Origin: Talaromyces rugulosus
Taxonomy: Eukaryota; Ascomycota; Eurotiomycetes; Eurotiales; Trichocomaceae
Assembly (NCBI RefSeq): GCF_013368755.1
Contig: NC_049566.1
Location: forward strand, 4,402,001-4,466,000
Reading direction: 5' to 3'
DNA length: 64,000 nucleotides
Every line of letters begins with the position of its first letter. The first letter of the stretch is position 1. The translations under genes were made by a program, and so were the position numbers. Under the pieces are notes generated by a model. The model did not search any database and was not told the DNA's origin. It saw only the letters and a program-made list of their open reading frames with translations. Below are positions 1 to 64,000 of this stretch, one piece after another.

Positions 1-325
1 ATTTTCACAAATATACTCACTTTCCTATCTCTTTCCACCCTATTAGGTCAGATGGCGACTCATCACAACAAAAGCCCCCGCCATGATTATGTGCCATGAT
101 TATGTCGTTGAAGAAAAGTCTCGGCGAAGGATCACACAATTGCTTTGTCTCAGCTCACCGATCTTTCTCTTCTTCTGCTGCTGCCTGTCTCTTCCGCCTT
201 CCTCAATTCTTCCCAACTCCACCATCCCCATTCCCATCCCCAGAATTCATCATCCTCACCCTCATCCTGATCCTCACAAGTCATCAAATATCTGCTCCCA
301 TCTGGGGGCTTGCCTCCTTGGCAAA

Positions 326-1398
326 ATGGAGAACCGTAGTTTCTTCATCGAAGCTACCCTCATGAGGGTCAAAAACATCTTTGATCTCACCCTTGATATC
401 ATAAATGACCTCCAGTCTCTGCCCGGGAAAAAGATCGTCATCAGGCGGTTTCCCATCTCGCCTATCGATATGAACAAGTGGATTGAGGAAAATGGTCTGC
501 CCAAGGGCTTGGAGTATGACATTACCGAGAACAGCATCTCTCTCAAGGTCGAAGAAGATGCCATCGGCAAGGCCATTCGAATGGCATTTCAAGAGGATTT
601 TTTCCCTGTTGTCATCGACAAACTTCACCAGCACTTGCCACAGGAGACTTTTTCCACAAGCTACAATGAGCGTAAGTCTGATTCTCTCCACAACAACTCT
701 TTGCAGTTTCGGAAATTCTAACATAAATGGCTGCAGCACACATTCTCGATGGCGAATTCGATGGCGACCTGGTCTGCAGTGATGGTCAGATCGACCAAGA
801 GGGTTCTCCTGCTCCACGCATCGTAGTGCTTATTGGACCCGGGAACGAAATTGTTCATGGTGCAAACAAGTGGATTCGCGGTGGTGGCAAAAAGACAAAA
901 TTCGTCCTTGGTGTTGAGGTGAGAGAACGTGCTCCAGTTGGCTGGTGCCCCTGGGATCTGGAAGTTCAAGAAATCGCCGAGATGGACTTGCAGGACCTGA
1001 CCAACGCCATCATCGACTATCATAAGAAGGAAAAAAAGCCGATAGTTGGTGTCATCAAACTCAGACTTTTCGTCATCACCAAGAATGAACTTGGCCTTTC
1101 TGAATCGGAGCTCGTCCCTGCGTGGACCTGCACGTTTGGTCCCAAGGAGTCGTACGAAGACGCCCTTGGCAACTTTGTTCCTAGTGGAATCAGGTCCCAC
1201 CTCAACCCAAGAATGTTGAGCATCAAACTGCCTGGAGAGATTGAAGTGGCATTGCCGTTTGTTGAGATAAAAGAAAGGGTAAAGGGAGCAATTGAAGAGG
1301 CGGAGAGGGGCAGAGCCTTGGTCATGGCAACTGAGGGCCTGAACTACACCATCATGACCCTAAGGGGTGGTCCTGTTGTCCCTCCTTTTCCTGTCTGA
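326..1398 (+). CDS. Conserved-looking protein of unknown function, two exons
   Basis: Exon 1 runs to 671 and exon 2 from 737, joined by a 65-bp intron (GTAAGT ... CTGCAG, phase 1); the joined frame stays open to the TGA at 1396-1398, giving about 335 residues. I chose the ATG at 326 because the upstream in-frame part (from 83) is an unlikely Pro/His/Cys-rich stretch; a 15-codon upstream ORF (ATG at 52) and an unseen 5' exon remain possible. I do not recognise the family. The second exon alternates beta-strand-like segments (PRIVVLIGPGNE, KTKFVLGVEVRE) in a way faintly like Uma2/PD-(D/E)XK proteins, but no catalytic set is visible. No signal peptide or membrane segment is seen after the chosen start. 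Confidence 0.6.
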
Positions 1399-2162
1399 TA
1401 TCACTTCGGACCAACTGGTTGGATGGCCCTTCTGAGATGGACGCAGCTGGTGTTGTTTTCTTCTCTTTCTTCTTCTTTCTTTCTTGCTATGGAATCCCCA
1501 CTCTTCTTTTCTATGCTGCTTGGCCGACGGTGTGCTATATCAGTGCATCAGCATCTAGCTGTTGTGCCTTGTCAGCAAGGTTCTTTTCCGCTGCTCATTG
1601 CAGTGATGATATGCGTGTTTAATCGAGCTTGTTTTGTTTCTTTTCGTTTTTGTTCGCTGCAATCACGAGAACGTTCGTCTTGGCCGGCTCTGCTGCTCAT
1701 GCTGTATGTACCTGCTGGCCACTCTCTATATCGTTATGAATCAATGAAATGAATGAATTAACATATGAATGATGTCTGAAGGTAGTATCGTAGAGTCTGC
1801 TCTGTGGCGAGGCCGATCAGTGTTCAGACGGCAGCCGCGGCCGCGATTGGCGGGGCAGGCACGAGCCACAACACCAAAACGAGGCTGTGCGCACTGGTCC
1901 GACCTCGTTCTATTGAATATTATTTGCTCCTCCATCTGCAAAGTTTTTTCTTGTCGGTCCCGCGATTTCACATGATTCGGCGATTTTCCGGGGGGGAAAT
2001 AATATATATCTACGCCGATGTGACTCAGTCTGCTTCATCTGTTTACTTGACATTGCCGCATTCGCTGCAGGCTCTTGAATCTGCAGGTCCAAAATATGAC
2101 CAAGCTATCACCTTCCAGCGTCGATCGATATAGAGAAACAACAGGTATAACAACCCTACGAG
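1399..2162. other. Intergenic, no gene seen
   Basis: Holds the 3' flank of the preceding gene, with T/C-rich tracts, and the promoter of the lipase gene. Short open frames here have no recognisable protein features. Confidence 0.6.
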
Positions 2163-3835
2163 ATGGATCATGACAGCCCGCCACCACCATACCAAACTCT
2201 TCCTCCCACGCCAGTCCTTTCCCCGGCTGCGCACCATCAGTCACCAGCTGCACATGCAGCGTCTTCTGCATACAGCCTAGCACATCCACCGCAAGGGCCG
2301 ACGGTATTCTACTATCCTCAGAACCCAGCAGCTGCAACTGCAGGATATCCATACCCGACAGCACATCATCCAAACAATACTTACCATGTACGCCCGACAA
2401 AACCGCAACGGTGCTGGCAGTCGCGCATGAACTTGGGTTCATTGGCAGCTACTCTCAATGACGCGGGGAATCTTGCGGTTGAAACGTATAGTGCCGTCCT
2501 CAGCCCGAGGCCGAGTCGACAGCAGTACACCGGAGCGCTTGATGCTGTTGGTATGAGGTTGGATGAAGTGATTACGTCGATTGATAACGAGACTTTTAAG
2601 GGGGAGATTAACGAGATTGGTTTGTTCAAACTCTTCTGGTAGTTTAGATTTGTATGCTCATTAATCATGTAGTAGTCGATGCACACTATACAGATGCAGC
2701 GCCGCCATTACCACCGCGGCCAGGCAAAAAGGACTCCCGGCATGAGAGCGAAAGAAAGCATCAGATATCACCTCAAAATCAAGTCAAAGCACGGATTTCT
2801 ACCACCAAAATCAGTCCGTTCACCAAGGTGCGACATTACGCCAATGCATGCACCTCTTCCTCACTGCCACCACTCAAGCTTCAGTTTGAAACATGGCCCT
2901 TGCTCTGTCTCGCGGCAACGTACTCGCGACGTGCATACGAGAAGCCATCTGGCCCAGAACGCCACACGTATATATCAGGCGACTGGTTACGTGGCACTAA
3001 GGATATGCTCGTCAAATCTGTGCCCCTCGATGACATGAACACCATCGTCTTTGCCATTCGCGGCACACAAAACTTTAGGGACTGGGCCGTCAACATGAAC
3101 ACCGAACCGGCCCCACCATCAAAATTTCTCTATGATGAGGGGAATCTATGTCACTCGGGGTTTCTGAGCGTGGCTCGGAACATGGTCAAGCCGGTTGCTG
3201 CGCGTTTGCGTGACTTGTTAAACGAGAACCCACAGCGAGCCAGCTGTACGCTCGTGATTACAGGACATAGTGCAGGCGGCGCCGTGGCGGCATTGCTTTA
3301 TTGCCATATGTTCTCGCAAACCGTGTCGAGCGAGTTGACGCACCTACGCGGGCTGTTCAAAAGGGTGCACTGCGTGACATTTGGGGCGCCGCCGGTCTCG
3401 TTACTGCCATTACAAAGACAAGACTGTGGTAGTGGCAGAAAACCATATGATAGCAAAAGCCTCTTCTTTGGATTTGTGAACGAAGGTGACCCCGTGGCCA
3501 GAGCAGATAAGACCTACGTCAAGAGTCTGCTGGAGCTATATGCCAAACCATCCCGGTGTTCAACTTCGACAAGCCAAAGTAGACAAAAAGCAACATGGAA
3601 AGTCCCCGAAGCAACCCTCTCACTTGCTGGACGACTAGTCGTCCTCCGCGCGCATCGTTCCCGTTCGTCAAGAAATAGCAAGAAACCAGACACAGTCGAA
3701 GCCGTTACCGCGGCAGATGTAGACCTCCGGGGTCTTGTTTTTGGAGATCCGTTGATGCATACCATGGACCTGTACGCCCAGCGTATTGAACTTCTGGCCA
3801 CACAGGCAGTGGTAGGGAGACTCAAGGTTACTTAA
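2163..3835 (+). CDS. Class 3 (Lipase_3) alpha/beta-hydrolase
   Basis: Two exons (2163-2619, 2694-3835) joined by a 74-bp intron give about 532 residues. The first ~90 residues are Pro/Ala/Tyr/His-rich and probably disordered; a second low-complexity linker with PPLPPRPG follows the intron. The lipase core shows the nucleophile elbow GHSAGG (Ser about 345), a candidate acid in NEGDPVARAD (Asp about 418) and a candidate His in DPLMHTMDLY (about 508), a complete triad in the right order. Such proteins hydrolyse mono- or triacylglycerols or phospholipids. No signal peptide is seen, so an intracellular enzyme is likely. The intron was placed so that the residues flanking the junction read through in frame; no frameshift or truncation is visible. 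Confidence 0.88.
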
Positions 3836-4065
3836 TTTTATTGTACACTATTCTCTTGATCAGGAGTTGGGCTGTCCCTCGGGCTGGTACCAAGGTGCAT
3901 TTTAGATATTTGTTTAGAATAATTCAACGAGGCCAATGGCTGAACTCATATTGATAACATGCTTAAACATTCCACAAATCGTACTACTCTATCACACTGT
4001 TCGTACAAGCACGCACATCAAAAATAAAACTTATATCAAAGTTTATAAAAAAAAGAAACCCATTG

Positions 4066-5182
4066 TCACCGTCGTCGGTGCCTGGTCCAAGCGCGTACAA
4101 AGTCGGCTTTTTCTTTGACTCCCAACCCAACTCTTTTCACTCTGCCCAGACGCGCTAGCGATTCGCCCACATGGTCCAGAAGAGCCTTTTCTTCCTTATT
4201 TAGATCGGTGGTCGTCGTTTGAAGGAGACTCGCCGAGGATGAATTGTCCTCGTCATCGTCGAAGAAGCCGTTGCTCGTGCTGTGAGCTTCCGACGGGGAT
4301 TTACTGCTCGTACTCACATACTCAGCAACACGCACTCTGATGAAATGCGTAGGCTTGCTGAGAAGATTCCACAGGAAACTGGTATAACAACCCGGCACTG
4401 GCGTGGTTACGTCGGGCTCAGTGTAGCGCAGACTAATCGGGTAGATATTGGTGCGCGGGGGCGCCGAAGCAAGCGATCTGCTTAGCGGTAGGATACCACG
4501 GCCATTGGTTGTGGTGCACTCGGCGAAGACGGCGATAGGGCGGGAAGGGTATTTCTCAAGCAACTGGGACAAGTCGACTAGACGTGTTCCGGCCGGAGGG
4601 GTGTTTTCGGGTGCTGCGAAAGAGCGTAGGATGGCGCCGAGAAGCGACAGCTGCTCTACCTTGCGTGTATCCGGATACGAGGCAGTGAAAATCGGGTCGA
4701 AGATGGCCGCTAGGTAGACTGCATCGATGGGCGATGTGAAGGAAGAGGCGATGATAGATTTTCCCGCGGGGAGACGCGATCGTTGACTTGCGAGATGTCT
4801 ATTATAGTCCGGTTAAGAATATCCACAAATATTTTGATTTCAAGAAACCAACCCTCTTTTGACACCATCGACCTGCAAATCAATCCACCATAGACTCGGC
4901 ACGCCGAGAATACACCATAGCGATGCTTTTTTGCCCAGCGAACCGATGGGGAGAAACTGCAAGACGAGGAAATAGCTCAAGCACACAAATATAAGTAGCG
5001 GCAGCCGGAAGCAAAACAAGAAGACGTGCAACGGTAGCATGTAGCCCGAGGGCTGCGGAGGGACCGGGAAAAAGGGCGCAATGCCGGAACCTGTTGATTT
5101 CGTTTGTTAGATTGTTTTCTACTGTGAAGAGAGGGAGAAAAAAAGACTTACCTCGGTCCCGGAACTGGGAAAACTTTTCCAT
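4066..5182 (-). CDS. Loa1/Vps66-like lysophosphatidic acid acyltransferase (PlsC superfamily)
   Basis: Three exons on the minus strand (5182-5152, 5090-4853, 4798-4066) with introns of 61 and 54 bp. The N-terminus MEKFSQFRDRG is followed by a hydrophobic pair of segments (about residues 30-75), then the acyltransferase blocks: SSFTSPIDAVYLAAIFDP where the canonical motif is NHxxxxD, AECTTTNGRGIL for the usual FPEGTR block, and NIYPISLRY. The tail is Ser/Asp/Glu-rich and basic at the end. Family knowledge: yeast Loa1 acts on lipid droplets/ER and makes phosphatidic acid. The usual motif-I histidine position is occupied by Phe, which I believe is a feature of this subfamily rather than damage. 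Length, about 333 residues, fits. Confidence 0.82.
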
Positions 5183-7130
5183 GATCAAGAATGACCAGCA
5201 CAACTCTGCAAAATGCGAGTGGGCCTTTGCGCCATGTACGCGTGGTGTTCGGTGAGGTCGAGAGTATAGAGTCAGGAGACGATCATGCTTTTAATATAGA
5301 AAATTTGTGGTTCAGCTGCAATTTGGATCCCTGACACGTTCCATCGGCTTTTGGGCACACTAGCTCGCGATTCAACCAAACGAACCACTTAGCGCGCCAA
5401 GTCAGCAGGCCACAAAGCGGACAACACCTGCAGATAAGCAGATAAGCAGGATAACCAAAGAATCAAATGTTCACTGTAGCCCCACGGGCAGGGGTGCAGC
5501 AGAAGATTGTGCTTGACGCGAGGTTTGAGTTTCCAGGGAAAGCTTTGCATGTGAATGCCAAGACTGATGCCTTGGTGCCTTGACACGTGACTGATTTTCG
5601 ATGTCAACCTTCACTAACCGAACCAGTCCTAGTTCGTCACTAGGCAGCTTGTCCTGCTGAGGAGTGGGAATCGCTGATCCCCCTTTATTATTTAGAATTA
5701 TACAAGTAGATCAGATCACTAAGAAAATTGTGAGGAGTATTCTTGGAAGCAGGCGAACCATCGGCTATTAGGGCCCGATATAAGGGTCAATTGGATAACC
5801 AAACTAATCACTAAAGGTCATAGTGCTGAAGATGAGAAAGTGAAAAGATTCATCAGGGGTGAGATTAATCAGGATTTAAAATCTAGTTAGGGATGGATTG
5901 TGGTAGATCCCAACACTGGTAGTCTCCATTAAAGGAACAGGAAGTGGTTACAGAGCTGGATACAAAGCAAAAGTAATGGATGGACATTAGAACAGGTTTT
6001 AGTTTCTTAATCTTTCCTAATATGAAACTTGTAAGTCCTACAAGGATCTATGCAAAGCGATATTATAATCTTAGTTCTACAGCTCTAGAACTTTAAAAGC
6101 GTGGATGGCAATTATGTCTAGAGTTATTATATGACAGTAGAAATAAAGATTATAGTATATAAAGCTAGCCTAATTAGGGTTAGTACCTGAGGCTTGTTAT
6201 AAGTATGGTAAAAATTCTGTCGGTTAGCGAGTGCTGTGATTACTATTGGCAAGATAATTAATGCTTGGTTCCTCAATTGACATATTCAGGTCATTTAATC
6301 TTTAATTATTTTTCAGGTGAGTTTTGTTCGCTACTGATATTTGCGTCTTGGGGGCCGTCTCAGCATCCTCGGTGGATAGCGGAGTTAGACGGCCTAACTC
6401 CGGCTCAGTATGCTTCTGTCCCACTTGTGGGTGCAAGTTTTATTTTATTGGTAAGGAGTTCTCTTCGTGGTCACTTTTTACACCGATGACGCGCCGTTTC
6501 AGGGTACGAGCGTGCAGCAGCGCTTGTCTCAGTAGTCAACCTTGCGTGCGTCTGCCAAAGCACGCTGTGATCGGCCTTGATGAAACGAAGTTTGGTGTAC
6601 CCTCAGACGATCAAAGGGAGTGGAAGATCTTTCCTTCGCATGGGAGCTGTGCTTAAAAAAAAAGTCTATTCTTGAAAGAAAATGCCCTGAAACGACCGAA
6701 AGGCCCTGTCAAAGCTTCGGGAATCAGGGAATTTGTGTAATAAGCGATTATTTGGCAACGATTTGCAAGGAGATATGAGTACAAGATAGGTGTCCATTTG
6801 ATTACTCAAAAGGAAGCATGTTATTCTAATACATGACCTTTCTATCAGTTTATATACTCATTTTCTCAATAAATTGATCCAATCGGATACCGACGCATCA
6901 TCCCATGTTATGTTATTTCAGGAGGATCACCGATTTTCCACGTCGATTAGGTGATCAGTAGTTTGCATAACTCAGCATTGCTTAGTAGTTAACTAGTAGT
7001 CAAGCTCCAAGACCACCCGCAGCAACGATTGTATCCGCGATCCTCCATGCGCTGCTAATAAGTCAAAAAAAATTCAAATTCTGCGGGCTATTCCCAACAC
7101 CAACTGCACCAATTTCATGATGCGTGTGCC
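5183..7130. other. Long intergenic region, AT-rich in the middle
   Basis: About 1.9 kb without a supportable gene. 5690-6260 is AT-rich with many stops in all frames and may be eroded repeat DNA. A 110-codon open frame at 6324-6656 has no recognisable features and unlikely composition (Cys/Ser/Phe-rich). Confidence 0.5.
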
Positions 7131-7205
7131 ATTGTAGCTCTTGAACTTCTGTGCCTGACAGTTGCAAATGCGGGAATTGGGCCCTCGCCCTCCAAAACTC
7201 CTCGA

Positions 7206-8992
7206 GTGGATACTAAGAATGGGACACTTGAAGGAATTTACCTTCCCGAATTCAGTGAAGACGTGTTCCTAGGTGTTCCATTTGCATCTCCTCCGATTGG
7301 GGATTTGAGATTGAGACGTCCCGTATCTTACCAGAATTCTTGGAATGGCATCCGCGATGCCACTAGAAGGGGAGCGAGTTGTCCGGGATATGGGCCGTTG
7401 GATGCTGGGTTGACCTTTGGCGAAGGTATGTTAACAATAGAGAATAGGAGAGGGACTCGTTTGCACCTCGCGTTCAATAAACACTGATAGAAACCATAGA
7501 TTGCTTGACACTTGATATTGTTAGACCTGCTGGAGTGCGAGAGAACGCCGGTTTACCTGTATTCGTTTGGATATATGGCGGCAATTTTGTCGCAGGCTCA
7601 AGTGCTGATCCGCGATACAACACATCGTACATTGTCAATGCCTCTGTTATTATTGACAAACCCATCATTGCGGTATCTATCAACTACCGGCTGGGGGGGG
7701 TGGGGATTCTTAGCGTCAAAACAGGTTGTCAATGCTGGCGAATCGAACATTGGCCGGTTTGATCAAAGGCTCGCGCTCGAGTGGATTCAAGAGAATATTC
7801 GTCATTTTGGAGGAGACCCGTCCAAAGTGACTATTGCTGGAGAGAGTGCCGGTGGTTTTAGTGTTGGGTACCACCTAACGGGCTTTGATGGTAACAATAA
7901 CGGCCTTTTCCGTGCAGCCATCATGGAAAGCGGGAATTCCATGGGTCCTGCAGGTAAGCCAACTCGAAATACGATCTATCTGAGGTCGCTAACGGCACTG
8001 CCAGTTTACTCCCTTTCCCAATTGAATACCACCTATCAGCCGATGTACGACAATGTGACTGAGACAGTTGGGTGCTCAAAAGCCACCGACTCCCTGGATT
8101 GTCTTCGACGAGTGCCCTATGAAACTCTTTATAACGCCTTATCACCATTTGCCATCTATCCCATCGTGGACGGAAGCTTTTTGACACGTTTGCCATCCGA
8201 GTCTTTTGAAAAGGGTTTCATCGCAGATTTCGCTATTCTAGCAGGAACGAACACGGATGAATGCACTGCTTTTGCGCCTCGAGGTACTCTAAATACCGAT
8301 AGTGATATTCACGCCTACATTTCCGAAATTAACTATGGTCTTCAAAATGCCACCGTGGCGAAGGTTATGGATTTATATCCCGATGACCCCATTCAAGGAT
8401 GCCCCTTTGGTACTGGGGGGAAGCGATTTGCTTCTCAAGGCTATCAGTTCAAGCGGGGAGCCGCTCTCGTTGCAGACGAAATCTTCCAAGCCGGGAGAAG
8501 GTTCACGGCCAAAACCTACGCTTCGCGACCACAGTCGGAAAGAAAGCCAGTTTATAGCTTTCGATTTGACCAGGCTCCATGGAATGGGATAGAACTTATC
8601 ATGGCTACAGTGGCGCCTGTTTTTGTTACCCACTTCTCAGAGGTCTGAATACATATTTCGAAATTTCAACGGAATCTGTGTCTAATCAGTCTATTTAGAT
8701 ATGCTATGTGTTTAACATTGATCCTGGTGCCAGCACGAATAACACGAATTGGATAGGCCCTCACCCAGAGTATTATGATCTTTCCAAGCTGATGTCGCGC
8801 GCTTGGATCTCGTTCGTTCATGATCTGAATCCTAACAATCATGGCATCGCGGACATACCATATTGGCCGGACTATTCAGTCTTCCCGGGAAATTTTGTAT
8901 TTCGGATTAATGATAGCGTTGTTGAGGTTGATGACTGGAGGCTGGAACAGCTGGAGTACTGGGGCCAAATCTGGGGGCAGCTGAGCACATAA
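7206..8992 (+). pseudogene. Type-B carboxylesterase (cholinesterase-like), broken
   Basis: The body is unmistakable: DVFLGVPFASPP, EDCLTLDI after a 74-bp intron (7426-7499), IYGGNF, the nucleophile GESAGG, the acid in TNTDEC, and the His in THFSEICYVF. Further introns: 7954-8004 (51 bp, length divisible by 3 and frame-open if retained) and 8643-8698. Two lesions are visible. First, eight Gs at 7693-7700 where the conserved NYRLGGWGFLASK block needs seven, a +1 frameshift. Second, no in-frame ATG precedes the conserved start: signal-peptide-like residues (LELLCLTVANA) lie just upstream in frame, but the ATGATG at about 7118 is in another frame and hits TAG after six codons. Either a sequencing error plus an unseen 5' exon, or a genuine pseudogene. 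Secreted ester hydrolysis would be the ancestral role. Confidence 0.82.
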
Positions 8993-9574
8993 TCTCATCT
9001 CTCCATACTTATTCCTACCTTATTATTTTAAATAACATTGATTGCTTCATTTGGCTTCTCTGATGACAAATTTTACAATAAGATAACTAAACGGTCTTCA
9101 CCTTTTAGGCTAGTAGACATGACTCCCCCGAGTCTCCGTACCGACAAGAATGTGATATCGGCAATTCTCCCCCGGCCCAGCAGAGCCCACGCACCGCAGT
9201 ACAGATGAACTCCCCGCGCTGTTGCACGCCCAGATCCGAGCCAACCGTGTGGGCGTGATGCTTCCAGATCTGGGCAGAACTTGTCACCCTGGTGACTAAT
9301 GACCCGACCCTCCTCTCCAGGGCCACGAAGGACCTCGGCGTCCGTCTTCCTTGGGAGCTCGCCCTGAGTCGGGGGGAACGTTTCCCACACGTCCACTGAT
9401 CATCCTCTGGCGGAACAAACGCTGGCGGCCCATGATTACCCGGTGGTGAAAGTCAGGGGAAAGGATGCTCTAATATCTATTTTAAAAAGAGAGAGGATGT
9501 TGAAATCATGCTAGTTTAATTGCTGACAGTAAATACATATGACCACATAGTTCCTTGACGAAAAACTCACAAAC
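8993..9574. other. Intergenic with GC-rich island
   Basis: 9100-9420 is clearly GC-richer than its surroundings and has coding-like stretches interrupted by stops on the plus strand; it may be the eroded remnant of a gene I cannot identify. Confidence 0.35.
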
Positions 9575-10981
9575 TCAGATTACAAGATTTTTATTGAAAC
9601 GCAAGAGATTTTTTGGATCCCACTTGGCTTTAGCAGCTAGAAGTCGTGCATACTTCTCTGAGCTTCCAAAAGCGCCACGCAACCACTCTTGACCGCGGTC
9701 TGTTGTCAAGTTAATGTACCCATTAGCTCTCAATTTTGGTCCCAACTCGTCTGCAATAGTATCTATCCACCCTTGAAAGTTGGCATCGTCGTCGGCTGTG
9801 TCCCATTGTGCAAAACATTCCCACATACAAACTGCGCCATCACGGGAGAAGGCAACTGAGTCCTCCTCAAAATCTTCTGAAATAGCACCCCCGAAAAACC
9901 ATATATTCTGAATAGTACTTGGAGCAGGATGGTTTGAGGGAGGTGCACGAAGAGCGCCAGCAGTTATAATATCTATAACCCCATCGACAGCAGGGTCCAT
10001 GTAGCCTCCACGTAGATGGCTACGACGGCCAAACGGCGCCAGGTTGTCAAGCATGCGATTGACTTCCACCCATGGAGCCTGTCCTTTAACAACCTGTGAG
10101 GGCTTCCTTAATGCAGTGATCTCATTTATCACGCCATCGAACTGATCAAGATCGCCCGTGAAGACTGCATGGACTGCCATCTTAGCTACACCGTAGTGCT
10201 CTGGGGAGATGGTTGGCATAGGCGGGATTGGCGCCAAAATAACAATCACAGATAGTTCACGGCGTGCAGTCTTCATAAAGGTACAGAGATCGAGAAGCAT
10301 TGCCTTCGCCTCGTCGAGGTCATAAAGAAGGAATGCCTGTCCAACAATGTTGTCAAGTGGATGTAGACGATACTCGAATGCTGTAACAATACCAAAATTT
10401 CCTCCACCACCACAAAGAGCCCAGAAGAGATCAGAATTCTCAGATTTACTGGCACGCACAAGTCGACCATCAACAGTAACAACGTCGCAAGCGAGTAGGC
10501 TGTCTACTGTCGCACCGTAGCGTCTCATATTGTAGCCAATACCACCGCCAAGAGTCAGTCCTGCTATGCCAGTAGAGCTGACAGTCCCTGATGGAACAAC
10601 CATTGAATGTTGCTGACATGCAGCATCAAGTTCACTCAGGAGGACACCAGCACCAGTACGCACTGTGCGGGAAGTTGGATCGACGACAATTTCCTTGAAG
10701 GGGCACATGTCGATAACTAGCTGGTTGTGAGGCATTGAGGTACCGTCGATTCCATGGCCACCCCCGCGAACTGCAACTGGAATATCGTGCGCAGAAGCGT
10801 AACGCATCAGCACCTGCACATCAGCGACATTGGCCGGCTGAGCAATGAGGGCAGGCTGACTCTCATGCCAGCGCATATTAAAGATCAGGCGAGCGTCATC
10901 GTAACCATGATCACCAACTTTCAACACCTGCCCCTCGAAATCGGGAGGGAGAGCCAGTTTGAAATCAGGTTGAGCAGCCAT
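9575..10981 (-). CDS. FAD-linked oxidoreductase, BBE / 6-hydroxynicotine oxidase type
   Basis: Single exon, 468 residues from the ATG at 10981 (an upstream GTG would add five residues). The FAD_binding_4 domain (about residues 40-205) carries VRGGGHGIDG, whose His (about 76) is the family's covalent 8-alpha-histidyl FAD site, and LTLGGGIGYNMRRYG. The position where bicovalent enzymes have a Cys reads VSSTG, so single His attachment is expected. The C-terminal BBE segment ends with the typical KWDPKNLLRFNKNL. No signal peptide is seen, unlike many secreted fungal homologues. It is transcribed away from the unknown 594-aa gene across a 917-bp shared upstream region, so the two may be co-regulated. 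Oxidation of an alcohol or C-N bond in a secondary-metabolite or catabolic route is the likely role; the substrate is unknown. Confidence 0.9.
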   Translation of the reverse strand: MAAQPDFKLALPPDFEGQVLKVGDHGYDDARLIFNMRWHESQPALIAQPANVADVQVLMRYASAHDIPVAVRGGGHGIDGTSMPHNQLVIDMCPFKEIVVDPTSRTVRTGAGVLLSELDAACQQHSMVVPSGTVSSTGIAGLTLGGGIGYNMRRYGATVDSLLACDVVTVDGRLVRASKSENSDLFWALCGGGGNFGIVTAFEYRLHPLDNIVGQAFLLYDLDEAKAMLLDLCTFMKTARRELSVIVILAPIPPMPTISPEHYGVAKMAVHAVFTGDLDQFDGVINEITALRKPSQVVKGQAPWVEVNRMLDNLAPFGRRSHLRGGYMDPAVDGVIDIITAGALRAPPSNHPAPSTIQNIWFFGGAISEDFEEDSVAFSRDGAVCMWECFAQWDTADDDANFQGWIDTIADELGPKLRANGYINLTTDRGQEWLRGAFGSSEKYARLLAAKAKWDPKNLLRFNKNLVI

Positions 10982-11898
10982 GATAGTTGCCCACACAGAA
11001 CGATCCTGAACCGTCCTTGGTGTGGACGGCAGTCAAACTATAGATATTCTTCTACCCATATATCCATATGAAATAGAGTTCCCCATAACATTGGTCAATG
11101 CTTTTGGTGAAACTCTGCGAGAGATAGTGGAGCGTATTCTGTAGGGAGGTGGGCACAAAAAATTTCGTAATGCGAAGGCCCCCAGATAACAACAGAAATA
11201 CACAGTATACTACTCCGTAAACGAGTGTGGATTTGGGTATTTTAGACTTGGAAGGACTCGGAGGATCATTTAATTCTTTGTGATTGGCAGTACCAATATT
11301 ATGTGCATACTAGCGTACCATTCCTGCGGGTCTAGGCGCAACCCTATTAGATAGAGGCAAACAAAGTCGCCTGCTACCACTACACTAAAGGGGCGGTTGG
11401 GATCCTGTGGGGATTCCAAGTCGGCTTTGTTTCCAGCCCCGCGTCAGGACTGTCTGTACAGAGGTTGGGGAGGGCCAAAGACTTGAATCCAACGCTAAAG
11501 TAGCGACTTCACTATTCCGAATAAATTTGTGGTATTCCGAAAACGTCTTTACTCCGTACTATCTCGACAGTCGACCTCTGTAATACAATGAAATACGCAC
11601 AATAAATAGTTAAAGCCTAAAAGCGAAAGTTACTTCTCATATGCCGAGCTGCCTGTTTCCAACCAACTTCCTTTCTTGCCACGGCCCTATCAACGTTGGA
11701 AATTAGACACGTTGTTAAAAAAAAAAGTCTTTAATTGAATCCACTAGCAATAACCCCTATATATGGTTAATCTCTCTATTCGCCACTTCGTCACATGCGC
11801 TGTAAAACGACTGCCCCGTTTGTGGAATATATTTGACCCTTACGAGATCTCTGGACAAATTGTTGATCGGCTAAAAAGGAATCTGTTCCATCAACTTC
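10982..11898. promoter_or_regulatory. Divergent promoter region between FAD oxidase and 594-aa protein
   Basis: 917 bp separating two divergent starts. It contains two copies of the string ACTCCGTA (about 11211 and 11551) and a GC-rich segment near 11390-11470. No TATA or regulator site could be assigned with confidence. Confidence 0.45.
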
Positions 11899-13683
11899 AT
11901 GATTTATACCATTCCAGCTACTCCTTTCACCATGGTAGCAGCAAGTGTGATCAACACTCGGGAGATGAAGTATACTGGGGTGGGTATCGCAGCCCTGAAA
12001 TCTGGCAATCTTCATCCTTTTACAGATGTCAATACCCCCAATGGTAATATCAGCGACAACGCACTTTTCTCCAATCGCGTTTGGAGCCAAAGACAGAGAG
12101 ATGCTCACCCTCCACGTTTTACGGATGCACTGCGCCATAATATTGGCAATTATCCTCTCACCTCTGAGCTTGCCTCGTGGGTCGCTGAAGCTCTGGTCAA
12201 GTACCAGCCCACTGACGAGGTCCTGGAGCTGGTTAGACCATTTGCGTCCAAGTTTCATGCACATCTTGAAAAGGAGAGGGCCAATAGCACAGGTTTTCAT
12301 GATCTGAACCTTGTCGAATTAGCGTATCAAGTCAGTCTTGAAGTTGGTGGTGCTCTGTTGCTTGCTGCCTCAGCAAACGGAGACCCTGTCGACTTGCAAG
12401 TCGAGTTTCATTCATCGCGAGCCGCTCGGGATGACCACTTTGCCCCGTGGGGGAAACTACTTACAGGACTAGAATGTGATCCCCCAATAATCGCTCAATT
12501 CCCATTTTATCTCATGATGTGCCAGTCGTTCGGCTTAGAGAGTGATTCATCCCAAGAGGATTATGTCTACTCAGCCCTGACCGGGGTCGACTGGGCCAGG
12601 GGTAAAAACGTTTTCAGCGAGCGATTTGCCACTTTTGAGAAACGAGCAATTGCAGCTGTTCCCAAACTTGATGACAGACTGTCGGGAAAAGACCGATCCT
12701 TTTGGCGTATTTCTCTTGCCTACCTTGGTGCCATGAATGATTGCGAGAACGCCCGAAAATTCACAACGCCCAGGAAATCGGCTATCAATCACGATCTTGA
12801 CGATAACCTTGTCATGGCTATACGCGGTTTTGATACGATCGGATCGGCTTATATGTGCAGTGACGGCGCTGCCTTTTTAGACAATGCCGGAATGGATTCC
12901 CTTATCGGATCGGCGCTGCCAAACGATGTCATGGATCTTCACACAGATATCAAGACTGGAGAGACGCGTAACTTGCTACGATTGTTATATCCTGATGGCC
13001 TCAGTATTGATGAGTCTCTGCAGACCATGTCGACCATTTTCTCCGGCATGCTTTGCGAGCTCTTTCGCGGGCACAAGCGAATCCGTTTTGAGAACAGGGA
13101 GGATGGACGAATTGCCGCGACGTCGCCTCCATATAGCTTCTGCCGAGCCCGCCATCGCCGTATATTTGAGACCTTGGAGACATATACCAGCCGTTACCCG
13201 TTATTCTGGGTTTGGACAATGGAGATTTACCGCCGTGCCAGGGCACAAGTCACCGAAGCTGGTTTGAATGAGCTCCTTATTGATGCCCTTAAGAGAGCTC
13301 GCACTCGGGAGGCACTTCCAGACTCCCCTTCGAACAAATTTTATGACATCTATTTTGACATGATTGACAATGGGACGGCCCAGATGCAGGAGAAGAAGCC
13401 GCTCGGGGTAGATGAGAAAGTAGCACAAGTTATCCGCGACCTGCACAGTCTGTGGCATGACCAGCTCCTTGCCGAGAACAAGGAGCCAGGCTGGGGTAGG
13501 AAATTCGACAACAAGTCTGATGCTCTGCTAGGTGAGGCCGGCAATATCCTCGGAGAGAAGGGTGACATTTCGAAGGAAGTGTACAGATTCGCCATTGCCT
13601 ATGGAAGGCTGAGCATGGGCTTGCCATATATTGCTTACCACACTGTTGATGCTATTATCATGACTTTTGGAATTGATATGTAG
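11899..13683 (+). CDS. Unrecognised 594-aa protein, possible class I terpene-synthase-like enzyme
   Basis: Uninterrupted 594-codon frame; the second ATG at 11932 (CACCATGG context) is an equally good start. I do not recognise a named domain. Seen in the sequence: an alpha-helical, soluble protein with RDDHF at residues 177-181 and NDVMDLHTD at 342-350, about 160 residues later, followed by RNLLRLLYPDG. The second block has the spacing of the NDxxSxxxE metal-binding motif with Asp in place of Ser and Glu (N342, D346, D350), and the first could serve as an Asp-rich motif; that order and spacing resemble class I terpene synthases. This is inference only. Its neighbours, a covalent-FAD oxidase (divergent) and a P450, suit a terpenoid pathway. 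No signal peptide or membrane helix is evident. Confidence 0.6.
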   Translation: MIYTIPATPFTMVAASVINTREMKYTGVGIAALKSGNLHPFTDVNTPNGNISDNALFSNRVWSQRQRDAHPPRFTDALRHNIGNYPLTSELASWVAEALVKYQPTDEVLELVRPFASKFHAHLEKERANSTGFHDLNLVELAYQVSLEVGGALLLAASANGDPVDLQVEFHSSRAARDDHFAPWGKLLTGLECDPPIIAQFPFYLMMCQSFGLESDSSQEDYVYSALTGVDWARGKNVFSERFATFEKRAIAAVPKLDDRLSGKDRSFWRISLAYLGAMNDCENARKFTTPRKSAINHDLDDNLVMAIRGFDTIGSAYMCSDGAAFLDNAGMDSLIGSALPNDVMDLHTDIKTGETRNLLRLLYPDGLSIDESLQTMSTIFSGMLCELFRGHKRIRFENREDGRIAATSPPYSFCRARHRRIFETLETYTSRYPLFWVWTMEIYRRARAQVTEAGLNELLIDALKRARTREALPDSPSNKFYDIYFDMIDNGTAQMQEKKPLGVDEKVAQVIRDLHSLWHDQLLAENKEPGWGRKFDNKSDALLGEAGNILGEKGDISKEVYRFAIAYGRLSMGLPYIAYHTVDAIIMTFGIDM

Positions 13684-15595
13684 GATAATTGACTGTGAGC
13701 AGTCCCAGGAATATATTTATGCTATATACTTTTTCAACTGGTACATCGAGACCGTCTTAACAATTGTTGACACAACTTACCTATTAGATTGGCCAAAGAC
13801 TAAACTTTATATACAATTTTCTTGAATAATTTACTAAATGGGTGCAATTAATCAGAACATTTAACTTTGTAGTCTGGAGTAGTAGTAGTACGTAGTGGTA
13901 GTAGATTTTCATTTAGCTAGCTTCTATACTACTATCGCCGTTCACATTCTGTTAAACTGCGTAATGGTAACGCGGAGCGGGTGCCAATTGGGGGTAAAAA
14001 CATGTGTCCATTTGGTGTAATCTAGAAATACTTTACATCGCACTTGTATCGGTCTATATAGGTGTTTCCTTAGTAACTTCATCCAGTCGCATAATCCCAA
14101 ATGATTTAACATAATTCAGGGGGATCAGCGATTCACATCCCTTGTCAGATGAAGCTGTGGGAAAACTAGGACCGAGTAAACATGCCGATTGACAATGCCC
14201 GCATCCTAGGTCTAAGGCTAAACTAGAATAGAATGTAATACGAGGTTAGACCTAAAGTCAAAAACAACAACCCAAGGCCCAAAAATGGGAACAGTAACCT
14301 TTGTTCCCTGCGCGAGTCATAGAGTAAACTTTAACATAGCTCTGAAAATGTATAAACTACCGATTTTGATTGGTTGATACACCCAATAAATATCTCCCGA
14401 TTAAGACCTTAGACGCTTCGCTTTGGGACTAACCTAATGCGAACTACTGTGTACTAGTGCGACTCCTTGTCCAATGAGAATTCTGCCAATCCGTTTTAAC
14501 CACATATGGTTAGCAGACTGCCGGCGTTCCTGCGAAGCTTTCGCTGCGCCAATTATTATTGATCCAGTAGTCCACAGGACTCCGCAGTACTTCGCAATAG
14601 TACAATTTTGGCTTAGCTTATTTTGAAATTCGTCGTAGCGGGTCTGAGAACTGAGATAAGGTTACTCGGCTATTTCTTGGAAGCAGAGCCACTAGCATCA
14701 ATTTCGGCCCAAATCGATCGTATAATTTTCAACGCCTGGACCTTCCATATGCCTACTTTCTACTAATTCTGAATGCAAAAAAGAGCTATCTCTACATATT
14801 TACGATCACATTATTCCTTTATCTTAATTTAACTTAGAGGATTATGCGTGTTACAGGCTAAGCCCGTAACATTCGATGTGCAGCTCATTGTGAGGCCGCT
14901 GCAGGTCCGCCCCTCACATAGTAAACTTTAAAATATTATTACTGGGGCTAATTATTATATCAGGAAACTAATCTGTGATCTGCCTGCACACTGAAATGTA
15001 CGACGAGGGTAATTCGGTTTATAGCCAAATATCAGGACCAATATTCGTGCAGGAAATAAGGGTTACATTCCCATTTTTGGGCATTAGATGGTTGTATTTG
15101 AGGTATACCTGCCCTTGTATCATATATGGCCCCATGTAATTATTTTAAAGTTTACTGCAAACCATGCACGAAGGCAAAAAATATTATATTACTACGTCAT
15201 TTATTACATTCCATGAAAAGAAAATGGACATAAAGTATAAAGTAGACTAGTAAACTCGATTCTTTTAGCACATTACGAAAATTTCAATACCATCTCTGTA
15301 GAATAAATACTTCTGAGAACGGTTTGAAAGGTGGGCCTGGGGCTGGGCCCGTGTTATCGGCCTAGAGACCGATATATGAAGGTCATTAGCGATCAAACTC
15401 AATGCTGTTTCAACATTCAGAGCATTCTGCGGAGAGGGGCGCATGTAATTTGATGTAACGCTTCCTATTGCCCTCGCCGCTCAATCACCACATTTTTGAG
15501 AGTTCTGTCCTGTCTTCGAGCTCATCATCTGTATTAAAAGCTGTTTTTATGTCCTTCTCTCACAGACCGCGAAGTCTATACTATCAGAACAATCA
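13684..15595. other. Gene-poor AT-rich region
   Basis: About 1.9 kb with stops in all frames. It contains a GTA/GTAG microsatellite-like patch near 13874-13906 and no recognisable transposon ends. The last ~250 bp hold the P450 promoter. Confidence 0.5.
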
Positions 15596-17426
15596 ATGAG
15601 TACGATGGATTGGCTAACATCGTCGTCACTGCAAACAGCTCCAGTGATGACGTCTTTATGGTTGGCGGCACTGGCAGGAATAACCTACTCGTTCTCTCTT
15701 GCAATTTATCGACTCTACTTTCATCCCCTAGCCAAATTCCCTGGGCCTAAGTTGGCCGCGGTGACTAGCTGGTATGAATTCTATTACGATATCATCGACC
15801 AAGGAACCTTTGTCTGGGAGATTAAGCGAATGCATGATCTTTACGGTACTATAGCTTCTTCCTGCTTCCTTTGGTTTTATAAAGGGAAAAAAGACAACAA
15901 AAAATAATTATCCACTAATTTTCTTTCATAGGCCCTATTGTTAGGATAAACCCTCAAGAACTACACATACTCGATTCGAAATTCTACGACACAATATACG
16001 CACCAGCATCCAAGAAGCGCGACAAGTACGCCGACTGGGTTGTCTTCCTTGGAGTTCCAACGGGTGTCTTCGCAACCTGCCAACATGACCACCATCGTAT
16101 TCGACGCCATGCATTAAACCCATTTTTCTCCAAAAAGGCCATTTATGACATTGAAGGGCTGATTCAGGAAAAGATTGAACAGCTCTGCGCCCGATTCAAG
16201 GACGCTTCCTTCTCAGAATCCATTATTCGTCTTGATGCGGCTTTAATGGCGCTCACCAATGATATTATCGCTCATTATTGTTATGGGGAAAACTACAACT
16301 GTCTTGGACAGGACGATTTTCGGGTTTCTTTCAAGGACACCTTGATGACTGCGGTGGCTGCAGGAGCATTTGTGAGACATTTTCCATGGGTGGCTTCCAT
16401 CATGAGTGCGACTCCAACTTGGGTGGTGCGCTTGATGAGCAAAAACCTTGCTGCATTGCTGGATTGGGAACAAATCATTAAACAACAAGTTGGGAGTCTG
16501 ATAGGACGGAGAAAATCTGGAAAGGAAATCACCGAGCGGTCGATCTTCCAGGCATTGCTCAGTAGTGACTTGCCTGAAGAGGAAAAGTCTTATGCGCGAC
16601 TACTCGACGAAGGCAAGTCATTAATGGGTGCTGGTAGTGAGCCAACTTCGTGGGCTTTGACCCTGACTATATTTTACCTATTGGAAAACAAAGATATTAT
16701 GCAGAAGTTGAGGGAAGAGCTACGTGAAATTCCCCGTGAGGGACCATTGTTACGCAGTTTGGAGCGAATGCCTTATCTAGTAAGTTGTCATTTAAGAAGA
16801 GAAAGATGACCCAATTGCTGACTTGATTGTATCATAGACTGCTGTAGTCAATGAAGGCATTCGTTTTGATCACGGAGCTGTGGGCCGTCTACCTCGTATA
16901 GCCCATGAGGCTATCCATTACAAAGACTGGATCATCCCAGCTGAGGTGAGCGGACAATATTTTATCTTCAGTACAACAGACTAGACGCTCATCACACGAT
17001 AGACGCCGATCAGCTCAACCAACTACTGGGTACACATGGATACCAACATTTTTCCCGAACCTGATCAATTCAAGCCGGAGAGATGGCTCAAAGCCGACGA
17101 AGAAGGATTTCCGCTTCAACGGTACCTTGTCTCTTTCAGCAAAGGTAGCCGGCAGTGTGTTGGACTTAAGTTAGTATTCTTCCTTGTCCTTTGCTTTATC
17201 CTCGTTCCCGTGAAAAGTTTATTAAATCCAGACAATGACTAATTTCCCAACCAGCCTTGCACATGCCGAGATGTACCTGACTCTAGCAGCACTTGTAAGC
17301 CGATTTGACATGGAATTGTATCAAACTACATTGCAGGATGTCCTGCCTGCTCGCGACCTTTTTGTTCCAAGACCAAAGGCTGATTCGAAAGGAGTGATGG
17401 TCAAAGTAAAAGTAATTGGCAATTAA
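15596..17426 (+). CDS. Cytochrome P450, trichodiene-oxygenase-like
   Basis: Five exons (15596-15845, 15932-16779, 16838-16945, 17003-17169, 17255-17426) join in exact frame to 514 residues. An N-terminal membrane anchor (about residues 18-40) is followed by the [14 protein letters not shown] hinge typical of fungal microsomal P450s, a degenerate I-helix motif AGSEPTSW, the ExxR motif NEGIR at the start of exon 3, and the haem loop [11 protein letters not shown] with its Cys ligand, split by the last intron. The blocks YGPIVRINP and [14 protein letters not shown] match the Tri4/trichodiene-oxygenase-like group. The enzyme should sit in the ER membrane and hydroxylate a small molecule, plausibly a terpenoid given the neighbouring 594-aa gene. 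It appears intact. Confidence 0.93.
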
Positions 17427-19152
17427 TTCGAAACCACACTCTCCATGATCCACGAGAGATGAAGCGTCAACGGTCTAAATTGTCCTGCCTGTGTGACATC
17501 CTACGGAAATATAAAATATAATATCTTTCTTTAAATAATAAGATATATTTTAAAGAAAATGCTTTATACTTTTTTATCCAAGATAGATATCTCTTTTTTA
17601 TATGATATTTGAAGTTCCTTAATATATGGATGATAATTGAAAATTAAGGTATTCGGGGGTCTTAACGATTTTCTTGGCTGTGGCCGATATGGGGGGTGGC
17701 CGATAACAACGTTCAATGTTCAGTTGCAATGACTAGCGTCGCACTCGTATCATTCGTATTGTGGCTGTGGAAAATGTGAATATCGTCGGTTCAACAATTT
17801 TTTTTTTGGAACCCGTCGTCGTTGTTAATTCATATTATAGTCCGCATCTAGACCTGGTGTGGTTGACGGACTGTCCCACTATTACATACATATATCTGCC
17901 ATCTTTATAAAGAAAGGCAGACAAAATCATAATTCCATTTAGCCCCGTAGTGGTCTACTCCAGACTCCACTCCATATTAAGTACTAATTCTAAGGGAAAA
18001 GCATGAAAAACCTTAGAAGATTTTATCTCAAAACTCGGTATAGAGAGGGAAGGAGAAGTTGGTGATTTGGAACTATGCCGTATATAACCCCTACATGTAT
18101 ACTCCTTCTAAAACACTCACTTATATATATATAATTACCCTCCTCCAATATAGCCTTGAAGTAGAGAAGGATTCAAACCTATAAAGGTGTATTAATTGAT
18201 AATTCTGGGCTGTGCCCTCAACAGCCAGAGAATTCCTTACCCCTTGCCAGACAGCTTGCCATTAAGCCATCCCCGTCCTTTTGGAATTTGTAGAGTGGCC
18301 TGCTCTCTACCGTCTTCATGCACTGAGCTCTCCGTACCAATCAGAAACCAAGTATACTCTACCAACGGTCTCGACATCAGCACATGGGGACCTAGAAGAG
18401 CTGTTCGTGCCGACACTAGACAACGATACCTCACCTACCGCAATACTAGGGCGACAGTTTCTAAAGTATTATATTCCAAATTTCATCATAACGACGGATC
18501 CCAATAACCACTCATGGATGCACGCTCTCGCGTGATCTCGCATGGAATAGGGGTTATAAGAACGCGTCGGTGTCAGATTCAGATAGTACATAGAATCGAA
18601 TACTGTTTACCATAATAACTCGGGTACCCTTTGAACAACACTACGGACGCGTACATTCGCTTGTTACCGTGCACGGCTTGACTTTCTAGAAAGTCAACCC
18701 ACATTTAGGTTTTTAGATTTTAATCCAATCTATATATATCTCTAAATATATTACATGGATGTGAATTAAAAAGAAAATCTCTATTGATTCTGTATCTTAA
18801 AGGTTTTATCATCATAATTAAAAAGCCGATGTATATTATAGAATTTACCTTATAGAAGCGTGGTAAGTAGCCCGATGGTAACTTTCAATGTTATCCTTGT
18901 AATTCAAGAAAGTTGATTGATTATTCTTTCTGATGAGATACAAGAGACTATATATACGACCTGGAATCCAAATTTATTGGAAATAAATTTTATTCTTCGC
19001 ATTGACAGTGCAGCATTATTTCCGACGTTGCAGTTTTGTTCCTAATGTCAACTGGTGCTCTTGCCTCGCATCACAACCGGCCCGAATATAGCTAGCTGTC
19101 TTATATACCTCAACGCGTTATAGTTTCATGATTATCACATCAAGTCTTGTAT
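17427..19152. other. AT-rich intergenic region containing repeat DNA
   Basis: No gene is supported. 17500-17660 and 18710-19000 are very AT-rich. A ~100-codon open frame at 18196-18535 abuts the dispersed repeat and is probably part of eroded repeat sequence. Confidence 0.5.
18526..18704. repeat. Dispersed repeat, copy 1 (empty hAT-MITE site)
   Basis: About 180 bp strongly similar to 40258-40758 after removing a 312-bp insertion there. Shared landmarks: ATCTCG.ATGGAATAGG, GGTTATAAGAA.GCGTCGG, TTCGCTTGTTACCGTGCACGG and AAGTCAACCCACA. This copy keeps a single GAATAGGG at 18545-18552, the sequence that is duplicated around the insertion in copy 2. The parent element is unknown; a fragment of an LTR is possible. 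Confidence 0.8.
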
Positions 19153-20583
19153 TTATTCCAAACTATCTTGCAAAAACCATAGCTGGGCAAGCTCCGACTT
19201 CGTCTCCTCCCAGTTCACACCCTTCCAGCGTTCTTCCAGCATTTTGCGGTTCTCTGTCAATTTCGTGGCCAAGTCTTTCCAATCTACCTTAAGTAGTTTC
19301 CCATCTCTCTTAACAATCTCTCCATTAACCATGACCGTATCCACGTCGGTTGGATGACAATGCATCACTAGTGCGGCACCATGGTTCACAGTCGAAACCA
19401 TTGAGGGGGAGTCAGTACGGATCAAGACGATATCGGCGAGCTTTCCGGGTTCCAGGCTGCCCAGGTCCTTTTCTCTGTGGATAGCCTCTGCACCACCTAG
19501 CGTAGCCATGTATAAGACATGGTCAACACGGGCTTTGGAGGCGTTCGGAAGCTTATTCCATGAGTGGTGCAAGGCACTGTCTCGCGATCTTTGATTCTGT
19601 AAAGCAATTCTCATACAGACGAACATGTCTCCGCTGCAGAAAGCAGGTACGTCCACCCCCAGGCCGACGCGGCAGCCGGCCCGTTGTAAATCAAAAGCCG
19701 AGGGGAGTCCGTGGCCCATGGCAAGTTCAGTCTCCGGTGTGGACACCACCCCGATTTCATTGCTCTTCAAAAATTCTGTGCGGATGGAATCTGGCTCACA
19801 GGTATGCGAGAGTGTCACCTTTGGTAGGGGCAGATTGTTCCGTCGCAGGAACTCAAGAGATGGCAAATTAAATCTCTCGACATCGTGGACGGTCACTGGA
19901 ATATTGTTGGTTTTGGCGAACTGGAGAACTTCTCGAGCCTCATCCAAAGGTCGGTGGTTCATGGTATCATAACCTAGGCCGATGGTGACGCGGCCATCAT
20001 TACTTTGCCCACCCAGTGGACTCTCGCTAGCTAGGGACTTGAAGAGTGCGATCTGCTCCGGGTGTTTTTCATCCATGTCAGGTAGGACCATGGGGTTCAG
20101 TGACTGCGGATTGGCGAACGGGGCGACGCAATAAATGCTACGTATTCCCGACTCGACCGTTGCTCTAATACATTTCTCGGCGCACTCTCACGAAACAACA
20201 ACATGAGAGTGATCCATAACGGTAGTAATGCCACACCATAGAGCCTCCGTCGCGCCGGACAGCTGGGCGAGGTACATGTCATCCGGAGTGAGGAATGTCA
20301 TACGGCCTTGTAGGAGATGTGCACAATAGTCGAGAAAGGGATGGTCCGCAACAGTGGTTCTCAGTTGAGCTTGGAAAACATGCCTATGGCCGTCAATAAA
20401 ACCCGGGGAGACTATGTAGTCTGAAGCATCGATAACCTCGGTCCCAGCTCCTTCTGTGCTCAAGTCTGGACCGATCTTCGCAATGATGTTGTCTTCCACA
20501 AGAATGTCCAACTTGGGGAAAGACGATGTCTTTTCATGGTCAAATTGCAGGACATTGCCGCCTTTGATAAGATATTTGGGCAT
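19153..20583 (-). pseudogene. Amidohydrolase (TRZ/ATZ, cytosine-deaminase-like) with in-frame TGA
   Basis: One continuous minus-strand frame of 476 codons from ATG 20583, interrupted only by TGA at 20190-20188. Before the stop: the N-terminal KGGNVLQFD strand and the metal motif GFIDGHRH (HxH). After it: ECAEKCIRATVESGIRS and PFANPQSLNP in the same frame, further metal-ligand candidates VHDVERF, LSHTCEPD and GVDVPAF, and the composite-domain ending LGSLEPGKLADIVLI. Family enzymes deaminate or dechlorinate heterocycles using one divalent metal. The stop replaces one residue in a variable loop (SHVVVS-stop-ECAEK); CGA to TGA is one C-to-T change. Read literally, only 131 residues would be made. 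Sequencing error or read-through cannot be excluded. Confidence 0.85.
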
Positions 20584-21148
20584 GTTTATAGTGTTCTGTG
20601 GAAGGTAGGTTGGTGATTTGACGAAGCTGGAATGTGGGAATCAGATGGTCTCACCTCGACAAATGGCCTGGTAGCCTGAAGTACTTATCTGAATTCCCAG
20701 ATTCCTATGGGATTACCCAAATTCTCACTGCATCCTTTTGCTAACGTCTAATTTGGGGTAATCCCCGCGATGAGCCACTCCGCGCCTACTGTCGGTCCAT
20801 TGTCGGATTAATTGCCTCTATGGCTCCAAGTCGGCAGTACCAGCAAAAATAGACCGAGAATTTGGTAGATTCAAGTTGACACACTAGGTGGTTCACCTAA
20901 TCGTGCCATACTGCCTACCTGCCGATATAGCACGATTAGTTGCTACATCCGACGCGTCGGCCGAGGTTACGGTTTCGGCTTGATAAACGTCTTCGCAAGA
21001 TGGCTCTTCTATTGACTCCGGTTCTCTTGCTCTGAGATCTTAACAATAATAATATCTCTCACTCTTTGCCACTAGATTTAATCCGACAAGGAATAACGTC
21101 CAACCCCCCCCCTGCCGTGAGCTTGTTGCGTCTGTAAAACAGCAAAAT
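20584..21148. promoter_or_regulatory. Divergent promoter with overlapping palindromes
   Basis: Lies between the amidohydrolase (minus) and acetoacetyl-CoA synthetase (plus). It contains TAGGTG-GTT-CACCTA at 20885-20899 and, overlapping it, a 10-bp inverted repeat CTAATCGTGC (20897-20906) / GCACGATTAG (20940-20949) separated by 33 bp. Such paired palindromes midway between divergent genes are candidate regulator sites; no known factor is assigned. Confidence 0.5.
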
Positions 21149-23817
21149 ATGGAATTCTCACCAATCTATGTGCCCCGGCCGGGACTGCACACCTATATGG
21201 ATGACTTCCGCCATTTCACCGCCGCGCAAATGACAGTCAACCTTTGTAAGCTCTTGCAATGATTAATCAATAAATTACATCACATCTTGAAGTCGGGATT
21301 TGGTGTCTTATTCTATGCTAATAAGTACCCAATACTCTTTAGCATCTTATCACGACCTCCATAAATTCTCTGTGGAGCGCCCTAATGAATTTTGGACGTT
21401 ACTGTGGAAGTTCCTAGATATAAAGGCGTCTTCCCAACCTTCGAAGGTATGTAAGAAACATTGCAACATCGGGGCGAGGTTGAGAGCTCATCCGTCACAG
21501 GCCATCGACGAGGCACTTCGAATAGACCAATTTCCCCCGTTCTTCGCCGGTGCGAAGCTCAATTATGCCGAGAACATATTGCGAACCCGGGGAAATGGCA
21601 TTGCCCTTAAGTGTATCGACGAGTCTTCCTTGCGGAAACCCGAGTCCATTACCTGGGATGACTTGAGGGCTCAAGTGAGGGAAGCTGCGGATGCAATGCA
21701 TTTCTCCGGAGTGCGACGCCATGACGTTTTTGTTGGTATGTCTGCACCATTGGATCCTACATAAGACTATGTTGTTGAATAGAACTATAGCTATCGGCGG
21801 CAACTCGGCCAAGTCTGTTGCCTTACTCCTCGCAACCGCGTCTCTTGGTGCAGTGTTTGCTTCGTTTAGTACAGAACTTGGCGAGATGGTATTCTGATCT
21901 TCGAGAAGCTTTCTAGTTCTGGCGGCATTATAACTAACGCTTCCAAGGCACTGCTTGACCGGTTGACTCAGCTAAAGCCAAAGCTTGTCTTCGCGCAGAC
22001 GGAATACTCGTATAATGGAAAGAAGCATCGCATTACGGGGAAGATCACTAAAGTCTTCGCCACAGCCCCCAAAGCACCTGGTGCCGAGCTCATTTCTTAC
22101 TTCGACAGCGTTGAATCTCCCGGGTATACAGATGACTGCGGTGTTCCTTTAGTGCCCTGGTCAGAGTTTGTCGGTAGGACGAGCGGCCGCAAACTGTCAT
22201 TTGAGCAAGTGGCTTTCCACCATCCTCTGGTCATCCTATTTTCATCGGGAACGACAGGGACACCAAAAGGCATAGTACATTCGCACGGAGTAAGTAAAAA
22301 TTTCGGGTTGCCCCTGAGCTATAGAAGGCTGATATCGCCAGGGCCTCGTGGTCAACGGAATGAAAGAAAACCGCCTTCACAATAATTTCGGGCCATCTGA
22401 CGTCTACTTTCACTTCACCAATGTAAGTGGCATTGTGTGCGTCCTATCTACCTTTGAAAATAATTGACGAAGTCCAAGATTGGTTGGACTTTGTGGAATA
22501 TCTCCCTTGGGGCTCTCCTCTGTGGCAGCACGCTCGTACTCTACGATGGATCACCATTCTACCCGAGTCCGTCGGTTTTTCTCCAGTCAGCACTCAGTAC
22601 CGGGTAAATCTCTCACGCCATGACAGAAGCCTCCATGCTAATGGATACGAGAATTACTGCATTTGGGGCTGGACCGCGATACTTCGAAGAGATTCGTATT
22701 GCTAATATCAAACCAAGTACGTTCGGACATCGTGTTTTTGCGTAAGTCTAATGACGTGACACAATGCAGATTCGTTCCCGCATATTGTGGATTTAATTTT
22801 ATCTACTGGAGCAATTCTGACAGCGTCTCTATCGCTATGGATTTCGCACGCCTTTGGACCAGTCTGCCAAATTTCCATGTCGGGAGGGACAGAGTTCTGT
22901 GGCTCCTGTAAGTTTCAAGGGAATAGTGCCTCTGGAGACCTTATCTAATACTACTATTAGTCGTACACGGGACCAAGACTTTGCCGACCTGGCCGGGACA
23001 GATCACAGTTAAGGCACTCGGGCTCGATGTCGATGTGTTCTCTCTCAACGGTCAATCTGTCCCCCCAGGGGAGATGGGGGAGCTGGTCTGCAAAACTCCG
23101 TTTCCCAATATGCCAACATCCTTTTTGAATGACCACAAGAAGAAAAGATACTTTGACGCATACTTCTACTCAATTCCTCGTACGTCTAACTCTTATTTTC
23201 CGAATTTTACTTGGCATGGGCGGGATTACTCACGCTGCTTATTAGACGTATGGACTCATGGCGACCTGATCAAGGTTGATCCCAAAACAAAGGGCCTAAT
23301 CATTCTTGGCCGAAGGTACGGGGGAGCTACTCCAATCAAATCTACGCACACTAACTATGATGCAAGTGATGGGGTTCTCAATCCATCTGGTGTGCGTTTT
23401 GGCTCGTCAGAAATTTACTCTGTTCTTGCCAAGCGCTTCGCCAAGCAAGTATTGGATGCTTTATGCGTGGGCCAGCAGAGGCAAGACAAGGATATGAGTG
23501 AGCGTGTATTCCTGTTCGTGAAGCCTTACCCGCCCCTCCGGAGCCAGGTGGGTAGGCTTCTGGAAACTAGTATTCGGCGGGCCATCGCCCAGGACCTCAG
23601 CCGACGCCACGTTCCGCAATTTGTCTTCGAACTTGAAACTATTCCTTACAATGCGAATGGGAAAAAGATGGAAATTAAAGCTAAGGCTATTTTAAATAGA
23701 GGCTTGCATGGTCTAAACTCACTGAAGATCTCGCGCGAGGAGAGAGCCATGTTGGAGCCTCTTCTCAAGTTTTTCAACATTGAAGATCTTTTAACAAAGA
23801 TAGTAGCAAAGATCTAG
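21149..23817 (+). CDS. Acetoacetyl-CoA synthetase (AMP-forming)
   Basis: Twelve exons: 21149-21245, 21343-21446, 21501-21735, 21791-21888, 21948-22289, 22342-22422, 22479-22603, 22652-22716, 22770-22907, 22961-23179, 23246-23315, 23367-23817. They join to exactly 674 codons plus stop. Visible blocks: LNYAENILR, the AMP-binding P-loop SSGTTGTPKG, GWTLWNISLGAL, GAGPRYFEE, the GGTEFCGSF adenylate motif, WTHGDLIKVDP, and near the C-terminus NANGKKMEIKAK with the acyl-adenylate Lys. The length and the LNYAEN and SFVHGTKTLP blocks fit acetoacetyl-CoA synthetase rather than acetyl-CoA synthetase. It activates acetoacetate (or a related beta-keto acid) with ATP and CoA in the cytosol. It shares a 565-bp upstream region with the divergent amidohydrolase. 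The intron at 21736-21790 uses the second of two possible AGs, required to avoid a stop. Confidence 0.92.
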
Positions 23818-24008
23818 AATTTGAATGATGGAGAGCATTGATAGACAAGAATTAATCACGTATGTGACCATCGCTCCTGTGTCCAAGGCTTCGTTAAATT
23901 TGTTACGTTTGGGTACAGTGAATCTTCTCTGCGTGAGGCCATGGGAAGCCCTAATCGTGAACGGTTTATTTCTCTTCCTGGATAATAGATTTTCGCTCTA
24001 TTGTCTAT

Positions 24009-24786
24009 CTAGCCTGACTTCTCCTGTTTCTCGTCATGAATTATAAGCCTGTTCTCCATAGGCAGGAATGACTTTTCCTTTATGGGCCCGGCAGGCTTCC
24101 CAAAAACTAACTGTCCGAGTAACTCCCAATCACGATTAATTTGCCACTCGTCGGCCACCTTTTGATCAATCAATGGATTGTAGTGTTGGAGCGTGGCGCC
24201 CAAGCCCTCGGTGCATAACGCAGACCAAACTGATGGTGCGATATAAGCATAAACATGGCATGGGCCAAGCGGGTGAGAAGCCACTTACCAAGATACTTAT
24301 GCATTGCGTTAGTCTGATCAGACCAACTGTTGAAATATTGGGCGAAAGTTGTAAATTTCGGGTTAGAGCGAAGAGCGGAGACCGCCTCCCTGTCCTCGTA
24401 GAACAACACCTTGGAGGTAGATTGTTAGGATGGAAGCTCCGTAACCATAAACATAGCTAGATTATTCTAACCGTTCCGTTTGCTCCTCTGAAGTCTTCAA
24501 GTTTGTCTTTGGTGTCTGGTGGCACACCATTATCTCCACAAACATCTTCTAAGCATCGCTCCGCAATGTCCCAGAGCTTTCTATTGTCGTCATCAAGCAT
24601 GAGAATCATCCGAGTGGTCTGCGAATTAAAGGACGAAGGCGTGACCAAAAGGGCGTTCCGCAAAATGCCTGTGATGGTGTCCTTCTGGAGAGTCCGTTCG
24701 CGACCCAGTTTGTGGGTGGTTCGTCGTTTGCGAACCAACGAGAACAGTAAATCCGAGGATCGAATGCTTTTTAGGACTGATGTCAT
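24009..24786 (-). CDS. Nitroreductase-family protein (Frm2/Hbn1-like)
   Basis: Three exons on the minus strand (24786-24472, 24409-24289, 24229-24009) give 218 residues. The N-terminal RKRRTTHKL block and TPSSFNSQTTRM correspond to the FMN-binding start of fungal nitroreductases; ALCTEGLGATLQHYNPL and EKSFLP near the end are also family-typical. Family members use FMN and NAD(P)H, and yeast Frm2/Hbn1 are linked to oxidative stress and lipid signalling. The first donor is GTTAGA, a weak but acceptable site. No targeting signal is seen. The gene converges on the acetoacetyl-CoA synthetase (191 bp between stops) and is divergent from the NmrA-like gene. Confidence 0.87.
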
Positions 24787-25143
24787 TGATGGGTCAATAT
24801 GAGCCCTGCACTTATGTTGGGTAGGAGAGACTCAAGCGCTTCGTCGGGGTGAATTAAGCTGTTAGGCCGCCTTAAATGTTCTACACATTGGTGTGTATCT
24901 AGTGAGTCCGTAAAGGGAGCGAAATTGTCCCGTTGGCTTTATGGAAGATTGACCGAGCACTCTTATTACGCCGGAACCATCGTTTAGCTCCCTATGGCTT
25001 CCCGGGGGAGCTTCTCGGCTTTACGGGCTAATAATGTTACCCCGAGATTTGATCTCAGGTAGTTGTGGTTAAAAGGTGCATTGTAGCCCGTCATAACGAA
25101 ACAACCGAGATAGATATCTGCGACTGATCTCATCAAATCCATC
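24787..25143. other. Short divergent intergenic region
   Basis: 357 bp between the nitroreductase (minus) and the NmrA-like gene (plus), presumably holding both promoters. It includes TTAGGCCGCCTTAA near 24861, a CCG-containing near-palindrome of the sort bound by Zn2Cys6 factors; this is only suggestive. Confidence 0.35.
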
Positions 25144-26125
25144 ATGCTATTTTTAATTGTTGGGATATCTGGCAACTTGGGCCTGAAGCTGGCCGATGCA
25201 CTTATTCGACGAGGCCACCAGGTCCGTGGTGCATCAAGGTCCAAGTCTTCCGTTCCTGAAAAAGATCTGGTGAGGTTGGAGAGTTTTTATCAGACCAAGA
25301 GTTGGTGCGATGCGGACACTCTTAGACAAGCCGTTCGAGGCGTGGACACGGTCATTTGCGCATACACTCCGATACCATGCCTAGCCTTGGAGGCGGAGCT
25401 ACTTCTCGTCCGAATTATGGAAGAAGAGGGCGTTACGGCAAGTTTCTACATTGAAATCCTGTGAGTAGACCACTAACATACTAACATATCTTTCACAGCG
25501 GTTCGTCCCATCTGCCTGGAATTTGGATTGGTCTCAGCTTGAATGGGGCCAGGTGCCCTATTATGACGTCTTTCTTGCCCTTAAGCGTCAACTGGAGCTC
25601 TCATCTACTGTCAAGCCACTCTACATCTTTGTTGGAATCTTGTGTGAGGTATTCTTCTCCGTCCCAGACCATGGAGGCTTCGCACCTGCAAACCAAGGCG
25701 TGTGGGATCCTGCGCCCAAGAGAGCCGTGGTGTGGGGGTCTGGACATGAAAAGTGGCAGATCACGACGGAGTACGACGCAGCTGAGTTCACGGCGGAACT
25801 CATCCAGGACCTCTCCAATGAAACCGGAATTTACAGATTCTGCAGCTTCGAGAAAAGCACACGGGAGATGGCGGAAGCATACGAAAGGGCTCGTGGCGTT
25901 AAAGTGACAATCGACACGGCTGGAAGCCTAGAGGACTTGAAGGTCACCGCGAGAAATACAGTGGAGAAATTAGGATTACAGAGATTCTGGGAGTGGATGG
26001 GATACTTTTATCAAATTTACCAGCTGAATGGAACTTTCCATATGAAAAATCTGGACAACGACCGCTACACAGCTGTCGACGCGACCTCTCTGGAAAGGTT
26101 CCTGGAGCTAAATCCCCAAATTTAG
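25144..26125 (+). CDS. NmrA-like / isoflavone-reductase-like NAD(P)-binding protein, GC-AG intron
   Basis: Two exons (25144-25437, 25499-26125), 306 residues. Rossmann motif GISGNLG at the N-terminus, RGASRS after strand 2, FVPSAW after the intron, and a C-terminal substrate-binding region. The intron starts with GC (ACG|GCAAGT) and ends TTCACAG; this is the only junction I found that keeps RFVPSAW in frame, because the GT at 25461 would shift it. No catalytic Tyr/Lys is expected in NmrA-type regulators, whereas isoflavone-reductase-like enzymes use a Lys; the sequence does not decide which applies. Possible roles are redox sensing or ketone/enone reduction next to the nitroreductase. Confidence 0.85.
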
Positions 26126-27142
26126 TGTGATAACTATATAGCTGGCCAATTTTCGAAGTTGTTCTTTCAAATGAGAATGCGATCCTTCTGGAGGTACATT
26201 CATGGTTAGTGATTCGGGTTTGCATAGTGTAAATGAACGGTGCGATAAAAATGAGGCTATTGAGCCGGCTGTTAATGCGTTCATATCGACTGGCCATGGA
26301 AATAAGTTTGTTAGTTTAAATTCCTCTAAAAAATGTCGAGCTGTGGACTATAGTCATAAGTTGATCCCCCATCAGTTCGTAGCTCTCTAAACGTCTCGCA
26401 TCTAATCATAATATGTTGCAGGTCAAGGCTGCAAATGTGTAAGTCACCCCTTCTATAAGTTACTGAGTACTGTTGAATGTGCATATATAAAATCTGAAAA
26501 TATTTTTAATACCGAAAATATTGATTTGTTATTAGAAAATCTGTTTTTAAATTCCTGATATAGTATCTATATTATAAATATAAACATAAAAATGATCATT
26601 GTATTTCTGTATTTTATTTATACAGTTGTATTTCTTTTAATATAGCTTTATAGAATAAAAAAAATAAAATCAGTTATTGAGATTAGTTTTCATACAATAC
26701 TAGAAAATTATAAAGCCAACAAATCGAGACTGGCTTGAGACCATACGCGGGCAGCATCGCGGGATCTGAAGCGTGAGTCGGACAACGTCGGTGTATTGTC
26801 GCTCGAATTACGACGGCATTAGCCCGTAGTCCTTGTGGGGGAGTCTCGACGCTGGGGCAATAAGCACGATTGGAGAGCGCTTGGCCGAGCAGCCCAGCGG
26901 TTCATCAGGAAGCAGGAAGGACGGACCCCACTCGTATGGTGGTGATTGATAATGCTGGCGATGCTGTAGATGTCGAGTTTGCGTGATTGCTGTGATTCCC
27001 CGTGGGGAACAATTCCAATTGCCCGATTGGCTGACAGCGAACAGTACTGTCGGCTTCCCTCCGCACACCCCGCCAGAGGGTCTGCTTGTTAGACTGCACC
27101 CTTTCTCGTTACTGCTCAAGTTGTCCAGATCCAAAACTCGAC
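26126..27142. other. Intergenic, AT-rich core
   Basis: 26460-26720 is extremely AT-rich with runs of A and T, like eroded repeat DNA. 26730-27140 is GC-richer and forms the promoter of the transcription factor; open frames on either strand there look random. Confidence 0.5.
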
Positions 27143-29866
27143 ATGGATCAGGAAGACCAGACTGCCAGCCAGCCGAGAAACAGCTCAGAGCAAGCGCGGA
27201 AGCAGACACGGCGGGCGCAGGACGGCGTGTTCATGAGCTCCAATTCCTCGCCGTGGGCATGCTACCAGTGCAAGAGGTCAGTCAACCCTTTATTCGCTTT
27301 GCTCCCGATACACTGACTCGGAGTCCAGGAGAAAAGTCAAATGGTATGCGCGTGTCTCTACCCGATTCCTGGTCAATCCACTAAGACGTAGGCCTCTTGG
27401 GTGCTTTTAGTGACAAGACGACTCCTTCATGTCGGATGTGCATTCGACATATGCATGACTGCCATTACCCATCCACCGCGCAGAGACCGGGGCCAAAGCT
27501 GGGTGGGAGCTGCCTCTCACTTCCTTGTTTTTGGCATATGCCTTGCGCGTGCGCCGTCAAACCTTGTTTGCTGGCTGACTTTGAATCCTCCCACCAGGCA
27601 GCAATCGAAAACGAAAAGCCTCAAATTCCCAACTCCCCACCCTCGATAAAGAGTGCCGCACCAGCCGTCTGCGCGAGATCGAAGGCGGATACCAGCGATC
27701 AGACTGTATCAGCACCGGAGCAAGTAGGCCATTACGCCACCAGCAGGCACTGAGGACCAAGGGTAGTAGCATATCCAACTGGATATTTCACCACTTCCAC
27801 GAGAGGCAGGCCTATCGAGATGATAGCGAGAATAGTCGAAAAGTCTCTCCTTCACCTGAGGCTCACTTCCTGCCGACCCCACCTGAGGTGGTCCAGCAGA
27901 ATAACATTGCCTGCATATGTCATATATTGGGCTTGGAACAGAGTCAGTTATCTCGGCTGTAAGCGTCCCAAAACTCCGTTTACAGGCGGATTAAAAGTGG
28001 CATGGACTGATTCAGTCTCTGTCTCGATGACAGGACTGATCTATATTTCCTTCATATCACATCAATTTCACTCTTTCACCGCCCTACGTTCGAGCGACGC
28101 GTCTATGTAGAACTTATGCCCGAGCAAGCGAGCACACTGCTGGCTTCTATGTTTTGCCTGGCCTCGAGGTACGCTCAATCAGGCGACGGCATCGGGGCGC
28201 TTCTCCCTGAGTGCTTCTACGAGATCGCATCAGACGCTACCCACAAGCAACTCCGGAGTTGCGGAGACAGACCTCCACAGCTATTTCTCCTACAGGCTCT
28301 CGTGCTAACGACTTATAATGAACTGGTGACTGGTGTTCGGGGAGTGGCGTGGAGGTCGCTGGGGCTGGTTATTCGGATAGCGTACGAAATGGGACTTCAC
28401 TTGGTTGACATGCCATCCAGATCAATGAGAAAAGATGACCCAGAGTCGGTCGAGGTGTGGATTTCCAAGGAGGAACGCCGCAGGTTGTGGTGGACCATTT
28501 GGGAGCTCGAAGTATTCGCTACCACCATACGAAGATGTCCAATCGGCATGGACCAGAGTCAGCATGCCACGCTTCTGCCAGTCGAGGACACTTTCTGGTT
28601 TGACGGGAAGAAATCGCCAAGCTGCTTCCTTGACGCTGACCCAACGCTTCGGTGGAAAAACTTGCAGAGGAGCGGCAATGAACATAGCAGGACATGGTTT
28701 ATCGTCATCAACTCTTTCATGTACGATGCACACTCCCTGGCGAATCCTTCCGTGCCCCACGATGTTACATTCGGTCGCGGCCAACCTTCAGATGACCAGC
28801 GGCACTCCCACTCTGCCGATATTGGTCCCCAACTAGTAGTCCTCGAGAACTGCGTCTCGTGTTATTCTATGGCACTGCCTAAGCAACTGCACTATCCGCC
28901 AGATCTATCATATTCAAACGAAACGACCTTCTGTGATTCGATGAAGCGAAAGAGAGACTCCGACATACAAGCGATACATGTCATGACTCAACTTGCAAAA
29001 CTCATGGTTTTGCACAACGACTGCTTCCGGGACGAACGTTCGGGTGCCGGCTCTCAGACCGAAGAGGTAGACCGTACTTCCTCGAGCCCGATGCGTGAAG
29101 CACCTCGTCCTGTTGACGAAGCCGCAACCCATCTCAACACCCTCTCGCCTAGATACCTCCGCGCTGCAGAGCAAGTAGTCAACATTGTGCGCGATGCCAC
29201 GCCATACCGTATTAGCGATGGTGATCCTCTTCTAGCAAACACTTTTTGGATGGTTGCTGCTATCCAAATCGTCCAGGCGACATTCGCAGAGACTCAATCA
29301 GAGAGGCTGGTGGCGCAATCAAACCTCGACCTGCTACGCCTGACCCTGATCCAGCATAGAGATTTCTGGAATACCTCGTCTATTCTGGTGCAGAATCTGG
29401 ACAACTTGGAGGATGCAATGGAGAAGGTCCACTCCCGTGTGATCTCACTTGTTGCCACTCGGAGTCAGACTCGCACATACCCACCCTCGCCAGATGAAGA
29501 GAGAGTTCATTACGGCGTAAGCCAGATATTTTCCACTTATATTATGCACATATGCTGATGTAGCACAAGCAGAGCGATATAGCCTTGACCCAGAATTCGA
29601 ACTTTGCGGGAGGGCTGAATATGGAGCCTCTCACGCAAGGGCAAGACGCCTCAGGCGAACTTCCTGAAGCTGAAGTGTGTCCGAATAGCGGCGTTATTTC
29701 TTTCGATGACGAACTTCCGCCTTGTGACACAACACTTGTCGGTGACTCCGGTATGGGATTATCCATGGACTTATCCATACAAGCCATTATATCAGGAGCG
29801 TGGGAAACTTCGAATGACCTGTTCTACAATACGGACATTCTGGAAAATTCCAACTACTTCTCATAG
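27143..29866 (+). CDS. Zn2Cys6 fungal-specific transcription factor
   Basis: Six exons inferred: 27143-27276, 27329-27343 (15-nt micro-exon), 27411-27502, 27598-27958, 28034-29516 and about 29564-29866; together about 795 residues. The zinc cluster CxxCx6Cx6CxxCx6C (ACYQCKRRKVKC ... CRMCIRHMHDC) is assembled only after splicing three exons. A basic stretch NRKRKA and TLDKECRTSRLREIE follow, then the middle-homology region begins with YFLHITSISLFHRPTFE and includes WRSLGLVIRIAYEMGLH and EERRRLWWTIWELE. The exact acceptor of the last intron is ambiguous (29563, 29569 or 29572, all in frame). It is a nuclear regulator; being adjacent to the NmrA-like and nitroreductase genes, it may control that neighbourhood, but no target site was identified. 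Confidence 0.87.
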
Positions 29867-30331
29867 TCGAACTATATAGGTAAGATTAAAGCTGGGACTT
29901 TGGAACGATACCGAGTCTCAACTCGCAGCCACTACTACGAAAATCACACGCTCAGTGTATCTTAATTCATTTGAGCACCGATAGTAAAAAAACTGGTTCT
30001 CTGTCGGATAAGGAGCCTCGTGTCTCCCTCGCCGGGTGCTTGCGCGATCAAGATTGCGGCATGGAATTGACGGTCTTCCTAATGCGGCAGTGGTTGCCTA
30101 ATTGGGAAATAAGTCGTTGTATATTGGCGGTGTAAAGCGGTGGTAAAAATCAATAAATTGACAAAGGATTGTATGGATAACTCACAGCCAATTATACCCA
30201 TTATGTCAGCAGCCGCTGGGGATGACACTACATATACGGGTTATACGGAAAAGATATGTGCAACACTAACCAGGATTGGTTTAGTGCTCTGGGCACGCTC
30301 AGTAAGCTAGGATAAGCTGTAGCGGCGCTAC
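29867..30331. other. Intergenic flank of the LTR element
   Basis: 465 bp between the transcription factor and the retrotransposon; no gene seen. The last 4 bp (CTAC, 30328-30331) are the left target-site duplication. Confidence 0.6.
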
Positions 30332-30606
30332 TGTGACGTGCCTTTTTCCAAAGATATTCGATTCCTATCTAGGGGTGCGATTCTCTAAAACAACAAGCAT
30401 GGGAAAGGAATCTAACTACCAGGACCTGCGGGAAGGTTTTATCTTGTGTGCTTAGGTAACCAGCTTGACCCCTTATGGCCCCGGGGTGAGGCTATCCCCA
30501 GATCTGGCACCGCGGGTTAGGGTTGATGCCCTTCCTGCCTGAGGCCTTCTATCCGGCCATAAGGCCGCTTCTACCCTTGGGGATAGCCTTAGGCTCAGCT
30601 GTCACA
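30332..30606 (-). repeat. Left LTR (3' LTR in element orientation)
   Basis: 275 bp, starting TGTGAC and ending GTCACA. By eye about 15 mismatches to the right LTR, all transitions. Confidence 0.92.
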
Positions 30607-33600
30607 TCATCCCTCTCTTCAGAAACGCTTGTCCTCAAGTGTTGGTTGCTGGTCTGTTATCATCTGTATGCTTTTCAATAAATTGATCTTCCTCTATAGC
30701 TTTTATCCACATATCCAATCAGTATAGCGGACCTGGCTTCTTAAGATTAGCATTATAGAATGATTTTAGCGCTAGTAAAGTATTCAAAAAATACCCTATT
30801 AGATATTATACTGGATCTAGATCTCTACCTAGCTAGCTTACTCAATAGCACAGCTTCTTCCAGCGTATCTAAGAATCCAGGATCCTGTCGACTTCCTATT
30901 CTGAATTTCTATTGATTTAGAGCTCAAGACATTCCTTCTCTAGTTAACCAGCAAGGGGCTTGGTTAAAATAACGTAGTAGAGCTTGTCTAGAAAAAAGAT
31001 ATAATATACTTGTACACCTTATAATAAATCTAATTCAAAGGTATGTTCTATCTTACACAGTATCTTGTATGGCTTTTTAGACTAATAGCCTAGTTTCCTG
31101 CCTAGTCATCTTATATCCCATCTTTTATTACTAATGTAGATGTGGTCACTAACTCTGAAATCTATTTTCTATCTATATTTATTCACTTGTTGTTGCTGTC
31201 TGCCTTATACTTCTATAATATTATTGCAGGCGTGGTTCTATATATGCTCTAAATATTATATCTATACTTAGACTTTTTTCTTGTTTAGTGTATAGCTTCT
31301 AGATAGTATTAGTAATGTTTAATTAAATAATATCTAAGGAGTATAACCTTTTTTTATTTTAAATAAGAATATTTTTATAGATTCCTGTAGTAGTGACATA
31401 GCTGTAAAGTTAATAATTAATAAATACTCCAATTAGTTATCTATTGTAAAGTTAATATATAGCTATAGCTGCTATTAAAGATACTGATTTGCTATCTCTA
31501 TTTATCTATCTATCTAGATATACCATGCTATTAACAGCTTTATCTTAATATAAAGGATTTAACATGCTTTTTTCTAGAACTTAGAGATGAACTAGCCTCT
31601 TTAGTCTGATATAATACTGTCTAGTAAGCTTATCTACGGGAAGATATACTAAATCTATAACTTTGCTATATCTCTAGCTGTCACCTCTTTATGGCACAGT
31701 ATAGAGACTGGTCTTTTGGTTAAGCGGTTAATGGTAATAAAAATATTATCAAATCTTTATTTGTCCTAGGACAGTTCTATGAAGTCTATTAATAAATGCT
31801 GTCAAGGTTATACTGGGATAGGTAACAGTTAGAGAAGTCTAGGGGCTTTATCTTTATATATATTTGTTCTTTTGCATATCTTGTAATTATCTATATATTA
31901 GTTTATATCATTACTCTATACCTTCCAGTAGAACTGTTCTTAGACTAGCTTTAGTATCTTTGTATGTTCTAGGTGCATTGTTACAGGTTATTAATGTACT
32001 TCATTTAGTAGTTGTGCTCATAAATCGTCCTTCTTAGAAATATAGAGTTATTTATTAAAAAAAAATTGTCTTTTAATCACTCTATAGCTCTCCTCTTTCT
32101 TTAAAAGTAAGACTTTAGCACCTTTCTTAACTATATATTCCTTATTAGCTGTTAACACTTTGGTGATAATATTATCCTCTACAGTTAGAGTGACTAGTTC
32201 TGTATATACCATCTCAAGTACGATTTTATTGTCAATTTTATACTATAGCAGTAGTATTTAGTTCTAGTGGTTGAGGTTTTTCGTCTTTTTATCTTTTCTC
32301 TAGATAAGGATATCTGTTAATATATTTACTTTTCCTAATTAGTATCTAAGTACAAAGTAGTATTCTTTTAAAAACTCATATTATTGGGCTTATCAGGTGT
32401 TCAGAGTTTTAGTAGTCATAAAGTACTCAAGAGCCTAGTAATTTAATAGGATATTAAAGGACTCCTATCCTCTTAATCCAACTAATTCAGACTTCTATTT
32501 TCTCAGAGCCTTTATTACTGCCAGTAGTTCCTTATTATAGATATCATAATTATACTTAACTAGGGTTATTAATACAAAATAGTACGTAACTAGATATTAT
32601 TCCTCATCCTCATATAGTTAAGATAAGATTATAGCCACTACTCCATCTGATATGTCCATTTCTATATGGATTTGGCAATTGGGGTTATAATAAGCTAGCA
32701 CCAGGGCTTCTGATAATTTCTTTTTTAGACTTTCAAATACTTTTTCACACTCTTTACTCTATATAAATAGAATATCAGTTTAAGTGAGGTAATGTAATGG
32801 CTTTATAGTTTAGCTATAGGCCTTTATGAACTTCTAATAGAAGTTATAGAAATCAAGGAATAACTATATTCTCAAAACTGTTATTAATGTTTTTTAGAAA
32901 AGAATAATCTTAATCTTTGCTAGGTCGATTTTTATTTTCTCTAAGATAATAATAAAGCCTAGATATTTAGTTAATATAACATAGAACTCATATTTTTTAA
33001 TACTGGTTTGTAGTCCTGCCTCTCAGAGTCTTTCTAACATCTATTATACATATATCTTATGCTCTAGCTTATTCTTGCTATATATCAATAGATTATCAAT
33101 AAACGCAATCACAAACTAGTCAAGGTAGTCTATAAAGATATCATTAATCAATCATTGAAACATCACTAGTCTATTAATAAGGCTAAACAGCATTATCTTA
33201 TACTTAAAAGTGCCATACCAATAATAGAAGATAATTAGATCTGTAGAGTCTAGGTATATTTAGATTCAATAGAACCTCTATTTAATATCCAGCTTAATAA
33301 AGATCTTTGCTTTACTTAAGCGCTTAAAGACTTTCTTGATAAATAGCAGTAGATATTAGTCCTTTCTAGTTAAAATATTCAGCTTACAATAATTAATATA
33401 GAAGTAGAATCTACTATCAGCTTTCTTAGCTATAAAAATTAAAGATGTAAATAGTGTATTATTAAAGATAATAAATCTTTTATTCAGGTTATTAATAATA
33501 TAGTCTTAGGCTGTTTAGAGCTATTCCTCTAATATTTAATATAAAGGACTATAACCTAACTCTAAATCCTGATTCAACTTAATCTTATAATTATATTTCT

Positions 33601-36065
33601 AGTGAACTAACAACTTATCTAAACAGATCTTTAAAAAAATATTAGCAAACTCATGATACTAATCTAGCAGCTACTACTTAATCTCCTCACTTTCAGTCGA
33701 CTTAGCTATTCTTTCCTTCTTAATTTCTAGCGCCTGCTCTATCTTGTAAAGACTAATTATAAAGATATCTATAGTCTTATTTTTCATATAATAATAGAAT
33801 CTAGTAGCTCTAATAATTGCTATATCTATTCTATACATCCTTCTTTCTAAATGTTGATAATATAGGTTTCTTATTAGACTGACAACTAGTGACACTTTTT
33901 TAATACTATTAAAAAGTCCTATGACATTCTCTGATTATAAGGCTTTCTCTATTTTCTATAGTTCTATCTTTAATTATATTCTTTATGTTTTTCCTATAAC
34001 TGTAAACACTTTTCTTTAAGGTTCTGATTATAAGAGTAGGACAGATTCTTCTATTAATTAATCTTGGCGCTCTATATTAGCTTAATACTTAAGATTAACT
34101 AGTCTATTTCTCCTTAGTATTGTCTTTGGCATACGGATAAACTATTCTCTCTCTATTTAATCTTTAAGAGACATATCCTCCAGCCATAAAAAATGATAGT
34201 TTCTATAATCTATCAATATATTATACTTCTCCAGCCATATATAACCTAAAATAATATCATAACGGCCTAGTCGTATTAAGAAAAAGGATAGATGCCGCTA
34301 TATCTAGCTATTAATAATTAGTGTTAAGATTATAAGATACATAACTAGTTCTATTATCTTTCTATTATACTCTCTTACTCCATAGGGTTCAGAAATAGGT
34401 ACTATATATATCTAAAAGTGTTATATAAACTTTTCTGCTAAAAATACATCTAAAAAAGCAAATCTGTTAATTTTAATATTGGCTAAAGCTTTAGTACAAA
34501 TTAAATATCTATTTTTAGCTAGCTAAATAGATACAGTTATACTATCTTTCTCTCTCTCTATCAGCTATAAGAGATTTAAAGCTTTATTATCCATACTTAA
34601 TGCATCTAAGAAGGAGACTTCTTCTAGACATAGGCATTTTCTGACTTTTTGCCTGTGTTATCCTTATTTTGTTTCTCTAAGACCTTTAGATCCAGAGCTT
34701 TTTTCTTAAAGAGGCATTTGTTAGTACAATGATTGTTTAGTTTATAATTAAAGCACTTATCTTTATTTATTAGCTTTTTTTTTTCTTCCTAGGAGAGCTG
34801 CAGTTAAGGGACTTTATTCTTTGGCTTCAATTTTCTAGAGGTATTTGACTGGTAACCTCTCTGGCTATGGCCTTTACTGCTTCCAATCCTATAGCTGCAG
34901 GCGCATTGTTCCTCTTCAGCGATTTACTCAAGGTAGTTGGTAGTAATGTGGTATCCTTATATAAAGGTCTGGTATAATATTATTAGGTCAGTGCTTTTCT
35001 TGATCATAGCGCGCTGTATATCGAATAAGAGTTTATAGTAGAGTTCTTTCTTTCATTCTAATAGGGTGAGGCCAGCTTCCTAGATAAGAAGTATAAATTT
35101 CAATAAAAAGATCTAAAACTTCGAATCTCTTATTACTAGGTGATAGAGTTCCATCTTTGTATTGATCACGCGGTTCTCATCTATATAGATTATTCTTAGA
35201 TACTCAAAGATATCACCAATATCTTAGTAATATTATGCTGAGTCCTTCTGGAATTGTGGGAGCAAGTGATTGGCTGCTTCTCTCTTATATATTCCCTTCA
35301 TGTATGCTATATAGGCCAGGACTGTTAGGTAATGGTTGGTGTTGGTTTCTAATTTGTTTTTAATGTTGATCTTCTATGATTTGTACTTGGGATCGATTCC
35401 ATCTAATAGCAGCTAGCTATCTAGTAGCTTGATGGTCTTTTTCTTATAGTCTTCCCTGGCTAAAGAAATATTGGTGATTACAGTATCACGCTCTATAATC
35501 AGTTCAGATATAGCCTAATAATAATCAGCTAGATTACTTTTAAGATTCTGAATCTCCTCTCTTATAGAGTCGATTTCTTCTGTGTTATTATTGCTAGACT
35601 TAGTGAGAGCTTCTTCTAGTCATTTCTTTTATATAGAGAGATGTTAGAATAAATCTTTAAATAGGCCTCTAGGGTCGCTTCTATAAAGCTCAAGGAATTC
35701 ATCTTTATTAAGTAGTCCTTTAGAAACATCTCTAAGCTTCAGTTTTTTAAGATTAACAGTCAAGTGGTAACTAGGCTCTTCTATATCATTATTGCTGGCG
35801 CTTTTGCTATACTGATATCTGTTAGTGATACTTAGTCTTACTATTATACTAGCTCATAAGATTTCTAGATTTTAAATGAAGATAAATAAAGATTTAAGGT
35901 TAAAACACTGACAAAGCATTTATTATAGCTATATGGACTATATTAAATATAAAGAGGTTAAAATAAAGAAAAGTCTACCCCTAACTAGAGCACTGACTGT
36001 AACTAAGTGCTGGCTATACTAGTTATAAGAAAGATAAAGATAAAGTATAGCGATGTTTATTGTAA

Positions 36066-36340
36066 TATGATGTGCCTTTTTCTAAAGATATTTAATTCCT
36101 ATCTAGGGGTACGATTCTCTAAAACAACAAGCATAGGAAAGGAATCTAACTACCAGGACCTGCGGGAAGGTTTTATCTTGTGTGCTTAGGTAACCAGCTT
36201 AACCCCTTATGGCCCCGGGGTGAGGCTATCCCCAGATCTGGCACCGCGGGTTAGGGTTGATGCCCTTCCTGCCTGAGGCCTCCCATCCGGCCACGAGGCC
36301 GCTCCTACCCTTGGGGATAGCCTCAGGCTCAGCCGTCACA
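36066..36340 (-). repeat. Right LTR (5' LTR in element orientation)
   Basis: 275 bp; its plus-strand left end reads TATGAT instead of TGTGAC (two transitions). It ends GTCACA followed by the CTAC target duplication. Confidence 0.92.
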
Positions 36341-36344
36341 CTAC

Positions 36345-36886
36345 AATATATTATATCAGGTGATATAATATAATTTATTAAGTGATAAGATATAATATAT
36401 CGGATAATATATTATAAAAACTATATAGAGACGCTTATTTACCATCATATATCTAGCTTATTGTGTTTTATTCTCTCTCTAAAATAGTATACTACTATTA
36501 CTCTTTAACATACTTTGCAGTCTATCATTGCGATAGTACTCTACTTTATCCCTGGAATTGTCTTACACAACGTTCTCATTTTGCCTTCTGTTAACAGAAT
36601 ACCCACCACGATTCACATCTTGGTGACAAGTTGTTGAACCGTTTGACAAGGATTAACTTTATAAATATGATAAATTATATTAGTTCTAAATCTTTTTTCT
36701 CTATAAATATTATTATTAGAGATTTTAGTATTTTAGTTTTTATATATTAATATACTATTGTTATGCAGAAATGGGCATATATAGTGGTGATATTCAGATA
36801 CTATCCCAATTACTGCCGGCTGACCTTAGCATAAGTCAAGGATTAAGTGGTGAGTGCATATAAGTACTAGCTTTAAAAAGAAAATA
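36345..36886. other. AT-rich spacer between two transposons
   Basis: Starts with TATAAT/ATATTAT low-complexity sequence (36345-36420) and has no gene. Ends with the TA target dinucleotide (36885-36886) of the pogo element. Confidence 0.6.
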
Positions 36887-38762
36887 ACGTATTTTATAAG
36901 CACCGCGGGCCACATAAGCGTGCTGGGCCACCCTCTCAATTTCTTCCCAGTTTTAACCCAACATAATTTTGAAAATCGCGCCACCATACCAATATGTCTC
37001 AGAACGCTGTAAAAATCCCATTAAATAATGAAGGAAGAATTCAGCTTGCTATAAACGCGTTGAAAAAAGAACAAATTATCAGTGTATGCGAAGCAACGCG
37101 TGCTTTTGGTGTACTAAGATCGACGCTTCAAGCCAGAGTCAAGGGTTGCTTGTATCGCTTATATAAGCGTCTAAACAACACCAAATTGTTAGAAACCGAA
37201 GAAATCATGCTTCGTGAATGGATTCTTTCTATGGATAAGTGAGGCTGCCCTATTAGACCGTCGATGATTAAACAAATAGCCAATTGCTTACTTATAAAAT
37301 GTGATTCCATTACTTTACTATCTACTGTTAGTAAATGCTGAGTGACCAATTATTTAAAACATCAGCATAACCTCTAGACTCACTATATTTACAAATATAA
37401 TTATGAGCGCACTTTATGCGAGGATCCAACAATAATTAATAGCTTTTTTAATAATCTTAAGCGTGTTTTTGCCGAGTATGGAATCCAGGAAGAAGATATT
37501 TAGAATTTTGACGAGACTAGGTTCTCTATAGATATCATATCTACTACAAAAGTTGTATACAGCTCTGATCGCAAAGAGAAATCTCATCTGCTGTAGCCTA
37601 GAAATCAGGAATGGGTCACAGCTGTGGAATATATAAGTGCGCGTAGGATCATGTTACCTTTACTTATTATATTAAAATTAGTCAACAAGCTGCTTGACTG
37701 GTATAATTTACTCTATTTACCCCCTAATTAGTTAATTACTAAGTCTCTAAACAGTTGGACATCTGACAAACTCAGAATTAAATAGCTTTAAAAAATATTT
37801 AACCCTTATATGAGACTGTTTACAGTTAAAAAGTACTGTGTTCTAGTTCTTGATAGATATAGCAGCCATCTTATATCCAAATTCGATCAGTACTACACTA
37901 TAAATAATATTATTCCTATATACATGCTACCACACTCGTCGCACCTGCTTCAGCCACTTGATATAGGTATTTTCGCAGTTCTTAAGCGCTTATATAGGCA
38001 GGCGGTTGAGAACCAAATACGTTGCAGTGTTAACCATATTAATAAAGACAATTTTCTCACAATATATTCAGAAATTCGGAATAAAGCCTATACTATACAA
38101 AATATTAAGAGCAGCTTTGCAGCAACTGGCATTTCTCTATTTAACCAAAAACGTGTGCTATCTAAGCTTAATATTCAATTGCGAACATCTACCTCTCCAA
38201 GCACAAGTCATTCCTCTATAAATTGGTCACCAAAAACACCAAATAATATCAAAAACCTGACCCGCTAAACAAAAACAATAGAGCGACTTATAAGACATCA
38301 TTCAACTAATCCAAATTCGCCCACTAAGCGCGCGTTAGACCAGTTGATAAAAGATTACTCTTTAACGATGAATTCTACTACTATTCTTGCACAAGAAAAC
38401 CACAATCTACGAGCAGTAAACAATTACTAGAAATAAAAGTGTACAACCTAGGGTAGGCCTATAAACAGGCCTAAGATTTTAACAGTTTCTGAAAGCCGTG
38501 AGATTGCTGCAGCAGTATTGACAGCCCAGGAAGCTTTATAATTATCTAATCTAGAAGTTGCTTTGGGGGCACGCAGGCACGCGCCATAGACCTGTTCTAA
38601 TTGTAACCAGGTTGGTTATATTCGCACGTACTGTCCAAACAATTTGGTATAGAAATTATATAGTAAATGGGATAAATCATTACATTTTGGTCAATGTAAG
38701 TCGATTTTATCGGAAGGGTGGCCCGGCACGCTTATGTGGCCCGCGGTGCTTATAAAATACGT
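36887..38762 (+). mobile_element. Pogo/Fot1-type Tc1-mariner transposon, inactivated
   Basis: 1876 bp with 48-bp terminal inverted repeats (36887-36934 and 38715-38762) differing at one position, starting ACGTATTTTATAAGC, flanked by TA on both sides (36885-36886, 38763-38764). Size and TA duplication match Fot1-like elements. The terminal repeats are far better preserved than the transposase, so the ends may still be recognisable to a transposase in trans. Confidence 0.93.
36994..38541 (+). pseudogene. Decayed pogo/Fot1 transposase
   Basis: Three conserved pieces lie in order. The N-terminal helix-turn-helix (MSQNAVKIPLNNEGRIQLA...) runs from 36994. A middle segment contains the first catalytic block NFDETRF just after a TAG at 37500-37502 (a Trp codon in homologues, so TGG to TAG). 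The DDE_1 portion with VLVLDRYSSH and MLPHSSHLLQPLDIGIF is at 37810-38268, followed by further stops. Stops and lost starts prevent a full protein of the expected ~500 residues. Confidence 0.88.
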
Positions 38763-38923
38763 TAGTTAGTAGAAAAAGTATATACTAGCCCAATGGAGAT
38801 TTCGGCCTTAACTCCCATTAAAACCGCTGGTTAGTAAGCGGGTCAGCATCCCCCATAAATGTCTTGTTATTGTGGCATTCGTTCAACCCTCTCAGTCTGG
38901 ATTAACCAGTTAAATTTTTCCCA

Positions 38924-39930
38924 ATGTAATTCCTCAAGACATTCATACATGCCCTCGTGGTTTTTTCACTTGCTCACACTCCCTCCGGAGCGCCTCTATC
39001 CACGAGCAATGGTGGGAATTCGCCGGTGCTCGTACAGCTAGTTCCTCAAGCGACGTCTCTCGAGAACCTTGCCTTTCGACGGAATGGGGATATCTTAACC
39101 ACGTCCTCCACATCTTCCTCTCTTTTCCTCGTGTCGCTGAACTCTAGTTGGACATCCCCCAGCGTACTACACGACTTCTCGAACCTGAACGCCCTTCTTG
39201 GCATAGCAGAAGTAGAGGACGATATTTTCTACATCTCTGGTGCGGTTTCTACCACTGCACCCAACCCTTTGAACGAGATCTGGAAAGTGGACTTACGTCC
39301 TCTACAAACTCCGCCGATGGAACCATTCTCCAACCTGCTACAGTGTCCTTTGTTGCTAACGACACGTCGGGGGGCCTATACAATGGCATGACTCGCCTGG
39401 CTACCAACGATACCAGTAGTATTCTCATGGACGATTCTATACTCGGAAAAATCACGCGTCTAGATCTTGCCACTGGCGATCTTGCAGTCGTCATTCAAGA
39501 CCCGCTCCTGACTGTCCAGAATAAGACCAATCTCGCCATTGCCGTTAATGGAATCCATACATACGGTGACAAGCTCTATTTCACATCTCTGAACCAGGGG
39601 GTTTTTGGTCGCCTACCTATCTCGATGGTGACGGGCGAGCAGACAGGTGCGGCGGAGGTCATTGCTGACGGACTTTTTGTTGCCGACGATTTCGCGCTTT
39701 CCAGGGACGGTAAAAAGGCTTGGGTTGCTATGAACACTGCTGACGTACTGGTTGAAGTTCAAATCCCTGAAAAGACTAGTAGTGTCGTAGCTAATTCAAG
39801 CCTATTGGGTTCGGAGTCGGCTGTGGCAATTGGCCTTGGCTATCAAGAAGCATCTGACCTATACATTACAACAGCTCAACCTGCCGGAAACTCTACCGTT
39901 GGTGGTATTGTCAAGCTTGCATTGGATTAG
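38924..39930 (+). pseudogene. Secreted SMP-30/gluconolactonase-like beta-propeller protein, doubly broken
   Basis: Blocks LENLAFRRNGDILTTS, NALLGIAEVEDDIFYISG, GKITRLDLATGDL and ADGLFVADDFALSRDGK are typical of fungal secreted six-bladed propeller proteins of the SMP-30/NHL group. The ATG at 38924 is followed at once by TAA (38927-38929) and then an in-frame signal-peptide-like FLKTFIHALVVFSLA, so codon 2 (CAA in a likely ancestor) has become a stop. A second lesion at about 39290-39295 (GACTTACG) loses one base: the frame must change there to continue from IWKVDL into TSSTNSADG. The gene lies 162 bp from the pogo element, so RIP leaking from the transposon is a plausible cause of the stop. 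Confidence 0.8.
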
Positions 39931-40257
39931 CAAGTTCACAGTTGAAGGGGTGGTGCCGATACGGAAAGATCATGGCCAATCAATATTCATCAGTATGGTA
40001 AGTCAGGAGAGGCGGGCGCGGGAAAATTGCTATCGACACCATTGTGGCCGGTGAGTCTGGGTTACAGTTGGTAAGGTGTCTCAGGGAGCTCTATCAGGTT
40101 GTCACTAAAAATTTCATAGCTAAATATTTAAAAACCTAGAGATAATAAATGATTATTTCATCTACTTAGCTTTTTATATTACATATCTTTTTGTTGGTTT
40201 ATTGAAGCAGTCGAGATATCCGCGTTTTGGCGCGCCGGCCTCAGGCCGCGAGAGGGC

Positions 40258-40758
40258 TCACGTCATCTCGTATGGAATAGGGTAGGGATTGGCATTGTCA
40301 GGGACCCACTCCTGACAGACACGATTTTTTGTCAGCTCTGACAAAGTTGTTATAGACCCACTTATTTTAATCTAATTATACCTCGGGAGCTATACCTCTT
40401 TTGGTAATTAAAAATATCTAGAGAGGTTATGAAAATTTATGGATTTTTAATTGGTTTTTGGTTTGTCTTGACCAATTATATTGCATATCCAGACCCAATT
40501 CTATTACGTAAATTTGTCACATTGTGACAGTGACAAGCCTTGTCATGTCAGGATTTACAATGACGCGCTCCGTCACTGATTTTACCGGCCCCTAGAATAG
40601 GGGTTATAAGAATGCGTCGGTGTCATATTCAGATACTACAGAGAATCATATACGTTTTACCATAGTAACTTGGGTACCCCCATAACAACCCCACGTACGC
40701 GTAAATTCGCTTGTTACCGTGCACGGCTCGACTTGCTTGATAAGTCAACCCACACTTT
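40258..40758. repeat. Dispersed repeat, copy 2, interrupted by a MITE
   Basis: Homologous to 18526-18704 on both sides of a 312-bp insertion at 40283-40594. Similarity fades after the AAGTCAACCCACA block near 40753. Confidence 0.8.
40283..40594. mobile_element. hAT-type MITE (312 bp) with 8-bp target duplication
   Basis: Inserted into the dispersed repeat: GAATAGGG occurs at 40275-40282 and again at 40595-40602, but once in the uninterrupted copy at 18545-18552. The ends are inverted: TAGGGATTGGCATTGTCAGG on the left, and TAGGGGCCGGTAAAATCAGT reading inward from the right; most differences are transitions. An 8-bp duplication plus TAGGG ends fits a non-autonomous hAT element. It has no coding capacity. 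Confidence 0.82.
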
Positions 40759-41684
40759 CATATATTTCTTGTCACGGAACAAGTCAGGTTCGGAGCTCTA
40801 TATAAGCCCTGCAAAAGGAAAAATTCGATGGAGAAAGAAAAGAAGGAAACAAGTGGCCTCTTGGAATTCCATACAACCCTTATAGCCTCTCGATATTCAG
40901 CAGGCCCTGGCCTTGGCTTGATTAGCCAAGACTCCCCCCCCGGTCAGGGGTAATCCCCCTTGCTTGGAGATAATCGATATCGGATCGATATTGACTCGGA
41001 GACGTGGCGGCGAGGCCTAAGCGGCGCCGAGCGTTCTCATATATAATTAACAAATTATTGAGGTTAGGGAGGATTAGAGTTAAAAAAAAAATAAATTAGA
41101 AATTAAAAAGAATTAAAGATCCTTAGAATAATTTTCTTAAGATAGATTAAAATTAGTTAAGATTGTTGGTGGTAGAAGGCTGATGGACAAAATAAAGGAC
41201 GTTTAAAAATAGAGAGCGGTGACAATGGAGGACGTAGAGGAATGAAAGAGACAGTGCGATTACTACTTTGGGCAACGCCAACCTGTATCCCTGAATGTAT
41301 AGTAAATGTAGAGTTTTCCACTTCCTGAAAGCGAACTTAGAGCCTCGTCAAGCCTGCCGTGGCCTAATTGCCGTATTGTATATGCGCTTTCTCGGGTTGA
41401 ATGAGAGATTTCTCCAAGCCTCGCTTTGTCTGACCAACGCTGGATTATAGCAGACGTGGCTTGACTCTTTGAAAAGACAACAGGGACAAGTGGAACCGCA
41501 AACCTTCCGCGTAGATTTCTTGGAGAGCCGAGTTTCGTGGAAAGTGTCAGTGTCCACTTGAAGTACTGACTATATGGGAATGTTCCAATTATTTCGCTAT
41601 GTGGTTGCCATTTGGCCAAGAAAACATGCTAATCTAACCCTTAATGTAATCAAATTTCGGTTTCAAGAACGTAGTAGCCGAATG

Positions 41685-42694
41685 TCATGTGTACAAGTCG
41701 CCTCCGGTCAATTTCCAATCTTTTCCATACAATGCCTTTCGAGGGTCCTCAAGGTCTAACCAGCCCAGAAAAGGGTGGCTGACTTTGTATCCGATGAGCT
41801 TCTGTATATCTTCAGGGTATTCTCGAATTCTTTCCGGGGGGTTTGCGAGGTACTGGTTCTCATCCTGTAAATTAAGTGGGTCAGCAACATTCAATGTACA
41901 CATCATGAGCCTTACGCAAGGACACGTAATGGATGGATACGGACCTGCCGTAGGAAACCCTTGGTCATGAAACAACTATAGACAAGCCTCTCCTCGTCCC
42001 TGGTCATGTTAGCCGAGCCCCCATGAAAGCAGCTCGACAGCATGATAAAAGCGTCGCCAGGGTTGAGTTCAGCATAAACTGCCAACCCCTCATCAGGTGG
42101 GTCCATACAATCCCAAAGGTGACTGCCTGGGATGAACCTCGTTGCACCATTTTCCCTAGTGGTCTTCGTGCCCGCAACGAAGAGCCCAATCCCAGTATCA
42201 CGGCCAATTTTATACTCATCGGCTCCTATCGCCGTCAGATGATTGTGGTGAATCATATCATCACGGTGAAGTTCCTGGTTTCTGGCTCCAGGACCGATTG
42301 AGAAGACAACAGTATTATTGAGCTGGGGTGTTGACTCAGATATTTCGAGCCTTTGGCCAAGATACGATTTGAATTGTGATGTAAGAAGTTTGGCACACAC
42401 AGCCTGGTACAATGGATCGGCGACGATGTTATGCATGAAAGAAGCAGATTTGCCAGCGAGACCGTAGACACGGCGCGTTTCTGGAGGGAAAAACTTGCCC
42501 TCCCAAGGTTTATCGGCCTCTAAATAGGGACGCACATCCTTCTCAATGACTGCCAGGATCGAGTCAGAGAGGAAGCTTCGAATGACAACGCCACCGCTCA
42601 GAATCAATGCTTTCACAATCTTGTCGCTGTTTGATGGATCCGAACCGAACTGCTGGACCTCTGGCAGAGACTTGCAGGGCTGAGCTGCTGTCAT
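41685..42694 (-). CDS. Phytanoyl-CoA dioxygenase (PhyH)-family Fe(II)/2-oxoglutarate oxygenase
   Basis: Two exons (42694-41945, 41864-41685), 309 residues; the donor is GTCCGT, unusual but the only one preserving the frame into DENQYLANPPERI. The iron-binding set is visible: HRD in QELHRDDMIHHN, the distal His in SSCFHGGSANMT, and Arg in EERLVYSCF as the 2-oxoglutarate anchor. ENGATRFIPGSHLW precedes the distal His as in other PhyH enzymes. Fungal members act in secondary metabolism (for example the verruculogen and meroterpenoid oxygenases) by hydroxylation, desaturation or endoperoxide formation. No targeting signal is seen. The immediate neighbours are degraded genes, so its pathway context is unclear. 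Confidence 0.9.
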
Positions 42695-43198
42695 GGCAAA
42701 GGGAATAACAACCGTTTTAAGAAGAAGAGATTATATCATGTGCTGCACAATCCGGCTGGTCTGAGAAGGCTGCTCTTGAAGAGTGTGATATTCTCAATTG
42801 TCAATAGCTATTACATGACGACTCTACGCCGCATATAAAGAAAATGGAGACTGCAAACCGTGAGACCAGCCAAGTAGCCATGCAGTGGTGAACTGGCAGA
42901 GATGAGATAAGGGCGCAATACGTTTTGATTGGCTAGGAAGCTGTGAATAGACTCAGTCTCGGGACTTCAATGCGCAGGCAATGCTTATCTGTGCCTTAGG
43001 CATAGTAACTACTTCCCCCTATAGGTGCACCACATGCACCACACCCTATTCGATTCTTGAACAAATTCAACCCATTGACACAATTTACCGACGCATTAAA
43101 AACCAATCTCCTTATTTTATTGTGTTATCCTCATTGACTCGATCGTTATCTCACTGTCCTGCATAATTAAGGATGGTAGCTTCCAACCACACACATTC
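42695..43198. other. Intergenic, promoter of the PhyH gene
   Basis: No gene seen. Confidence 0.5.
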
Positions 43199-43594
43199 TT
43201 ATACTTCGTCTAGCCGTTTCTCTTCTGCAGTAACTTCTTTAACATTCTCCACTCCCATCAATCGATTTGCATCCCGCTTTTTATATACCAGTCTAGCTAA
43301 GCGGTTCGACCATTCGCTTAGTGTGTGCGCGCTATAGGAGTTCTTGTCTGATGGGCCGAAGGGAAACTTAAATTCAATCCAACTAGGCCACAAAATGTGT
43401 GCAACAGGCTAAAAGAAGAAGAGCTGGCCCTGCGTGTTCCCCATGTCAACATACCTCGTGATGCACGCGACCAACATGATTGATGCGAAGCAAAGGCCAG
43501 ATCGACTTGGCTAGCAGACTTTGGCGGGAGTCTCTATTTAGGATGCTTGATAGCGTAATCCAGAAGATCAACAAGGCAGGTAAGAACGCATGTT
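43199..43594 (-). CDS. Possible partial gene of unknown family
   Basis: On the minus strand an open segment (about 43594-43457, residues HEHAFLPALLIFWITLSS...) joins through a 46-bp intron (GTATGT ... TTTTAG, about 43456-43411) to a 70-codon exon ending TAA at 43199, with coding-like text such as WPSWIEFKFPFGPSDKN and SEWSNRLARLVYKKRD. No start codon or upstream exon could be placed, so it is either the 3' end of a gene with unseen exons or a fragment. I do not recognise the family. Confidence 0.35.
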
Positions 43595-44016
43595 CGTGGA
43601 CTTAGTAATGCAATAAGTATTAAGCTGATACCTAAGCGTGGAGATTAAGTTAGCCCTCGGACGTGTCGAAGAGAGCGATTTTCAGCTGGATAACATTTGA
43701 AATGATGATCTGAACTTATACCGAAAACCAATTCCGTACGTATAATTTGGCACGTTTATCATTTTAGACTTTTCGATCCAATCAATGGTCCCAATTGGCG
43801 CGTTTGTTAATGATGTCTATAGGTTAATGAACCGTTCAATATATGAAACTCTGGACGTGCCGGTAGGGTGGAGGATTGTGTAGCTACAAAGGGCCTAGAT
43901 GCACAGCGATGCTGATGCTTGGAGCGCCTAAACTGAAAACCATAAGAGCGTGTTTATGGGGAAATTATTTCGATGCCTTGAATAACTATCTAAGCAAAAC
44001 TACCTAGCAGCTGTAT
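43595..44016. other. Intergenic, nothing recognised
   Basis: About 420 bp without coding features. Confidence 0.5.
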
Positions 44017-45111
44017 CTATGCGAGGCCCATGTAACTGAGGACCCTCTGAAACATGGATCGGCCTGTACTGGATCTAAATTCTGGATGGTGATTGTAAGC
44101 CAGGAAGCTAGTAGCATCATAATAACCAATGTACTCGGCCTCGATGTCCTTGGACTTCAGCACACCGCAATCTACCTATACGAGCATCTCCCCATGGCCT
44201 ATGACACCTGATGGCTCATATGCGTCCATGAAATCCCGCTGCAGAGCAACATGCGCCTTCTCTCGCCGCCCTGCATGCTCCATGTACCTGAACTCCAAGA
44301 AGAAGAAGATCTCCATGGTCCGATTGAAATCCAGTGCGGGAAAGATGTCCGGGTCGTCTTCGGTGTACGAGGATTCAACCTTGATCTTACCACTCTCTGG
44401 GACATGGCATAAACGCGTGGTCAATACACCCGCCTCTGGGCCAGAACGGACGACATTCGTGATGAACCGTTTCGTGTTACGATGGAACTTTTCTGACCAT
44501 AACTTGGTCTCGTCTGCCTTTATACTGGTATGGTCTTGTCCTTTAATCACAAAGCAAATATTTTCAGGGAACTTTGTCATTTGGACGCGGCCGTGTCGTA
44601 GCGCTCCGCTGGGCTGCTTGGGCTGAGGCACCTCGTCCAGAGTCGAAGCCAGGATGTTCCGATTTGTCGACTCCTGGATACGATCGCGTAGAGCCCCCCA
44701 GTATCCCGTCTTCTCGGTCAATGGCGCCAGAGGACCGAGATGACCAACGCCAGACGGGATATCCTGGGACATTTCCGTGACGAACCGTGTCCTGGAGAAG
44801 TGCAGCCTCTCCCGCCAGAAGCCAGCATTGTCCGGAAGACAGGACCAGAACTGCTTGATATCTGGTGACTCCCACCACTTCTGGTAGTCCTCGGGGGATT
44901 TCCAATAGCTGATCCAGATGCGTGAGAGGCCCAGGCCACGCTCGGTGTCATCTTGAACAAGATCCTCAACGAAGACTGCCAATGCCTTGAGACATGTCTC
45001 AAACTGCTGGATCAGGGCAACCTTGGACTCCGAGGGAGAGTTGCTGTGATACTGCGCTCCAAATGTGGAGATGGTGAAACGCTCGGGGAGGTCAGGGACG
45101 AGGAGAGGCAT
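44017..45111 (-). pseudogene. Haem-containing aldoxime-dehydratase-like gene with in-frame TAG
   Basis: Minus-strand frame from ATG 45111 (MPLLVPDLPERF). Family blocks: FGAQY near the start, RIWISYWKSPEDYQKWW, GYWGALRDRIQEST, and FFFLEFRYMEHAGRREKAHV, where the region around the last His corresponds to the active-site end of phenylacetaldoxime dehydratases. The frame stops at TAG 44178-44176 after GHGEMLV but continues in the same frame for 52 codons (DCGVLKSKDIEAEYIGYYD, FLAYNHHPEFR) to TAG 44019-44017; these residues match how the family usually ends. CAG to TAG is one C-to-T change. If translation ends at the first stop the enzyme has 311 residues and lacks its C-terminal segment. The intact enzyme would convert aldoximes to nitriles. 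Confidence 0.78.
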
Positions 45112-45993
45112 GATGGTATACCAAAACAAAAGGAGACGAGATTTTTAGTATCTCACCAATACTCACCAAATTCCAAGGCAACAACTATATTTATGGACCA
45201 CAAGTCATCGCTCGAGCAGATATTATTTAATACTTGCCCCAGATAGGGTGATGTGATAGAAGAAACTCACTGGTTGATCGCGAAACTCAGCGACCACAAG
45301 TCACTAGGGCTCGCGCGCTTATCAGCAGAGAAGGTGTCGTACCGTAAGAGAGGCAAACTGATTGATCACGAAACCCAGCGAGCACCAATCACAAGGCCTT
45401 GCGCGCTTATCGGATTGGATATGGCCGCACTTCACTCTCAATTCGTCATCATTATTTGTCCCAAAATTGAGACCATTGACGATCCGCAGCGATGCACACG
45501 AGCCTTTAGCTCTAGACGCTAGACTCATGACCGAGACTGCTCCCACGTCTCCAGTTGCTTAGCTGTAGATCTCGCGATAAGAACGAACCTCACCACGACA
45601 GGAGTAATACTCGGCTCCCTATGTTGTGATTCTTAGTTCTGTCAGAGTATAGGCATTGAAAGATAAGAGTTATAATGCCCTGCTTTGTTATCGCCGGTGC
45701 TCTCTACTTCCGTAGCCCCGCAGCGACTGAGGAATGTATCTCCACCCTGGAAGACATAGTCCCTGCCACCTGGATAGAGCACTAATTGTTGCCTTAATGG
45801 AGATTTATTTGATTTGCCCTGAATCTGTACGGTGGGATTTCGAAATTGCTCTAAGGCCGCTCCCACGACACCAAGTGTCAGTCTGTCCACGTAGTTTCTA
45901 ACACGTGACGGGTGCATAGAATCGTGTATATAAAGCCTCTTACTCCTTCGCCTTGGAAATATTCATTACCATTTTCCTCATCGACCTCTCACA
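45112..45993. promoter_or_regulatory. Divergent promoter with a duplicated ~60-bp segment
   Basis: Between the dehydratase-like gene (minus) and the permease (plus). Two similar segments lie about 90 bp apart (about 45262-45324 and 45353-45412), sharing TTGATC.CGAAAC.CAGCGA and TTGCGCGCTTATC (first copy TCGCGCGCTTATC). CACGTGAC occurs at 45902. Possible shared regulatory module. Confidence 0.5.
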
Positions 45994-47694
45994 ATGAAAG
46001 ACACAGAGACTGCATTAAAAATCATGTCTCAGCAGCAAGAGCCAAAGCACAGCGACACCAACGAGCTATCGTCCGATGAGCTCTTACTGCGTGCTCAGGG
46101 GCATCAGGGCGAATTACCTCGCCAATTCTCTAGCTTCGCCGCTCTCTCCTTGGCGTTCGTTATTACCAACTCCTGGCTTGGATATTGTGCTGTTTTCGTC
46201 ACTCCCTTGGTTGCCGGAGGAGGGCCATCCGTTTTCTGGGGGGTCATCATTGCTGCCATAGCGTGCCTTATCATTAGTGAGCTTCACCCAGAGACCCATA
46301 ATGACATTTATAGCATTCTTTGGATAGATCTCCCGACTAACCTTTTCTGTAGCCGCCGGTCTCGCCGAATTGGCGTCGGCATATCCCTCCAGTGGTGGCC
46401 AATATCATTTCGCATTCATGGTGTCTTCAACCGGAACCCGAGCATTTGCTGCATTCATAACCGGCTGGCTGAGCACGCTAGCATGGTGTTTGACCACTAC
46501 ATCTGCGGCTATTTATTGCGGTATGCCGCCATATCCCCAAATTTGAGCTGAGATTTTCAACTCTGATCCGAATAATCCTAGCCGAGGTTGCGCAGGCCCT
46601 AGCATCTCTATTCCACCCCGACTACACACCCTTACAATGGCAGACGTATCTCATTTATCTGCTGCTTCTTATTCTGGCAGGTGCCTTTGTGTGTTATGCC
46701 CCAAAGCTGCTTCCTACATTGGAGAAAGGTTTTTTCTGGTGCAGTCTGTTGGCATTTCTTGTCTCCATCATCACAATGCTCGCCGCCAGCGGGCCTAAGC
46801 AGTCAGCGCAGGTCGTATTTGTCAAATACAGTAACCAGACTGGCTGGAGCGATGGCATGTCTTTCGTCCTTGCCGTCGGGGCATGCATGTACGCCTTCTT
46901 AGGCACAGATTCGGTCACTCATATTTCCGAAGTAAGAACACCACGTTGAACCTCAGATATTGTCTGGTGCTAAAGGGGCGCAGTTACTGACTAATTGTTG
47001 ATAGGAAGTGCCCACGCCAGGCTACCACATCCCTCGAATCATGTGCTGGACTGTCCTCATAGGGTTAGGAACTACCGTGCCCTTCGTCCTGGCGCTTCTC
47101 TTTTCTTCTCAGGATCTCGACGCTATTGCGAGCTCAGGACTTCCGATTCTGGAGGTTTTCTACCAAGCCACAGGGTATCATAAGAGTGCATGTGCCGTCT
47201 TTGCCTTTTGGATCTTGCTGAACTTCTCGGGCGTTCTCATGTCCTGTCTTGCAACCTCGGGGCGTCTCACCTGGGCATTCTCTCGAGACAACGGTCTCCC
47301 GTTCTCCAACATCTTTGCAAAAGTTCATCCCACGCTCAAGACCCCCATCAACGCCACCTTTATTTGTGTCGTCTTCTGCACTCTGTACGGATTGATCTTC
47401 ATCGGTTCAACTACAGCCTTCAATAGCATCATCTCGATGGCCATCTTGGCACTGAATCTGAGCTATGCCGCTCCCCAAGCCATTTTGCTCTTCAGAGGCC
47501 GGGAAAGTGTTCTGCCCATGCGGAGCTTCAGGCTAGGAAGGTTGGGTATCTTGGTGAATGCATTCACCTGCCTTTGGTGTGCATTCTATGCAGTCATCTT
47601 TTGTTTCCCCGTCTTCCTGCCCACTGAGGTTGGAAGCATGAACTATGTCAGTGTCGTACTAGTTGGCATCGTACTTTTTATTGTTATATTCTAG
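45994..47694 (+). CDS. APC-superfamily amino-acid/choline-type permease, C-terminal tail cut by TAG
   Basis: Exons 45994-46276, 46353-46520, 46582-46931 and 47005 onward, all joining in frame. Signature blocks include QFSSFAALSLAFVITNSW, AGLAELASAYPSSGGQY, HISEEVPTPGYHIPR and ACVFAFWILLNFSG-like transmembrane text; about 12 hydrophobic segments are visible, as in fungal GABA/choline/amino-acid permeases. The frame stops at TAG 47692-47694, exactly after the last membrane segment (VLFIVIF). Beyond it the same frame continues FVQKRNTFTGP and, after an intron, a typical tail. TGG to TAG (one G-to-A change) is the simplest explanation. The truncated protein retains all membrane segments, so transport may survive while tail-dependent sorting is lost. 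Confidence 0.87.
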
Positions 47695-47886
47695 TTCGTT
47701 CAAAAAAGGAACACATTCACCGGTCCAGTTAGCTCTCCCTTTTTCCTATTTTTTGTCAAACATGACTGACTGACTGACTGCTAATAGGATATTACTCTCG
47801 AGGGACTGGAAACGATTCAAGAACAACTCCACCAGCTACAACAGACGACCATTGCGTACTCCGAGAAAAGCCCCGAATCTGCCTAG
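47695..47886 (+). pseudogene. Orphaned C-terminal tail of the permease
   Basis: In-frame continuation 47695-47727 (FVQKRNTFTGP), then an intron 47728-47787 containing a (TGAC)n run, then exon 47788-47886 (DITLEGLETIQEQL ... ESA, TAG). Without the stop at 47692 the gene would encode 539 residues, the usual length. Confidence 0.75.
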
Positions 47887-48523
47887 CTCTCCATCATCTA
47901 GACGGGCCGCAGCGGAGAACCAGAGGGGGTCGAGGGGCCATTTTGTGAAGAGCGTGGCCACTATGTGACTGACTAGTTCTAACTCGCATACCAAACCAAG
48001 CTGTTAACAACTGTCGCGGTTCGCTAGACGTAAGAGTGACTGGGGCAGAGTGTGACGCTGGGAAACTGTGTGTAGATAGATTAGTTAGTTTGAGCGATCT
48101 GATTGGCGGAGGCCAAGGGGTATGAAGGCAGGCACCACAGCTCCAGCACTTCTTCCTTCTCTCTCCTCTCCAATCTCAGTATTCGCTGCGGAATGCACTC
48201 TTTTCCGAAGAATGGGTTCTTTTCCCGCAGAAGGGAAGCTTTGGCCTAATATACTTAAGACTTCCAAGTTGACTAAAAGCTTCTGGACCCTATCGTCAAT
48301 TGGGGGCAGCCCACCCACCATTTCTTCACCATCTAACTGGCTCCTGCCTACCCACTGTTCCATCACTGATAATAATCAAGTTCAATAAGGTAAAGCTAAA
48401 TCAACCTAAAAAAACTATAAAAATAAAAAGTAAAGATAAAAAGAAAGAAAAATATATATATATGTATATATATGTTAGAAATCCACCCAGGAATGAAGCA
48501 ATACAATGAGGCCATCTAACTAG
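47887..48523. other. Intergenic, no gene supported
   Basis: Overlapping open frames at 48085-48388 on both strands have no recognisable features; 48395-48475 is A-rich low-complexity sequence ending in TATATATA. Confidence 0.5.
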
Positions 48524-48727
48524 GTGCCGACCTCGGCACGTGACCAAACAGGTGGTGACTTCCTAACGCGGTTAGCCATCCATAATCTTGGTCTTCTTCA
48601 CGAAAAGCAGGGCAAGCTGAAGGAGGCGAAAGAGATGTATAAGCGAGCACTGGCGGGCTACGAGAAGGCACTTTGGTCAGACCACACATCCACCCATAAT
48701 GTCAAAAATCCAGCCTATGTGGCATAA
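48524..48727 (+). pseudogene. TPR fragment, relic of an NLR-type receptor
   Basis: The frame encodes one tetratricopeptide unit and a bit more (LAIHNLGLLHEKQGKLKEAK, MYKRALAGYEKAL), very close to the tandem TPRs at the C-terminus of fungal NB-ARC/NACHT proteins. No start codon or partner domain is attached; the only 5' start-like codon is GTG. Confidence 0.7.
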
Positions 48728-49250
48728 GCGGCAGCTTGAAATGTTATTGTTTACTTGCTTGCTGAGACCTGTTACGATTATGCGGGGCCTAAACAAGTGC
48801 GGAGAACTGCTCCCCTATAAGATATTGTCATGAAAATACAAGAATTATAGAAGCATAAGAATACCGAGGGAAAACATGGTATACTAAGACCTATACATGT
48901 ACTATGAAACAAAGCAAGTTGGTGCAGGGAACAGACTGAAGTACGTCTAAAAGCGTACATGATCGATCTCGTACCTCAGAATCAATAAGCCTATTTTACG
49001 GAGACGTTTTAATTCTCTTTGAACGAGGCAGTGAAAACTTTGCGGGAGAGTTTGGGCTGGATTTAAGTAAGCGAGAGTCAATATTCGCCACTTCGGAGTC
49101 GACAGAGGAAGCTAGAGTTTTGTATGGACTAGGTAGGTGTCAGCCTGGAATCGGAGAAACGGCTATTCGCTCATCACCTAGACCGAGTTCAGCATTTCCA
49201 CAGAACTCAACCTCCTAGCTAACGGTTCGCGGCATGATTCACTCAATAAT
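48728..49250. other. Intergenic between NLR fragments
   Basis: No gene recognised. The last ~68 bp (from about 49183) are in frame with the PNP domain below and may be its 5' coding part or untranslated sequence. Confidence 0.45.
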
Positions 49251-50234
49251 GTGAGCAATACTGTATCACGTTTCAGTTCACTACACCTGGATACAGAGCC
49301 AGACAGTTATGTCCATTCTGGATATACAGTGGGCTGGATTTGTGCCCTACCTATTGAAATGGCAGCCTGCACCGCGATGCTGGACAAAGAACACCAATCT
49401 CTAGCAACCAGACCACAGGACAGTAACAGCTACTCTCTGGGAAATATTGGAGATCACAATGTCGTTATAACTTGCCTACCCTCGGGAATATACGGGACTA
49501 CTTCAGCAGCGACGGTGGCAATGGATATGACGCACTCTTTCCCCTCTATCCGGTACCGATTCATGGTGGGAATCGGAGGAGGTATCCCATCAAAGAAGAA
49601 TGACATTCGTCTGGGAGATATAGTCCTGTGCAAACCAACGGATACAATTAGCGGCGTATTCCAATATCATATGAGGAAAAAGTTGCAGGGATCTCGCTCC
49701 CTATCTACTGGGGCATTAAACAAGCCACCACATACACTTTTAACAGCGATAGCAATCCTCCAATCACAACACTTGGTGAACGAGAGCAAAATATCCAGCT
49801 ACCTGAGTTCTATGCACACTAAAATAGGCGGTAAATGGTGTAATTTTAAACGACCACATCCTGCTACCGATCGTCTGTTCAAGTCCGAGTTCTTTCATGT
49901 TGAACCAAACGACGACACATGTGCGAAATGCGCGGCGGCTGGCGAGCAAACTCGTCCCGTCCGAGACACCGATCAACCACAAATTTACTATGGCCGGATT
50001 GCGTCAGGAAATAGTCTAGTTCGTGAAAGTTGCATACGTGACCGTTTGAGTGAACAAGGATTCCTCGCCTTTGAAATGGAATCCGCCGGACTCATGGATC
50101 GCTTTCCATGTTTGGTGATTCGGGGAATCTGTGATTATTCGGATTCCCACAAGAACAAGGGATGGCAAGGGTATGCAGCCGCTACAGCGGCGGCCTATGC
50201 AAAGGAGATATTGTCTGTAATTCCTGCGGGCTAA
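49251..50234 (+). CDS. PNP/UDP-phosphorylase-superfamily domain protein (NLR effector-domain type), start unclear
   Basis: A nearly complete phosphorylase domain: YTVGWICALPIEMAA, VVITCLPSGIYGTTSA, the phosphate-loop-like MVGIGGGIPS, DIRLGDIVLC, FEMESAGLMD and VIRGICDYSDSHKN, ending YAKEILSVIPAG and a stop. This is the domain found at the N-terminus of fungal NLR-like receptors, where NACHT or NB-ARC and repeats normally follow; here the protein ends. No in-frame ATG precedes the domain between the TAG at about 49180 and PIEMAA, so the start at 49251 is a GTG placeholder; either a 5' exon is missing or the gene has lost its start. Residues 185-220 include a Cys pair (CAKCAAAG) common in this group. 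About 327 residues as delimited. Confidence 0.72.
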   Translation: MSNTVSRFSSLHLDTEPDSYVHSGYTVGWICALPIEMAACTAMLDKEHQSLATRPQDSNSYSLGNIGDHNVVITCLPSGIYGTTSAATVAMDMTHSFPSIRYRFMVGIGGGIPSKKNDIRLGDIVLCKPTDTISGVFQYHMRKKLQGSRSLSTGALNKPPHTLLTAIAILQSQHLVNESKISSYLSSMHTKIGGKWCNFKRPHPATDRLFKSEFFHVEPNDDTCAKCAAAGEQTRPVRDTDQPQIYYGRIASGNSLVRESCIRDRLSEQGFLAFEMESAGLMDRFPCLVIRGICDYSDSHKNKGWQGYAAATAAAYAKEILSVIPAG

Positions 50235-50606
50235 CAACGGGCTTTCCACTGCAGACGATGATATTGAATTTAGATAAGCATACGTTTATTTCACAACCAG
50301 TTCTCTATAATGCCTGGGATGGAAGGATACAGTATTTATTCGCAGAAATTTCACGGTTCCGCGTTCTTGTATTTCTCGCAGAGGAACTGCCAAAGCAGAA
50401 GAAGAATAGGAGCTCATGTGTAGTATATTACGTCTATATTGCAATTTCAAGGATACTTGGATTTTGGTCAACCATAGGTGTTTTCATTTCAATCTGCTAG
50501 ATCGTACTAGTAGTCCCCAACTTCACCCAGACAGTCCACTTTCGAGCATCAGCCACACTATTTGGACGCCTCTTTAGCCCCAGTGAGAGCTTGACTGGGC
50601 GTTGCG
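50235..50606. other. Convergent 3' flanks
   Basis: Between the PNP gene (plus) and the repeat-peptide gene (minus); no gene seen. Confidence 0.5.
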
Positions 50607-51356
50607 CTAGGCAAGTTCATCGATACCTGCTCATTTGTTAGACACCCAACAAAACTTTTTCCGAAGACTACAATTACCAATCTCTTCTTCAGAGCCAATG
50701 CGCTTAGCGAGGTCTCCGACACCACCTATGCCTATTAGCTGTATTACTATCAAAAGAATGCCTTCACAAACCGGATTCTTCCTTGCGCTTTGCAAAATCG
50801 CCAACGTCACCTGTACCTATTAGACATGCTATAACGAGCACAAGAATAGCCGAACGAACCGGATTTCTCTTTGCGTTTCGCAAGGAAGCCGACATCATCT
50901 ATTTCTATTAGTTTTGGTATCACAAGGACCGGAATACATGAACCAACCAGTTTCTTCGTCACGCTTCGCAAGATCGCCTACGTCATCTGTGACTGTTATT
51001 TGTGCTATTACGGGAAGAAGGGCAGTCCAACAAACCGGTGTCTTGTTTACGCTTTGCAAGGTCCGCCACGTGTTCTATATCTTTTAGTTGTACGATAACG
51101 AAGATGAGAACGCATTCACAAACCGGTTTCCTCTTTGCGTTTCGCGAGATCGTCAATACCGACTATGCCGTCGACATCAGTGGAGAACTTGACGAGGGTG
51201 TCGCGCTTGGCCACTTCAGCAGAGTCTAAGAATGGGTTAGAAAGACAATAGTATAAAAATATGGAAATTGAGTCACTTACCACGCTTGACGTCGGCGGGC
51301 AGTGCTGCTGACAGTACTGCCAGAGCAGCAAGAAGTACAGCTGGCTTGAACATCAT
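50607..51356 (-). CDS. Secreted KR-processed repeat-peptide precursor with one repeat per exon
   Basis: Eight exons on the minus strand (51356-51281, 51225-51124, 51074-51036, 50986-50948, 50898-50860, 50810-50772, 50725-50678, 50626-50607) join to exactly 402 nt, 133 residues. A signal peptide (MMFKPAVLLAALAVLSAALP) is followed by ADVKR, then repeats such as HVADLAKRKQDT, DDVGDLAKRDEET, DVGFLAKRKEKS and DVGDFAKRKEES, each with a Lys-Arg kexin site. Exons 3-6 are 39 nt each and exon 7 is 48 nt; all internal junctions are phase 1. Exon starts are spaced 88, 88, 88 and 85 bp, and the introns between modules resemble one another (GTTTGTG / GTTCGTTC donors, CTAAT branch-like sites about 10 nt before TAG/CAG). 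Kex2/Kex1 cleavage would release acidic peptides of about 11-13 residues. There is no Cys, Tyr or Trp, so it is not a Tyr-cyclised dikaritin-type precursor. The stop TAG (50609-50607) replaces the Lys of a final LAKR; ten further in-frame codons follow. Confidence 0.8.
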
Positions 51357-53006
51357 TTTGAATGGTTGTAGTTAATATTGATAATTTGGTATTTGGTTGC
51401 GAATTTCTCTGGCTGAACAGCTTCGAAGTTGAAAGAAAAATGATGAAAAGGTCGGGAATGACAGATTTATTTATTTATGACACAGAAAATAGTGACTCAT
51501 CCGGCGGAGCCGTGATGATCAGATGATGATGCCATTCATTCCGGACCGACACTCAAAATTCAGCTAGAAAGGAAAAAATGGCGACATGAAGTTTATGCTC
51601 CAAAGTTCAAAGCTTGTTTCCCACACTACGACAGGAAATGATGATGTTTTCCTTCACTCGACATGCATTATTCGATGCTAACAGCTAATACAATATGCTA
51701 AGTTAAGTTCGGCCGGAGATGGTATAGACGAGATGTCCGTGGAGACATCGCTGAAAGTTTTGGAGGATTCTATATCTAGTGGGCTTTGGTTCTTTGTGTC
51801 TGGAGGCTGGGGCCACCTGTAGCTATTATAGGGCCGGACCCAACTTTTCCTTTCAACGTCGTTATTTAACATTTCCTTTGACCATCTAAAGTGCGGATTT
51901 TCTTGGTTGATATCATATGAGTTCGGGGTTGCGTTTCCCGGATAAATCCCGATTTGCCCTATCTCCAAACGGCACAAAAATCCTTTGCCTGGTATTATAC
52001 CCCAACATTTTGTTCAATAACACAAATTCTCTCCCCTAAAAATAAATCGCCTTGTGGGCTTTCTCGACATTTAAGACTCGTGTCGCCTGGCAGTTGCCTG
52101 GCTTTAACGGGAAACAAAAGGTTGGAGCTTATGGGATTGCAGTTCTTGAACTGCGAGGCGTTGTCCCTCTAGGGTCGAGAGGGTAATCCAACCAATTATT
52201 GACTTGCTTGCACTCTCAAAGAAGAATCTACCCTAATTCTTTATGCTTTGTGAGAAAGTGCTCTCCCATTCCATTCCATCACTTTCTGATCGTTCTGGGC
52301 TACCCTAAGATATACAAAGAAATCACCTGAGATGTGTATGTTCCAATGAAATATGGAATAGTACCGTACTTATAGTTTATTATAGGAATTAAATCTGATG
52401 TCAACTTAATCATAGTCATCAATCAAGTATGTAATGGTTTAATGACTATCAATACTCTAAACTGCCAAATGTTAATCGATGCCAATGAACTCAACAACCT
52501 AATTGACTGAGAGAGCTACTATAAAAGTAATAACCTATGCTAGCCAAGGTAATATTATAATTAGAGCTAAGGATAAAACCCACAGCAATATATTAAGCGT
52601 TGGGGGAACGTTTTGGGTTTCTATCTCTCTTGATCAGACAGGATTGGCTCCTGCCTAATATTACTGTTAAAATACTCGCCTATTGGTGTAGATCTGTAAC
52701 ACCAACTATTGTGTTTAATGGACTATACATAATACCAGACTAATATTTATCCTTCTATTTATTTAGTATTTGCACTCCCTATATGTACTATTGAGAGGTA
52801 TATTAGGACAAATATGGTGGGACGACTAGATTTCCTAAGAGGAATGTATGCTACTCAGTGATGATAGATAAAAAGCCTAGGACTATATCATATTGTGGCG
52901 ATATTCGGTCTTGGGAGCCTTGAAGAAAGAGAAGCCCATGCGGACAGGTCCCAACGAAGGAATCCTTCGTTGGTAATAACGAGGATGTCTACCTTGTTGG
53001 GCTACT
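51357..53006. other. Long intergenic region
   Basis: The first ~250 bp are the promoter of the repeat-peptide gene, including TTTATTTATT. 52320-52900 is AT-rich. No gene is supported; open frames at 51678-51977 (minus) and 51954-52172 (plus) lack coding character. Confidence 0.5.
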
Positions 53007-54029
53007 CTACGCGCCCACTGCTTGCAAGGATTTGACAGTATCTCTAACGCAATCCTCTATTGACCGCCACTCAACTCCCAAGGCGTCCTGTACTCTGGAA
53101 TTGTCGACCTTATAAACCCCTCCGTCCGGGTAGTCACCACCCGGCGTTTCTGCTGTTGGCAAGACTCCTTTGTACTCCGGATACTGCTTCCTTACTATTT
53201 CAGCGATCTCTCTATTGTTAAAGCAGCCTGCAACAACAAAAAACCTCTTGTTCGAAGCTTCAGCCTTCTCAATAGCGAGAACGTGGCATAACGCAAGGTC
53301 GCGAACGTCAACCCAGGTGAATGTGCCGTTGGGAGGGATTTTGTCCTTTGCTTTGCCTTGAATCATGTCGCGAATTATTTGGTTGCTAGTATTGAGATTA
53401 TCCAAGCTGTTCAAATGGTGCACAACCGGCCCAATGACTTGCGGTGGGCACATAGTCGCGATCGTGAAGTTCGGCTTTTCCTGTTCCACAAAGTCCCAAG
53501 CAGCTCTCTCAGCAAACGTTTTACTGGCCCTGTAGCCATTGGGTACACTCTCAATTGCTTGCTCCCTTGTTATTGGGTTCCAGTCCTCCTCGCTGTAGGT
53601 GTGCTCTGGCCATGAACCCTTGTAGGGATTTACTATCGAAGAAAACGAAGAAGTGATCACGACTCGCTTGACTGAAGGCGCATTTTTCACTATCGATTGT
53701 AGAAGACCTGTTGTACCTTTTATGGCCGGGTCCAAAAGATCCTTCTTGACATCCGTGACTTGAAAGTGAAACGGGCTTGCAGTGTGAATGACTGCCTGGA
53801 ATGGTGGGTCGGAGACGACAGCTTTCGCAAACGCGCCCTCTCGGGCGATGTCCTCTACAATTGCGAAGTCCAACTGATCACTTGACATGTCAGGGTAGGC
53901 TGCTTTGATTTTCTCGCCCTTCTCATACGAGCGGACTGTGGTAACAACACTATGACCCCGTTTGAGTAAAATATCGAGAACATGGGCGGCAATGAAGCCA
54001 GAGCCTCCAGTCAGGAGGACGCGGGTCAT
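53007..54029 (-). CDS. Gre2-like NAD(P)H-dependent aldehyde/ketone reductase (extended SDR)
   Basis: Single exon, 340 residues. The N-terminal cofactor motif TGGSGFIAAHV, VIHTASPFHF, catalytic Ser region VVITSSFSSI and the YRASK (YxxxK) motif are all present, followed by TWVDVRDLALCHV typical of the dihydroflavonol-reductase/Gre2/ketoreductase group. These cytosolic enzymes reduce ketones and aldehydes with NADPH, or oxidise the alcohol. Downstream is open DNA; upstream (54194-54204) lies one copy of the TTTCGCCGAAA palindrome shared with the genes to the right, 165 bp from its ATG. It appears intact and could interconvert the alcohol and ketone that feed the neighbouring Baeyer-Villiger enzymes. 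Confidence 0.92.
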   Translation of the reverse strand: MTRVLLTGGSGFIAAHVLDILLKRGHSVVTTVRSYEKGEKIKAAYPDMSSDQLDFAIVEDIAREGAFAKAVVSDPPFQAVIHTASPFHFQVTDVKKDLLDPAIKGTTGLLQSIVKNAPSVKRVVITSSFSSIVNPYKGSWPEHTYSEEDWNPITREQAIESVPNGYRASKTFAERAAWDFVEQEKPNFTIATMCPPQVIGPVVHHLNSLDNLNTSNQIIRDMIQGKAKDKIPPNGTFTWVDVRDLALCHVLAIEKAEASNKRFFVVAGCFNNREIAEIVRKQYPEYKGVLPTAETPGGDYPDGGVYKVDNSRVQDALGVEWRSIEDCVRDTVKSLQAVGA

Positions 54030-55022
54030 GTTGCTTGTTTGTCGTTTGAACGGAGGATGAATCTTCTCTGTTGGTATGAATAGAGAGACAAGAATTTAAA
54101 TGCTATACCTTGATTAGACGCTGGTATATTTTGTCTCTGGATACAATTTCGTAGACAGTCTCAACTTATTCCGCTCCGTTTTCGCCGGACATTTTTCGCC
54201 GAAATCGCCAGGGGTAACGGCGAGCTTTCGGAACAGCCCCGAAACTTCTTAATGTTCTCGTGGAATATATGTTTTCGGTCATTCTGCTAACGGCTAGTGA
54301 GTTTATCTCACTATTATGATTCGACTTCGCCGGAGTTGAGCCTTGAGTGGATGACTCTTTCGCCGCAGCTCCGCGTCGAGGGTTCCCCTTATTAGATGGA
54401 CCTTGTCAACAAGCAGGTATGACAGCTTGGTGCGCCTGTTCAGTTTTTACATTTTCATGCCCTCTGTAATCTCTACTGTATATGGAAGTCATGGTATACT
54501 ATTAACAAAAATGTATTCCTCATTGCTCTGGTCTCTATTCTCAGAGAAAGTACACAGCATGGTCTTCTACCCGCCATCTTGGGTACCGAAGCTGCCAGAG
54601 GTGCCAGATACCGGATAGAATGGGCAGGAGGAATCATAGAAGTAAATTATAAGTCGTTAAATAGTACAATGAAGCGGGTTTGATGGAGCGCAATGACTAT
54701 GAACTTCTAACGGCGTACCACCAAGTATTACACCTTCTGGAGAAGCCACGCTCTACCTTCCCACCTCTGGGGAAGTTCGTAAGCCCATGCCCGTTAAATC
54801 GAACAGGCAGGTGTGAGGCACACCAAGTTTAGGTGCTTTGAACTTAGATCTTAGAATCAATTCAAGATCGAAGTGGCCAATATCATAAGTTCTAGTCCTT
54901 GAAGTGTAAGTGAGTAGATGGTAGACCGACACTTTCATGGACTAAGTGCTCGTTGACCGAAATTGAAGTTACTTTATTCTGCTAGAACTTCCGACTTTCA
55001 CTATCATATCTGTGGTCAACCC
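54030..55022. other. Intergenic region with cluster motif
   Basis: About 1 kb, no gene. Contains TTTCGCCGAAA (54194-54204) and a nearby partial TTTTCGCCGG at 54179. Confidence 0.6.
54194..54204. promoter_or_regulatory. Palindromic motif TTTCGCCGAAA, copy 1
   Basis: Perfect inverted repeat TTTCG-C-CGAAA, 165 bp upstream of the Gre2-like reductase start. Confidence 0.6.
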
Positions 55023-56974
55023 CTATCTATCAACATACCACGCCAGGTCATTCCCTTCCTGCAATTCGTATCCAACAAATCCACTCCCCAGAAACCGGAA
55101 GCGATTACAGCTTCTAAAATCCATGTCAAAATCTTCCGGGCGCAAGTCCTCGATCAACCGCTTGAACAAAAGTGCGCTCCCTGCGAAGGTTGCCGTCACC
55201 CTTCCATCCACAGTGTTGTTCTTGTACCAGCTTCGACAAGACCCTGTCCACGTCAAGGTCTTGTGAATTTGGTCAGAGTACACTATGAACTCTTCTATTG
55301 CACTCTCCTTAGGTACAATGGCTTTGATGTCTTCAGATGCGACCTTCTTGATCCACTTGATCATGTACTCAGCGCTCCAACCCAAACTTTCCATGAGGGA
55401 GCCGTGGCCAATAAGGGCGTTCGGCCCTGTGAACATGAAGTAGTTTGGCATATTCGCACTTGCGAGGGATAGATATGATCTTGGTTCCTTTGTCCACATT
55501 TCGCCTAGGTTGACTTTGTTACGTCCAACAATGGGGTATCGGGGACGGTAAGAGACATCGAAGCCCGTTGCGCACACGACTATCAACCAACGTTAACCAA
55601 ATTCTGGAGTCTCAGAGTAGATATGACCATACTTATATCAACTTCATGGAAGTTTCCATCGGCAGTTTGGATACCGCTGTCAGTGACCTTGGTGATTGGG
55701 CTTTGGGTCAGGTCAACATTCGGCCTCAAAAAGGATTCCAAATAACCTTCTCCAGGTGTAATTCGTCGACAGCCTACTTCGAACTTTGGAATCATTTTTT
55801 TGCATAACTCGGTATTGTGATTCAGCTTTTCAGCCATTTGCGTCTGCGCTAGATGCAGGACATCCGAGTTTAGCGGCGAATTTTTCACAAACTGAAATAT
55901 TAGCTTCACTGACTATTGCAAGGTCGTGTGTCCTCGCGTACCATTTTGAAGCTATCATTGATATTATGAATGATTTGTTTCCTGTACTTATGATGATGTG
56001 TAGGGTTCTCTCGAAAAATCCTCTTCTCCTCATCCGTATACTCCGGATTACCGGCAGAGTCGTCTTTTCCAAGTAGAGAAGCGGGGTTCATTGTGCTCAC
56101 AACCCATGTTGGGCCTCTCTGGAAGCTGGTGACGTGCGTTCCCTCCAGTTTTGCCATTTGAGGCAATATTTGGATTCCAGATGATCCATTTCCAATGACT
56201 GCAATCCGCTTGTTGCTGTAGTCATACCCGTGGTCCCAATTTGCCGAGTGTACCATTTTACCCTTAAACTCTTGCAGGCCAGGAATCGAGGGCCATGTCC
56301 ATGAGCTGTCAAAATATTTAGTATTGTTTACAGTAGAAATAAACGACTCACTTCAAAAAACCCTGGGCTGATATCAGAATATCCGCAAAATCTTCTACGA
56401 CCATGCCACCATGTTCGACCATAACCTTCCATGCTCCTCGATCTTCTTGCCAATACGCACCGACAACGCGATGATCGTATTTCACATGGCGTTCGAGATC
56501 CCACTTTTGAGCCGTTCTCTTCATGTACTCCCATATTTCCGGGCCAGTGGAAAAGAAATGAGTCCAGTCAGGATTAGGATCGAAGGGGAATGCCTGGAAA
56601 TCAGTGTTTAGTGATCAAAGGTACATATATATAGGCGGAGAATCGCTTACATATATGTGTGATGGGACGTCGCAAACTACCCCTGGATACGTGTTGACCA
56701 GCCATGTGCCCCCAAGCTCGTTCCTCGACTCGTAGATGGTATGATCTATTATGTCCTGCAATTCAGGATGCTGATGTTGAAATTTGTGGGCAAGTGTAAG
56801 CCCCGAATACCCTGCCCCGATTGTTACAACACGGAGTCTTCTCGGGGTATATGCGGGCACATTCTTTAAAGTAGTCCCCACTTCTTCTAGGTGTTTCTTC
56901 TCGCCGATATGTGCTGTAGTATCTCGTGATGTAAGACCGTTTGTGCTCCTTGGCACATCGCTGGATCCCACCAT
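55023..56974 (-). CDS. Flavin monooxygenase of the Baeyer-Villiger type (BVMO-1)
   Basis: Five exons (56974-56651, 56593-56352, 56305-55942, 55891-55633, 55579-55023) join exactly to 581 residues. FAD Rossmann motif GAGYSGL, GGTWLVNTYPGVVCDVPSH, the BVMO fingerprint FKGKMVHSANWD (FxGxxxHxxxWP/D), NADPH motif GNGSSGI, and VCATGFDVSYRPRYP after the last intron. The ATG at 56974 is the first in frame; the upstream TTG-initiated extension is unlikely. The enzyme inserts oxygen next to a ketone to form an ester or lactone, using FAD and NADPH. It is divergent from a second BVMO with a 619-bp shared promoter that holds two TTTCGCCGAAA palindromes. Confidence 0.92.
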
Positions 56975-57216
56975 GCTGAGCTTGTTGTGGTCTAAAAGAT
57001 ACCTTGTGTCAATGTTCTGCGGAAGCAGCAAAGAGGATGTTCTTTGTATACTGGTAAGTAGGCAGTGTTACAAAGACAATAATATGCTATTTCCTTCTCG
57101 CAACAGAAAAGGCAGAATACCTTCATTGGTTAAATAGATGCCAATAGGTAGCAAAAACGGCTCGTTCCGAAATACTGCTCAACTTGACCGCTATTATCTC
57201 CTAGTGATCTCTTCAT

Positions 57217-57227
57217 TTTCGCCGAAA
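57217..57227. promoter_or_regulatory. Palindromic motif TTTCGCCGAAA, copy 2
   Basis: Exact copy in the BVMO divergent promoter. Confidence 0.6.
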
Positions 57228-57343
57228 GTATCTTAGGCACATTACAGAAGTCTCTGCAAAAAGCAAGCACCAGGAATTTGATTCATTGTGGTACTTCAGT
57301 GTATAGGAATTTATTGTGGGGTGACCGCCGGTAAGTGGATGCA

Positions 57344-57354
57344 TTTCGCCGAAA
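57344..57354. promoter_or_regulatory. Palindromic motif TTTCGCCGAAA, copy 3
   Basis: Exact copy in the BVMO divergent promoter, 240 bp before the BVMO-2 ATG. Confidence 0.6.
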
Positions 57355-57593
57355 TACCTTCGTCGATCTGGACTTGCAAGTTAGGAGGAGTCGGGACGAG
57401 GATTGTTTGACGGTTCTTTTGAGGGTCAAAGGCTGTGCGATAAAAGGCAGCGAAGGGCCATTTAAACCTTTGTTGACGATCTCGCTGTTGTGTTCATTTG
57501 CACGTTTGATCTTCAAGCCTTGTTAATACACCACGATCCAGTGAGAGTGCTCAAATTCCCGGTCAGAATCTGCACACTTCGTCAGACTCTAAT

Positions 57594-59625
57594 ATGGGTT
57601 CTACAAGCGAAAGGGCCGAGTACGATGCTCTCATCATAGGTGCTGGGTTTGGTGGTTATTCCATGCTTCCAAGGTATGTTCTCAGTTCGGGAAGACCAAC
57701 CAGAGGCTTAGACAAGGACAAGACTGCGCAGATTGGGACTTCGGGTGAAGCTGTACGAAAGAGGGTCAGGACCGGGAGGAGTCTGGTAAATCAGAAAAGT
57801 CCGATGAAGATCAAGTAAGGACCCAAACTGACCGTGGCCACAGGTTTTGGAATCAATGTATGTCGATCGAAATGTCATGTTATGGCACGCGCTAATTGAT
57901 TAGATCCTGGAGCTCGCGTGGACAGTGATTTGCCAGTCTATCAGCTGTTCGACAGAGAGTTATGGGAAGATTTCACATTTTCCGAGCGCTTTCCTGGGTG
58001 GCGAGAGCTACAGAGCTATTTCGCCCACGTTGAAAAGAAATTGGATCTTCGAAAAGACATCGAATACTGTAAAAACGTTGAATCTGCTGATTGGGACTCC
58101 ACGCGCTGTCGGTGGCTGATAACCTGCTCCGATGGAACTGAGGCCGAGTGCAAATGGATGTATCTGTCTGTGGGGTCTTCCTCCAAAACGTAATCCATCA
58201 ATCGCCTTGTGGTATGTTCCCAAGAATGTTTGCTAAACGGAAACAGGTACGTTCCCAACATTAAAGGTTCTTCCGATTTTCGAGGCGAGTTGTATCACAC
58301 AGCACACTGGCCATATTACGGAGCTAGCCTCAAGAATAAACGTATTGCAGTCATAGGCACAGGCGCAAGTGGAATCCAGGTGATTCAGGAATCTGGAAAA
58401 CAGAGCAAGCACCTCACGGTATACCAGCGAACGCCAAACCTTTGGTAAGTCACTCGAACCGTCAAATGTAGGACTGCCTGACCGAATTGTCAAGTCTTCC
58501 AATGGTCCAGCGAAAATTAGACCCCGTTGAAGAACAGAAAAAGAAGGACGCGGGAATTTACGCTGAGGCTTTCAAGAAATGTGAAAGGACACCAGGTGGA
58601 ATCCTATATGAAAGCATAGATAAAAACACGTTTGATGATACGCCTGAAGAGAGAGAAAAGTTCTACCAAAGTCTTCTCAAAGACGGCGGCCTTCAGTTCT
58701 GGGTTGCTGGGTATAAAGACGTGATGACAGACCAGAAAGCAAACGATGCGGCGTACGACTTCTGGCGCCGGATGGTCCTCAAGCGAATCAATAATCCAGC
58801 AAAAGGAGAACTACTGGCCCCGGAAGTTCCCCCGCATCCATATGGTGCAAAGCGGCCCTCGCTGGAGCAGAACTACTTTGAAGTGATGAATCAAGACAAT
58901 GTCGACATTGTCGATGTCAACCGCTTTCCTATCGAAGAGATTAATGCTACAGGTGTGAAGACCGCTGCTGGCCAAGTCGAGGTCGATATGATCATATTTG
59001 CCACCGGTTTTGATGGGCTGACCGGTGGTCTCACGGATATCCAAATCCGCGGCACGGATGGGAGGACTCTCATGCAGCATTGGGCAGAAGGCGTAAAGAC
59101 ATCGATTGGCATCGCGGTGCCGAAGTTCCCCAACATGTTCTACTTGTTCGGGCCACAAGCTCCGTCGACCTTTTCGTAAGTGCATTTCTGCTACTATCAA
59201 TCATCGTTCCCCCCTAATGCGAAACAGGAGCGGGCCATCGTGTATACAATCCCAAGCCCGGTGGTTAGCGAGGGTGGTCGAGAAGCTTGAGAATGACAAG
59301 ATTGAAAGCTTCGAGGGGACAGAAGCGTCTGCGGATGAGTGGCTTAAGATGGTTGGCGAGAAATGGGATGCCACACTCATTTCAAAGGGGAAGATAAGTC
59401 TACCTGTCCTTCTCCTGTGGTCTAAATACTCACTACTTGCACAGCTGGTGGTCGGGTGCGAATATTCCAGGAAAGAAAGTTCAACCCCTGAGTTGGGTAG
59501 GAGGACTGCCCACCTATATGCAAATGCTTGATAGGAGTCTGGAGAACCATTATCAAGGGTGGCATACGTCGCACCTGATTGAGAAATATGCACCCAATGG
59601 CACAACCAATAGTGCCGGACATTGA
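57594..59625 (+). CDS. Second Baeyer-Villiger-type flavin monooxygenase (BVMO-2), C-terminal frame uncertain
   Basis: Exons 57594-57673, 57732-57785, 57844-57857 (14-nt micro-exon), 57904-58189, 58247-58444, 58495-59175 and 59228 onward join in frame: GAGFGG, LGLRVKLYERGSGPGGVW, NQYPGARVDSD, the BVMO fingerprint FRGELYHTAHWP, GTGASGIQ, and FATGFDGLTGG. The expected C-terminus (SWWSGANIPGKK ... SHLIEKYAPNG, stop at 59623-59625) is present but one base out of frame. The only plausible intron (59398-59444, GTCTAC...GCACAG) leaves phase 1 where phase 2 is needed, and that join would end 16 codons later. Either a single-base lesion or an unusual donor: GGGAAGATAAGT could be a mutated GTAAGT. It is related to BVMO-1 only as a family, so the pair probably has different substrates. 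Confidence 0.85.
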
Positions 59626-60372
59626 CGGTCGAGGCCTGGATAGCACAAGCCTTGCTTCCTAGGGCTTCTGTGCTGTAAATACCGCCTTAGTACGAATGGG
59701 GTTCAGTCTGGGGAATATAGAGGCAAATCGGTCACTGGAATTCAATTATTAGGGTGCCATTCATGGACTCGTCTACTAGTCTTGCAGTATGTATCGGAGC
59801 ATTGACCTTCTAGATGTCATGAATGTAGGCCCTGGAATTGTAGTGTCGATATATATCAATTACTTTGGATTAACCGTAGCAGTTGCCAACCTAGAAGTGG
59901 AATATAAAATTAGTTTGAGGCTTCGCATGCCCTCCCCATATCCTGAGCCGAATCAAATCCAACTCACATTTCCTCAATTCCGGGACTTCGGACCAGATTT
60001 TCTGGCCTGTTTTACAGTACCTTCTCTATAAATCCATGTAAGAAGAACATGGTATGGTCGAACTTCGAGGCTGAGACTCAACTGGTTGATCGATACTATC
60101 TGAAACTACGTGGACAGTCCAGTAGTAATACACGTGGTACTATGAGAAACCTTCACGTACAAATAGATCGGCTAAAGGTTTCCAACGTCGCGCACAAACC
60201 TGCCAGCCACATACATATTTCTTCAATCCTGGATGATGAAGAGAGGAGGGAAGTTTCATGTATTTGCAAGCTCCTCAACCCGTATTTGTGTATCTATCTA
60301 GAAAAAGACCTGATAGAATGACCTAACGACTCTGACTACCTACAATCGATACGACCCCTTTACCAGCATTCC
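59626..60372. other. Convergent intergenic region
   Basis: 747 bp between BVMO-2 (plus) and the SDR gene (minus). Two open frames (59789-60031, 60049-60321) have no recognisable features. Confidence 0.5.
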
Positions 60373-61261
60373 TTACGTATTGCAAGCTCTCATCCAGGCG
60401 CCGTCCACTGGCAATTCAACACCGCTGATATAGCTTGCTCGCTCGCTCACTAGCCAGACAGCAGCCTCAGCGAGCTCTTCTGAGGTCCCGAAACGCTGGA
60501 ATGGTATTAGCCCAAGTAGTTTAGAATAATCGGCACCGTTGGCTCTGGCTTGTTCGACTAGAGGCGTATTGATGAAACCAGGACATATTGCATTTACTCT
60601 GATCCCATCCGTCGCATACGCAACGGCATCTGTTCGTGTTACGCCCAAGACGCCAGCTTTTGAAGCAGGGTACGCTCCAGCGGTAGGATGGGCTGTGAGA
60701 CCAAAGATACTGCTAATATTCACAATGGCACCCCGCTGAAGCGGACTCGAGGTTGCATGGTTACGTGTCTTTAGTGTGGCAGGCTGTCTGAGCATTTGGC
60801 GGAGTTGCGCTCTCTCGCACAACCAAATCCCACGGAGATTGATGTCAATGACGCGATCAAATGCCTCGACTTCCAGCTCATGGGTTCGCAGTCGTGGTTT
60901 GCTGGTAACGCCTGCACTATTGATACAATAATGAATTGCACCAAACTTCAGAGCGCCTTCTTCCACCATTCGATCAACGTCGGCTTCGCTGGACATGTCC
61001 CCTGGGAACAAGAGAGTCTCCACACTGGGTTCCATCTCTTTCAGTTGCTGGGAGAGTTTCTCAAGCCCTTCTTCGCTCAGGTCGGATAGAACCAGCCTTG
61101 TGCATCCTTCTTCGACAAGAATTCGAGCGCAAGCATGGCCAATTCCGGAAGCAGCTCCCGTTACAAGACCGACCCTAAAGCATGCAATTAACATAACGCT
61201 CTGAAAGATGATAACAGCCCGGGGAGTCTCGTGCTTACCCTTTCATTAAGAGAGGAGACAT
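60373..61261 (-). CDS. Classical short-chain dehydrogenase/reductase
   Basis: Two exons: a tiny first exon 61261-61239 (MSPLLMKG) and 61174-60373, joined by a 64-bp intron, 274 residues. Cofactor motif TGAASGIG, SDLSEEG after strand 2 (Asp favouring NAD(H)), NSAG, active-site ISSIFG with YPASK (YxxxK), CPGFINTP, and a C-terminal ISGVELPVDGAW. Complete and intact. In ketone-degradation gene sets such an enzyme oxidises an alcohol to the ketone substrate of the BVMO, or the hydroxy product of the esterase; direction and substrate are inferred. A TTTCGCCGAAA site lies 416 bp upstream of its start. Confidence 0.93.
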
Positions 61262-62437
61262 GGTGACTATGTCCCCGTCGTCCAAACTACCACGGTAGAT
61301 TCAGCAAAACGGGTTGGGAAATTTGTCCTGTGCACAATACTTCTCTGCACTATGCGGGAGTATAAAGCGACGGCCCCAGGAACTACTTGGTCCTTCCAAA
61401 ATTTTAATGTCTTCTGCTTAATTAAAAAGGCATTCGATAGTGAGTTCTTCTAAACGTGATGGTGTTGCTTTTGCAAATTCACTTCGCCACGCAAATGGCA
61501 GATCCTCTCTTTTTGACTTCCGCAGATTGCTGAGACCAAGTCGCCTTCTCACGACTCGAAGACAAACTCACGAAGACCCGAGGTTAGAGTGTTTACCCCA
61601 CAGCGATCTGCAGAATAACATCCTGAAACCAGCCGGGCGGACGATACCTAGCGGCGGACAAAAACCCCGAAGCCATTTTCGCCGAAATCTTGACTCGTTA
61701 GGGAAACCTAGATGCGGCACGAGAGCCCTCGGCGATGCGGATGAGGTTCAGACTAGGGGTCGAACATTTCTTAGGCATATTCGAGTACAATTGGTTATGC
61801 AAGGCTATGAGATATAGGCAAAGGGTCTTCCCGAAAAGCTCGCGTCCGAGATGCTACGACGCTGATACATAGTTATTTCTTTCGGATAGCCCCCTACTAA
61901 AGCTAATTTTTCCGTCAAAGTCCATGGGTTCTACCCTAGAAACGCTCAGACGTTACAACTATAAGACGCTCAGCTTGGGTATCGATTTATATGCATTGGC
62001 TGATTTTGTGCTTGCATCTACGGCCAACGGCTGTGTCTATCGATATACGTAGTCGAATTCCAAATTAGATACTGAATATTCGTTATCTTCTTGACTTATA
62101 TTGGGCGGGAAAACTAAACGGTTCGCATGCTCGAAAGCCATCTGCCAGGGTCTGTCGACAAGAGAGATATCTGCATGACCTGAGTTCCCTCCGACATCAA
62201 AATGACCCTCTCAAGTGAGGAAGTGGCTGAAGTCAAATCCTGAATATCTTTGAATAATGTAAAGGCTAAAGTCTCCGCCTCCCTGTCATCCTTGTACTAA
62301 TCCCGCCTGTTCCATACCCACCACTTGCATTCAGCTACTCAGTCTCCCAGCCCTCTGCAGCACGAGACTGCTACGGCTGTACGGAGTCCACCACCAGGGA
62401 AGAGGAAATGTCGTTACTAAGCCAGGTTGGGAGAGCC
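61262..62437. other. Intergenic region with cluster motif
   Basis: No convincing gene; an open frame at 61440-61817 is Arg/Ser-rich and starts at GTG. Contains TTTCGCCGAAA at 61677-61687. Confidence 0.55.
61677..61687. promoter_or_regulatory. Palindromic motif TTTCGCCGAAA, copy 4
   Basis: Exact copy upstream of the SDR gene. Confidence 0.6.
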
Positions 62438-63519
62438 CTAAGGCACTCCCTGCAAGTCACAGCTTGGCGTGGACTTCTCTTCGCGTGCCATTTTAGCACG
62501 CACGAACATTTGTAAATCCCGCAAGGCGATGGTAACATTCTCGTGGGCATCTTCTGGAAACATAAGATATCCATGCGGACTTCCAGGATAAATGCGAATG
62601 ATGGCTTCTCCGCCGGCCATCATCCACTTTACACTCATGAAAACGGAATCGTCCAGCAAGCAGTCCTCTGTACCACAAGTAAAGAATGCTGGGGGCAGAT
62701 TTACGGTAGCAAGGTCAGCAAACAGGGGCGATACTTGCGGCGAAATAAGCTCATCAGCCGTCAGCCCGGGCAGATACGCTTCTCGGAAATTCGTCATAAC
62801 ATCCTCGTCCAGCATTAGCGGAGGTTCTTTCTTGAAGTTTTTCATGCTTGGCAACCATTGTAGCGAGTATGTTCCAAAATTGCCAAGGAGACCCAAAAAC
62901 CGGAAATTCGCATATCGCACCACAGATGAGTGTGCCAGATGGAGCATCGTAAGTACCGCAAGGTTTGCTCCGGCGCTCTCGCCACCAACAAAAGCCAGCG
63001 GGCAGCCAAACTTGGCCTGTGAATTGTCTACTAACCATTCGGCAACATCGTAGCAGTCTTCAGTCGCGGCGGGGAAGGGAAACTCGGGCGCCAGTCGATA
63101 GCCAACTGAGAGACACAACAGACCACACGTGTCGGCCACGGTCTGCAGGTATACGTCTGATGAGTCCTCATCGTTCAGGACCCATCCACCACCATGGATA
63201 TGCATAAATACAGCCCCCGGTGGCTTTCCTGTCCGAGGTTCCAGCAACCGACAAGGAATGTTTCGTTGAGGATCGCGCGATGGAAGGGCGAAGTTTCTTG
63301 CAGAAGGCAAGAGGATTGGAGCGGGCAGGGGCGAGCGCCCACCTCGGCGCAGTGTTCTGTATGGTCCGGCTCCAATCTAAAAATGGTGAAGTGATTAGTG
63401 ACTGTTTCTCCCGTGCCCTTTCTACTCGCAGATTATTTTCAAGGAAAAGCTGTATGTGCAAAAGTAGACGTAACCATAGGAGAACTACCAACCTCGTACC
63501 ATCTTGGTATCCCTGCCAT
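62438..63519 (-). CDS. Alpha/beta-hydrolase-3 (hormone-sensitive-lipase-type) esterase
   Basis: A 27-nt first exon (63519-63493, MAGIPRWYE) and a long second exon (63376-62438) joined by a 116-bp intron; 321 residues. Oxyanion motif HIHGGGWV, nucleophile elbow GGESAGAN, acid in GTEDCLLDD, and His in GSPHGYLMF give a complete HSL-family catalytic set. No signal peptide, so cytosolic. Next to two BVMOs and an SDR, hydrolysis of the Baeyer-Villiger ester or lactone product is a natural role (inference). Upstream DNA has shortened forms of the cluster motif (TCGCCGAA at 63643-63650 and TCGGCGAA at 63801-63808) rather than the full palindrome. Confidence 0.92.
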
Positions 63520-64000
63520 TGTGTTTTGTAGCTTTTGATTGAAAGACAAGGTGGCCGAGGAAATGGAAGAAGGGTCGAATTTCTCATAGTTTATCGTTAT
63601 ATCACTCTGGAGAGGCATCGCCGTTTAGAGCAGGTCGATTGATCGCCGAAGAAGCCGTTCCTGACCTAGATTAGAAAGGCAAATAGGGTTGGTGAGTCGA
63701 TACAGAGGCAAAAAAAGAAACCGGAGCAGGTTCCTCAAGGGTACTATTGACATTTTGGGGTAGTGGCAGGTTTTATAGGCTCCGGTGCGGCGTCGCCATG
63801 TCGGCGAAGTACGTAGGCGAACTAAATGCAGCCTGTCAGCTACCTGGGGCTGATATTAGTGCACGCGGGTTGTGCCGTAACGTACAGCACTGTAGTGTAC
63901 ATTATTTTTGTTCCTCTAACAATGTTCTAGATCATAAATAGAAAATTTTGTAACGTCGTAGTTGTACTACTACTAATCTTGAACCGGTTCCTCCAGCCGG
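63520..64000. other. Upstream region at window edge
   Basis: Promoter of the esterase gene and open DNA to the window end; no gene recognised. Confidence 0.5.

Follow-up and report, generated by a model that had tools for sequence, protein, structure and literature searches.

How can a run of peptide repeats that cycles through all three reading frames encode a single protein, and how might such a run have grown? The question is raised by a locus in a 64,000-nucleotide stretch of Talaromyces rugulosus DNA (hereafter the window), in which six LAKR or FAKR repeats lie along the DNA in frames 0, 1, 2, 0, 1, and 2. Because the frames cycle in this way, the repeats cannot all belong to one protein unless the DNA between them is taken out. 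We examined the locus computationally, starting from a preliminary description that had interpreted it as a precursor gene built from tandem exon-plus-intron modules.

Structure of the repeat gene

The repeat period can be measured in the DNA itself. Over the 491 nt of the array, self-identity reached 0.571 when the lag was 88 nt and 0.578 when it was 176 nt, against a background mean of 0.253 (standard deviation, 0.047) for lags of 20 to 199 nt. When 1,590 overlapping 400-nt stretches of the window were compared, the 11 best lag identities all came from stretches that overlap the array. Tandem Repeats Finder returned no entry between 49500 and 52500; we read this as a sign that the copies are too diverged for that program. 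An 88-position model trained on five modules necessarily finds them again (71.6 to 78.1 bits), and it also matches exon 7 (12.9 bits; E value of 0.0048). Its score on the last exon is at chance level (3.3 bits; E value of 4.8).

The gene that can be read from the sequence occupies positions 51356 to 50607 of the minus strand and consists of eight exons (76, 102, 39, 39, 39, 39, 48, and 20 nt) and seven GT-AG introns (55, 49, 49, 49, 49, 46, and 51 nt). We infer that all seven introns are spliced, which gives a predicted frame of 133 residues with every junction in phase 1. Exon 1 (51281..51356) carries the start codon, an apparent signal peptide, judged by eye, and the first KR. It is followed by intron 1 (51226..51280), which has a GTAAGT donor, CTAAC, and TAG. 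Exon 2 (51124..51225) encodes DSAEVAKR, a long spacer peptide, and the first LAKR repeat. The 39-nt modules are exons 3 (51036..51074), 4 (50948..50986), 5 (50860..50898), and 6 (50772..50810), and they alternate with the 49-nt introns 2 (51075..51123; the first of the related introns), 3 (50987..51035), 4 (50899..50947), and 5 (50811..50859). Intron 6 (50726..50771) belongs to the same family with a 3-nt gap. Exon 7 (50678..50725), to which the model match above is weak, is a module extended by 9 nt downstream of KR, and intron 7 (50627..50677) shows no visible kinship to introns 2 to 6. Finally, exon 8 (50607..50626) holds the last half-repeat, GIDELA, and a stop codon in the place that the Lys of KR occupies in the other repeats.

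The outer coordinates and the exon starts at 51074, 50986, 50898, 50810, and 50725 given in the preliminary description were reproduced exactly, as were its seven phase 1 GT-AG introns. Its general module of a 39-nt exon and an intron of about 49 nt holds for exons 3 to 6 and introns 2 to 5, with intron 6 shorter at 46 nt; the statement that module lengths are multiples of 3 is correct for the exons but not for the 88-nt genomic unit. A CTAAY motif lies near the acceptor in five of the seven introns, the other two having CTAAA (intron 2) and AAATAAC (intron 3). Each of introns 2 to 6 also contains a second AG 6 nt upstream of the acceptor, where it overlaps the branch-like site. Splicing at this AG would add two in-frame codons but is improbable, given how near the branch point lies.

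The nearest recognizable genes are an NAD-dependent epimerase/reductase gene upstream on the same strand (53007-54029) and a convergent phosphorylase-superfamily gene downstream (49251-50234), both identified with Pfam; a heme-containing dehydratase, a PhyH oxygenase, and an amino acid permease are encoded farther away. No recognized peptide-modifying family was found among the 19 other open reading frames of the window scanned with Pfam, a scan in which most genes of the window were represented by separate exons. The intergenic stretch at 52000-53000, upstream of the gene, has a GC content of 0.38 to 0.39, compared with 0.43 to 0.50 around it.

Predicted product and its relation to known precursors

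The predicted precursor begins with a putative signal peptide, recognized by eye from Lys4, a hydrophobic stretch, and ALPA (MMFKPAVLLAALAVLSAALPA). As previously described, it lacks Tyr, Trp, and Cys; eight KR sites were counted, one per repeat except in the last. The KR pair is identical in every repeat, and the residues next to it vary. After trimming, the first predicted products are DSAEVA and a 20-residue spacer peptide, followed by the repeat peptides KEETEHVADLA, KQDTDDVGDLA, DEETDDVGFLA, KEKSGDVGDFA, KEESGGVGDLA, and IGSEEEIGIDELA. Among the nine fragments that cutting at KR would give, five 11-residue fragments share one pattern.

The relation of peptide to exon differs from the one first proposed. 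Exons had been taken to end in Lys-Arg and to carry one peptide each; instead, KR sits at codons 8 and 9 of 13, and in each module exon it is preceded by the C-terminal end of a peptide and followed by the N-terminal end of its successor. Every predicted 11-residue peptide therefore straddles an intron: in KEETEHVADLA, for example, KEET is encoded at the 3' end of one exon and EHVADLA at the beginning of the exon after it.

In the pathway that we propose, the introns would be spliced out and the product would enter the secretory pathway, where Kex2 would cut after each KR and a carboxypeptidase would then trim the KR. This would release acidic peptides, mostly of 11 residues, such as KEETEHVADLA and KQDTDDVGDLA, whose coding sequences are each interrupted by an intron. 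In the last repeat, which lacks KR, the stop directly follows the core (IDELA-stop), and the upstream cut alone would suffice. Kexin and serine carboxypeptidases are expected in a filamentous fungus. The kexin P_proprotein domain, the one kexin domain examined, has a single match in the genome (60.9 bits, in an 854-codon open frame), and the serine carboxypeptidase family has 19, counted exon by exon. The likeliest role of the peptides, at a guess, is as an extracellular signal or in an interaction.

Database searches placed the precursor in no known family. It has no sequence match in Pfam, NCBIfam, or the PDB, and Rfam gave nothing at gathering thresholds. Among about 5.8 billion proteins, fungal entries included, no homologue was found at an E value of ≤1 (5,484 candidates), nor one at an E value of ≤10 for residues 22 to 133 (89 candidates). 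Short, fast-evolving, spliced genes may escape such searches. Within the genome, DNA and protein searches for paralogues returned this locus only. As DNA, the 761-bp locus matched nothing but itself genome-wide in a comparison that diverged introns could escape.

The predicted product resembles the KEPs surveyed by Le Marquer (2019) and Umemura (2020), with which it shares an apparent signal peptide, at least three similar KR-separated repeats, and a fungal origin. The KEP threshold is at least three similar fragments (PMC6339444, excerpt), and five were found here. The KEP-like secreted precursor of the preliminary description is well supported by the sequence, with a signal peptide judged by eye. 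The strings "intron," "exon," and "splic" do not occur in the main texts of the two surveys. In Agaricomycetes, however, "intron-less" KEP sequences were amplified from cDNA, according to the available part of PMC9769878, which implies introns in some of those genes; the mere presence of introns is thus no novelty. The likeliest placement is a gene that works like a KEP and has the similar repeats by which KEPs are defined but departs from them in gene structure. KEP peptides are unmodified, unlike RiPPs, as described in an excerpt of a Trichoderma RiPP mining study (PMC7099791).

Two other classes of fungal repeat precursor were compared. Dikaritin-type precursors, which are UstYa associated, also contain repeats. 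They have UstYa nearby, whereas there is none in this window, and the arrays near UstYa in this genome are single frame, whereas this gene is split. The dikaritin RiPP cross-link requires a core Tyr, and the 133 residues here include none. The alpha-pheromone motif has Trp and Cys, both of which are missing from the present repeats. The MF_alpha model had no genome match at an E value of ≤1, a result that says little for this organism since the model is short; the Ste2 receptor is present in the genome. Ascomycete alpha-pheromone precursors are otherwise comparable, being secreted, often repeated, and cut by Kex2 into short peptides (PMC6339444, excerpt), and a Paracoccidioides pheromone gene has one 79-bp intron (PMC3464258, excerpt).

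One-repeat-per-exon growth by coduplicated introns was not known to the preliminary description from earlier work. In the honeybee apidaecin multipeptide precursor, however, there is one peptide unit per exon (PMC3415428, in part), so the principle is not new, although apidaecin is an animal immune peptide unrelated in sequence to this gene. Likewise, the available text on nasonin-6 of the wasp Nasonia (PMC2853521) states that "each NLD is encoded by a single exon" and reports that phase 1 introns join these domains, an arrangement that it reads as exon duplication. Nasonin-6 differs in being an animal protein of defensin-like domains without protease processing sites. For fungi, no precursor with one repeat module per exon was found in a literature search that covered few subscription journals and so carries little weight.

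Origin of the repeat modules

We consider it highly probable, from the sequence, that this is a KEP precursor whose array expanded through tandem duplications of a unit of 88 nt, composed of a 39-nt exon and a 49-nt intron. To compare the introns, we trimmed away the hexamer at the donor and the final 16 nt and used dinucleotide shuffles as controls. The summed alignment score of the interiors of introns 2 to 6 was 35, against a mean of −20.6 (standard deviation, 7.4) for the shuffles, none of 1,000 of which reached it. Taken singly, the pairs varied: for five of the 10, no more than 7 of 500 shuffles scored as well, and for two the counts were 21 and 31; the remaining three (64, 80, and 91 of 500) were unremarkable. 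Introns 2 to 6 match one another at 25 to 33 of 46 to 49 positions, compared with 15 to 21 of 46 to 49 for intron 7 against them. The proposed kinship of the introns therefore holds for introns 2 to 6 as a set, but three of their pairs do not stand out singly, and for intron 7 it is not visible. The donors point the same way: position 3 is T in all five module introns, compared with 8 of 48 candidate introns and 2 of the 17 of these with the form GTNNGT. These candidates were found mechanically in the window and in genome stretches, and the set includes false ones; among them the module donors are uncommon, with GTTTGT and GTTGGT occurring once each and GTTCGT not at all.

The exons show a different pattern of change. 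Over the 10 pairs of the five modules, differences at codon positions 1, 2, and 3 numbered 34, 22, and 75 of 130 each, and the third-position count was reached by 1 of 20,000 column shuffles. This excess fits selection on the exons at the protein level. Divergence was 0.58 at third codon positions and 0.48 in intron interiors, and this similarity fits an equal age of exon and intron. Because the introns are homologous and the exon differences concentrate at third positions, exon and intron appear to have been copied together under coding constraint. Growth by coduplicated exon-intron modules, as first proposed, is thus well supported. Exon and intron distances between modules are uncorrelated (Spearman coefficient of −0.14 over 10 pairs), so the stepwise history of duplication cannot be read from them; gene conversion or saturation could lie behind this. 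With every module border in one phase, a complete peptide may be gained or lost by unequal crossing over, whether in an exon or in an intron, and the frame would stay intact. The gene would be a concrete case of a fungal multipeptide precursor that alters copy number without damage to the frame, with the intron as spacer.

The same arrangement might have arisen if introner-like elements, which are known in Dothideomycetes (PMC4457414, excerpt), had invaded an uninterrupted repeat array singly, each at the same site of the repeat. The hits of one neighboring gene lean toward that class: of 120 listed among 3,544, the best is an unnamed entry at 89% identity, and the best named ones are from Oleoguttula, Elasticomyces, Salinomyces, Cladosporium, and Hortaea (74 to 75%), with Exophiala at 71%. 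Several features make such an invasion very unlikely. A model of the module introns matched only those five in 270,324 bases of the 35.8-Mb genome, plus one further partial match (E value of 4.6). Introns 2 to 5 are not near-identical (27 to 33 of 49 ungapped matches) but about as diverged as third codon positions, and none of the introns folds markedly better than its shuffles (z scores of −0.50 to 1.03). The same exon length and insertion site would also have to recur several times by coincidence. For comparison, intron duplications without introners, within-gene tandem ones included, account for <1% of single intron gains in Zymoseptoria tritici, according to an excerpt of the same paper (PMC4457414).

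Two further alternatives concern what the locus does rather than how it grew. The repeats in shifting frames could be remnants of a continuous array in a decaying pseudogene, with the intron-like stretches produced by drift; three-frame translations do show the unspliced frame to be broken, and no homologue backs a function. Decay is nevertheless hard to credit at a locus where all seven splice junctions are in phase, eight KR sites are kept, the third-position excess is strong, all 64 combinations of skipped exons stay open, and donor, branch-like site, and acceptor recur at nearly fixed spacing in the intervening DNA. It is also improbable, though somewhat less so than either of these, that the product is a secreted and spliced but uncut repeat protein of the wall or matrix, with LAKR serving a structural role. 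The absence of Pfam, NCBIfam, and PDB matches would suit such a protein. The invariance of KR beside varying neighbors argues for cutting, as does the terminal repeat, which stops just before KR in the manner of four other arrays in the genome (L011, L012, L018, and L022).

Possible exon skipping and other repeat arrays in the genome

All six internal exons are symmetric, and each of the 64 skip combinations leaves one open frame with the same stop, in agreement with the earlier claim that any module can be skipped without a frameshift. Skipping would also create hybrid peptides, since KR falls in the middle of the exons and the internal exons are all of phase 1-1: loss of one exon would remove one peptide and fuse the halves of two others. 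Enumeration gave 29 distinct Kex2 fragments over the 64 forms, many of them two-repeat hybrids; the full-length form gives eight Kex2 products after the signal segment. Retaining a single intron would give one of seven different stops, the earliest after residue 27 and the latest after residue 142. Intron retention is commoner in fungi than exon skipping. Variation in peptide copy number by splicing is possible in principle, but we regard it as rather unlikely that the architecture is used in this way, with regulated skipping altering peptide number and joining N-terminal to C-terminal halves to give up to 29 products. With this gene, one could ask whether exon skipping contributes to peptide variety in fungi.

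A search of the genome for the LA-KR-plus-donor pattern at module spacing gave nine places, compared with one in a reversed control: five at this gene and four single matches elsewhere. One of the single matches, in L030, was read and contains no repeat array. We also scanned for similar KR-containing octamers in all frames of 20 stretches around UstYa matches (part of the 43 in the genome), the window, and L007 to L009. The only frame-cycling array in these stretches is the present gene; the KR arrays in L011, L012 (minus strand), L018, and L022 each lie wholly in one frame, and their last copies stop just before KR. Genome mining that considers single frames or predicted proteins may overlook precursors whose repeats are divided among tiny exons. 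Two other sets picked up by the scan were discounted: one lies on the strand opposite the L012 array, and the other, in L026, is a run of KR dipeptides.

The 43 UstYa matches were counted exon by exon and so represent fewer genes; they suggest that the genome contains many RiPP-type clusters. The nearest match (G000:C6:4391163-4391985) lies about 61 kb from the gene and has a repeat array of its own. In L018 (7641-8244; G000:C6, about 58 kb from the gene), many DELDGDLYNY cores are separated by KR or KNKR, and this array near UstYa matches is probably a dikaritin-type RiPP precursor. Four more arrays lie near UstYa matches. L011 has tandem SELYPAPDLGRIKVDDI-type repeats on the plus strand (6694-7216), followed by KR, QR, or ER, and L012 has a signal-peptide-like start on the minus strand (~4527-4845) and ACAAVGGGSAAAACKR repeats with two Cys each, with several UstYa matches near. 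In L017 (~7980-8410, plus strand), six Tyr-rich DARSIYTYGVTEYEDKEKEEAKV-type repeats without KR lie in one frame, and a signal-peptide-like start is found ahead of them in another. L022 has six YFIGADKR repeats on the minus strand (~6058-6268) and a last copy that ends in YFIGAE and is followed by a stop.
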